From Acidobacteriota bacterium (lineage in GTDB: Bacteria > Acidobacteriota > Blastocatellia > UBA7656), in the NCBI GenBank assembly GCA_016201275.1, contig JACQDB010000063.1, positions 1 to 41,284 of the forward strand: a DNA stretch of 41,284 nucleotides, in the 5' to 3' direction. A program made the translations under genes and the position numbers. This document shows positions 1 to 41,284 of the stretch, in pieces (the first letter of the stretch is position 1; every line of letters begins with the position of its first letter). Below the pieces are notes generated by a model, which was given only the letters and a program-made list of their open reading frames with translations, was not told the origin of the DNA and did not search any database.

Positions 1-190
1 GCGTTCGAGGAGGGGTTTTCGCGACTTTGACGACGACAGTCTTTACAGAGAAATTTTTGTTTGCCATTGGGAGCCAAGCCATTGCGAACCAGATTGTTGC
101 TTTGGCAGTGACGACATTGTAATTGGATAGTGACCATAACTTAGATAGTTTAGCTTATCATTCTTAAATGAGCCACTACCGAAACGCGAA
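1..190. other. unassigned left-edge sequence upstream of a truncated kinase
   Basis: No gene is recognised here. One plus-strand frame is open from the window edge to a TAA at 120-122, and another to a TAG further on; neither resembles a family I know. The frame of the following receiver-Hpt protein is closed by a TAG at 146-148, and receiver-like sequence only begins near 191. The segment is therefore probably foreign or rearranged DNA that replaced the 5' part of a hybrid kinase gene. Confidence 0.3.
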
Positions 191-220
191 GGTGGTTTTG
201 CCACTTGTCTGGTCAAGCCG

Positions 221-1216
221 GTGCGACCTTCGGCGCTCTTCAACGTGCTGCTGGCGGTGCGCGCCGCCAAGTCCGGTGGGCTGGATGCGCGCACCGGCGT
301 GCGTCATGGCAGCGCCGCACCGCTGCTGCGTTTTGCCAGTCGCGTGCTGGTCGCCGATGACAACACCACCAATCAACGAGTAGCGCAACTGGCGCTGGAA
401 AACCTCGGCTGTCACGTTGATCTGGCCGGTAACGGCGCGGAAGCCATCATCATGCTACAGCAACTGCCTTATGATCTGGTTTTCATGGATTGCGAGATGC
501 CGGAGTTGGACGGCTTTGAAGCGACGCGGGAGATACGCCGCATAGAGGCGCGCATCAGCGCTGGTCAATTGGCGGCGCTGCCCGGCTCTTCCTTCGCCTA
601 TGCGCCAACGGCGCGTCCGCGCATACCGATTGTGGCGATGACGGCCAAAGCGCTGGCCGGTGATCGGGAAAAATGTCTGGTCGCAGGGATGGATGATTAT
701 CTGGGCAAGCCTGTGCAATTGCCCGCTTTGCTCAAGACCCTGGAGCGCTGGTTGCCAATGGTGACGCCTGCGGTGGGCGCTGCCAGCGAGGGCGCTGCCA
801 GCGAGCGCACGGCAACTTCGGAGTCTCTGGTCGGCCCGTCTTCGCGGTCAGCAAACGGGGCGCTTGACCGCGCCACCATTGCCCAACTGCGCGGGTTGGC
901 GCAACGCGGCAACACGACGTTGTTTGCACGCATATTGGAATCTTATCAAAGCGATGCAGGGAAATATCTGGCGACCTTGCGAACGGCGATTGCCGAAAAC
1001 GAGGTGGCTGGCGCAGGGCGCGCCGCGCACGCTTTGAAAGGGGCGAGCCTGACCGCCGGAGCCTTGACCGTAGCCAACCTCTGCCGCCAGCTTGAAGCCT
1101 TGATTACCACGAACAGCTTGAGTGAAGCCACCGCGTTGTTGATTAAGTTGGAAGTGGAATTGCAGCGCGTCTATGCGGAAATCGCGCAGGAATTGCAAGC
1201 CGCGCCGTCCACTTGA
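221..1216 (+). CDS. receiver-Hpt protein, 3' remnant of a hybrid sensor kinase
   Basis: The product carries a phosphoacceptor receiver domain at about residues 40-175 and a histidine phosphotransfer (Hpt) domain at about 215-320. The receiver shows the acidic pair D46-D47, phosphoacceptor D90 (FMDCEMPELDG), T141 and K163 (GKPVQ); the Hpt has H270 in HALKG. It would relay phosphate in a multistep phosphorelay in the cytoplasm. The N-terminus is abnormal: in-frame codons just upstream of the GTG at 221 read LVKPV and continue into RPSALFNVL, which is the end of another receiver domain, and a stop lies at 146-148. The gene thus looks like the tail of a longer kinase-REC-REC-Hpt protein that lost its front. 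It may still be translated from the GTG; no clear ribosome site is visible. A response regulator starts 40 bp downstream. Confidence 0.7.
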   Translation: MRPSALFNVLLAVRAAKSGGLDARTGVRHGSAAPLLRFASRVLVADDNTTNQRVAQLALENLGCHVDLAGNGAEAIIMLQQLPYDLVFMDCEMPELDGFEATREIRRIEARISAGQLAALPGSSFAYAPTARPRIPIVAMTAKALAGDREKCLVAGMDDYLGKPVQLPALLKTLERWLPMVTPAVGAASEGAASERTATSESLVGPSSRSANGALDRATIAQLRGLAQRGNTTLFARILESYQSDAGKYLATLRTAIAENEVAGAGRAAHALKGASLTAGALTVANLCRQLEALITTNSLSEATALLIKLEVELQRVYAEIAQELQAAPST

Positions 1217-1256
1217 ACCAGGCGGATAGCGCGTCGGAAATATGGAGGACTGACAG

Positions 1257-1814
1257 ATGAACGTAATCATTGCCGAAGACGATACCGCCTCGCGGCTGCT
1301 GTTGGAGGCGATTCTACAGAATGCCGGTCACGAAGTCGTGGCCACCGAAAATGGTCAACAAGCTTTAGCGATCTGGCAACAGCAACCTTGTCCGGTGTTG
1401 ATTACCGACTGGTATATGCCGGAGATGGATGGCTTGATGTTGTGTAGGGCGATTCGCCAAACCGCCGCCGCCCCTTACACCTACATCGTGTTGTTGACCG
1501 CGCACGGCGGCAAGGCCAACTATCTGGACGCTATGCAATCGGAGGTGGACGATTTTCTCACCAAGCCGGTGGACGAAGAACAACTCGTTGCTCGCCTGCA
1601 CGTTGCCGAGCGCATCCTCGGCTTGCGCCAGCACGTCAAGCAGTTGGAAATCCTGTTGCCAATCTGCGCCTGGTGTAAAAAAATTCGTGACGAGGGCGAC
1701 CAGTGGACCGATATGGAAAGTTATATGATCAAGCGTACCGAAGTGCTTTTCAGTCACGGCGCTTGCCCTGAGTGCGCCGAAATGTTTTTGAAGGAAGCAG
1801 GAATTACCTCTTGA
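1257..1814 (+). CDS. response regulator with Cys-rich C-terminal output domain
   Basis: A CheY-like receiver fills residues 1-120: acidic residues E7-D8-D9, phosphoacceptor D51 (TDWYMPEMDG), T81 and K103 (TKPVD). The C-terminal 50 residues form a small module with CAWC (C137, C140) and HGACPEC (H167, C170, C173). This module recurs at the end of many sensor kinases and regulators; four Cys plus His suggest a metal site, but its function is not established to my knowledge. There is no DNA-binding domain, so output is probably by protein contact. A purine-rich AGGA precedes the ATG. The gene ends 44 bp before the preferred start of the next hybrid kinase, so the two are probably cotranscribed. 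Confidence 0.85.
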   Translation: MNVIIAEDDTASRLLLEAILQNAGHEVVATENGQQALAIWQQQPCPVLITDWYMPEMDGLMLCRAIRQTAAAPYTYIVLLTAHGGKANYLDAMQSEVDDFLTKPVDEEQLVARLHVAERILGLRQHVKQLEILLPICAWCKKIRDEGDQWTDMESYMIKRTEVLFSHGACPECAEMFLKEAGITS

Positions 1815-1858
1815 ACCTCAACGCATCTGGGAACGATGGCAGACAAAAGCTGACGATT

Positions 1859-3778
1859 ATGACAACACCTGTGCATCTCTTACATCTGGAAGACAGCGCG
1901 GCTGATGCGCGCCTGATTCAACATCAACTGGAGGTCAGTGGTCTGCTCTGCGACATCGTGCGGACTGTCAATGAACAGGAATTTACCAAGGCCCTGACCG
2001 AACAGACTTTCGATCTGATTCTGTGTGACTACAGGCTGCCGGGCTACGATGGCGTTGCGGCATTGGAACTGGCGCAACACCTTCATCCGCACACGCCGGT
2101 GGTGATGATTTCCGGCGCGTTGGGCGAAGAAGAAGCGGTGCGCTGCCTGCATCTGGGGGCGACCGATTATTTGCTCAAACAACGCCTCGAACGACTGCCT
2201 AATGCCATACGCCGCGCCCTGAACGCCGCCGCCGAAAAACGCCAGCGCCAACTGGCCGAAGCGGAGTTGCGCGACAGCGAAGCGCGCTTTCGCCAACTGG
2301 CCGAATACAGCAGCGAAGGCTTTTGGTTTGTGGCGCTCCATCCCGAACGTATGCTCTATGTCAGTCCGGCGATGGAAAAGATTTGGGGAAACGCTGCCGA
2401 CCATTTTTTAGCGGCAGCGCGCTACTGGTTGAGCGCTATTCATAGCGAAGACCAGCCGCGTGTGCAGGCCGCCTGGGAAGCTTTTGTGGCCGACCAGTCG
2501 CCGCGCTTTGATGAAGAATATCGCCTCCTGCGACCCGATGCGTCGTTGCGTTGGGTGCTGCACAGTGGCACGGCCATTCGTGATGAAGGCGGCGCAATCA
2601 TTCGTTTAAGCGGGGTGGTGCGCGATGTCACCGAGCGCCAGCAAACCGCCACGCTGATGCAGCGCGCCCAGCGTTTGGAGAGCCTCGGCGCGCTGGCCAG
2701 CAGTGTGGCGCACGATCTGCATAACACCCTAGCCCCTATCGAAATGGGCTTGGGGCTGTTGCGTATGCAAGCTGCCGAATCGTCATCGTTGTTGGATATT
2801 ATGGAGACCAGCGCCAATCGCGGTATTCACATGGTGCAGCAACTGCTGACCTTTGCCGAAAGCGTGCAAGGCAATCGCCTGCCCGTGCAACCGCTGCAAT
2901 TGCTCGAAGAGATCACCAGCATTATTCAAGCCACTTTGCCAGCCACCATACACTTGCGGATCAGCGTAGAGCAACATCTGCCGACCGTCAACGGCGATGC
3001 CGTACAACTGCAACAAGTGTTGCTGCACCTGTGCGCCAATGCCCGCGACGCCATGCCCACAGGCGGCAATTTGACCGTCAGCGTAGAAAGCGCCGAAATT
3101 GACGCCACCTATGCCGATCTCATCGCCGATGTGAAACCCGGTCTCTATGTCGTGTGGCGCATTGCCGACACCGGCACAGGCGTGCCGCCGGAAGTCATAG
3201 ACCACATCTTCGAGCCGTTTTTCAGCACCAAAGAAGGAGAGCAAAGCGCCGGTATCGGGCTGTCCACGGTCTTTGGCATCGTCAACGGCCACGGCGGTTT
3301 TGTGCGGGTTTATTCCAAGCCCGGCCAGGGTTCAACCTTCACGGTTTATCTGCCTGCCAGCCCCGGCAGCGTCTTGCCGAAAGTTGCCGCGTCCACCGAT
3401 AGCCCGTTCAGCGGCAACGGCGAAACCATCCTCGTGGTGGATGACGATGCCAGCGTGCGTACCATCTTGAGTGCCCTGTTGCAGGTGTTCAACTTTCAAA
3501 TCATCACCGCCGCCGATGGCACCACAGCGCTCATCGAAGTGGCCTCCAGACGCACGGAATTGCGCGCCGTGATTACCGATTTGAATATGCCGCACATGGA
3601 TGGCCTCACCTTTTTGCGCGCCTTCAAGCGGTTGTTGCCGGAGGCCGGCGTCATCGTCATCAGCGGACGCCTGGAAGACAACGAGGTGGAAGAGTTTCAA
3701 GCGCTGGGCATCAATGCCATAGTCGAGAAACCGTTCACCAAAGAAAAACTGGTGACCGCGCTGCGAACCATGTTTTAA
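1859..3778 (+). CDS. hybrid histidine kinase REC-PAS-HisKA-HATPase-REC
   Basis: This is a cytoplasmic sensor kinase of 639 residues with no membrane segment. Order: receiver 1 (phosphoacceptor D57, CDYRLPG), PAS sensor at about 140-260, dimerisation/phosphoacceptor helix with H285 in the motif AHDLHN, ATP-binding domain at about 375-490 with the N-box NARDAMP and G-boxes DTGTG and GIGLS, then receiver 2 with D574 (TDLNMPHMDG) and a terminal K in EKPF. A receiver at both ends lets it take input from and pass output to other phosphorelay proteins. The ATG at 1859 was chosen because the receiver begins directly after it; an in-frame start at 1772 would overlap the previous gene and add 29 unstructured residues. 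Confidence 0.88.
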   Translation: MTTPVHLLHLEDSAADARLIQHQLEVSGLLCDIVRTVNEQEFTKALTEQTFDLILCDYRLPGYDGVAALELAQHLHPHTPVVMISGALGEEEAVRCLHLGATDYLLKQRLERLPNAIRRALNAAAEKRQRQLAEAELRDSEARFRQLAEYSSEGFWFVALHPERMLYVSPAMEKIWGNAADHFLAAARYWLSAIHSEDQPRVQAAWEAFVADQSPRFDEEYRLLRPDASLRWVLHSGTAIRDEGGAIIRLSGVVRDVTERQQTATLMQRAQRLESLGALASSVAHDLHNTLAPIEMGLGLLRMQAAESSSLLDIMETSANRGIHMVQQLLTFAESVQGNRLPVQPLQLLEEITSIIQATLPATIHLRISVEQHLPTVNGDAVQLQQVLLHLCANARDAMPTGGNLTVSVESAEIDATYADLIADVKPGLYVVWRIADTGTGVPPEVIDHIFEPFFSTKEGEQSAGIGLSTVFGIVNGHGGFVRVYSKPGQGSTFTVYLPASPGSVLPKVAASTDSPFSGNGETILVVDDDASVRTILSALLQVFNFQIITAADGTTALIEVASRRTELRAVITDLNMPHMDGLTFLRAFKRLLPEAGVIVISGRLEDNEVEEFQALGINAIVEKPFTKEKLVTALRTMF

Positions 3779-4227
3779 GGCATCCGCAGGGGGTTGGCAA
3801 GGATGGCTCGACGAAACGACATCACCGCACCACGAAGCACACGACGCCAAAGAAGCACTTCAGCGCCTTCGTGATGTTGGGGGTCTGCGTGGTTGATAAA
3901 CGGATTTGATTTTCTATCCTACGCCACTGCGTGCGACCGCTGGTGCTTCTCTGCTTGTGCAGCGTTACGCTACCTTGTAGGATGACTCTCAGTGGCAAAG
4001 CCGTTTCGCTAGGATTGTGGATGAAATAAAGTGCAACCTGGTAGGGGCGACCCTGCGGTGGTCGCCTCTCCTTGAAAGCTAATAGATTTCGAGGAGGGGC
4101 GACCACCACAGAGGGTCGCCCGTACAGGGCATTGGAAAAGCCCTCAAGTCTTGCAGGTTATATCAGCCACCATTTTTAGATAAACTGGAAACGCCATCGC
4201 TCTTCAGCAAAGTTTGCGGTACTTGGT
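3779..4227. other. intergenic gap with a palindromic repeat
   Basis: No gene is seen between the two hybrid kinases. The right half (4011-4179) is a copy of the GGATGAAAT repeat family, listed separately. The left half shows nothing I can assign. Confidence 0.6.
4011..4179 (+). repeat. GGATGAAAT-family palindromic repeat, copy 1
   Basis: A degenerate copy of an intergenic element that starts with GTGGATGAAAT and ends with the inverted sequence ATATCAGCCACCAT. Its interior holds GGGCGACC and its complement GGTCGCC several times, plus a CTCAAGTCTTGCAG block before the right end that recurs in the copy at 15294-15388. The element is non-coding and able to fold into a long hairpin. Confidence 0.7.
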
Positions 4228-6195
4228 ATGCAAAAACACGACTCCCACACGACGCCGTTTCAAGAGGACGACAAGGCTGCAAGGCCGTTGGCGGACGCCG
4301 CTCTGCTGGCCAGTCCAACCCATTTAGCCAGCATCATCAATTCGGCAATGGACGCCATCTTGACCGTGGATGCGACGCAACACATCGTGCTGTTCAATGA
4401 ATCGGCAGAACGTATGTTTGACTGTCCGGCGCAGGAAGCCTTAGGCCAGCGCCTGGACAAATTCATCCCCGAACGCTTTCGCCACGGCCACCACCAGCAC
4501 GTCCAAAACTTCGGCGACACTCATCAAACCCGGCGTTCGATGGGCGCTCTTGGCACTGTCTTCGGACAACGCGCCAATGGCGAAGAGTTCCCTATCGAAG
4601 CTTCGATTTCGCAAGCCTCCGCCGAAAGCAATCAATTTTATACGGTCATCATCCGCGACATCACCCAACGCTCGAAAATCGAAGCGCTGTTGAAAGAGAA
4701 AGCCGCTTTGCTCGATCAAGCGCAGGACGCCATACTGGTGCGTGATTTACACGACCGCATTCTGTTTTGGAACAAGAGCGCCGAACGCCTCTACGGTTGG
4801 ACTGCCGAAGAGGTCATCGGTCAAAACGTGCGCGAACTGATTTACCAATCCCACCTGCATCCCTTCGAGAAAGCCAAACAGATCGTGTTGGCAAACGGCG
4901 AATGGGTAGGCGAGTTGCAACAGGTCACCAAAAATGGCAAAGAGTTGATCGCCGAATGTCGCTGGGCTTTGGTGCGCGACGAGCACGGCAAGCCGAAATC
5001 CATTCTCGTCATCAACACCGACATCACCGACCGCAAAAAACTGGAAGCCCAATTTCTGCGCGCTCAACGCATGGAAAGCATCGGTACGCTGGCCGGGGGC
5101 ATCGCTCACGATTTGAACAATCTGTTGTCGCCCATCTTGATGGCGATTCAACTGCTGCAACGCAAGGCCAGCGATGACGAGAGCCTGCGCCTGTTAAAGA
5201 CCCTGCGCGTCAATGCCGAACGCGGCGGCGAATTAATCAAGCACGTACTGGCGTTTGCCCGTGGCGTCGAAGGCGAACGCATAGGCTTGCAACCCAAACA
5301 CCTGATCCGCGAAATCGTCAAAGTCCTGAAAGACACCTTGCCGAAATCCATAGACGTAGGCTTTGCGTTTCCCGAAGACCAGGAGCTATGGAACATCAAA
5401 GGCGACGCCACCCAGATTCATCAGGTGATTATGAATCTCTGTGTCAACGCCCGCGACGCCATGCCGGAGGGCGGCAAAATCAAAATCACTTTGGACAATC
5501 GCACCTTTGATGAAAACTATGCGCGTATGCACCTGGAAGCCCAGCCCGGTCGCTATGTCGTCATCGTCGTCGAAGACAACGGCATAGGCATTGCCGCGCC
5601 GCTTCTGGATCGCATCTTCGAGCCGTTTTTCACCACCAAAGAGCAAGGCAAAGGCACTGGCTTAGGGCTTTCGACAGTGCTGGGCATCGTCAAAAGTCAC
5701 GGCGGTTTCATCAATGTGTACAGCGAAGTCGGCAGAGGCACGACCTTCAAACTCTACTTTCCCGCCAGTGAAGCGGGGTTGGCAAAAGGCTGGTTGGAAG
5801 AGGCTCCCGAACTGCCGCTCGGCAACGGCGAAGTGATTCTCGTGGTGGACGATGAAGAGAGCATACGCGAAGTCACCAAAAGCACCTTGCAGGCGTTTGG
5901 CTATGCGGTGCTGACGGCAGGGGACGGCACTGAAGCGGTCGCCTTATACGCGCAGAACCGCGACACTATCAAAGTGGTGTTGACCGATATGATGATGCCG
6001 TTTATGGATGGCCCGGCCACCATTCGGGCGCTACGAAAGATGGACGCCCAAGTGAAGTTCATCGCCAGCAGCGGCCTTACCGACAACGGCAAAAGTTATG
6101 AAGCCGCCGACCTCGGCGTAAAAATATTTCTCAACAAACCCTACACAGCGGAAAAATTGTTGCAGGCGCTGGCCGAAATCCTGAAACCGAGTTGA
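4228..6195 (+). CDS. hybrid histidine kinase PAS-PAS-HisKA-HATPase-REC
   Basis: A soluble sensor kinase of 655 residues. Two PAS domains (about 33-145 and 158-270, each closing with an IxRDIT/INTDIT-type strand) feed a HisKA domain with H294 in GIAHDLNN. The HATPase domain at about 385-500 shows [15 protein letters not shown] and GTGLGLS. The C-terminal receiver has D587 ([10 protein letters not shown]) and the conserved K in NKPY. Its kinase and receiver parts resemble the previous hybrid kinase in order and wording, so the two are probably paralogues. It stands alone after a 449-bp repeat-bearing gap; no strong ribosome-binding site precedes the ATG. Confidence 0.88.
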
Positions 6196-6357
6196 GCCAG
6201 GCAAACCGCTTTGCGCTTGTCTGCACTGGGACAACCAACTCGCGCCGCTCAACTCTGGCTGAATCAATCAGGCTGCTGCGCCGCTGCAACATCTCCCCAC
6301 GGAGAACCGAAACGGTTGAGCCATTGCCCCGCAGAATTTTTTTGTCAGAGATTTTCT

Positions 6358-7086
6358 ATGACCGATGAAGGCGCGAGGTTGCCGAAAGATTTCCCCGACT
6401 ATCTGCGCCACACCGATGCCGATACGCCGGTGCCAACCTGGGCGCAGGTGACGCGCAGCCGCGCCGCGAAAAATGATTTGATGATTGCTCACCTGTCGCG
6501 CCTGGTCGCCGATACCACAGACGCAGCGCTGGCACAGGCAAAGTGGGAAAGCTGGCCAGGCCCTTATCAACGCTCGGTCGCCTTACTGGTGGACAAAATT
6601 TATCACGAAGGCTGGCTCGATTATGTGGGCGCGATACAGGGATGGCCGTGGGATGGCGGGTGTTTTTTTCAGCCGCGTCACCGCGATCACGCGGCACTGG
6701 TCGCCCGGCTGGACGCCAAAGCGACCGGCAATAACGGCGCTTATATTCAAGGTCGCCTGGACGCAGGCTGGTTCGCTTATCTCACCCACCGCCATCATCG
6801 CGGCTGGGTCAAAAGCTGGATGGAGAGCGATGTAGCAATGGCCGCTCTGCACCTGGGAATGTTTGATGACGGTTTGATGGAAGCGCATTTCGATGTCTTC
6901 AACGCTCTCTACATCAAAGGCGCGCCGCGCCGCGAAGTCGTGCGAATTCCCTTGCTGGGCGCTTTCAATCGCGCCATGTTCAAACTGCACAGACGCTATG
7001 AACTGAAGCCGCAGTACGCCGCGCTGGCACGCACCTCGGCAAACTTTTATCACTTGATGCGCGGCAACGTGCCGCTGTCGTTTTGA
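6358..7086 (+). CDS. conserved-looking protein of unknown function, 242 aa
   Basis: I do not recognise the family. The protein is soluble, has no signal peptide or membrane segment, and is rich in Trp, His and Arg, including the clusters WPWDGG, RHRDH and HRHHRGW. The even use of GC-ending codons and a good start (ATG with AGAG a few bases upstream) support real coding. An earlier in-frame TTG at 6211 would add 49 low-complexity residues and is not preferred. A strong hairpin follows the gene at 7174-7224. Confidence 0.6.
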   Translation: MTDEGARLPKDFPDYLRHTDADTPVPTWAQVTRSRAAKNDLMIAHLSRLVADTTDAALAQAKWESWPGPYQRSVALLVDKIYHEGWLDYVGAIQGWPWDGGCFFQPRHRDHAALVARLDAKATGNNGAYIQGRLDAGWFAYLTHRHHRGWVKSWMESDVAMAALHLGMFDDGLMEAHFDVFNALYIKGAPRREVVRIPLLGAFNRAMFKLHRRYELKPQYAALARTSANFYHLMRGNVPLSF

Positions 7087-7173
7087 ATCAAGATGCGCCG
7101 CGCCGCGCTTAGCTCGACTTTGTACAATTTCAAATTGAACCACACCAATCAAGCGCTGACCTTGCGGTGCGCG

Positions 7174-7224
7174 CTTGGAATGATTGAACCACACCTCAAC
7201 AAGCTGAGGTTCAATCATTCCAAG
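7174..7224. repeat. 17-bp perfect inverted repeat
   Basis: Arms CTTGGAATGATTGAACC (7174-7190) and its exact complement (7208-7224) enclose 17 bases that can form a further short stem (CTCA/TGAG). It lies 88 bp after the preceding gene. With no T-run it is a poor intrinsic terminator, and I read it as another intergenic palindrome. Confidence 0.7.
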
Positions 7225-7280
7225 GGGTGAAAAAGCCGATGAAATCAAGCTGCTTCGCCGCTGAAAAATCTAGCAACTGC

Positions 7281-7362
7281 GAGCCGAGGCCGTGAGGCCA
7301 TTCGTCTGAATCCCCCAACGGAGAGCCGAGGCCGTGAGGCCATTCATCTGAATCCCCCCAAC
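7281..7362 (+). repeat. direct repeat pair of about 39 bp
   Basis: Two near-identical units begin GAGCCGAGGCCGTGAGGCCA and run into AATCCCCC, at 7281-7319 and 7323-7362. They differ by about one substitution and one C. The second unit runs straight into the first hairpin repeat of the adjacent array. Confidence 0.75.
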
Positions 7363-7647
7363 TGCCGTTGGGGGATGCTTAAAATCCAACCTACACACCA
7401 AGCAAGCAAAGTTTTTTTCAATCCCCCCGATGGCAATCGGGGGATACTTAAAGTCCAGCCTTGAGCCTCGGGCAAGGTTGGACTTCAAGTATCTCCCGAC
7501 TACCTCGGGGGGATTCGTTTATCGTAGGCAGCGTTTCGTAGGTAGGGCTTTAAGCATCCCCCGACGGCAGTCGGGGGGATTGGTTGAGGTTGCACGGTGT
7601 TTTGTAGGTTAGATTTTAACCCTCCCCCGATTGCCATCGGGGGGATT
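7351..7647. repeat. array of five hairpin repeats in two opposed orientations
   Basis: Five units of about 41 bp each hold a C-rich/G-rich hairpin (AATCCCCC..., central ATxGCAAT-like loop, ...GGGGGAT) followed by a tail like ACTTAAAGTCCAGCCT. Positions: 7351-7392 and 7420-7461 read forward; 7475-7515, 7541-7581 and 7606-7647 read reverse. Loop bases vary in a compensated way (AACTGCCGTT, GATGGCAATC, GATTGCCATC), so pairing is kept. Units are separated by 13-27 bp of unlike sequence. The mixed orientation and internal palindromes exclude CRISPR and fit REP/BIME-type repeats. Confidence 0.75.
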
Positions 7648-7690
7648 GGCAAGCTCGGTTCGCCTCTGAAAAATGTACACAGTCGAGCTT

Positions 7691-7817
7691 AGGATGGTGG
7701 ATGAAATCAAGTGCAAGTTCAGAGTTACGCCTTTAGGCGTGAAGCGTCTGCGTCAACTCACGCCTACAGACGTAACGCTGAACCTCAAAAACTGCGTCTT
7801 ATTTCATCCACCATCCT
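7691..7817. repeat. GGATGAAAT-family palindromic repeat, copy 2
   Basis: The best-preserved copy of this family. Its ends are perfect 17-bp inverted repeats, AGGATGGTGGATGAAAT at 7691-7707 and the complement at 7801-7817. The interior differs from other copies: it contains GTTACGCCTTTAGGCGTGA and related inverted ACGCCT blocks. It ends 14 bp before the stop codon of the convergent zinc-ribbon gene. Confidence 0.8.
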
Positions 7818-7831
7818 TACGATGACGGCGC

Positions 7832-8350
7832 TCATTCTTTATCGAATAATTGCGTAGTGTGATCGGTGACGCTGGGCGGTTCGACCATCTCCGCCGTGTT
7901 GATGCGTTGCGGCGTCGGATTGGTTACGCGAAACGGCTCGGCGTTCGGCAAAGCTTGGCGGTACGGCGGCGGGGTGAAGACGTGCGGGTGAGCTGGAACG
8001 AACGGCGCAAGGTCGTCATCAAAAATGCGTGCATACAAAAACCGACACAGCCCCGCCAGAAAGATGGTCAACGGCACAATCAAAGGGCCGGGATGATCGG
8101 CGGGGCCTATGGCAATGGCGAAAAAGATCGGCGTCAAGACAGCGCTGATGAACATCAAAATCGCCCCGGTTTTTATGCCTTTTTTGCGCCGCGACGGTAC
8201 GAATGGCGGCGGCATCGGCGGAGCCAAAGGTGGCGTCAACAGGCCGTTGTTCTGCATCAACTCGTTGACCACGCCCATTTGAAAACCGCAGCGCGAACAA
8301 AAACGCACATCGGCGCTGGCTTGCTCTTTACCGCATTGTGGACAGTACAT
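7832..8350 (-). CDS. zinc-ribbon membrane protein
   Basis: A 172-residue protein beginning with a CPxCG...CxxCG zinc ribbon (C3, C6, C18, C21), followed by a Pro-rich linker, two membrane helices at about 63-85 and 88-108, and a Pro/Thr-rich tail. This layout is common to uncharacterised bacterial proteins; no catalytic motif is visible. The ATG at 8350 was chosen because the ribbon starts immediately after it, as in related proteins; the frame stays open to 8491 but adds nothing domain-like. The function is unknown. A second protein of similar plan is encoded at 27681-29015. Confidence 0.7.
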   Translation of the reverse strand: MYCPQCGKEQASADVRFCSRCGFQMGVVNELMQNNGLLTPPLAPPMPPPFVPSRRKKGIKTGAILMFISAVLTPIFFAIAIGPADHPGPLIVPLTIFLAGLCRFLYARIFDDDLAPFVPAHPHVFTPPPYRQALPNAEPFRVTNPTPQRINTAEMVEPPSVTDHTTQLFDKE

Positions 8351-8635
8351 AAAATCCCTCACTTCCGCTTTCAAGTTATGCTGCCTGCTGACAGCAAGTT
8401 TACGCACAGCATAGCGCCGCAGTTCACTCGGTTTCAAACCGGCGACCACATTTTCAGGCTCTCCCGTATTTTCCGTGCAGGGCATCAACATATTGGGTTA
8501 TACATCGCCGTGGCATACAACATTTAGAGCGCCTTCACGCCAAAGACCAGAGACCCCCTTTTCACCTTTTGCCGGGTGCAAGGAAAAGTGAGAAGTAGGG
8601 TACTAATCGTATGGTGCGGTTGGAGCGCTCACGAA

Positions 8636-8781
8636 GTGGGCGCAAGCATAAAGCCAAGGGGGTTAGCCCGTGGACGAGCGTCCATTCGTATGGTTAGCCC
8701 ACTTCGTGGGCGCAAGCATAAAGCCACGGGCGTTAGCCCGTGGACGAGCGCCCATTCGTGTGGACGAGCGCCCAGCCGTAT
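8636..8781 (+). repeat. 70-bp-period tandem repeat with internal hairpins
   Basis: Two units, each starting GTGGGCGCAAGCATAAAGCC, lie at 8636-8689 and 8706-8759, exactly 70 bp apart; a partial third unit (TGGACGAGCGCCCA...) follows at 8761-8781. Within the second unit CCACGGGC...GCCCGTGG forms a stem. No reading frame is maintained across units. Confidence 0.7.
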
Positions 8782-8787
8782 CGTTAG

Positions 8788-8833
8788 CCCGCCAAGCGGG
8801 TGATAGATAATTGGCTATCACCCGCTTGGCGGG
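8788..8833. repeat. 19-bp perfect hairpin
   Basis: CCCGCCAAGCGGGTGATAG (8788-8806) and its exact complement (8815-8833) flank an 8-base loop. The arm carries a smaller self-complementary CCCGC/GCGGG. It has no T-run and lies 165 bp before the PyrE-like start. Confidence 0.75.
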
Positions 8834-8998
8834 TTAGGAGGCAATTACGATTCGCACTTTTACTTGCACCCCCCTTTTGCCTTTTGCTTGTGTACCTTTT
8901 GCCTTTTCGTCTTGGCCTTTCTATAATCTCTGTCGCTGCACTGCACTCATCAAATCAAGCGTCAGCGGTCATTCTGAATTCACTTCAAGGAGGCGCGA

Positions 8999-9637
8999 AT
9001 GTCTATTCCACAGGAAAAAATGTTAATCCCCAAAGTTCAATTGATCCCCTCGCCGGAACAGGTCATGGCGATGCTGCGCGACACCGGCGCGCTGCGTGAA
9101 GGGCGCTTTCAATATGCCAACGGTACGCAAACCCGCTACTATTTTCAAATGCCGCTGGCGATGCGCTATCACGGCAACGCCCGCGTCTTCAATGTCGCGT
9201 TGTCGCGGATGTTCCGCAAAGAGCCGGAGGTCTTGGCGGCGCTGCCCAATTGCGCTGTCGTCGCGCCCTCGGCGGGCGGCATTCCAGTAGCCTTTGGCAT
9301 CCGCGAAGCTTTGAATGCCGATCAGATTTTCTGGGCGGAGAAAACCACAGACGGCAGTTTTCAATTTCGTCAATACTTCGATGTGAAAGGCTTGAAGTGC
9401 ATACTGGTGGACGACATGGTGCGGTCGGGCAGCGTCATGTCACGGGTGGTCAACTTCATCCACGATGCCGGAGCCGAGGTCGTCGCCTGCGGTTCGCTGG
9501 TGCGCTTTCACGATGCCAAACTCGACATCGGCGACATTCCTTATTTCACCCTTCTCGACATAGACGTGAAATTTTATCAACCCGACGAATGGCCTGCCGA
9601 TCAGGCGCATCTCCCCGTGCAGGAAGTCTGGTTCTAA
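8999..9637 (+). CDS. PyrE-like phosphoribosyltransferase
   Basis: A 212-residue type I phosphoribosyltransferase. The PRPP-binding loop reads CILVDDMVRSGS (about residues 138-149), the usual hydrophobic strand followed by DD and a Gly/Ser turn, and the N-terminal part resembles orotate phosphoribosyltransferase (ALREGRFQYANGTQTRYYFQ region). Orotate phosphoribosyltransferases make OMP from orotate and PRPP in pyrimidine synthesis; whether orotate is the substrate here is inference, since the protein stands apart from other pyr genes. The start is well supported by AAGGAGG upstream of the ATG. A long hairpin with A/T tracts follows. Confidence 0.75.
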   Translation: MSIPQEKMLIPKVQLIPSPEQVMAMLRDTGALREGRFQYANGTQTRYYFQMPLAMRYHGNARVFNVALSRMFRKEPEVLAALPNCAVVAPSAGGIPVAFGIREALNADQIFWAEKTTDGSFQFRQYFDVKGLKCILVDDMVRSGSVMSRVVNFIHDAGAEVVACGSLVRFHDAKLDIGDIPYFTLLDIDVKFYQPDEWPADQAHLPVQEVWF

Positions 9638-9653
9638 ACTTGTTACCGTCGCA

Positions 9654-9710
9654 ACGCCGTTGAGTATAAAAAAAGCCAATAAAACCGGGCGTTTTTACAC
9701 TCAACGGCGT
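9654..9710. terminator. probable terminator hairpin after the PyrE-like gene
   Basis: ACGCCGTTGAGT (9654-9665) and ACTCAACGGCGT (9699-9710) form a perfect 12-bp stem, extended inward by A-run/T-run pairing (TAAAAA with GTTTTTA). It begins 16 bp after the stop codon. The long loop is unusual for an intrinsic terminator. Confidence 0.5.
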
Positions 9711-9755
9711 CTTGAAAAACTCCGTTAGTGGCACCACCGAGCGAGCCAAGAAATG

Positions 9756-9827
9756 GTTTCGTCGTCCTGCCTACAGGCAGAAGCGTTCGCTTGCAAAATC
9801 TTTCGTCTGCAAGCGGGAGGACGAAAC
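9756..9827 (+). other. cloverleaf-like inverted-repeat structure in a gene leader
   Basis: An outer stem GTTTCGTC (9756-9763) with GACGAAAC (9820-9827) encloses two hairpins, CTGCC-TACA-GGCAG (9767-9780) and CGCTTGCA/TGCAAGCG (9788-9795 with 9808-9815). It lies 58 bp before the ATG of the alpha/beta hydrolase, so it may be transcribed in its leader. It could be a structured RNA or one more intergenic palindrome. Confidence 0.45.
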
Positions 9828-9885
9828 GGCTCTCTTGATTGCGCCATTACCAAACTCCATACGACTGCTGAGAGGAAAAACCCAA

Positions 9886-10818
9886 ATGAAAAACTCACTG
9901 TATCGTTCCCTACTCCAGCGCCTTGCGCCAATGGCGTTCGCCCTGCTCTGTCTATGCGCTTTTGCCAGTGCGGCGGTGGCGCAAACCACTGCGACCGCCC
10001 TCGCCGATAAAACCGCTACGGTTTACGGCGTCAAGATTCATTATCAGGAAGCGGGCAGCGGCCCCGTGTTGGTGTTGCTGCACGGACTCGGCGCGGACGG
10101 CTCCAGTTGGGCTGCCAACATCGTCCCGCTAGCGGCCAAGTATCGCGTCATCGTTCCCGATCAAATTGGTTTCGGCAAATCCGACAAACCGTTTATCAGT
10201 TATCGCGTCGGCACGTTGGTGGATTTCTTAAATGGCCTGCTTAAAGAGTTGAAAATCGAACGCGCCTCGCTGGTCGGCAATTCGCTGGGCGGCTTCACCG
10301 CCGCCGCTTACGCGCTCGCCTATCCTGACAAAGTTGACAAGCTGGTATTGGTTGACGCCGCCGGATACGCCGTGCCGAAAGAGACCGACCCGCGCACCTT
10401 TCAAGTCTTGAATCCATCAACCCGACAAGGCGTCAAGCAGGTGATGTCGCTGATCTTTTATGACCAACAGAGGTTTGCCAACGAGGCCGTGATTGACGCG
10501 ATTTTCACCAAAAAGATGATGGCGGGCGATGGCTACACGGTGCAGCAATTCATCGAATCCATACTGCGCGGTGAAGATGTGTTGGATGGCAAGCTGGACA
10601 AAATCAAACAACCGACGTTGCTGGTTTGGGGGCGCGAAGATTTATTGACGCCGCTGGCGATGGGCGAACGCTTCAACCAAGACATCAAAGGCTCACACCT
10701 GTTCATCCTCGACAAATGCGGCCACGTTCCGCAAATGGAAAAAGCCGCCGAGTTCAATGCCAATGTGTTGAAATTTCTGGCTGGCGAAAGTCTGACCGCA
10801 ACAGGTGGCAAGCCGTAG
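9886..10818 (+). CDS. secreted alpha/beta hydrolase
   Basis: A 310-residue alpha/beta-hydrolase-fold enzyme. The first ~32 residues are a signal peptide with a hydrophobic core ending in AVAQ, so it acts in the periplasm or outside. Catalytic residues are visible: oxyanion motif HGLGADG (66-72), nucleophile S133 in GNSLGG, acid D252 in WGREDLLTP and H280 in CGHVPQ. The family includes esterases, lipases and C-C hydrolases; the substrate cannot be told. The ATG at 9886 is preferred because a ribosome site (GAGAGG) precedes it and the signal peptide starts there; the frame is open further up, to 9712, through the structured leader. Confidence 0.82.
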   Translation: MKNSLYRSLLQRLAPMAFALLCLCAFASAAVAQTTATALADKTATVYGVKIHYQEAGSGPVLVLLHGLGADGSSWAANIVPLAAKYRVIVPDQIGFGKSDKPFISYRVGTLVDFLNGLLKELKIERASLVGNSLGGFTAAAYALAYPDKVDKLVLVDAAGYAVPKETDPRTFQVLNPSTRQGVKQVMSLIFYDQQRFANEAVIDAIFTKKMMAGDGYTVQQFIESILRGEDVLDGKLDKIKQPTLLVWGREDLLTPLAMGERFNQDIKGSHLFILDKCGHVPQMEKAAEFNANVLKFLAGESLTATGGKP

Positions 10819-10897
10819 GGAAAATGGCACCACAGATGAACACCTATAGGTGGGGCTAAAAAAGTAAGGCGGAAGTGGGAACGATTGAACCTATGAG

Positions 10898-11016
10898 TAG
10901 CGCTGTAGGAGCGACCTGTCTATAGATTATTGACTACGAGAATTTCTCTAGCTCCATAGGAGCGACTTGTCTGTAGATATTGACTACGAAATTTCTCTAG
11001 CGCCGTAGGAGCGACC
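10898..11016 (+). repeat. tandem repeat of about 50 bp, 2.4 units
   Basis: Units start at 10898, 10949 and 10998 with TAGCKCCRTAGGAGCGACYT-like sequence, followed by a TATTGACTACGA and AATTTCTC block in the first two. The third unit is cut short and continues as the left arm of the adjacent palindrome. Confidence 0.7.
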
Positions 11017-11057
11017 TCGGCTGGCGCAGCAATCAGGGGTCGCTCCTACGGCGCTAG
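10997..11057. repeat. 20-bp perfect palindrome ending in CTAG
   Basis: Arms CTAGCGCCGTAGGAGCGACC (10997-11016) and its exact complement (11038-11057) enclose 21 bases. The final CTAG is shared with the first CTAG of the next element, which suggests that the latter inserted there. Confidence 0.8.
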
Positions 11058-11182
11058 AGCGGTTTTGGTTTGAGATTACGGAAACCTCAAACCCGTTGAG
11101 CGGCGGTCGAAGACCTTCGCGCGGTCGAAGACTGCTGCTCAACGATAGGGTGTTCCGTACACACCTATGAAAACCGCTCTAG
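11054..11182 (+). mobile_element. CTAG element (MITE-like), copy A
   Basis: A non-coding element bounded by CTAGAGCGGTTTT and AAAACCGCTCTAG. Inside it carries TTTGAG...CTCAAA, two direct GGTCGAAGAC blocks and a GTTGAGC.../...GCTCAAC stem. It shares almost its whole sequence with copies at 19561-19687 and 29427-29554. The left CTAG is also the end of the preceding palindrome. No transposase lies inside, so movement would need one acting in trans. Confidence 0.8.
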
Positions 11183-11292
11183 GAGGGCGGATGAAATCAG
11201 CTGCAAGACCTGCGTGATTTTCCCATGCCCTGTACGGGCGACCCTGCGGTGGTCGCCCGTACAGGGTTGCACTTTATTTCATCCACCATGCT
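11181..11292 (-). repeat. GGATGAAAT-family palindromic repeat, copy 3
   Basis: Left end AGGAGGGCGGATGAAAT, right end ATTTCATCCACCATGCTT. The centre is a strong hairpin, GTACGGGCGACC...GGTCGCCCGTAC. Read in reverse it matches copies at 4011 and 15294 in the TGCAACC and TCTTGCAG blocks. Confidence 0.75.
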
Positions 11293-11388
11293 TATAGCGG
11301 CTTGCAGAGGTGTGCGATGGGTTGAGAGGCGGTCTGTGACCGCCTCTCAACTAGGTGTTGTGGGTGTGGGCAAATGCCATTCGCTATA
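11293..11388. repeat. TATAGCG-family palindromic repeat, copy 1
   Basis: Ends are TATAGCG and CGCTATA; the centre is the hairpin TTGAGAGGCGGTC...GACCGCCTCTCAA, followed by a GGTGTTGT...GGGCAAAT block. Its right 42 bp overlap the 3' end of arsC and encode the last residues of that protein. Related copies are at 19423-19513 and 21662-21778. Confidence 0.75.
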
Positions 11389-11802
11389 TTCCGTCAAAAA
11401 TTCATGCAGGCGTTGGCGTATCTGGTCGCGCACCTGGCGAAAGGCCGCCAGCCGTTCGGCATACTCGCCGCCAACTGCCGCAGGGTCGGCAAAACTCCAA
11501 TGCAGGCGCGTCGTTTGAGCCGCGAACACCGGACAAGTTTCTCTGGCGTTGTCGCAAACCGTAATCACATAATCAAACTCCTGCCCAAGAAATTCATCCA
11601 CCGCTTTCGAGCGCTGCGCGGAAATATCTATGCCGAGTTCACGCATCGCGGCGATGGCTTCCGAGCGCACAAAAGACGGATGCGTACCGGCGCTGAAAAC
11701 AGCAAAGCGGTCGCCCCCATCGTGGCGCAACAAACCTTCCGCCATCTGGCTGCGCGCCGAATTACCGGTGCAGAGAATTAAGACTCTTTTCGTGTCGTTC
11801 AT
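11347..11802 (-). CDS. arsC: arsenate reductase ArsC, thioredoxin-coupled type
   Basis: This 151-residue enzyme has the low-molecular-weight phosphatase fold and reduces arsenate to arsenite using thioredoxin. The P-loop CTGNSARS starts at C11, the redox relay cysteines are C83 and C90 (VCDNARETCP), and the catalytic Asp lies in FADPA (D106), all as in the Staphylococcus-type enzyme. The family normally stops shortly after the helix ending LHEFLTE; here about 13 extra residues (YSEWHLPTPTTPS) and the TGA stop are encoded by an intergenic repeat. It is the last of three arsenic genes read from the arsI promoter, 63 bp after arsM. Confidence 0.93.
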   Translation of the reverse strand: MNDTKRVLILCTGNSARSQMAEGLLRHDGGDRFAVFSAGTHPSFVRSEAIAAMRELGIDISAQRSKAVDEFLGQEFDYVITVCDNARETCPVFAAQTTRLHWSFADPAAVGGEYAERLAAFRQVRDQIRQRLHEFLTEYSEWHLPTPTTPS

Positions 11803-11865
11803 ATCGTTGCAAAAATTATTTCGTCGTCGCTAATATATCGCGCTTTCTTACTTTTGCCTTGTCCC

Positions 11866-12645
11866 TCAGGCAGGCTTTTCGCCGTACACCGTGACGCTGA
11901 TGATGCGCCCACTCGAAGCCCGATAGGCTTGCACTTCCGCTGCGCTCAATACCGTTTGCAAGGTCTCATCGGGAACATCTATCAGGCGTTGTTTCGGCAG
12001 CGCGATATTGGCAAAGCCGCTGGCCTCGATGATCTGCAAATACGGCGCTTTCTGCATGGCTCCGGCAACGCATCCGGCATACGCTTCGGCCATCTGTTTG
12101 AAGCGTTCGTTCAAGTCGCCTTCCACGATAATGTCGGAGATGCTGAAGTGACCGCCGGGTTTCAGGACGCGAAAAATTTCCGCATAGACTTTGGCTTTAT
12201 TCGGCACCAGATTGATGACGCAATTGCTGATGACCACATCAATCGAATTATCGGCGACGGGCAAGGCTTCGAGGTCGCCCAGACGAAACTCGACATTGTG
12301 AATGGCGCGCTTTTCGGCATTGTTTCTGGCTCGTTCAATCATCGGTGCCGTCATGTCAACGCCGATGACGCGACCGCTCTCGCCGACTAGCGAGCTGGCG
12401 ATGAAGGCGTCGTTACCAGCGCCCGAACCCAAATCCAGAACCGTATTGCCGGGCTGCATACGCGCCGTTGCCGTCGGTATGCCGCAACCTAAACCTAAAT
12501 CGGCATCCGCTATATAGCCGTCTAGCTGCGCGTAATCTTCGCCGACAAACGATACCGGCGTAGCGCAACAACCTTCTGCGGTCTGTTCGGCAATCGCGCC
12601 ATAGCGTTGGCGCACCGCTGCTTTAATTTTCTCTGCTGCGTCCAT
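11866..12645 (-). CDS. arsM: arsenite methyltransferase ArsM
   Basis: A 259-residue SAM-dependent methyltransferase. SAM-binding motif I reads VLDLGSGAGNDA (69-80), and the GVDMT strand follows. The arsenic-binding cysteines characteristic of ArsM are present: C54 (GLGCG), C142 (SNCVINL) and C192 (AGCVAGA), with the same 50-residue spacing between the last two as in algal ArsM; an N-terminal CC pair is at 26-27. It converts As(III) to methylarsenicals in the cytoplasm. It lies between arsI (112 bp upstream) and arsC, in the same direction, and is therefore probably ArsR-controlled. Confidence 0.93.
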   Translation of the reverse strand: MDAAEKIKAAVRQRYGAIAEQTAEGCCATPVSFVGEDYAQLDGYIADADLGLGCGIPTATARMQPGNTVLDLGSGAGNDAFIASSLVGESGRVIGVDMTAPMIERARNNAEKRAIHNVEFRLGDLEALPVADNSIDVVISNCVINLVPNKAKVYAEIFRVLKPGGHFSISDIIVEGDLNERFKQMAEAYAGCVAGAMQKAPYLQIIEASGFANIALPKQRLIDVPDETLQTVLSAAEVQAYRASSGRIISVTVYGEKPA

Positions 12646-12757
12646 AATGCGTTGTCCTTTCTTGGTTGTGGGAAGAGAACGCCGCCTCCTCGCCGCGCCA
12701 TCCCCACAAGGGAAAGTTTAGCGCGGGGATAAGCGCGACGGCTCTTCGGGTTGATGC

Positions 12758-13276
12758 TTAACGCGACAGCTTGACGGTTTCGACCGGCGCGCAGCACGAC
12801 GGCGCACAACAGGCTTGCGCTTCAGCGTTCGCTGTGAGCAGGGTCTCGACGTTTGCCGCGACGGTTTTTTCCGGCAGGTTGTCTTCCAAAACGACGAAGA
12901 CTTCCCATTCGTTGCCGTCCGGGTCCTGCACCCAGGTCTTGTCTTGAATGGCATAACAACAATCGGTCTGCATCTCGTCGCGGGTCGCCAATCCGGCCTC
13001 GCCCCAACGCTCGCGCAGGGCCAGCACGTCGGCGGTCGAAGCGACCTGTAGGCCCAAATGCGACAGCGCGCCGCGTTCGTCGAACGCCACTTCATTGAGC
13101 GTTAAATTGAGCGGCGGATTCTGCACGTCGAACTTGGCGTAGCCGTGGCGAACCTTGCTGGGCGTTATGCCCAATAGCTTTTGGTAAAACGCTATGCTGC
13201 TCTCGACATTCCTGACATTCAAAGCCAGATGGGCTTTCAAAATCTGCACACTCTGCGGTCTGGTCACTTTTTCCAT
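12758..13276 (-). CDS. arsI: ArsI-type C-As lyase (VOC/glyoxalase fold)
   Basis: A 172-residue vicinal-oxygen-chelate dioxygenase that, in ArsI, splits methylarsenite into arsenite and formaldehyde using Fe(II). Metal ligands are H16 (KAHLALN), H73 (LSHLGLQ) and E125 (NEWEVF). The vicinal pair C106-C107 (TDCCYA) is the substrate-binding hallmark of ArsI; the same fold without arsenic activity is annotated CadI. The tail has two more CC pairs (156-157 and 161-162). GGAG sits just upstream of the chosen ATG; 12 extra residues would be added by an upstream start. It is first in the operon, behind a clear promoter and operator. Confidence 0.88.
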   Translation of the reverse strand: MEKVTRPQSVQILKAHLALNVRNVESSIAFYQKLLGITPSKVRHGYAKFDVQNPPLNLTLNEVAFDERGALSHLGLQVASTADVLALRERWGEAGLATRDEMQTDCCYAIQDKTWVQDPDGNEWEVFVVLEDNLPEKTVAANVETLLTANAEAQACCAPSCCAPVETVKLSR

Positions 13277-13310
13277 TGTCGGTTTCTCCTTCTGTAAACT
13301 TTTTATTTTC

Positions 13311-13330
13311 ACATTCGTTTTAACGAATGT
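13311..13330. promoter_or_regulatory. probable ArsR operator before arsI
   Basis: ACATTCGTTTTAACGAATGT is a perfect 20-bp palindrome placed over the expected transcription start of arsI. It matches 14 of 20 positions with the site before arsR at 21004-21023. Its size, symmetry and place fit ArsR repression. Confidence 0.8.
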
Positions 13331-13335
13331 ATTGC

Positions 13336-13364
13336 ATCATACGTTCCGTGAATATATTTGTCAA
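13336..13364 (-). promoter_or_regulatory. sigma70-type promoter of the arsI operon
   Basis: Read on the minus strand: -35 TTGACA (13364-13359), 17-bp spacer, -10 TATGAT (13341-13336). Transcription should start near 13329, inside the ArsR operator, so a bound repressor would block initiation. Confidence 0.8.
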
Positions 13365-13400
13365 TACGTATATAAAATTTCAAGGAAACTATTTCTGGTT

Positions 13401-13500
13401 ATGCCGAGGGCGTCCGTATTGCTCGGTTTTGGCGCGTTGATTTAGCTATATACGCCTGTGTTTATTGAGTTTATTGGTGGGTGGCGAAGAGGGTGGCGGC
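13401..13500 (+). pseudogene. decayed second arsR, divergent from arsI
   Basis: The plus strand here is homologous to the live arsR and its leader. Matching pieces, in order and at almost equal spacing, are the operator, an AATATATT...CAA.AC.TATAT.AAA block (13351-13377), AAACTA.TTTCTG before an ATG (13401), GCGCSTTG (13432) and CGCCTGYGTTTATTGAGTTTA (from 13453). Compared with arsR a 12-bp deletion and a 1-bp frameshift are present, and a TAG at 13443-13445 ends the frame. Similarity fades after about 13495. From there to 13685 I see no gene. Confidence 0.6.
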
Positions 13501-13685
13501 TTCCCTGCCGATGGAAAGAAGCCGCCATCGAAGTGCGTGCAAGCTTTGGCGTAGCAAGGCCAGAGCAAGCGCTCTGCGCTACAGCGGTGGATAGCACACC
13601 AGCCGCAGCCCGGCTTGAGTGCCAATCTTAGGCGGGGCAGTAGCGGCTGAAATTCCGCTTGCGCGTAGCTGGCGAACCGGCGCAA

Positions 13686-15227
13686 TCAGAACTTATAAAT
13701 CACGTCGAACTGCATACGATTTTGAAACCGATTGAAGGGCGACAGTAAAACCAGCCGCTTGACGCGCTGCGAAAACAGGCCGCTCCACTGCAAGGTCACG
13801 CCGTTGGCAAGCTGATACGCCACTGTAGGCATATGGGCGCGACTGTTGGAAGCCAGAATGTCGCTAAAGTTAAATGGTACGAGCACCGCATCCTGCTCAA
13901 TTCGGGTATAGGTGTAGCCCCATAACCAGTCGCCTTTCTCTTTGGTCTGGCCAATCATTGCGCCCACCCAGTAACCGTCTTTCTCATCGGCTATGCGGCG
14001 GCTGGCATTGTGTACATAATCGAAAGTAAAGGTGACGGGGTAACGTGAGGTGGCTTGCCAAGTGAGATTCCCCAGAAAATTGACCAGATGGAAATTCGCC
14101 AGAAAACCGATAGGCGCGCCTGCGCCATTTCGCAGAATGCGGTTCGTCGTGCCAAACGCGCCGTTCTGGTTACCGGAAGAGGCTGCGCCGTTAAAGATGC
14201 CGCCGTTCACTTGCGTCGCCAGAGCGCCCAGCCCCTGCAATACTTGATCGGCGTGGTTCCAATCATAGTAGCTGAGGTTGGCATTGGCCGAAACTTTATT
14301 CGAGACCTGCCAATCGGATTGCAACTGTCCGCCATACAGCACGCCGTCTTTACTGCCCGACAGTTCGTTGAAGGGTAACTGGAAAGCTACCAGTTTGACC
14401 TGTCGCAACGGGGTTTTGGTTTTGAAATAGACGGCTTCCGACGCGCCTTCGACATTGACATCATCATCCCACACCATTTGAGTGCGGCGGAAAGTTGGCT
14501 CGAATTTCCCGGCGATGAGTTGCGCGCCCAGGCGTTCGGTCTTGGTATCATAGCGTAGAAAAGCCCGTTCGAGAGCAAACGGTTTTCGTTCAAAAAAATC
14601 GGTGAGCGTCTGATTGCTGCTGATCGGATCGGTGAAGATGCCGGAAGCCAGCCGCAGCCCCCAATCATAATGTTTATTGATGGTGCCATCGAGAGCCAGG
14701 CGAACGCGCACGCGCATCCGATTGCGATCCGCTGAGGGCTTCAAATCATCAAAGCCCTGATTGCGAAAAGTCTCTTGACGAAAACGCAAATCGCCACTGA
14801 AGCGTATCGCGCCAAAATTTTTATACAGCTCTTCGACTTTCTTTTGCGTCTCCGCAGGTAACGTCTGGCCTTGGCCGGATGTCGCAGTTGGATGACTCGC
14901 CGTCACGCCCTGCAACGACTCAGACGCAGGCGTGGCAACAGGGTTTGAGCCGCCTTTTTCAACCAACTCGCGCAACGCCTGAATCTCGCGCTGCTGGTGT
15001 TCGATGATTTGCTCCATCGCTTTGAGACGGTCTTCGACACTGGGTTGGGTTGGCGCACCTGCTTTGCCATTGTCCGCTGTTGGTTTCGCGGCAACGCTCT
15101 TTGTCGTAGTCTCTGCATCCGCCCTGGCGGTCACAGGTTGTTGCACGGCCAGTGCTTCCCCGGCCTTCATCACAGGAAAGGCGAGGATTACCAGCAGACA
15201 GAAAAATATTTTCGAGAGGTTTTGCAT
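13686..15227 (-). CDS. outer-membrane porin with periplasmic coiled coil
   Basis: A 513-residue putative porin (Porin_5-like). Residues 1-27 form a signal peptide (cleavage after ALA); 60-90 is a predicted coiled coil of heptads (LKAMEQIIEHQQREIQALRE), then a linker and, from about 125, an outer-membrane barrel with alternating hydrophobic strands ending in the typical C-terminal Phe (VIYKF). The coiled coil may trimerise or tether the barrel to the wall. It lies downstream of phoU in the same direction and upstream of arsI; a role in phosphate passage across the outer membrane is plausible from position only. AAAGGAG before the ATG at 15227 fixes the start; an upstream in-frame extension has no signal peptide. 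Confidence 0.8.
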   Translation of the reverse strand: MQNLSKIFFCLLVILAFPVMKAGEALAVQQPVTARADAETTTKSVAAKPTADNGKAGAPTQPSVEDRLKAMEQIIEHQQREIQALRELVEKGGSNPVATPASESLQGVTASHPTATSGQGQTLPAETQKKVEELYKNFGAIRFSGDLRFRQETFRNQGFDDLKPSADRNRMRVRVRLALDGTINKHYDWGLRLASGIFTDPISSNQTLTDFFERKPFALERAFLRYDTKTERLGAQLIAGKFEPTFRRTQMVWDDDVNVEGASEAVYFKTKTPLRQVKLVAFQLPFNELSGSKDGVLYGGQLQSDWQVSNKVSANANLSYYDWNHADQVLQGLGALATQVNGGIFNGAASSGNQNGAFGTTNRILRNGAGAPIGFLANFHLVNFLGNLTWQATSRYPVTFTFDYVHNASRRIADEKDGYWVGAMIGQTKEKGDWLWGYTYTRIEQDAVLVPFNFSDILASNSRAHMPTVAYQLANGVTLQWSGLFSQRVKRLVLLSPFNRFQNRMQFDVIYKF

Positions 15228-15293
15228 GATGATCTCCTTTGCAGCGGTGGCAGGGTTAGAAAGTAAGACTCGACCGGCGACGAACTTCGCAGT

Positions 15294-15388
15294 CCTAGAT
15301 GAAATAACCTGCAACCTGGTATGGTTGCCCCTACAGGGCATTGAAAAATCACTCAAGTCTTGCAGCTTATTTCATCCACCATCCTTAG
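15294..15388 (+). repeat. GGATGAAAT-family palindromic repeat, copy 4
   Basis: Left end CTAGATGAAAT is worn; right end ATTTCATCCACCATCCTTA is intact. The interior (TGCAACCTGGTA, CTACAGGGCATT, CTCAAGTCTTGCAG) matches copy 1. It lies between phoU and the porin. Confidence 0.75.
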
Positions 15389-15672
15389 TTCCTACGGAGC
15401 GAAACAGCGGTTCAATGGTTACTCCTTCAGCCTTACATTTTTACCACTACCGAAATGATATTGTTTTGATTAACGGTCTGCCTCGTTTTCTATGTAGCCA
15501 TCGTCGAGAGGCAAATCTCCATTCGTGAGCTAACGAAATATAAAGAGCTTGGTCGGCAGCCGATCCGGGTTCGGTTGAGGCGCGAACCGAAGCCCTAACT
15601 TGCCGCTTCATGACGACAAGTTGATGCCGTTGCCACGACCATCGAATGGTGGTTGACTGCGCCAACCTCTGA
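15389..15672. other. gap between phoU and porin, possible gene debris
   Basis: No intact gene. A plus-strand frame around 15520-15595 gives a coding-like peptide (ELTKYKELGRQPIRVRLRR) before a stop, but I cannot place it in a family and there is no start. It may be debris of a lost gene. Confidence 0.3.
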
Positions 15673-16332
15673 CTACCAAACGCTGTGCTTAATCACCTGA
15701 CCGCGAGCCATGTAAACAATCTGCTCGCAAATATTGGTCACATAATCCGCCATGCGCTCCAGGTGTTTAATGACGCCTAGCCATTGGACGCCACGCGCTA
15801 CGGTGGAAGAATCGCGGGTCATCATCTCTATGAGTTCCGCATAACACTGATCATAATAGGCGTCCACTTCATCGTCGTTTTGAATCGTGGCCTGAGCTTT
15901 TTCCGGGTCGCCCGCCGTAAAAGCATCCAGTCCATCAATGAGCATCTTCTGCACGACATGAGCCATTTTCTGAAGATCAAAGGCGAACTCGATGCTCGGT
16001 TCGTTGTTGAGAGAGAGGGCGTGCTTGGCAATGTTGACGGTGTGATCGGCGATACGCTCGACGCTTGGTGCCACCCGCGCCGCAGACACCACAAAGCGCA
16101 AATCGGAGGCGGCGGGTTGCTTGAGTACCAATATATCCACGCACATCTGGTCTATTTCCAACTCAATTTGATCAACGATGTCGTCTTCGCGTATCACGCG
16201 CTCGGCAAGCTCTGAGTCGCGCTCCAGGAGGGCGCGCATGGAAAGCATAATGGCTTTCTCGGCGGCTCCGCCCATCAGCAACAACTTATCCCGCAAGCGA
16301 TGTAAGTCCTCTTCGATTAATCGTTTTTGCAT
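15673..16332 (-). CDS. phoU: phosphate transport regulator PhoU
   Basis: A 219-residue all-helical protein with the two PhoU three-helix bundles; the metal-binding E/DxxxD signatures appear as ERIADH (first bundle) and ERMADY (second bundle), and LERDSELAERVIREDD lies in the first half. PhoU binds PstB and the PhoR kinase and keeps phosphate uptake and the Pho response in check. It is the last gene of pstSCAB-phoU, 26 bp after pstB. The ATG at 16332 is preferred over a TTG that would overlap the pstB stop. Confidence 0.93.
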   Translation of the reverse strand: MQKRLIEEDLHRLRDKLLLMGGAAEKAIMLSMRALLERDSELAERVIREDDIVDQIELEIDQMCVDILVLKQPAASDLRFVVSAARVAPSVERIADHTVNIAKHALSLNNEPSIEFAFDLQKMAHVVQKMLIDGLDAFTAGDPEKAQATIQNDDEVDAYYDQCYAELIEMMTRDSSTVARGVQWLGVIKHLERMADYVTNICEQIVYMARGQVIKHSVW

Positions 16333-16358
16333 ATGCTTTGCCTCACTGATTTTCGGTC

Positions 16359-17213
16359 TCAACCGAATCGCCCGGTGACGTAATCTTCGGTCATCGGTTG
16401 GTCCGGCCTGGTGAATATTTTTTCGGTCTGGTTAAACTCCACCAGTTCGCCCAGCCAGAAGAAGGCCGTCAAGTCCGAGATTCTGGCGGCCTGCTGCATA
16501 TTATGCGTGACGATGACGATAGCGTATTGCTCTTTGAGTTCAACAATCAACTCCTCAATCTTCTGCGTAGCGATTGGATCAAGCGCCGAGCAAGGTTCGT
16601 CCATCAATATGACTTCCGGTGCGACCGCCAGGGCGCGGGCAATACACAAGCGCTGTTGCTGGCCGCCTGACAAGCCGTAGGCCGATTCTTTCAGCCGGTC
16701 CTTCACCTCTTCCCATAATGCCGCAGCTCGCAAACTGGCCTCGACGCGGCTCTCCAACTCGGCTTTTGAATGCGTCAAGTTATTAATCTTGAGACCATAG
16801 GCAACATTGTCGAAGATCGAACGCGGAAAGGGATTCGATTTTTGGAAGACCATGCCGATACGCCGCCGCAACGATACCACATCGGTTCTGGGCGCATAAA
16901 TGTCTTGCCCGTCAAGTTCGACACGCCCTTCGAGCCGGACGTTGGGGATGATGTCATTCATACGGTTCAAGGTACGCAGCAAAGTGGATTTGCCGCACCC
17001 CGATGGACCGATGAACGCCGTGACTTGATGATTCGGTATGGTGAGAGAAATATCTTTCAGGGCGCGTGTTTTGCCATAATAGAAACTGAGATTCGCTATG
17101 CTCATCTTGGCAATCACAGCAGGGTCTTGCCCTCGGATTTCAGCCGCCGCCGATTTTCTCTCTGGAACAGACGGGGTGCTGGCGTTTGGTGAAACCAAGC
17201 TGCCACTTTGCAT
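16359..17213 (-). CDS. pstB: phosphate ABC transporter ATPase PstB
   Basis: A 284-residue ABC ATPase. Walker A is GPSGCGKST, the Q-loop FQKSNPFP is PstB-specific, the signature is LSGGQQQR and Walker [12 protein letters not shown], followed by the switch His in VTHNM. It powers PstCA. GGAAGGAG precedes the ATG at 17213, leaving a ~35-residue Ser/Pro-rich N-terminal extension before the usual start of the fold. The C-terminal GRFG is typical of the family. Confidence 0.95.
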
Positions 17214-17351
17214 ATTGCGCTCCTTCCTTTGCAACTCCTGTTCATTCATCATAACTTTGGCGCGGCGCAACTCCTTTCCGGTGTGTTGGTGGCTTGGGCT
17301 AGGGGTTACTTGCCGATTCCGCCGCTGATCTTTAACGTGTGGCTTACCGCT

Positions 17352-18188
17352 TCACGCGTGGCGGTTGCGCGTAAATATTTTCACCGCTATGTTGAGCGCC
17401 AGTATCATCCCTACCAGCACCAGCGTTGCCGCCCAAGCCATAGCGTGCCACTCATCATAAGGCGACGCCGCGTAGTAATAGATTTGAAACGTCAGCGATG
17501 CCATAGGGTGCAGTAAATCGGTGCTGAGATAATTCAAACCGAGAGCGGTAAACAGCAAAGGCGCGGTCTCTCCGGCAATGCGCGCCACCGCCAACATAAC
17601 GCCGGTGGCCACGCCACTGGTGGCCGTGCGTAACACGACGCCTATCGTCACCCGCCATCGGGGCGCGCCCAAAGCCAAAGCGGCTTCGCGCAGATTCTGC
17701 GGCACCAAACGAATCATCTCTTCGGTCGTGCGGGCCACGATGGGCGTCATCATAATGGCCAGCGCGACCCCCCCGGCTAAAGCGGAAAAGTGACCCATAG
17801 GCTTCACCATAATCGTCCACACGAAAACCCCTACGACGATAGACGGAACCCCCGTCAAAGTGTCTATGAGAAAGCGCAGCAGGTTGCCGAAGCGATGCGT
17901 GCCGAACTCCGCCAGATACACGCCAGCCAGAATACCCACAGGCACACCGATGAGCGCCCCCAGCGAAATCAGTATCACAGTGCCAACGATGGCATTGGCA
18001 ATGCCGCTATTGGGTTCGCCAATCGGCTTGGGCGTATTGACCAAAAAACTCCAGTTCAACGCACGCACACCATTGGCAACGATGTAGCCCAGAATCACGA
18101 CCAACGCCCCGATTACCAAAAGAGCGCACAACGCGGTCAGCACCGTCATGCTATGGTCAATGAATTTGCGCCAGCGCAGACTATACAT
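17352..18188 (-). CDS. pstA: phosphate ABC transporter permease PstA
   Basis: A 278-residue inner-membrane permease with six hydrophobic segments and the binding-protein-dependent transport motif (EEMIRLVPQNLREAALALGA) that contacts PstB. The start overlaps the end of pstC by 8 bp, indicating translational coupling. The gap to pstB is 138 bp. Confidence 0.94.
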   Translation of the reverse strand: MYSLRWRKFIDHSMTVLTALCALLVIGALVVILGYIVANGVRALNWSFLVNTPKPIGEPNSGIANAIVGTVILISLGALIGVPVGILAGVYLAEFGTHRFGNLLRFLIDTLTGVPSIVVGVFVWTIMVKPMGHFSALAGGVALAIMMTPIVARTTEEMIRLVPQNLREAALALGAPRWRVTIGVVLRTATSGVATGVMLAVARIAGETAPLLFTALGLNYLSTDLLHPMASLTFQIYYYAASPYDEWHAMAWAATLVLVGMILALNIAVKIFTRNRHA

Positions 18189-19203
18189 GGGCAGCGCTCC
18201 GGGAACCGCGTGTTACGCTCCACACCAACAGTCTGGCCAAGGCGTTGATGAGAAAGGTGACGAGGAATAGAATCAGCCCCAACTCGATGAGCGCTTGCAG
18301 GTAGATGTCCGAGGTGGCTTCGGTAAATTCGTTGGCTATGGCGGAAGCGATGGTGAACGAGGGCGCGAACAGCGAGGCGGAAATTTCAGGCCGATTGCCA
18401 ATCAGCATGGTCACCGCCATGGTCTCGCCAATGGCGCGACCGAGACCCAAGATGATGGCTCCGGTAATCCCCGACCGCGCATTTTGCAAAACGATGCGAG
18501 TGGCTTCCCACTTGGTCGCGCCTAGCGCCAAGGCCGCTTCACGCTGCGTACCGGGAACCGCCTTGAGTACATCCGTGGTGACCGCCGTAATAATCGGCAC
18601 GATCATAATTGAAAGAATCAGCCCGGCAGTCAAAAGTCCCAGCCCGTTTTGATTGCCTTGAAAGAAGGGCAAAAACCCCAGCGCCGCTTGCAAGCGCGGA
18701 TAGACCTGATCGCGCAATAGCGGGGCGAGTATGAAGATGCCCCACAAGCCATACACCACCGAAGGAATAGCAGCCAGCAGTTGCACAAGGAAGAGCATCG
18801 GCGGGGACAATGCACGCGGCGCTTTTTCAACCAGAAAAATTGCTACCCCCAAGCTCACGGGAACTGCTATCAGCAAAGCGATAAGCGATGAAATGATGGT
18901 GCCATAAATGAACGGCAGCGCCCCAAACTCACCGCTGACCGGATCCCAAATCGAACGCCAGATAAAACTGAAACCGAATTTCTGGAAAGACAACCTTGAA
19001 TTGAGCGCCATCTCTACCATCATCAGCACCACCAGCCCAGCGATGGCGAGAGCGAAAAACAGCGTCGTGGTTTGAAAGAGCGGGTCGCCCAAACGCGACC
19101 ACTTGCCTCTAGCTGTACCGCTGAGGTTTGGTGGCGGTACAGACTCTGGCAGTTTGTCCGAGCCTTGTAATTCAGCAGCCTTGGAATTTGTCCCTGTCAA
19201 CAT
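18181..19203 (-). CDS. pstC: phosphate ABC transporter permease PstC
   Basis: A 340-residue permease pairing with PstA. Six or more membrane helices are visible, with the EAA-loop sequence LKAVPGTQREAALALGATKW and the PstC-typical VEKAPRAL and GLWGIF motifs. A hydrophilic N-terminus of ~45 residues precedes the first helix. The ATG at 19203 is preferred; a TTG at 19236 would place the start inside an inverted repeat, and neither has a strong ribosome site. A 448-bp repeat-bearing gap separates it from pstS. Confidence 0.92.
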   Translation of the reverse strand: MLTGTNSKAAELQGSDKLPESVPPPNLSGTARGKWSRLGDPLFQTTTLFFALAIAGLVVLMMVEMALNSRLSFQKFGFSFIWRSIWDPVSGEFGALPFIYGTIISSLIALLIAVPVSLGVAIFLVEKAPRALSPPMLFLVQLLAAIPSVVYGLWGIFILAPLLRDQVYPRLQAALGFLPFFQGNQNGLGLLTAGLILSIMIVPIITAVTTDVLKAVPGTQREAALALGATKWEATRIVLQNARSGITGAIILGLGRAIGETMAVTMLIGNRPEISASLFAPSFTIASAIANEFTEATSDIYLQALIELGLILFLVTFLINALARLLVWSVTRGSRSAAHV

Positions 19204-19228
19204 GGTTTTCAATGTCGCGTTTTGGTGC

Positions 19229-19307
19229 TGTTGCAAAAATTAGGATGCGGTAAGAAAATACCCAATAAAAACAAGCATTTTTCGCTGCCCTGATTATTTT
19301 TGCAACA
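19229..19307. repeat. 12-bp inverted repeat upstream of pstC
   Basis: TGTTGCAAAAAT (19229-19240) and its complement (19296-19307) flank a 55-bp AT-rich spacer. It lies in the transcribed gap between pstS and pstC and could stabilise the pstS message. Confidence 0.5.
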
Positions 19308-19422
19308 TGATCCGCGTTTTCAATGCCGCCGCTTTTCTGGCGGTCAAGCCGCTACCACTTCACCAAGCTGCACCGCTTGTGGGAGGCTTCTGCTCGCTTT
19401 CATACAGAAAAAATATCATGCC

Positions 19423-19513
19423 GTTGAGAGGCGGTTTCCGACCGCCAGAATTTGCGGTTGGAGACCGCCTCTCAACCAGGTGTTGTAGCCGTAGGCAAAT
19501 AAAATTCGCTATA
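19423..19513. repeat. TATAGCG-family palindromic repeat, partial copy 2
   Basis: The hairpin GTTGAGAGGCGGT...ACCGCCTCTCAAC and the right end through CGCTATA are present; the left TATAGCG terminus is missing. A second ATCGCTATATATG follows, 14 bp on, as if the end were duplicated. Confidence 0.65.
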
Positions 19514-19560
19514 TATCAAATGAAAATCGCTATATATGATTTTATTTTCTACCTCGCCTT

Positions 19561-19687
19561 TAGAGCGGTTTGTGTTTGAGATTACGGAAACCTCAAACCC
19601 GTTGAGCGGCGGTCGAAGACCTTCGTGCGGTCGAAGACCACTGCTCAACGATAGCGCGTTCCATACACACCTATGCAAACCGCTCTA
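19561..19687 (+). mobile_element. CTAG element (MITE-like), copy B, at the pstS stop
   Basis: Ends TAGAGCGGTTTG and CAAACCGCTCTA are perfect inverted repeats. The interior matches copy A. The right-hand CTAG contains the TAG stop codon of pstS, so the element sits immediately behind the gene; the left CTAG has changed to TTAG. Confidence 0.8.
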
Positions 19688-20770
19688 GTTTGCGCGCAGT
19701 GGTTTGCCCTGATGGGTTATCAATTTGATTTTCTGTTCCGCCTTCGCCACCACTTCCTGCGGCAACGGGGCATAGAGCAGACCCTTCGCCAATTGCTGGC
19801 CATCGTGAATGGCCCACCAGAGAAAATCTACCAGTGCCTTGCCCTTTACGGCATCCTGTTGATCTTTGTAAACCAGAAAATAGGTGAACGAAGAAATCGG
19901 ATAGGCGTCCTTGCCTGGCGCATTGGTGATTGAGACGCGTAAATCATCCGGCATCTGCATCGCCGCGCCCGCCGCCGCTGCGGTAATCGAGTCAAGCGAC
20001 GGACGAATAAATTCACCCGCAGAATTTTTGATCCAGGCATACGGCAGCTTGTTTTGCTCGGCATAAATCAGTTCAACATAACCTATCGAGTAGGGCGTCT
20101 GTTTGACTTGACCGGTGACTCCTTCATTGCCTTTCGCGCCCAAGCCAACAGGCCAGTTGACCGACGTACCTGCGCCCACTTTCTCTTTCCACTCCGAGCT
20201 TACTTTCGAGAGATAATCTGTCCATACATAAGTGGTGCCGCTACCATCCGAGCGATGGACAACGGTAATCTCTTTGTCCGGCAAACTCACACCGGCGTTG
20301 GTGGAGGCGATCATAGCGTCGTTCCACTTGGTAACTTTTCCTAAAAAAATTGCCGCCAAAGCGTCAGGAGCCAATTTCAAGTCGGCTTGAACACCGGGCA
20401 AGTTGTAGGTTATGACATCAGCACCCAAGACCGTCGGTATATGAAGAATCTCACCGGGAGCCGCTTTCAATTCTTCATCCTTCATCGGCGCATCAGAGCC
20501 ACCGAAATCAACCGTCCGAGCCGTAATTTGCTTGATGCCGCCGCCAGAGCCTATAGACTGATAGTCGAATCTGGCAGTGGGAGTAATCTTATTGTATTCG
20601 CTGAACCATTTTTGATAGAGCGGATTCGGAAACGTCGCGCCCGCGCCTTGCAAGCGAACTTCGGAAGAACCGGGGTTGGTTGAAGAGTTACAGCCGACTA
20701 ATGACAGCGCCAGAAATCCGCTGATAAACAGTATCGAAATTTCTCGCGCTACTCGAATGACATTAAACAT
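19685..20770 (-). CDS. pstS: phosphate-binding lipoprotein PstS
   Basis: A 361-residue periplasmic phosphate-binding protein and receptor for PstCAB. The N-terminal helix ends in the lipobox LVGC (C27), so it is a lipoprotein. The family hallmark GAGATFPNPLYQKW follows at about 42-55; the phosphate-binding loops SDAPM and HRSDGSGTTYVW are present. GGAGG upstream of the ATG supports the start. The stop codon lies in the inverted end of a CTAG element. A four-repeat Pho box and a -10 box precede it, so phosphate starvation control is likely. Confidence 0.95.
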   Translation of the reverse strand: MFNVIRVAREISILFISGFLALSLVGCNSSTNPGSSEVRLQGAGATFPNPLYQKWFSEYNKITPTARFDYQSIGSGGGIKQITARTVDFGGSDAPMKDEELKAAPGEILHIPTVLGADVITYNLPGVQADLKLAPDALAAIFLGKVTKWNDAMIASTNAGVSLPDKEITVVHRSDGSGTTYVWTDYLSKVSSEWKEKVGAGTSVNWPVGLGAKGNEGVTGQVKQTPYSIGYVELIYAEQNKLPYAWIKNSAGEFIRPSLDSITAAAAGAAMQMPDDLRVSITNAPGKDAYPISSFTYFLVYKDQQDAVKGKALVDFLWWAIHDGQQLAKGLLYAPLPQEVVAKAEQKIKLITHQGKPLRAN

Positions 20771-20816
20771 GATGGAAGCCTCCTGCGCTTTGGCAATGAA
20801 TTAACTCCAAATACGC

Positions 20817-20870
20817 AGTATAGGAAGGCGAGGTGAAACCAATGTGAATTTTAAGTTAATTTCATGTTAA
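20817..20870 (-). promoter_or_regulatory. Pho box and -10 box of the pst operon
   Basis: On the minus strand four hexamers, TTAACA, TTAACT, TTCACA and TTCACC, begin exactly 11 bp apart (plus-strand positions 20865-20870, 20854-20859, 20843-20848, 20832-20837). A -10 box TATACT (20822-20817) follows 9 bp after the last repeat. This is the layout of PhoB/PhoP-activated promoters. Confidence 0.8.
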
Positions 20871-21003
20871 TTCCCTTCCTGCCCGAAAGCGCCTTCTCGC
20901 AAGTGATGGAAACGCTCTTTGGTCCGCAATCGTTGCACCGCATCTCCTGATAGTCAGCGCCAACTTCAGTCCTCCTCTGGCTCTAACTTCGGCCTCAACT
21001 CAT

Positions 21004-21023
21004 ATATCCGCTTTTACGGATGT
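21004..21023. promoter_or_regulatory. probable ArsR operator before arsR
   Basis: ATATCCGCTTTTACGGATGT shares 14 of 20 positions with the perfect palindrome before arsI. It lies about 70-90 bp upstream of the chosen arsR start, consistent with autoregulation. The minus-strand -35/-10 boxes seen at arsI are not kept here. Confidence 0.65.
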
Positions 21024-21093
21024 ATTTTTTTTCGACGCTGCAAATATATTCGCCAAGACTTATATGAAAGGTTGTGGTAAACTAATTTCTGCT

Positions 21094-21597
21094 ATGTCAG
21101 GAAAAGCGAAAGGGTTTGAAATCGAGAATCTGTTCAGCGCCTTGGCTGACCGTACACGCCTGCGTTTATTGAGTTTAATGGCTGATGGTGAAGTTTGCGT
21201 CTGTTTCTTCGTAGAAGTTTTGAAGCAGAGTCAGCCGAAGATTTCGCGCCATCTGGCGTATCTGCGAAACGCTGGAGTGGTGGCCGCCAGACGGGACGGC
21301 AAATGGATACACTATCGCATTATTGAGCCTGCGGACGAATACCTAGCGCACATCTTCCGCGCAGTCCGCACCTGGCTTGCTCAAGACCCAGAGATGAAGC
21401 GCGACCGCGAGCGGCTGGAAAAGGTTTGTTGCGGGGTGCGCGTTCCTGTGGCCTTGAAACGTGCGCCGCTGCCGATAGGTTTGCGGAACCGACAGGAAGC
21501 CGACCGTTCTGAACCAACCGTGGCGGAGGACGAGACCTATCCGGCGCAGCGGCGCAACCCTTCAACAACGGACTCAAGCTGGCTTGATTACGATTAG
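21094..21597 (+). CDS. arsR: ArsR-family arsenic-responsive repressor
   Basis: A winged-helix repressor of about 167 residues. The domain runs LFSALADRTRLRLLSLM to the wing RRDGKWIHYRI, with recognition helix QSQPKISRHLAYLRNAGV. The metal-binding motif on helix 3 is EVCVCFF, the two-Cys ArsR signature, and a further CC pair (KVCCGVRV) follows. The family usually ends near 110 residues; here a ~60-residue polar tail is added. An ATG at 21064 is also in frame, but it is not conserved in the decayed copy near arsI, whereas the sequence just before ATG 21094 is. It is likely to control both itself and arsI-arsM-arsC about 8 kb away. Confidence 0.88.
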   Translation: MSGKAKGFEIENLFSALADRTRLRLLSLMADGEVCVCFFVEVLKQSQPKISRHLAYLRNAGVVAARRDGKWIHYRIIEPADEYLAHIFRAVRTWLAQDPEMKRDRERLEKVCCGVRVPVALKRAPLPIGLRNRQEADRSEPTVAEDETYPAQRRNPSTTDSSWLDYD

Positions 21598-21661
21598 CGC
21601 GGCTTGCTCCGGCGCGTCCTCCGACACATGAACTTCCCCCAAGCCAGCGGTTGCCTGTTCA

Positions 21662-21778
21662 TATAGCGGGTTGCAGAGGTGTGCGCTTGGTTGAGAGGCA
21701 GTCTCCGACCATCGCATGGCGGTCACAGACCGCCTCTCAATCAAGTGTTGTGGTCGTGGGCAAATGAACTTCGCTATA
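21662..21778. repeat. TATAGCG-family palindromic repeat, copy 3
   Basis: Complete ends TATAGCG and CGCTATA with the central TTGAGAGGC...GCCTCTCAA hairpin. It is about 20 bp longer in the middle than the copy at arsC, with an extra CCGACCATCGCATGGCGG segment. Confidence 0.75.
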
Positions 21779-21785
21779 AAAACGT

Positions 21786-21820
21786 AAGAGGTCGGAGAGA
21801 ATTATTCTCTCCGACCTCTT
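21786..21820. terminator. bidirectional terminator between arsR and TonB receptor
   Basis: AAGAGGTCGGAGAGAAT (21786-21802) pairs perfectly with ATTCTCTCCGACCTCTT (21804-21820). The plus strand continues TTA, and the minus strand continues with ACGTTTTTATAG, a T-run. It separates two convergent genes. Confidence 0.7.
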
Positions 21821-21845
21821 TTAGATCAATTTGCGATTGCTTGCA

Positions 21846-21870
21846 CGGGCGACCCTGTGAAGGTCGCCCG
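21846..21870. repeat. CGGGCGACC hairpin
   Basis: CGGGCGACC and GGTCGCCCG flank a 7-base loop. It equals the core hairpin of the GGATGAAAT family (11181-11292) but lacks the family's ends. Confidence 0.6.
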
Positions 21871-21922
21871 TACCGGACTTTGCAAGGCGCGCCAAGACTT
21901 CAAGCTTGCTGCGCCGGAATGC

Positions 21923-24900
21923 TCAGAACGTATAGCGCAAGGCGAATTGAATTTGGCGATTGGTGCCTAGTCCTACGGTGCGTTCGACCGTGCGATTCAG
22001 CACGCCGAAGTTGCCTGCTGCAGCAGCGCTGAAGGCTTGGCCGGGCTGCAACTGATTCGTGCCGGTTCCCAAAGCATTCGGCAGCGTCGTTGGCGGGTTG
22101 CTGAAATTGGTTTTATTGAAGAGGTTGAAAACTTCAGCGCGAAATTCCAGATGCGACGATTCGGTAAGCGCAAATTTCTTATTGAAAATCATATCGAACT
22201 GGGTGAAGCCCGGTCCGCGTAAGGCATTGCGCGTCAAGTTGCCATAGGTGCCGGGTTGCGGAATGGCAAAGGCCGCAGGGTTCAAAAACGCACGGTCTTT
22301 ATCAAGATACGGATTCACGCCGGGAATCAAATCCGGGCGACGAACATTTCGCGAAGCGCCGCCGCCCGGCGTGTTGAGGATCGCCGTGCGCCCCGCTGCT
22401 GGACTGCTGAACACCTTGCCGGTCGCGTCCACATAAACCACATCGGGGCGAACAACGCGAATCTCCAGCGGCAGTCCGGCTCTGGCGTTGAGAATCGCGC
22501 CCAGTTCCCAGCCGCCCAGCAACGCCTGCCCCACGCCTTTCAAGTTGCTCAACAAAGCGCGCCCCTTGCCTATAGGCAGCGCATAAATGGCGCTCAAGTT
22601 AAAGGTGTGGCGGACATCGAAATTGTTATAGCCGTTGTCGTAATCGAAATCGGCGACTCTGCCGCCAACCGGTGCCTCTTTAGCAAAACGCGCCAAGTTA
22701 CCGGAAGTCAAAGCTTCGTTCGCCCCTGCCGTGTTGCCATAACTTTTCGATAAGGTGTATTGCGAATTCAGCGTCAGGCCACTGTTGAAGCGGCGCGCCA
22801 GCGATACTTGCAAGGCGTTATAGCTGTCGTGGCCGCCGCTGGTTTTATAATCAATCTCTGCGAAAGGCCGTAAAATCGTGTTGCCCTGCACAATGTCAAA
22901 CTCGCGTATGACGATGGCATTGCCTGCCGAGTTGGGGTTGGTGCGAACGGCAACAATTTGATTGGCGACACTACGCAGAAACAGATTTCGCCCCTGGCTG
23001 CCAACGTAAGCGGTGGTCAACACCATTTTATAGAACAGCTCTTGCTGCAAGGAAAAGCTGTATTGATAGACGCGCTCAGGCACTTGGTAATCCGGCGCAT
23101 AGGCACGCGGTTGATACTGGCGATTATTGGGATTGTTGACGAAGTTGGCAATCAACGTATTGACATCGGCAGGAAAAGCGCCGCCGGAAAGCGTGGTGCT
23201 GATGCGATCACTTTCAATCGGTTGAATCAGGTCTTCGGTCTGCCCTGGGCCGTTGTAGATACCAAAGCCGCCACGCAGCACGGTTCTGCCGCCGCCAAAG
23301 AAACCGCTAGCGCCGGGGCTGGGCGACCAGGTTAAGGCGAGGCGCGGACCGAAATTGTTCGTCTTCGAGTGATAGGCATCCCGGTTCGGCGGCAGGAGGA
23401 TGCCTTTGGTGATGTCAAACTGCACGTTCAATCCCCGCGCTTCTCTGAGCGGCGTGTAATACTCGTAGCGCAAGCCGTAACTCAAGGTCAGATTCGGCCT
23501 CAATTTCCATTCATCCTGAGCATAGCCTATATAGTATTCCTGTTCGGCTTTGCGAGTGCCGACCGCGCCGTTATTGAAGACCGACGGGGCGCTCACATCA
23601 CCCAAAAGTTGAATGGATTGGGCGCGATTTGCCAGAAAATCATTGAGATTGGAGAAGGTATAGGTGATGCCGCCCAGCCGGTCGGTATAAAGGCGCAGCA
23701 GGCGCGTTTCCACTCCGAACTTGACATTGTGACTGCCTTTGACCCAATTCAGATTATCTATGAAGGAAATCGAATACGGCGTGTAGGGCGCGCCGCGTCC
23801 GTTGGTAGCGCTGTTTTGGCGCAACAGGCCGCCGGGTACGGCGATGCCGGAGGTGGAGCCTTGTCCGGCGATGCCGGTGTTGGCGACGCTGCCGCTGAGG
23901 TTGACGGTGAGGTTGGAAAAGTCTATGCCGTTGATGACTGGCGCAACGCCATTGACCCGGGTGAGCGCGCCGTTATAACCAAGTTTGAACTCATTGATCA
24001 GCGTCGCGCCGAGAGCAGATTGCAGCGCGACGACGCCGTTTTGCGGAATCGCACGCACCACAGCGCGGCGTCCGGTGACGCCTTCCGGCTGGTTGTTATC
24101 GCCCTGATCGCGGAAGAAGCGCGCATAGACCGAATGCTTTTCGTTGAAGCGATAATCGAAGCGCAGGCCAACGGAATTTTCATTGACATTGTTGCTGGCA
24201 TTCAATTGTGCGATGTCAAAATCGGGATTGGTCGAAGCGCCCGCCAGTATGACCGTGCCGGGGCCGCGAAAACCGTCCAGCAAAGGGCGTATGGCCGGAA
24301 CCGCACGGGCAAAGACGTTGGTACTCGGCACGGCTTCGACAAAGTTGATGCCCGAACGCAGGCGATAGCCTTCGTAGTTGAAAAAGAAGAAGAATTTATT
24401 TTTGAAAATCGGGCCGCCCACCGAGCCACCGAACTGATTCAAGCGCAATTTGGATTTTCCCGTCAGATCAAAAAAGTTGCGCGCATCCAGTGCTTCGTTT
24501 CGCAGGTATTCAAAGAGCGAGCCGTGCAATTGATTGCCGCCCGATTTGGTGACGACGCTGATTTGACCGCCGGTTCCCGTGCCGAATTCAGCCGGGTAGT
24601 TATTGGAATCCACGCGAAATTCCTGCACATTTTCCAGGCTCGATTGCAGACGGAAGGGCGAAGGGATTTCGCCGTTCAGGTTGCCCGGAGCCGCGTCAAT
24701 GATGGCGGTGCCTTCGATCCCATCAAAGCGTATAGCGTTTTGTTGGAGCGCACGACCGCTGAAACGTATATCGCCAAACGTACCAGAGCCGCTGTTGAGC
24801 GAGCCGGGCGCTTGCAGATACAGTTGCGACAGTTGCCGACCATTGATCGGCAGGCCGCTGACTTCGCGTTCGTTGACATTGGCCCCGATGCGGGCGGAAC

Positions 24901-25321
24901 TGGCATCGGTAATCGGTTCCTGAGTGCCGACGACGGTGACGACTTCATTCAGCGATTGAGGTTTCAACTCGACATCGAGAGTCAGTTCCTGACCAACGGA
25001 AATTTGCACCTTGGTGAATTCGGCTTTGGCAAACCCTGGCGCTGCAACGCTGACGGTATAAAATGAGGGTTTCAAAGCGGTGACTAGGTATTGGCCTTTG
25101 TCTGTAGAAGTGCTGCTGCGGGTTTCGCCAGTGCGTTCATTTTTTACGATGATATTGGCCCCGGCAACGACGGCGTTACGCGGGTCGCGCACGCTGCCGA
25201 CGACGCGCCCTTGATCGTTCTGCGCGTGGGCGGCAAGAGGCATAGAGAGTTGCAGCAACAACGCCAACAACAGCGCCAGACGGGATGAGTGAGAGACTCG
25301 TTTGAGCGATAGATTTAACAT
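21923..25321 (-). CDS. Oar-like TonB-dependent outer-membrane receptor
   Basis: A 1132-residue outer-membrane protein. A signal peptide (to about residue 34, AAHAQ) precedes a carboxypeptidase-regulatory-like domain (about 37-115: GSVRDPRNAVVAGANIIVKN), a plug domain with LPINGRQLSQL and FDGIEG, and a long 22-strand-type barrel ending FALRYTF. This architecture is greatly expanded in Acidobacteriota and is thought to take up oligosaccharides, peptides or metal complexes; the cargo cannot be read here. AGGAG precedes the ATG at 25321; a 50-residue upstream extension lacks a signal. It stands alone, convergent with arsR. A long plus-strand open frame inside it is a shadow. Confidence 0.9.
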   Translation of the reverse strand: MLNLSLKRVSHSSRLALLLALLLQLSMPLAAHAQNDQGRVVGSVRDPRNAVVAGANIIVKNERTGETRSSTSTDKGQYLVTALKPSFYTVSVAAPGFAKAEFTKVQISVGQELTLDVELKPQSLNEVVTVVGTQEPITDASSARIGANVNEREVSGLPINGRQLSQLYLQAPGSLNSGSGTFGDIRFSGRALQQNAIRFDGIEGTAIIDAAPGNLNGEIPSPFRLQSSLENVQEFRVDSNNYPAEFGTGTGGQISVVTKSGGNQLHGSLFEYLRNEALDARNFFDLTGKSKLRLNQFGGSVGGPIFKNKFFFFFNYEGYRLRSGINFVEAVPSTNVFARAVPAIRPLLDGFRGPGTVILAGASTNPDFDIAQLNASNNVNENSVGLRFDYRFNEKHSVYARFFRDQGDNNQPEGVTGRRAVVRAIPQNGVVALQSALGATLINEFKLGYNGALTRVNGVAPVINGIDFSNLTVNLSGSVANTGIAGQGSTSGIAVPGGLLRQNSATNGRGAPYTPYSISFIDNLNWVKGSHNVKFGVETRLLRLYTDRLGGITYTFSNLNDFLANRAQSIQLLGDVSAPSVFNNGAVGTRKAEQEYYIGYAQDEWKLRPNLTLSYGLRYEYYTPLREARGLNVQFDITKGILLPPNRDAYHSKTNNFGPRLALTWSPSPGASGFFGGGRTVLRGGFGIYNGPGQTEDLIQPIESDRISTTLSGGAFPADVNTLIANFVNNPNNRQYQPRAYAPDYQVPERVYQYSFSLQQELFYKMVLTTAYVGSQGRNLFLRSVANQIVAVRTNPNSAGNAIVIREFDIVQGNTILRPFAEIDYKTSGGHDSYNALQVSLARRFNSGLTLNSQYTLSKSYGNTAGANEALTSGNLARFAKEAPVGGRVADFDYDNGYNNFDVRHTFNLSAIYALPIGKGRALLSNLKGVGQALLGGWELGAILNARAGLPLEIRVVRPDVVYVDATGKVFSSPAAGRTAILNTPGGGASRNVRRPDLIPGVNPYLDKDRAFLNPAAFAIPQPGTYGNLTRNALRGPGFTQFDMIFNKKFALTESSHLEFRAEVFNLFNKTNFSNPPTTLPNALGTGTNQLQPGQAFSAAAAGNFGVLNRTVERTVGLGTNRQIQFALRYTF

Positions 25322-25671
25322 TGATTTTCTCCTATGGTTGTGCCGAACGCCAGAGACTTGATGATGGAGAAAGCGCGGTTGAAACTTCCTGATAAATGAG
25401 CCAAAGCGTCTCCGGGGCGGCGGCATTCGGTGAACGATTTCGTTATGAGCAGAAATTGATTCAGCATTCAAAATTAATAACCGACGGCGTACTTCAAGAA
25501 TTTTTTCGTGTTCAATTTTGAAAGTGGGAAGGTAACAAAGCGGAGTTAAGCGGCAATGAACGCAGAATGAACTTCGTGTAAACTCGACGCGGCAACGCCT
25601 CCTTCACCGCGCCACAGAACATCAGCAATTGGGTTTTGTGAAACCGCTTCAAGAGATCGGCCAACAGCGGT
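25322..25671. other. intergenic region, nothing recognised
   Basis: About 350 bp between the epimerase-like gene and the TonB receptor start. It must hold the promoter of the receptor. I see no repeat family member and no convincing reading frame. Confidence 0.5.
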
Positions 25672-26817
25672 TTACGCTTTTTGCGATTTTGATTTGGTTG
25701 CGTTGCGGATTTTTTTCTCCTGCAAACGACGGGGCTTGTTGCGAAGGCTTGTGGACAGGATCGAACCATCTTCGTTGACGCGCTCGACGCCTTCCAAGCC
25801 TTCAAAGGCGATGGCAAGCATTTCGATCTCGCGGCTCTCACCGGCTTGCAAGGTTAGCGCTTTGCCGCTTTGAGCCGCACGTTCCAAAACCGGCAACGCC
25901 ACACAGGGTTCGAGCGCCAGATTATAGGTCGCGCTCCACCACGGATAATTCTGCCCACCGCGAAAGACCTGCCAGTACCACAAAACTTTGAAGACCTCTG
26001 CCGGATAGCGCATGGCAAAACCGACGCGCTCTACGGTGTTGGTCACCGCAAACCAGCCATCGCGCAAACCTTCCAGAAAAATCATGTCCGCTGATTGCAC
26101 TTCGGGCGGCGGCACGATGGAAAGATCAACCGGCGTGCCGTCTTTGCCTACGGCCAAAGGCCAAGCCGCCTCCTGATCAGCAAGCAGCCGCGAAGTCGCG
26201 CCGGTGTATTCGCTCATCGTGCGTATGCGGCAAGCGGGCAGATCAATGCGACAATGTTCATCCAGAAACGGCCAGCCGAGCGCCGGATGATGTCCCCATA
26301 AATAATCAACCGCCTGGCCGCCTTCGTTGGTGACGCACTCGTGAATCCGCAACATCGCTTCGTGGCGACGTAGCGACAAACGCTTCACCAGATAAAACGG
26401 CGTGCGAACGGCGCGCACCGAAAAGGTCACGGCGATTTCATCTGGCGTGTCTAGGGTGATGGCATAAGCCCACGGCAGCAACGCCACTTCGCCGTGTTGC
26501 CCTAGCTCTGCGCCTTGATGCACGGAAGGGTTGCCGCAATTAGGAAACAACTCCTGCCAGCCGCCTTCATAAACATCCATGAAGGTTCCGGCTTGGCGTA
26601 GGCTAGAGGGCAAATATGGCGGGCGCAAACCTTGGCGCGTGCGCCATAAAAAATCCATATCCTTCGGCTTATATAAAAATTCGATAATGTCAGAGCCTTT
26701 GTCGGCAACGACCGTAATTCGCAGCTTATCGTTTTCCAGTGTCACGCAACGATAGCCCTGATAAACCAACTCTCTGATGCGACAGCCGTAATTGCGATGC
26801 GAGTAGTCCGTAGTCAT
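25672..26817 (-). CDS. aldose-1-epimerase-like protein (galactose-mutarotase fold)
   Basis: A 381-residue soluble protein whose pattern fits the galactose mutarotase-like superfamily: ITVVADKGSDIIEFLYKPKD near the start, GGWQELFPNCG in the middle (substrate-binding region), LWGHHPALGWPF with the paired His, and WYWQVFRGG near the end. Such enzymes interconvert sugar anomers or act on related sugars; the exact substrate is unknown. The last 30 residues are Lys/Arg-rich. AAGGACGAAGGACGA, a heptamer-like repeat, precedes the ATG at 26817. It is divergent from queC. Confidence 0.7.
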   Translation of the reverse strand: MTTDYSHRNYGCRIRELVYQGYRCVTLENDKLRITVVADKGSDIIEFLYKPKDMDFLWRTRQGLRPPYLPSSLRQAGTFMDVYEGGWQELFPNCGNPSVHQGAELGQHGEVALLPWAYAITLDTPDEIAVTFSVRAVRTPFYLVKRLSLRRHEAMLRIHECVTNEGGQAVDYLWGHHPALGWPFLDEHCRIDLPACRIRTMSEYTGATSRLLADQEAAWPLAVGKDGTPVDLSIVPPPEVQSADMIFLEGLRDGWFAVTNTVERVGFAMRYPAEVFKVLWYWQVFRGGQNYPWWSATYNLALEPCVALPVLERAAQSGKALTLQAGESREIEMLAIAFEGLEGVERVNEDGSILSTSLRNKPRRLQEKKIRNATKSKSQKA

Positions 26818-26966
26818 TCGTCCTTCGTCCTTAGCAGGGAATTTGCAAAGTGCATCATAACCGTTCTGCAAAATGACATCATAACCAAACAGGCTTTGAA
26901 GCTAAACCTTTTTGCTTTATAAAGACAGCTACAGTAGGCGTATGAAAGACGAAGGACGAAAAACGA

Positions 26967-27659
26967 ATGATGAAAAAAGCAGTGGTGTTATTGAGCGGTG
27001 GACTGGATTCAACGACCGTGTTGGCGATAGCCAAAGACGCGGGCTTTGCGGTTTTTGCCATGTCGTTTCGCTACGGGCAGCGCCATGCGATAGAACTGGA
27101 AAGCGCTCGTCGCGTCGTTGCTGCGATGGGCGTTGAAAAGCATTTGATCGTGGATATTGATTTGCGCGCCATCGGCGGTTCGGCGCTCACCGCTGACCTA
27201 GCGGTGCCCAAAGAGCGCTCGAATGAAGCAATGAATACGGGCATTCCGATCACTTATGTTCCGGCGCGTAACACCGTGTTTTTATCTTTCGCGTTGGCGT
27301 GGGCGGAAACTTTGAACGCCGCAGATATTTTCATAGGCGTCAACGCGCTCGACTACTCCGGCTATCCCGATTGCCGTCCCGAATACATCGCAGCCTACGA
27401 GCGCATGGCAAATTTAGCGACCAGAGCAGGCGTTGAAGGAACCCTGAAACTCAAGATTCACACGCCGTTGATGGCCTTGACGAAAGCCGAAATTATTAAA
27501 GCTGGTCTGGCGCTTGGTGTGGATTATTCGCTGACTCACAGTTGTTACGACCCTGCGCCGGACGGCCTCAGTTGCGGCCAATGCGATAGCTGTTTGCTGC
27601 GCTTGAAAGGTTTCGCCGCCGCCGCCGCCCAAGACCCTTTGCCCTACGCCAAAGATTAG
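26967..27659 (+). CDS. queC: 7-cyano-7-deazaguanine synthase QueC
   Basis: A 230-residue enzyme that turns 7-carboxy-7-deazaguanine into preQ0 with ATP and ammonia, a step toward queuosine in tRNA. The PP-loop LSGGLDST is at 9-16, FRYGQRH and YVPARNT are typical, and the zinc site near the C-terminus reads SCYDP...SCGQCDSC. Two adjacent ATG codons (26967, 26970) are possible starts. No other que gene is in the window. It converges on the zinc-ribbon membrane protein with a 21-bp gap. Confidence 0.95.
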
Positions 27660-27680
27660 CCGCCCAAAATGCCGCCGCCT

Positions 27681-29015
27681 TCAAGCGCCTACGCTTTGAC
27701 TCTCGTATTGTCGGCGTCGCGCTTCCACGGTCTGAATCAGAGAACCGGCGTTGGTCTGCCAAACTTGGGCGATCTCCTGATCATAACCGAACAAGACCCA
27801 GGGAGCTTGATGCGCCAGCCGGTCAACCAGTGCTTCGGTGTTGCTTTCGTTGCGATTGCTGCTCACCTCCAGAATCTTGCCGCGCCTGTCGCCGATCATC
27901 GTCGCGTAAGTCTTGCCCGTCGGTATGAAGTTGTAGGAATGCTTCGTCACCTTTTTATAGACCCAGACGATTTCATTGATAGACAGTATATCCACGGTAA
28001 AAGCGCGGGGAACTAATAACCAGGACGACGTAACTAAAACCGTCTTCAAATCCGCTGCATACAAGTTGGTGCGAATATCCGCATCAATATTCGCAGCGAT
28101 GAGGTCGGGCGTACCGAAGCGCGCCAACGAACGCATCAGCGGATGCTGGTGAGGAGCGCGGCTTCTGGCCAAGGCTTTCTGCAAATTCCATAAGCCAAGA
28201 ATAAACAGCGGAACGCCGATGGCTAAACCAATCACTCCCGAACGGCGATAGTTCGTCGCGTCGAGCATCACGGGAAGCAGGTTGCCGCGTATTTCCGGCT
28301 CTTTCCGTAGCAATTCCGGGAGAATCTGTTGCTGTTCAAAGGTCGGCATATCCACTATCTCGCCGCTGAAATAAATGCCTTTATCATCGGGCGCGGCTTT
28401 GACCAGCAAGGTTTTATCATCCACGCCGATCACCACATAACGCGCCTTCATCTCTTCGCTCACTTTTACGCCGTGCCGCGTTTTGACTTCCATATAAGCC
28501 AGGCCGGTCTCGGAAGAATTATTGCCTGGCACCTTCACAAAATTTGCCCACACTTCGCCCGCACTTCGCAACTTCGCCAAGGCCTGATCGTCCAGCGTCG
28601 CAGGGCCGGTAAATAAGTTGTAGAGATATTTTCCGTTGAACAGAAACAGACCAACCAACGCCAGCATGATGGCGAGGTTGATGATTTTGAGATTGCGATT
28701 GCAACGCTTGAGATGCTGCGCGATGATGCCCGTTTGAGAGCCGAACGACGGCACTGAAGTTGCCACTGGTGTCGCCCTCGTCTGAGGATTTGGAAGGGGC
28801 GCTGACGCTGGCAATTGCCGACCAGAGGTTGATGATTGCGGCGGTTGAGAGGTCGGCTGATTGGCCAGACGCGGCGGTTGAGAAGCGGCGGCTCCCGATG
28901 CCTGAAGCGGCGGCATGGAAGAAGGCGCTAGCGCGGCAAAAGCGGTATTGCAACGCCTGCACTGTTTGGCCGAGGCGAAATTAATCAATCCACAGTTTAC
29001 ACATTTTGTATTCAT
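27681..29015 (-). CDS. zinc-ribbon membrane protein of unknown function
   Basis: A 444-residue protein. It opens with a CxxC...CxxC zinc ribbon (C5, C8, C19, C22), then an Ala/Pro/Gln/Ser-rich linker to about 95, a membrane helix near 109-129, a ~125-residue soluble loop that would face one side, a second helix near 256-278 and a C-terminal domain of ~160 residues (AFTVDILSINEIVWVYKK). I cannot assign a function; the C-terminal part resembles a membrane-associated PH-like domain only loosely. GGAGCC precedes the ATG at 29015; the frame is open for 37 more codons upstream. Confidence 0.7.
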   Translation of the reverse strand: MNTKCVNCGLINFASAKQCRRCNTAFAALAPSSMPPLQASGAAASQPPRLANQPTSQPPQSSTSGRQLPASAPLPNPQTRATPVATSVPSFGSQTGIIAQHLKRCNRNLKIINLAIMLALVGLFLFNGKYLYNLFTGPATLDDQALAKLRSAGEVWANFVKVPGNNSSETGLAYMEVKTRHGVKVSEEMKARYVVIGVDDKTLLVKAAPDDKGIYFSGEIVDMPTFEQQQILPELLRKEPEIRGNLLPVMLDATNYRRSGVIGLAIGVPLFILGLWNLQKALARSRAPHQHPLMRSLARFGTPDLIAANIDADIRTNLYAADLKTVLVTSSWLLVPRAFTVDILSINEIVWVYKKVTKHSYNFIPTGKTYATMIGDRRGKILEVSSNRNESNTEALVDRLAHQAPWVLFGYDQEIAQVWQTNAGSLIQTVEARRRQYESQSVGA

Positions 29016-29348
29016 AGTTGGCTCCAGCAACTCGCGTGCGAAATCGCGCAGGGATGTTTTTTGGTGTAAGCCACAGAGCTTGGCAACGGCTGCAAAATAT
29101 TGCAGCGTTAATTTGCGCCTGCTCAATATTTTTGTGGCTGTACGTGCAGGCTATCCGTAACAACCAGGGGCATATTTCGCAGCGATTATAAGTTGTATTG
29201 CTTGCACAGGCTAGACAAATTTCACGCGCCGTCAAAAAGTTTCTATAGTGTTTTCATCAGGCATTCAGTTTGGTTGAACTCCGCCACATTTGGTTATAAG
29301 CTTCGCGCCGCAGTTGATACCGTCATCAAAAGAGAACCCACTTCAATA

Positions 29349-29850
29349 AACTGGACACCAGTGTATGACCCATTCGGCGCGTGGTGGCTTTCGACCCTTG
29401 TCGCCTCTTTGCCCATACTGGTTTTGCTAGAGCAGTTTTTCTATGGGTGTACTGCCCCCCTATCGTTGAGCAGCGGTCTTCGACCGTGCGAAGGTCTTCG
29501 ACCGCCGCTCAACGGCTTTGAGGTTTCCGTAATCTCAAACACAAACCGCTCTAGGCTTGCTCGCCGTTGTGCAAATCAAACCGCATTGGGCGGCGATGTG
29601 CGGCGCGTTGACCGCTAGGGCTTGCGCCAGTTTCGTCTTTGGGATGCCGGTCGCGCTTTCCTCTATGAGCTTGCTGTACGGCGTGGCCTTCGGTTTGAAG
29701 ATCGTTTGGATAGTCGTCACCGCAGTCTTTCTCTACGACATATCGGTGCATACCGGGCAGTTTGAAATCCTGAAAGAATCGGTCGTTTCGATTACCGCTG
29801 ACCGCCGCTTGCAAGTCTTACAGGTCGCCTTCTGTTACAGCACTGGCTAA
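29349..29850 (+). pseudogene. broken L-lactate permease, N-terminal quarter
   Basis: Two pieces in different frames match the N-terminus of LctP-type permeases: WTPVYDPFGAWWLSTLVASL (from 29349) and, from 29551, LGLLAVV... through VFGMPVALSSMSLLYGVAFG and FEILKESVVSITADRRLQ. Between them lies a CTAG element (29427-29554); removing 124 bp rejoins the frames as ILVLLGLLAVV. The similarity stops near 29838 and a TAA follows, so about three quarters of the roughly 550-residue protein are missing. No start codon is evident. Confidence 0.85.
29427..29554 (-). mobile_element. CTAG element (MITE-like), copy C, inside lctP remnant
   Basis: Bounded by CTAG on both sides (29427-29430, 29551-29554), in inverse orientation to copies A and B. 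Terminal inverted repeat AGCRGTTT...AAACCGCT. It interrupts a reading frame, and excision of 124 bp, leaving one CTAG, restores it. This shows insertion with duplication of CTAG (or TA within it). Confidence 0.88.
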
Positions 29851-29942
29851 TATCCTGTGCGTCTCCGGCGCGAAAAATTTGCGGCCTCTGCAAGATGAAT
29901 CCGCCCCAAATCGTGAGCAGAAAATCTGTCGAGTATCTGTCA

Positions 29943-30731
29943 TCAATCAAGGTAGCGCGATTGCACGCGGTGCTGGCGTTCGATTTCTTCGAGGACGATT
30001 TCCGGCGGCAGTTGCAGATGGGTTAAGTTTAACTTGACGACGACCGCTTGGGCGATGCGCGCCGCCAGCATGGAGCGATTCGGCTCGTTGAGTTCATAAC
30101 GACGATTGAGAAAAGTTTCGACGGCCTGCAATTCGCGGTCGGAGAGCAAGCGCGTGTTGGCCTTGAAGGGCGCGGGCGCGGCGCGCTGAAGTTTTTTCGC
30201 TTCGCTTTCCGAAAGCCGTATGATGTCATCAAGCGAAGGCGCTTCCGCAGCGCGCTCTTTTACCACCACGGTTCCGGCAACCAGATCGCCTATGCGTTTC
30301 GAGCGCGGGCTGAAGATAATGGTCGTCACGCCTATGGCATAAGAAAACGGCGGCAAAATATCTATGATCCGAAGCAAGTTCCTGATAAAGGCTTCAAAGA
30401 AGCGAATCGGGCGTCCGTCTTCGCGCACGACGCGCAATTTCATGATGCGTTTGCCGGGCGTCTGGCCGCTCCAGAAAGTTTCAAACAAGACAAAGTAGCC
30501 CCAATAAATCGCAAACAGTATTAGCACCGCAAGCGCCGCTATCCAAGTATTGAAGGTCGCGCCAAAATGCCAATCCGCTATCAAGCCTAAACCCAAAAAC
30601 AAAACCACCACCAACAATGCCTGAATCAGATGGTCTATGGCCGCCGCCAGAAAGCGATTGCCGATGTTGGCGAGGATATAGTGCAACTCGACGCGCTCAG
30701 GTGTTTCAATTAATAGTTCGTCATCCAGCAT
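29943..30731 (-). CDS. RDD-family membrane protein
   Basis: A 262-residue protein with the RDD domain in the first ~165 residues: R and D in GNRFLAAAIDHLI, hydrophobic helices at about 27-50, 61-84 and 115-138, the motif SGQTPGKRIMKLRV and a later D in RIIDILP. RDD proteins are poorly defined; some are Na+(Li+)/H+ antiporters. The C-terminal ~95 residues are soluble and helical. It is the third gene after hfq and tmk. The ATG at 30731 is chosen over a TTG two codons upstream; its leader is the inverted heptamer repeat. Confidence 0.82.
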   Translation of the reverse strand: MLDDELLIETPERVELHYILANIGNRFLAAAIDHLIQALLVVVLFLGLGLIADWHFGATFNTWIAALAVLILFAIYWGYFVLFETFWSGQTPGKRIMKLRVVREDGRPIRFFEAFIRNLLRIIDILPPFSYAIGVTTIIFSPRSKRIGDLVAGTVVVKERAAEAPSLDDIIRLSESEAKKLQRAAPAPFKANTRLLSDRELQAVETFLNRRYELNEPNRSMLAARIAQAVVVKLNLTHLQLPPEIVLEEIERQHRVQSRYLD

Positions 30732-30740
30732 AATCAATCA

Positions 30741-30863
30741 GGAGTTAGGAGTTAGGAGTTAGCTTTCAGGATTTATTGAAGCGCCTTGAAATCGGCTCCT
30801 GTAGCCTGTTTCAAGGCGTGTAGATATTTTGAATCGCTTCCTAACTCCTAACTCCTAACTCCT
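30741..30863. repeat. opposed heptamer repeat tracts forming a long stem
   Basis: Three GGAGTTA heptamers (30741-30762) face three CTAACTC-type heptamers (30840-30863), giving a 22-23 bp perfect stem. A second stem CGCCTTGAAA/TTTCAAGGCG (30782-30791 with 30809-30818) lies in the loop. The tract includes the last codons and stop of tmk. Confidence 0.8.
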
Positions 30864-31500
30864 GTAGCCTTTCTAAAACCAACGCCATTACTCTTTGGTG
30901 AACCTCGTTCACGCTGCCGTCGGCATCAACACAGTGAATGCGGTCGGGGTGACGGGCGGCGAGTTGCCAATAGCCTTGCTGTACGCGCTGATGAAAATCG
31001 TGCTGCTCGTCGTCAAAGCCGGTCATCGGCGCGCTGTCGGTCAATTGCTTCTCGGTGCGCGTCGCTAATCTCGCCTGTGCCGCTTCCCGGTTCAACTCGA
31101 AAAGAATCGTCAGATCGGGAAGCAGTCCACCGGTTGCCAAATCATTCAACGCTTCAACGGCGGTAATCTCCAAGCCGCGCCCGTAGCCTTGAAAGGCTAC
31201 CGACGAATCAATGTAGCGGTCCGAGATGACGATGCGACCGGCTTCCAGATTCGGTTTGATGATGTCGCTAACGTGCTGGGCGCGGTCGGCCATCATCAAT
31301 AACACTTCGGCGACCGGCGACAAGCGCGAGTGTTGTTGAATCATCAAAGCGCGTATGCTTGTGCCGATCTCGGTGCCGCCGGGTTGTCGCGTCGCCAAGA
31401 CCGCCAAGCCGCGTTGTGAGAGGGCAGCGGCAAGGCGCTCCAGTTGCGTGCTTTTGCCGCAACCGTCCAGACCTTCCAGAGTGATAAAAAATCCGCGCAT
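30841..31500 (-). CDS. tmk: thymidylate kinase Tmk
   Basis: A 219-residue kinase that phosphorylates dTMP to dTDP. The P-loop GLDGCGKST is at 10-18, the substrate motif RQPGGTEIG follows (TRQPGGT replaces the usual TREPGGT), and DRYIDSSVAFQGYGRG is the DRY region. The lid region is present before GYWQLAARHPDRIHCVDA. The last residues (QELGVRS) and the TAG stop are read from the heptamer repeat. It starts 57 bp after hfq and leads to the RDD gene, so all three are probably cotranscribed. Confidence 0.94.
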   Translation of the reverse strand: MRGFFITLEGLDGCGKSTQLERLAAALSQRGLAVLATRQPGGTEIGTSIRALMIQQHSRLSPVAEVLLMMADRAQHVSDIIKPNLEAGRIVISDRYIDSSVAFQGYGRGLEITAVEALNDLATGGLLPDLTILFELNREAAQARLATRTEKQLTDSAPMTGFDDEQHDFHQRVQQGYWQLAARHPDRIHCVDADGSVNEVHQRVMALVLERLQELGVRS

Positions 31501-31557
31501 TTGGGTGAATGAAAGTTGAAGGCTGTCGCCGTTTCGACAGCCTTTTCAAACGGTGAT

Positions 31558-31872
31558 TTATGGACGTTCCGTTGCGCCTTTCGGTTCGACGTGCGGCGCG
31601 TGTTCGGTGTGGTCGCGGTCGGAATGTGAATGATGCGAATCGCGTCCACCGCCGCCGACCCGCATGACGGAAACGGTTGAAATCGCGTGCTTGAAAATTA
31701 ACTGCTCCTGCGCTCCGGCTTCCAGAATCAGCGAGTATTTATCGAAACTCCTGATCTTGCCGGTCAGCTTGACGCCGCTCATCAAATAAATGGTGACCGG
31801 ACTACGTTCCTTCCTGACCTGATTAAGAAAAGTGTCTTGAATTGTATTTTGTGTTTGTGAATTTTTTTCCAT
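31558..31872 (-). CDS. hfq: RNA chaperone Hfq with His-rich tail
   Basis: A 104-residue Sm-like protein. Sm1 reads [20 protein letters not shown] and [16 protein letters not shown], Sm2 ends in the FKHAISTV motif that contacts the uridine end of small RNAs. It forms hexamers that pair sRNAs and mRNAs. The tail after residue ~72 is GGGG followed by a His/Asp/Ser-rich stretch with six or more His, unlike the tails of enterobacterial Hfq. GAGGAG before the ATG at 31872 sets the start. It is first in hfq-tmk-RDD and divergent from the DUF4912 gene. Confidence 0.92.
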
Positions 31873-32114
31873 TGAACTTCTCTCCTCTCGCAATAAAAAT
31901 CAAAGGCGATTGAGACCTGATTGTGTAGCGCCTCGCCAGAACTTGGCACTCCCTCTCGGCCTGGCAAAGCCGAAAGCGGCACCGCGAATTTCTGACAGGT
32001 ACTGTGGTTTCCTGCTTTAGGCAAATTACTTTACGGCAAAACGCGCCTTTTATTATGCGTGGAAATCAGCGGCTTTACAACCACAGCTTTCGATAAAGCC
32101 TTCGGCTTGGCCGC

Positions 32115-33242
32115 TTGACACAACCTCTGCCAGCCTCCAAACTACCTGCTTATTTGATTCGCGAAAGCGAAAACAAGGAGAGTGTGAAATTGTTTGTCCT
32201 GAGACCATCCTCGCCATTTAAAACGGCGCAACTTGTGAACGCGCAGGAAAGCGCAACCCCTGAAGAAGCGTCCAGCGCCGCTTCAACCCCGAAGAATGAA
32301 GCCGCTATCCCTTTCGTTGATGCCGAGCCGTTCATAGATTTGGGCTTGCCGGTTCCCGCTTCCTACGCCACCGATATTATGCGCGCTCTGGTGCAAGACC
32401 CTTTTCGCGTCTTCATCTATTGGGAAGTGCGCGACGAAAGTTTACAAGCCTTGACTCGTCTGTTTTCCGCCGCCGAAGCGCAGACCTTTACCACGGTTTT
32501 GAAACTGCGCGATATGCAGGGCGGTCAGGAAGCTTTTTTTCATGTAGGCCGGCGCGGACGCTATTGGATGACGGTCTTTCCCGACCGCCTGTATCAATTT
32601 GAAATCGGTGTGCAGTCGCCGCTGCATGGCTACATTTCATTGATTAGCTCGAATGTTGTACACACGCCCAGAGGCACGATTTCGCCGGTCACTGCCGATG
32701 AAGCGGAGTACAGATTGGAGCCGCAAGAATTTTTCGAGATTCTGGAAAAATCGGGCTTCGGCCCTGAGCAGTCTTTGAATCTGACGGTCGCCGCAATGCC
32801 GGGAACCGCATTGCACGAAGAGGCGCTGGCCTCGACGATGGATAAGCTTTCCGACGAAGTGCGCGCCGCCATCCTGCTTGCCGGAAGCGGCGGCAAACTC
32901 ACCGCCGAGATGATTGACGAATTGCCGGAATCCTTACGCGAGTTGCTGCGAAAACTGCTCGAAGAAAGCAGCGGCGAATTGGCGGCGACAGGCTTGATGC
33001 ACTATTTGCCGGAAATTCTGCGCGAGACCATCGAAGACGACAGCGAATGGATGAGCGACCATGCACATCCGTTGCGTTTGACGCCGCGCTTTTTCGTCGG
33101 CGCATCGGAAAACGCGCAATGGCCGGAAGGCGAATGGCATTTGCCGAGTTTGCCGCGTCGTCCGAGCTCCGATGAAAAATCTCGTCGCCCCGATTTCGGC
33201 TCCAGTTTAAGCCTGCGCCATCTGCTTGACCCGCGCACTTGA
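32115..33242 (+). CDS. DUF4912 protein
   Basis: A 375-residue soluble protein. After a disordered Ala/Glu-rich stretch (about 40-70), the DUF4912 domain begins at LPVPASYATDIMRALVQDPFRVFIYWEV and runs to about 200; the rest is helical and acidic. The role of DUF4912 is unknown, but it often lies next to GH57 glucan-branching genes, as here (35587). The start is uncertain: a TTG at 32115 gives the longest frame, with no good ribosome site; the domain lies well inside. It is divergent from hfq with a 242-bp gap in which I see no clear promoter. Confidence 0.75.
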   Translation: MTQPLPASKLPAYLIRESENKESVKLFVLRPSSPFKTAQLVNAQESATPEEASSAASTPKNEAAIPFVDAEPFIDLGLPVPASYATDIMRALVQDPFRVFIYWEVRDESLQALTRLFSAAEAQTFTTVLKLRDMQGGQEAFFHVGRRGRYWMTVFPDRLYQFEIGVQSPLHGYISLISSNVVHTPRGTISPVTADEAEYRLEPQEFFEILEKSGFGPEQSLNLTVAAMPGTALHEEALASTMDKLSDEVRAAILLAGSGGKLTAEMIDELPESLRELLRKLLEESSGELAATGLMHYLPEILRETIEDDSEWMSDHAHPLRLTPRFFVGASENAQWPEGEWHLPSLPRRPSSDEKSRRPDFGSSLSLRHLLDPRT

Positions 33243-33363
33243 GGTTCAGCGTGCGCGCTTGTGCCTGCGGTTTATCGCCGGAAAACCGAGCCTTGAACCT
33301 GGTCAAAAAAAAGTTTGAAATGGATTTGCAGCTTTCGCCAGTTCACAGTGAAGGAGGCAGTTT

Positions 33364-34317
33364 ATGTCCAATAAAACTTCGGAACGAGTCCGCTTCACCG
33401 GCATCACGCCGGAAGCTTTTCAACACCCTTTAGACCGCACCGCTACGGAAAATCTCAAACGCGTCAAGGGCTTCGACTGGTTGTGCCGCAAGTTCGTCGA
33501 ATACGGCATCGAGCGCATAGAGTATGTGCAGAACATCGGCGGTTCGGTGCGCGTAGGGCCGCGCCAGATGCCTTTGTTGTATGAAATGCTGCGCGAGAGT
33601 TGCGCGGTTTTGGATGTCGAAGAGCCGGAACTCTATATCAGCAACGGCGGCGTCAACGCCTACACTTCGGGACACGACCATCCATTCATAGTGGTGCAGA
33701 CCGGCTTGATTGATTTGATGACTGATAGCGAAGTGCTGGGCGTCATCGCTCATGAACTAGGTCACATCAAATGCGGCCATGTGCTGTATAAAACCATGGC
33801 GCGAGCGATCAAGCCGTTTTTTGAAATGCTGGGCAGCGCCACCTTGGGAGCCGGTAAACTGGTCGGCGCGGGCATCGAAGCAGCTTTGGGCGTATGGGAT
33901 CAACGGTCGGAACTCAGTTCCGACAGAGCCGCGCTGCTGGTCTTGCAGGACGCCGCGCCCTGCGTTTCGATGTTGATGAAACTGGCGGGCGGCACGCGAC
34001 GCCTGCCCGAACAGTTGAGTCCCGAACAATTTCTCAATCAGGCGCGCGCCTATAAAGAAGGCATGGACGACAAGATGCTCGACCGCTTCTATCGCTTCGT
34101 CGGCAGCATGGGCATTTCGCATCCCTTCCCCGTCGAGCGCGCCCGGGCGTTGGATGAATGGGTCAACAGCGACGACTACCAAGGCATACTTGCCGGAAAT
34201 TACGCGCGTCACAAACAATTGTTGTTGACCGGCAAAACCTGCCCGACCTGCAAACAGACCACTGCGCCGGATGCCAAGTTCTGTGACAATTGCGGCACGC
34301 CCATCAAAACTCATTGA
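33364..34317 (+). CDS. M48-family zinc metallopeptidase with C-terminal zinc ribbon
   Basis: A 317-residue HtpX/M48-like protease. The zinc motif HELGH is at 130-134, and the third ligand Glu lies in RSELSSDRAA (E193, D197). Between them a weakly hydrophobic stretch could associate with membrane. The tail is a ribbon, CPTCKQT...KFCDNCG, rarely added to this family and perhaps used for binding partners. AAGGAGG precedes the ATG. The substrate is unknown; M48 relatives degrade misfolded membrane or outer-membrane proteins. Confidence 0.85.
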   Translation: MSNKTSERVRFTGITPEAFQHPLDRTATENLKRVKGFDWLCRKFVEYGIERIEYVQNIGGSVRVGPRQMPLLYEMLRESCAVLDVEEPELYISNGGVNAYTSGHDHPFIVVQTGLIDLMTDSEVLGVIAHELGHIKCGHVLYKTMARAIKPFFEMLGSATLGAGKLVGAGIEAALGVWDQRSELSSDRAALLVLQDAAPCVSMLMKLAGGTRRLPEQLSPEQFLNQARAYKEGMDDKMLDRFYRFVGSMGISHPFPVERARALDEWVNSDDYQGILAGNYARHKQLLLTGKTCPTCKQTTAPDAKFCDNCGTPIKTH

Positions 34318-34322
34318 GGTGA

Positions 34323-34580
34323 TTTGGAAAAGACGAGCTATGCAGCCTTAACAACGCCGAAGGCCTCAAGAATTATCTGGCCTGGTGGGAGTCAGTAGCC
34401 AAACAAGGCGTCCTGGGATTTGATAAACGCCCGACGCAGGTCGTCATTCCTGAACTCAATAATATCAATCGAATGTTCACGATTCACGCAGCGCTGGAAC
34501 AAAGCGGCTTCAAAACCACCGAGATGGAAAAGCTCATGGGCGGCAACTGGCTGCGCGTATTAAGTAGTTCGCTTGGATAG
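34323..34580 (+). pseudogene. C-terminal remnant of an M19-type dipeptidase
   Basis: An open frame without a start codon, from the TGA at 34320-34322 to a TAG, encodes about 85 residues ending GFKTTEMEKLMGGNWLRVL. This matches the end of membrane-dipeptidase (peptidase M19) proteins, where a helix and the GGNxLRV motif close the barrel. The rest of the gene is absent; the M48 gene lies directly upstream. Confidence 0.6.
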
Positions 34581-34588
34581 GAAATCGT

Positions 34589-35542
34589 ATGAATATAAGC
34601 ACAATCAGCGAAACAGGAAAAGGCATCCTTGTCGGTGTCCTAGTCGGGGTCATCGTCGGGGTTGGCGGCTATTTGCTTGTGAGAGGGAACCATCAATTGG
34701 AATATAAAACTCTCGCTGTAGGTGAGTTCGGCATCGTTATGTTCGTTGTGATTCCGATCCTTACAGGATTCTCCATAGCCGTGGTGACCAAACCGCCTTA
34801 TTTACGAAGTGGCGTCATCGTTAGTGCAATCCTTTGTCTGGCGCTTCTCCTTTGCTTTGGTCTGGAGGGCTTATTCTGTTGTGTGATGGCGTCCCCTATT
34901 CTCGCCTTCAGTTTAAGTATTGGCGCAGCGATAGGCTATGTTGTGCGAAAACATATATTGGTGAAGGCGAAAAACCAAACTCAGGTGAACCTTTTGGTTC
35001 TGGCGGTGATTCCGTTTTTGATCTCTGGAGCCAATCAGATTGAAAAGCCTTTTAGACAAGAGCTTCGCCAAGAAGTGATCACCAGCGAATGGCAACTCGC
35101 GGTGCCGCCGGAACAGGCTTGGAACTTGATTAAAGAAATTGATCACCTTGACGGCAACCAGACGTTTCTTCATTACCTTGGCCTACCTACCCCCACAAGA
35201 TGTACGTTGGAGCAGGAAACTGTCGGGGCTTTGCGAACCTGCTATTTTGAAGAAGGATATATTGCAGAGCGGGTGACCGCGTGGAATCCGCCGCAGTCAA
35301 TGAAGCTTGAAATCACTTCGTGCACCTTACCGGGAATTCACTGGTTGAATTTTGTTGATGCAAGCTACGACTTTATTCCTCAAGGAGATTCTACTTTGGT
35401 CATACGCAGAACCACGATTTCATCGAAACTTTATCCGGCGTGGTATTGGAGACGCTTTGAACATATGGGCGTCAAGGCCGAGCATGATTATTTGTATTCG
35501 ACGTTGAAGAAAAAAGTGGAGGAACTTTCCCAACAAAACTGA
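34589..35542 (+). CDS. membrane protein fused to an SRPBCC-type domain
   Basis: A 317-residue protein with about five hydrophobic segments in the first half (about 12-31, 45-65, 73-93, 95-118, 131-147) and a soluble half (about 160-310) patterned like the SRPBCC/START-like fold: VPPEQAWNLIKEIDHL at its start, then strands and a long C-terminal helix. SRPBCC domains bind hydrophobic ligands. The ligand is unknown. It begins 8 bp after the dipeptidase remnant, with AGGAAA upstream. Confidence 0.6.
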   Translation: MNISTISETGKGILVGVLVGVIVGVGGYLLVRGNHQLEYKTLAVGEFGIVMFVVIPILTGFSIAVVTKPPYLRSGVIVSAILCLALLLCFGLEGLFCCVMASPILAFSLSIGAAIGYVVRKHILVKAKNQTQVNLLVLAVIPFLISGANQIEKPFRQELRQEVITSEWQLAVPPEQAWNLIKEIDHLDGNQTFLHYLGLPTPTRCTLEQETVGALRTCYFEEGYIAERVTAWNPPQSMKLEITSCTLPGIHWLNFVDASYDFIPQGDSTLVIRRTTISSKLYPAWYWRRFEHMGVKAEHDYLYSTLKKKVEELSQQN

Positions 35543-35586
35543 TAATGTATTTGCCGTCGCTAATTTGAAGTTAGCCGGAATAATTT

Positions 35587-37170
35587 ATGGAACAAGGACT
35601 GCTCGCCATCGTTTTGCACGCGCATCTGCCGTTTGTGCGCCATCCTGAATATCCTGAATTTCTCGAAGAAGAATGGCTCTTTGAAGCCATCAGCGAAACC
35701 TATTTGCCGCTGCTTCAGGTCTTCGAAAATATCGTCGCCGAAAATATTCCGCTGCGTGTCACTATAGGACTGACGCCGCCGCTTTGCGAAATGCTGGCCG
35801 ACCCGCATCTACAGGAGCGCTACTTGCGCCACGTCAACAAACTCGTAGAACTGTGCGAACAGGAAGTCACGCGCACGCGCAATCATCCGGCGATGTTTGA
35901 AACGGCGCAGATGTACCGCAATCATTTTACCGCCTCACGCGATCTGTTCGAGAATAAGTATCAGCGCAATCTCCTGAACGGCTTTCGCGCTCTGCAAGAC
36001 GCAGGGGCGATTGACATCATCACCTGTGGCGCAACGCATGGCTTTCTGCCGTTGATGACGCGCCCGGAAGCGCGCCGCGCTCAAATTCAAGTGGGCAAGC
36101 GCAATTATGAAAAACATTTCGGACGCGCCCCGCAAGGCATATGGCTTCCCGAATGCGCCTATGTTGCAGGCATAGATCAATTGCTCGACGAAGCCGGCAT
36201 ATGCTTCTTCTTTGTGGACGCGCACGCCCTTCTGTTCGGTTCGCCGCAACCGCGACGCGGCATTTACGCGCCGACCATCACCCCTGCTGGCGTTGCCGCA
36301 TTTGCCCGCGACGTAGAGACCAGCGAACAGGTGTGGAGCGCCGACATCGGTTATCCCGGCGACCCCGATTATCGGGAGTTTTATCGAGATTTGGGCTTCG
36401 ATGGCGACTACGAATACATCAAGCCGTACCTGCACAGCGATGGCGTGCGGCGCAATCTGGGCATCAAGTATCACCGCGTCACCGGCAAGGTGGAGTTGGG
36501 ATTGAAGCAACCTTATGTGCCGTCTTGGGCGACCAGTAAAGCGGCGCAACACGCTGGTCATTTCATGTTTCACCGCCAGGCACAGGTGCGTAGTCTGCGT
36601 TCGTGGATGGGACGCAAGCCGTTGGTCGTGTCGCCTTACGATGCCGAATTGTTCGGGCATTGGTGGTTTGAAGGGCCACAGTTTTTGAATTATCTGATTC
36701 GCAAAATTCATTACGACCAGAGCGATATAAAATTGGCGACGCCTATGGATTATTTGAACGAGTACCCGGAAAACCAACCGCAGGAAATCAGCGCTTCGTC
36801 ATGGGGCGCGGAAGGGTATTATCGCGTCTGGATCAATCCCGAAACCGAATGGATGTATATGCACCAGCACGTCGCCGAAGACCGCATGGTGGAACTCGCC
36901 AAAGCCAACCCGCAAGCCGAAGGCACACGGCAACGCGCTTTGAATCAGGCGGCCAGAGAATTGTTATTAGCCGAATCTTCCGACTGGGCGTTTATCATCA
37001 CCACGGCGACTTCGGTGCAGTACGCCATCAAACGCTTTCGCGATCACATACATCGCTTTAATAAATTGTACGAGATGATTCAACGTCACGAGATAGATGA
37101 AGCGTGGCTGGCGGAAGTCGAAAGCCGCGACACCATTTTTCAAGAGATAGATTATCGAATTTACGCCTGA
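35587..37170 (+). CDS. GH57 glycogen-branching enzyme
   Basis: A 527-residue GH57 enzyme with DUF1957-type C-terminal helices. The catalytic nucleophile is E189 in IWLPECAY and the acid/base D352 in SPYDAELFGHWW; HAHLPFVRHP opens the barrel. These match the 1,4-alpha-glucan branching GH57 group, which makes alpha-1,6 branches in glycogen. The DUF4912 gene 2.3 kb upstream fits the usual neighbourhood. No other glycogen gene is seen. Confidence 0.88.
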   Translation: MEQGLLAIVLHAHLPFVRHPEYPEFLEEEWLFEAISETYLPLLQVFENIVAENIPLRVTIGLTPPLCEMLADPHLQERYLRHVNKLVELCEQEVTRTRNHPAMFETAQMYRNHFTASRDLFENKYQRNLLNGFRALQDAGAIDIITCGATHGFLPLMTRPEARRAQIQVGKRNYEKHFGRAPQGIWLPECAYVAGIDQLLDEAGICFFFVDAHALLFGSPQPRRGIYAPTITPAGVAAFARDVETSEQVWSADIGYPGDPDYREFYRDLGFDGDYEYIKPYLHSDGVRRNLGIKYHRVTGKVELGLKQPYVPSWATSKAAQHAGHFMFHRQAQVRSLRSWMGRKPLVVSPYDAELFGHWWFEGPQFLNYLIRKIHYDQSDIKLATPMDYLNEYPENQPQEISASSWGAEGYYRVWINPETEWMYMHQHVAEDRMVELAKANPQAEGTRQRALNQAARELLLAESSDWAFIITTATSVQYAIKRFRDHIHRFNKLYEMIQRHEIDEAWLAEVESRDTIFQEIDYRIYA

Positions 37171-37369
37171 TTTCGTGCTTTGCTTTTCTCCTACTCCCTT
37201 CAGCCCTATTGTTGCGATAATTTCATCGTAATCCGCTAGTCGTGTCTCTTTCGCAAGGCATAAAACTTGCACTTTACTTTGGTGACGCCAAGGGTTGTAT
37301 GCAGAAAATACAGCCCTTGTGCGAAGACCACACACTGATTTTTTGACAGGTAACAAGGAGGTGTCACGT

Positions 37370-37675
37370 ATGCCAAGAGGCGATAAATCGAAATACACGG
37401 AAAAACAGGAACGTCAGGCCGAGCATATCGAAGAAGGCTATGAAAAACGCGGCGTGCCGGAGGATGAAGCTGAAAAAAGAGCCTGGGCGACAGTAAACAA
37501 GATGTCGGGCGGCGGTAAACAATCGGGTTCCGGCAGAGGTCACGCTGAGAACAAAGAACCGGCCAGGAAAGGTGGCAGAAAAGGCGCGGCAGCACAAAGC
37601 CACGAGACTCGCGTAGCGGCAGGCAAAAAGGCTGCGGCAACCCGCAAACGTCACGCCGGTCAAACGGCTTCTTGA
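37370..37675 (+). CDS. small basic protein of the plasmid-stabilisation-annotated family
   Basis: A 101-residue Lys/Arg/Gly-rich protein starting MPRGDKSKYTEKQERQAEHI and continuing EKRAWATVNK, then a GGGKQSGSGR hinge and an Ala/Lys-rich tail. Relatives are commonly annotated as plasmid stabilisation proteins without evidence. The tail resembles histone H1-like DNA-binding tails, so nucleic-acid binding is possible. AAGGAGGTG before the ATG is an excellent ribosome site, suggesting high expression. Confidence 0.75.
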   Translation: MPRGDKSKYTEKQERQAEHIEEGYEKRGVPEDEAEKRAWATVNKMSGGGKQSGSGRGHAENKEPARKGGRKGAAAQSHETRVAAGKKAAATRKRHAGQTAS

Positions 37676-37763
37676 TAGCCAAAGCGATTTTGAAACCATC
37701 GGCTGCCGGTTGCAGGCAAGTATATCGGCAGCCGAGTTTATACGTTTTAACGGAGGACAACCG

Positions 37764-38000
37764 ATGAGTTTAATTGAAGACTGGTATATTTATCATTCCA
37801 AAGATGACCTGCACTGGGCGTTACAGGAAGGCGGCCCGTATGACGACGAACAATCCAAAGCGCACGTCAGAGAAGATGAAGCGAGAGAGCATGAAGTCGG
37901 GCTGCGCGTCGCTCGTATCGCCTACCCGCACGGCGCGCTTCCCGATAAACAAATCGAACGGGCGGCGCTCGATCAAACCACGCCCAACCGCGATTTGTAA
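37764..38000 (+). CDS. small acidic protein of unknown function
   Basis: A 78-residue protein, rich in Asp, Glu and His (SLIEDWYIYHSKDDLHWAL at the start), with no signal or membrane segment. CGGAGG sits just before the ATG. It follows the basic protein by 88 bp in the same direction; their opposite charges suggest but do not prove a link. I do not recognise the family. Confidence 0.6.
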   Translation: MSLIEDWYIYHSKDDLHWALQEGGPYDDEQSKAHVREDEAREHEVGLRVARIAYPHGALPDKQIERAALDQTTPNRDL

Positions 38001-38267
38001 TCCTCAACACGCGGAAGTGAAGACGGTACGCGATCTCCTTTCACATTCATCAAGCGTTGAGTAACCAGGTGCGGCGACTAAACCAAGCGCCACGTCTGGC
38101 TACTCATCAAGTGCCTCGCGTTGACACTCTTTGCAACGCTCCTCTATCATCAGCTTTAATTTAGCGGATGATTTGATCCTCATGAATCTGTGATTTCGAG
38201 GCGGTTTATCGAATCATCGGCAATTAGTTTTGAACCCCGAATGTTCCCTTACGAATTGAGGAAAAGT

Positions 38268-39947
38268 ATGAGCGCAACAGATGTGACGAATCGTTTACAG
38301 GAAGCCGAAATGGAATGGGAAGAGCGCACGCTCAAGCCGGTATTGAAAAAAACGCCCGAAAGCCGCCAGGTCTTTACCACCACTTCGCTCGCGCCGGTCG
38401 AGCGCCTTTATACACCCAACAGCCTGCCCGATTTCGATTATGAAACGGACTTGGGCTTTCCCGGCCAGCCGCCTTACACACGCGGCATACACGCCACAGG
38501 CTATCGCGGCAAGCTCTGGACGATGCGCCAATTCGCCGGTTTCGGCTCGGCCTTTGACACCAATCAGCGTTTCAAATATCTGCTCGAACACGGTCAGACA
38601 GGGCTTTCCACCGCCTTCGATCTGCCCACCTTGATGGGCTACGATTCCGACCATCCGTTCAGCGAAGGCGAGGTCGGCAAATGCGGTGTAGCGATTTCTT
38701 CGCTCGCCGATATGGAAGTTTTATTCGACGGCATACCGCTCGAACAGGTCACAACTTCCATGACCATCAACGCGCCTGCTTCGATGATCCTGGCGATGTT
38801 TTTAGTCGTCGCCGAAAAACAGGGGGCGGACTGGCAACGGGTTGGCGGCACTTTGCAAAACGATATTTTGAAAGAATACATTGCCCAGAAAGAGTGGATT
38901 TATCCGCCGCGTCAAGCCATGAGACTGATCGTGGACACGGTCGAGTTCTGCACCAAAGAAGCGCCGAAATTCAACCCCATTTCGATCTCCGGTTATCACA
39001 TACGCGAAGCCGGTTCGACCGCCTTGCAGGAATTGGCCTTCACCCTGCGCGACGGCATAGAGTACGTGCAATACTGCGTCAATCACGGCCTGGACGTGGA
39101 CGACTTCGCGCCCAGACTTTCGTTCTTCTTCAATTCGCACAACGATTTTTTTGAAGAGATTGCCAAGTATCGCGCCGCCCGTCGCATCTGGCACAAGGTG
39201 ATGACCGAACGCTTCGGCGCTAAGAGTCCGCGTTCGTGGGCGCTCCGGTTTCATACGCAAACCGCAGGCGTATCTTTGACCGCGCAGCAGCCTTTGAACA
39301 ACATCGTGCGGGTTGCCATTCAAGCCCTGGCCGGAGTGTTGGGCGGCACCCAATCGCTGCACACCGATGCTTATGATGAAGCGCTCGCCTTGCCTTCGGA
39401 TGAAGCAGCGTTGATAGCGCTTCGCACCCAACAGATCATCGCGCACGAATCGGGCGCGGCCAATGTCGTTGACCCCTTGGGCGGTTCCTACTTCATCGAA
39501 AAACTGACCCGCGAAATGGAAGAAGGAGCGTTTGATTACTTCCGCAAAATAGATGATTTCGGCGGCATGATTGAAGCCATAGACGCCGGTTTCCCGCAAC
39601 GCGAGATACAGGATTCGGCTTATCACTATCAACTCGCCGTTGACTCGAAAGATAAAATCATCGTCGGCTTGAATGATTATGTAATGAAAGACGAGCCGGT
39701 GCAGATTCCGCTTCTGCAAATAGACGAATCCACAGCAAAGTTGCAGGCCGAACGCTTGGCGAAACTGCGCGCCGAACGCGATGGCAAGCGCGTCGCAGAA
39801 ACTTTGAAAGCGCTCACCGATGGCGCACGCCAAGGCCACAACACCATGTACTTGTTATTGGATTGCGTGCGCGCTTATGCGACCCTCGGCGAAATGTGCG
39901 ATGCCTTGCGCCCGGTGTACGGCGAATATCAGGAGCCAGCCTTTTAA
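38268..39947 (+). CDS. acyl-CoA mutase large subunit (methylmalonyl-CoA mutase type)
   Basis: The 559-residue catalytic TIM-barrel subunit of a B12-dependent mutase. Typical stretches are [44 protein letters not shown] (active-site His), [20 protein letters not shown] and [15 protein letters not shown]. The substrate-gate Tyr is kept in ATGYRGK, favouring methylmalonyl-CoA over isobutyryl-CoA, but this is inference. It lacks a cobalamin domain; that is supplied by the separate gene at 40196. GAGG precedes the ATG. The enzyme links propionyl-CoA and succinyl-CoA. Confidence 0.92.
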
Positions 39948-39956
39948 GAAAATCCT

Positions 39957-39997
39957 TGTGCAGCGAGAGCTTTTCGCTAGGCGTCTTTCGCTGCACA
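39957..39997. repeat. hairpin after the mutase large subunit
   Basis: TGTGCAGCGAGAG and CTTTCGCTGCACA pair with one mismatch around a 15-base loop, starting 10 bp after the stop codon. It could reduce read-through into the small-subunit gene; the following bases are only partly T-rich. Confidence 0.5.
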
Positions 39998-40195
39998 TTG
40001 CTATTATCCCATCACTTCAACCCAAGCCGGTTTTCATCTTGAACTATACAGCCAACCAATCGTCTCATTATCCATCTGCTTGCCCTCATATTGATGTTGA
40101 ACGCCTGGCAGTTTTCACGACAGGTTTACCAAGTGAAATTCAAACTGCTAGAATCAGGCTTCGGAATTGAATCAGGATAACAGGCGTTTTACATT

Positions 40196-40603
40196 ATGGC
40201 AGATGAACGAATCAGAGTTTTACTGGCAAAGCCCGGACTCGACGGCCACGACCGAGGCGTAAAGGTGATCGCCCGTGCGCTGCGCGATGCCGGTATGGAA
40301 GTCATTTACACAGGTCTTCGCCAAACCCCCGAACAGGTGGTCAGCGCTTCTTTGCAAGAAGATGTTGACGCCATAGGCTTATCCATTTTATCCGGCGCGC
40401 ACATGACATTATTCCCTCGCGTCGTTGAACTGGCACGCCAAGCCGGACTTGATGATGTGATTATTTTCGGCGGCGGCATCATTCCCGATGAAGACATACC
40501 GCGTTTGAAAGAACTCGGCGTTTCGGAAATCTTCACCCCAGGCACCCGCATGGAAGACATCATCGCCTATATACGCCAACACGCACGCCGCGCACAAAGT
40601 TGA
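40196..40603 (+). CDS. acyl-CoA mutase small subunit, cobalamin-binding
   Basis: A 135-residue Rossmann-like B12-binding domain. The base-off/His-on signature is complete: DGHDRG with lower axial ligand H18, the SILSG motif and the FGGGI turn. Together with the large subunit it forms the split, archaeal-type methylmalonyl-CoA mutase; it begins 248 bp after that gene. An intrinsic terminator follows at 40635-40670. Confidence 0.94.
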
Positions 40604-40634
40604 CGCTTCGTTGCACGGCAAATGATTCATCAGG

Positions 40635-40670
40635 CGGCAGCGCGACACTTACTTGGCGCTGCCGTTTTTT
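40635..40670 (+). terminator. Rho-independent terminator of the small-subunit gene
   Basis: CGGCAGCGC (40635-40643) and GCGCTGCCG (40656-40664) form a 9-bp GC stem followed by six T (40665-40670). It starts 31 bp after the stop codon. The left part of the convergent amidohydrolase remnant overlaps it. Confidence 0.85.
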
Positions 40671-40860
40671 CGCAACACCTTGCCTGGCAGTTCACCCGTC
40701 ACCTTCGCGCCGTCCCACACCTTCGCGCCGTTCACATATACCGTTTCGATGCCTGCCGTTAATACTTGCGGCTCTTTGAAAGTCACCAGGTCGAACACGC
40801 GCTCGGCATCGAAGATGCTCAAATCGGCTTTCAGGCATGGGCAAATCAAGCCTCGGTCTT
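40649..40860 (-). pseudogene. C-terminal remnant of a D-aminoacylase-like amidohydrolase
   Basis: The minus strand encodes the end of an N-acyl-D-amino-acid deacylase/amidohydrolase: RGLI...LKADLSIFDAERVFD, then TVYVNGAKVWDGAKVTGELP and GKVLR. These closing strands of the beta-sandwich are well kept, but the metal-binding barrel upstream is absent and no start is found. The last codons lie inside the terminator of the neighbouring gene. Confidence 0.7.
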
Positions 40861-41079
40861 TCAGTCCCGACTGAAATGGCGAAGAGGAATTGAAGCGAAA
40901 CAAGGAAAAAGAAAAATCGGCGAAGCAATGCCTTGTTCATGGCGGAGATACTATTTCATCCATGCGGAAATCGTCCACAAAAAGCGACGCGAAATCAAAG
41001 GTAAAACTGAAGAAGCGGGTTCATTCGTTATGCTTTCGCTGGTGATTCAAATTTTATACTGAAACCTGGCAGCCTTTCA

Positions 41080-41133
41080 CTTGGCGATTTGGCGCGACCT
41101 CTGCTGATCTACTTTTCGCGCCAAGTCGCCAAG
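41080..41133. repeat. 18-bp inverted repeat near the insertion element
   Basis: CTTGGCGATTTGGCGCGA (41080-41097) pairs with TCGCGCCAAGTCGCCAAG (41116-41133) with one mismatch. It lies between the amidohydrolase remnant and the transposase start. It is non-coding and may be a terminator or one more palindrome. Confidence 0.6.
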
Positions 41134-41196
41134 AAGTTTTCTGCTTAATACACCGGAACCTAAATTTTCAAGTGTTTTAGTCATTTCTATAGATGT

Positions 41197-41284
41197 ATGA
41201 AAAAACAACATCTAAAGCTAAGTGAAGCAGACGAAAGATATTTGACGGAACTTTTGAACAAAGGTCAAGTGAAGGCAAGAATTA
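41197..41284 (+). CDS. N-terminus of an IS630-like transposase, cut by the window edge
   Basis: Twenty-nine codons (MKKQHLKLSEADERYLTELL...KGQVKARI) match the first helices of IS630-family transposases, where a short N-terminal segment leads into the helix-turn-helix. The rest lies outside the window, so it is unknown whether it is intact. An ATG four bases upstream is out of frame. Confidence 0.65.
   Translation, partial: MKKQHLKLSEADERYLTELLNKGQVKARI

Follow-up and report, generated by a model that had tools for sequence, protein, structure and literature searches.

The stretch of DNA analysed, referred to below as the window, is one whole contig (JACQDB010000063.1, 41,284 nucleotides) of the draft genome of an Acidobacteriota bacterium (GCA_016201275.1; 6.84 Mb in 162 contigs). 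Within it lies the remnant of a lactate-permease gene on the plus strand, made up of a 5' part (29346..29429, INWTPVYDP...PILVL, recognised from its frame and by alignment) and a 3' part (29554..29841, recognised through Pfam and by alignment), and followed on the minus strand by an RDD-family gene (29943-30737). The two parts are separated by an insert of 126 bp (29428-29553) with TA at either border, a C outside on the left and a G outside on the right, CTAG being read at both 29427-29430 and 29551-29554; the inserted DNA amounts to 124 bp when one TA is counted. With the insert present the 5' and 3' halves of the permease are in different frames, and fusing the flanks at a single TA yields one open permease frame, ...SLPILVLLGLLAVVQIKPHWAAM... 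(also given as ...PILVLLGLLAVV...). This fused reading is gap-free at the junction residue when compared with three permease sequences, two of them annotated permeases from plasmids of Azospirillum and the third an open stretch, carrying no annotation, from a Gemmatirosa plasmid; the alignment contains one single-residue gap, some 49 residues beyond the junction, and the top-ranked plasmid matches are 52.5% identical over all 121 residues. The 3' half matches the Pfam family Lactate_perm (PF02652) with an E value of 1e-22, and the permease is itself a remnant, its frame ending soon past the aligned residues and the Pfam match covering profile positions 17-111 of 522. An earlier sequence-only reading had proposed that a non-coding element interrupts the permease and that it moved as a unit. 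Both proposals stand: removal of the insert restores the single frame, and none of the three permease sequences has extra residues at the site.

The insert is one copy of a gene-less repeated element, termed here MITE family A (29428..29553 from TA to TA, plus strand, by sequence reading and copy comparison). Its target TA, placed by the rule drawn from 69 copies, is found on the left at 29428..29429 (outer base C at 29427) and on the right at 29552..29553 (outer base G at 29554). The ends of the family are bipartite, TAGAGCGGTTTT-N10-TACGGAA, with the same spacing left and right, and few parts of the consensus are as well conserved as the outer block of this inverted repeat. In the permease copy the left terminal inverted repeat (29428..29456, plus strand, located from the consensus) is partly decayed (TAGAGCAGTTTT, TACTGCC), and the right one (29525..29553, located by the end pattern) reads TAGAGCGGTTT-N11-TACGGAA on the minus strand. 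Between the ends lies a core of two inverted copies of GTTGAG-NN-GCGGTC-NNN-GACC, read in the sequence here as a first hairpin on the plus strand (29465..29486, GTTGAGCAGCGGTC-TTC-GACCG) and a second, inverted hairpin (29493..29513, GTTGAGCGGCGGTC-GAA-GACC on the minus strand). The core is called REP-like in that it works like a REP, though its tag, GTTGAG, is not one of the reported REP tags (GTAG, GTGG, CGTC). The earlier reading had missed this feature, i.e. that the middle of the insert is the REP-like doublet of a different mobile system.

Family A is abundant in this genome, well above anything that chance would give. With a 128-bp query, of whose 223 candidates 40 were scored, at least 40 copies were recovered, 89-100% identical to it; a two-ended pattern matched 70 times in the forward and 75 times in the reverse direction (0 and 0 for the reversed control), a right-end pattern gave 87 (control 0), and the bipartite end pattern, allowing at most one mismatch, gave 96 and 98 on the two strands (control 0); about 100 copies is a fair estimate. 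At 28 right-end places that were unpaired among the listed two-ended matches the sequence was in every case that of MITE A, in some shortened or lengthened, with L085 and L089 cut by a contig end and L077 and L090 one-ended. Three copies lie in the window: the permease copy and two recognised by copy comparison on the minus strand, both of 127 bp, at 11055..11181 (CTAG target) and 19561..19687 (TTAG target). The first of these adjoins tandem and inverted TAGCGCTGTAGGAGCGACC-type copies at 10898-11059, which perhaps represent another REP-like family.

For a closer comparison 71 elements were picked from the similarity and end-pattern matches, a sample biased to well-preserved copies; removal of two false picks (281 and 157 bp) left 69 copies, two of which are without the first T of the left TA. 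The consensus was drawn from 68 copies, one genuine copy (L100) also having been left out. Of the 69 copies, 54 measure 124-128 bp, five 108-110 bp (the length of a single-hairpin form), four 144-146 bp and two 181 bp, with single copies of 117, 119, 168 and 219 bp, so that most lengths step by about 18 bp with the number of hairpin units. Within the 124-128 bp class, 53 copies were compared; they depart from the consensus by 5.4% on average (range 0.8 to 10.2%), with one identical pair. The hairpin loop in the 69 cores is TTC 100 times, TGT 10 times, AGA nine times, TTT four times and TTG once, and the GGTC/GACC stem is kept. The two strands of the consensus fold at -64 and -73 kcal/mol. Selection on the stem at the RNA level found no support: among 44 pairs in 53 copies there were eight double-change cells, seven of which fall on a single pair, itself disrupted in 25 of the copies.

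The sequence-only reading had suggested looking for the element in related genomes; in the searches of genomes of the class and a wider scan, family A was found in this one genome only, which was counted against the explanation preferred below. Viruses and plasmids yielded no match. An exact scan of all genomes, from which the record of this genome itself was possibly left out, returned a single match, in a Desulfovibrio MAG; no second end was found there, and the match was taken as chance rather than as a copy of family A.

The bases outside the 69 copies disclose a marked choice of target. CTAG is found at 32 copies, CTAA at 10, TTAG at nine, ATAG at seven, TTAA at six, CTAT at two, and TTAT, ATAT and ATAA at one each. 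YTAR therefore accounts for 57 of 69 copies (83%), as against 13.5% of the 1312 NTAN sites of the window, and CTAG for 46%, as against 2.7% of those same sites. The sequence-only reading would have been refuted had all other copies lacked CTAG at their borders, and this is not the case. The remark in the sequence-only reading that CTAG is scarce holds for the window, where it occurs 35 times and 159 would be expected from base composition. For 12 of 41 usable copies the empty site falls within a stop-free frame of at least 150 codons, compared with 70 of 80 control positions 700 bases away; family A insertions are thus mostly outside genes. IS630 reportedly prefers TA within CTAG, a preference attributed to Tenzen and Ohtsubo in 1991, and the CTAG preference seen here over tens of natural insertions repeats the rule known from IS630 work.

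What is duplicated on insertion can be read from the same copies. TAG begins 66 of the 69 copies and CTA ends 68, irrespective of the outer bases; among the 37 copies whose outer bases are not C and G, the inner TAG and CTA are both intact in 35, which places the inner G and C within the element and leaves TA alone as the duplicated target. The earlier proposal of a duplicated "CTAG (or TA)" accordingly survives for TA and falls for CTAG, the outer C and G being preferred neighbours only, and a 4-bp CTAG duplication is ruled out by these 35 copies. These observations bear on the suggestion that the mobiliser was an IS5-type transposase producing a 4-bp YTAR or CTAG duplication, as in the 100-nt MITEPsy1, which is described as inserting at, and duplicating, CTAG or YTAA. 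The YTAR target of family A would fit such an enzyme, but the duplication of TA alone does not, the IS4/5-type transposase family PF13340 has no match in this genome, and the ends are those of IS630 elements of relatives, all of which makes an IS5-type mobiliser barely credible.

The end pattern itself points to the IS630 family. TAGAGCGGTTTTN10TACGGAA, with at most one mismatch, is present in nine of 162 genomes of the class, this one included (reversed control 0 among the rows listed), and in two of them it bounds IS630-family elements, of 1014 bp (L107 in G068) and 1016 bp (L111 in G015), flanked by C-TA..TA-G and T-TA..TA-A. In each, an HTH part and a DDE part are encoded in separate frames with an overlap close to a run of A, and the offset of the frames is not the same in the two elements; the DDE frames score 124 and 114 bits on the IS630 transposase model NF033545 (cut-off 100) and also pass the Pfam DDE_3 cut-off. 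One end of L107 and one of L111 each share 26 of 30 positions with the left end of the MITE; against six IS ends the left end agrees at 22 to 26 and the right end at 18 to 23 of 30 positions. A search with the aligned pair of DDE frames found related transposases in 20 of the 162 genomes, and among 30 loci of that search paired ends were recognised in 14 distinct elements (one spurious pair and one duplicate left out), ten of them with TAGA(G/T)C ends and 13 with pyrimidine-TA..TA-purine flanks.

Gene-less elements with like ends and other insides are found in further genomes of the class. Four MITEs of 179-229 bp in one genome (L117, L118, L120 and L122 in G019) have the same end type and are palindromic around GGGACAGTACCGCGCGCGTGAGCAAGCGG; one of the four contains an inner duplication. 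A 100-bp MITE of the same end type in another (L109 in G089) has the core GTTTAGAGGCGGGC-ATA-GCCCGCCTCTAAAC, close in design to the family A hairpin.

A full-length transposon with like ends, the existence of which the sequence-only reading had proposed to check, was thus found in two relatives and not in this genome. A partner transposase of the matching IS630 subgroup, which an IS630-type MITE usually but not necessarily has in its own genome, gave no match here at an E value of 1e-10, a point against the reading, although the draft is in 162 contigs and may lack a repeat. Such IS630 remnants as the genome does have are incomplete or frame-broken and belong to other subgroups (best E 0.009, 24% identity). 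The search by way of DDE_3, NF033545 and the relatives' DDE frames led only to such remnants or to nothing, and no inverted ends of the family A type were seen around the remnants (four loci, then five, were looked at). A longer element sought through TAGAGCGGTTTNNNV gave four matches as against five in the control: one 28-bp element, one enlarged MITE relative and two of no clear type. The 28-bp element (L060, G000:C46:102861) consists of two joined MITE A ends only, between C and A, and no core-less precursor of family A that would show how the hairpins entered was found. The view that the gene-less insert was moved by a protein encoded elsewhere nevertheless gains from the match of its ends to transposase-coding elements of relatives. 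Mobilisation in trans by an IS630 transposase would be the best reading, and one that is well supported by the anatomy of the element and by its relatives, the mechanism being taken from ISY100, whose transposase is described as sufficient on its own to excise and integrate the element in vitro. Given that the copies have diverged and that the partner transposase was not found, family A is probably inactive in this genome.

The core leads to a second mobile system. This genome has eight Y1-transposase matches, of which two share a frame. One open frame of 187 residues (L213:1198-1761) scores 104 bits on the model NF047646 REP_Tyr_transpos (cut-off 80), and the only solved structure found for it by sequence is the TnpA-REP structure 4er8 (E 0.00063). 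Around this RAYT gene, at distances of up to about 220 bases, the hairpin pattern is matched seven times without mismatch: five times beyond the 3' end of the gene and, in inverted orientation, twice ahead of its 5' end. The other Y1 matches in the genome have no hairpin-pattern match around them, one three-mismatch near match being common to L207 and L209.

It might be asked, then, whether the element is simply a REPIN mobilised by the RAYT, with outer ends that merely resemble inverted repeats. The REP-like doublet at its core and the presence of an open RAYT gene of the matching kind are what such an element would be expected to show. Against this, the outer block of the inverted repeat is well conserved and almost all copies begin with TAG and end with CTA, the insertion in the permease is exact at these ends and accompanied by a TA duplication, and the ends match IS630 elements of relatives; this explanation is highly improbable.

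The distribution of the hairpin bears on where it came from. The tag-and-palindrome pattern GTTGAGNNGCGGTCNNNGACCG, which counts a symmetrical hairpin twice, has 189 and 200 matches on the two strands of this genome (control 0). Among the matches listed, 24 were sorted into 19 places, after two automatic labels had been corrected by eye (the second match of one place labelled C, and one worn A copy labelled B): seven places are MITE A, four belong to a second MITE-like family, family B, six lie in a context of tandem-unit repeats and two are elsewhere, so that 11 of these 19 listed places are inside family A or B. At two loci of this genome (L182 and L196, in G000:C4 and C10) the hairpin belongs to units of about 64 bp repeated in tandem, where other palindromes also abound; one of these, GTGGCTTCACCAC, looks by eye like the inverted repeats around other Y1 genes (L204, L211).

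Family B occupies 10 places in this genome and combines TATAGCGG ends with the core of family A, in one- and two-hairpin forms. Two copies were read in the window, both on the plus strand: one of 96 bp at 11293..11388, with TATAGCGGCTTGC ... ATTCGCTATA ends and the same REP-like core, and a two-hairpin form of 117 bp at 21662..21778. TA stands at both borders in nine of the 10 places, the outer bases being less regular than those of family A, and a possible kinship to IS630 is suggested by agreement of the ends with those of one TATAGC-ended IS630 relative (L143), at 16 of 24 positions for one end and 16 of 21 for the other. At about 19423-19476, near the MITE A copy at 19561, another GTTGAGAGGCGGT hairpin pair is perhaps a worn family B copy.

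Outside this genome GTTGAGNNGCGGTCNNNGACCG is rare. It occurs six and two times on the two strands of one genome of the same family but another genus (G002), once per strand at a single place in G059 and once in G084, and it is absent from the other 158 of the 162 class genomes searched, five of these belonging to the same family; that the exact pattern is present in just one of the six other genomes of the family was counted against capture of the hairpins from the host. Neither the DNA of MITE A nor its end pattern has a match in G002. One of the eight matches in that genome (L175) lies in a 92-bp, TA-bounded element with TAGAGCCG ends, whose inverted pair agrees at 9 of 12 positions, and around the remaining seven no TA-bounded inverted pair does better than 5 to 8 of 12; by this thin margin the seven hairpins are taken as standing alone, outside MITEs. 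G002 also has a counterpart RAYT gene (L206), 74% identical to that of this genome over its full length of 187 amino acids and with, as judged from DNA, the same neighbours on both sides. It is preceded by one GTTGAG hairpin and followed by two inverted ones, and in each of these hairpins the spacer between tag and stem is three bases long, where that of the family A hairpin has two. The hairpins beside the G002 gene are therefore a variant of the family A hairpin, not identical to it, which again counts against capture. Since this counterpart locus is found in another genus that lacks a MITE match, the RAYT gene and its hairpins probably predate MITE A, and it is more likely that the MITE took the hairpins from the host than the reverse.

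The opposite direction has to be weighed, namely that family A is an ordinary IS630-derived MITE within which the hairpin arose, and that the hairpins beside the RAYT gene and elsewhere are shed MITE fragments. MITEs usually fold into long hairpins, as the consensus does, the MITEs of other genomes with these ends carry unrelated palindromes, and the difference between the G002 hairpins and those of the MITE would be in keeping with such an origin. The carriage of other palindromes within the same ends was also held against capture, and a palindromic core may be a general habit of such MITEs and not a REP-specific event. Yet hairpins of like design flank the counterpart RAYT in a genus without a MITE match, seven of the eight exact G002 matches are without convincing inverted ends, and RAYT genes are, in published descriptions, expected to be flanked by their own REPs. 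An origin of the hairpin within the MITE is on this evidence unlikely.

The explanation preferred here, to which a probability of roughly 0.77 is assigned, is that an IS630-family MITE took up a REP doublet of the host, which became its core, and was then amplified. A minimal IS630-type element, or a deletion product, would have acquired the REP doublet between its ends; an IS630-family transposase would then have bound both blocks of each end, excised the element and joined it to TA, as ISY100 does in vitro. If such a transposase needs only the ends and a TA, the composite could multiply into mostly intergenic TA sites, with CTAG favoured, and the doublet would have spread without use of the RAYT. 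The number of hairpin units may subsequently have drifted in 18-bp steps, and the source of the transposase would later have been lost, or is missing from the draft.

Each component of this composite has known counterparts. The IS630/Tc1-mariner elements, as described for IS630 and ISY100, duplicate a TA target, with CTAG preferred by IS630, encode HTH and DDE domains and have terminal inverted repeats; family A differs in having no gene, and in the full-length elements of the relatives the transposase is spread across two frames that overlap, in contrast to ISY100, for which a single encoded protein is described. The IS630-derived MITEs RUP and Correia/NEMIS are, in their published accounts, likewise gene-less elements of about 100-200 bp with TA at both ends and a long hairpin, the ends of RUP are reported to resemble those of IS630-Spn1, and ERIC is by its described form a TA-ended relative of such MITEs. 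Family A is set apart from RUP and Correia by a core that is a tagged REP-like doublet, matches a RAYT in the genome and varies in the number of its 18-bp units. With REPs, REPINs and RAYTs, as these have been characterised, it shares a tagged palindrome with a short loop, an inverted doublet and a RAYT flanked by inverted copies, but the tag is GTTGAG and not GT(A/G)G, and many copies lie inside DDE-type ends and could therefore have spread without the RAYT.

Two described MITEs come close in other respects. QMITE2 of Coxiella burnetii is reported to be a MITE containing a GTAG REP, although its duplications are of 7-11 nt, its REP is a landing site for IS1111, and the paper mentions neither IS630 nor RAYT. 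The BrickBuilt MITE of Porphyromonas gingivalis is described as having a tandem repeat within it, but of 23-nt units, which the abstract does not call REPs. Among the open-licence papers listed for REPs, REPINs, RAYTs, MITEs and IS630 and for RAYTs in Acidobacteria, no title or abstract opening described a MITE of the IS630 type with a local RAYT's REP inside it, and the one paper found to contain both REPIN and IS630 mentions them separately. A MITE containing a REP already has a precedent in QMITE2, and family A is consequently judged to extend a known kind of element.

Whether such capture has happened more than once is a broader question. The proposal that REP hairpins of the single-strand, HUH-based RAYT system have repeatedly been captured as cargo by IS630-type MITEs, which move by double-strand DDE chemistry, has about even odds; beyond family A it draws on family B, on the single 92-bp element of G002 (L175) and possibly on the 100-bp MITE of G089 (L109). 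If it is true, one mobile system would have become the vehicle of another and could raise the REP load of a genome many-fold, as the eight exact matches in G002 and the 389 in this genome would illustrate. The usual explanation of REP repeats is the action of their own RAYT, and here a good part of a REP-like population sits inside the ends of another transposase family, a warning that counts of REPs per genome can mislead. The relative that has the counterpart RAYT, few repeats and no MITE match would offer a natural comparison for deciding if the abundance of REPs is set by the RAYT or by a vehicle on which they hitch-hike.
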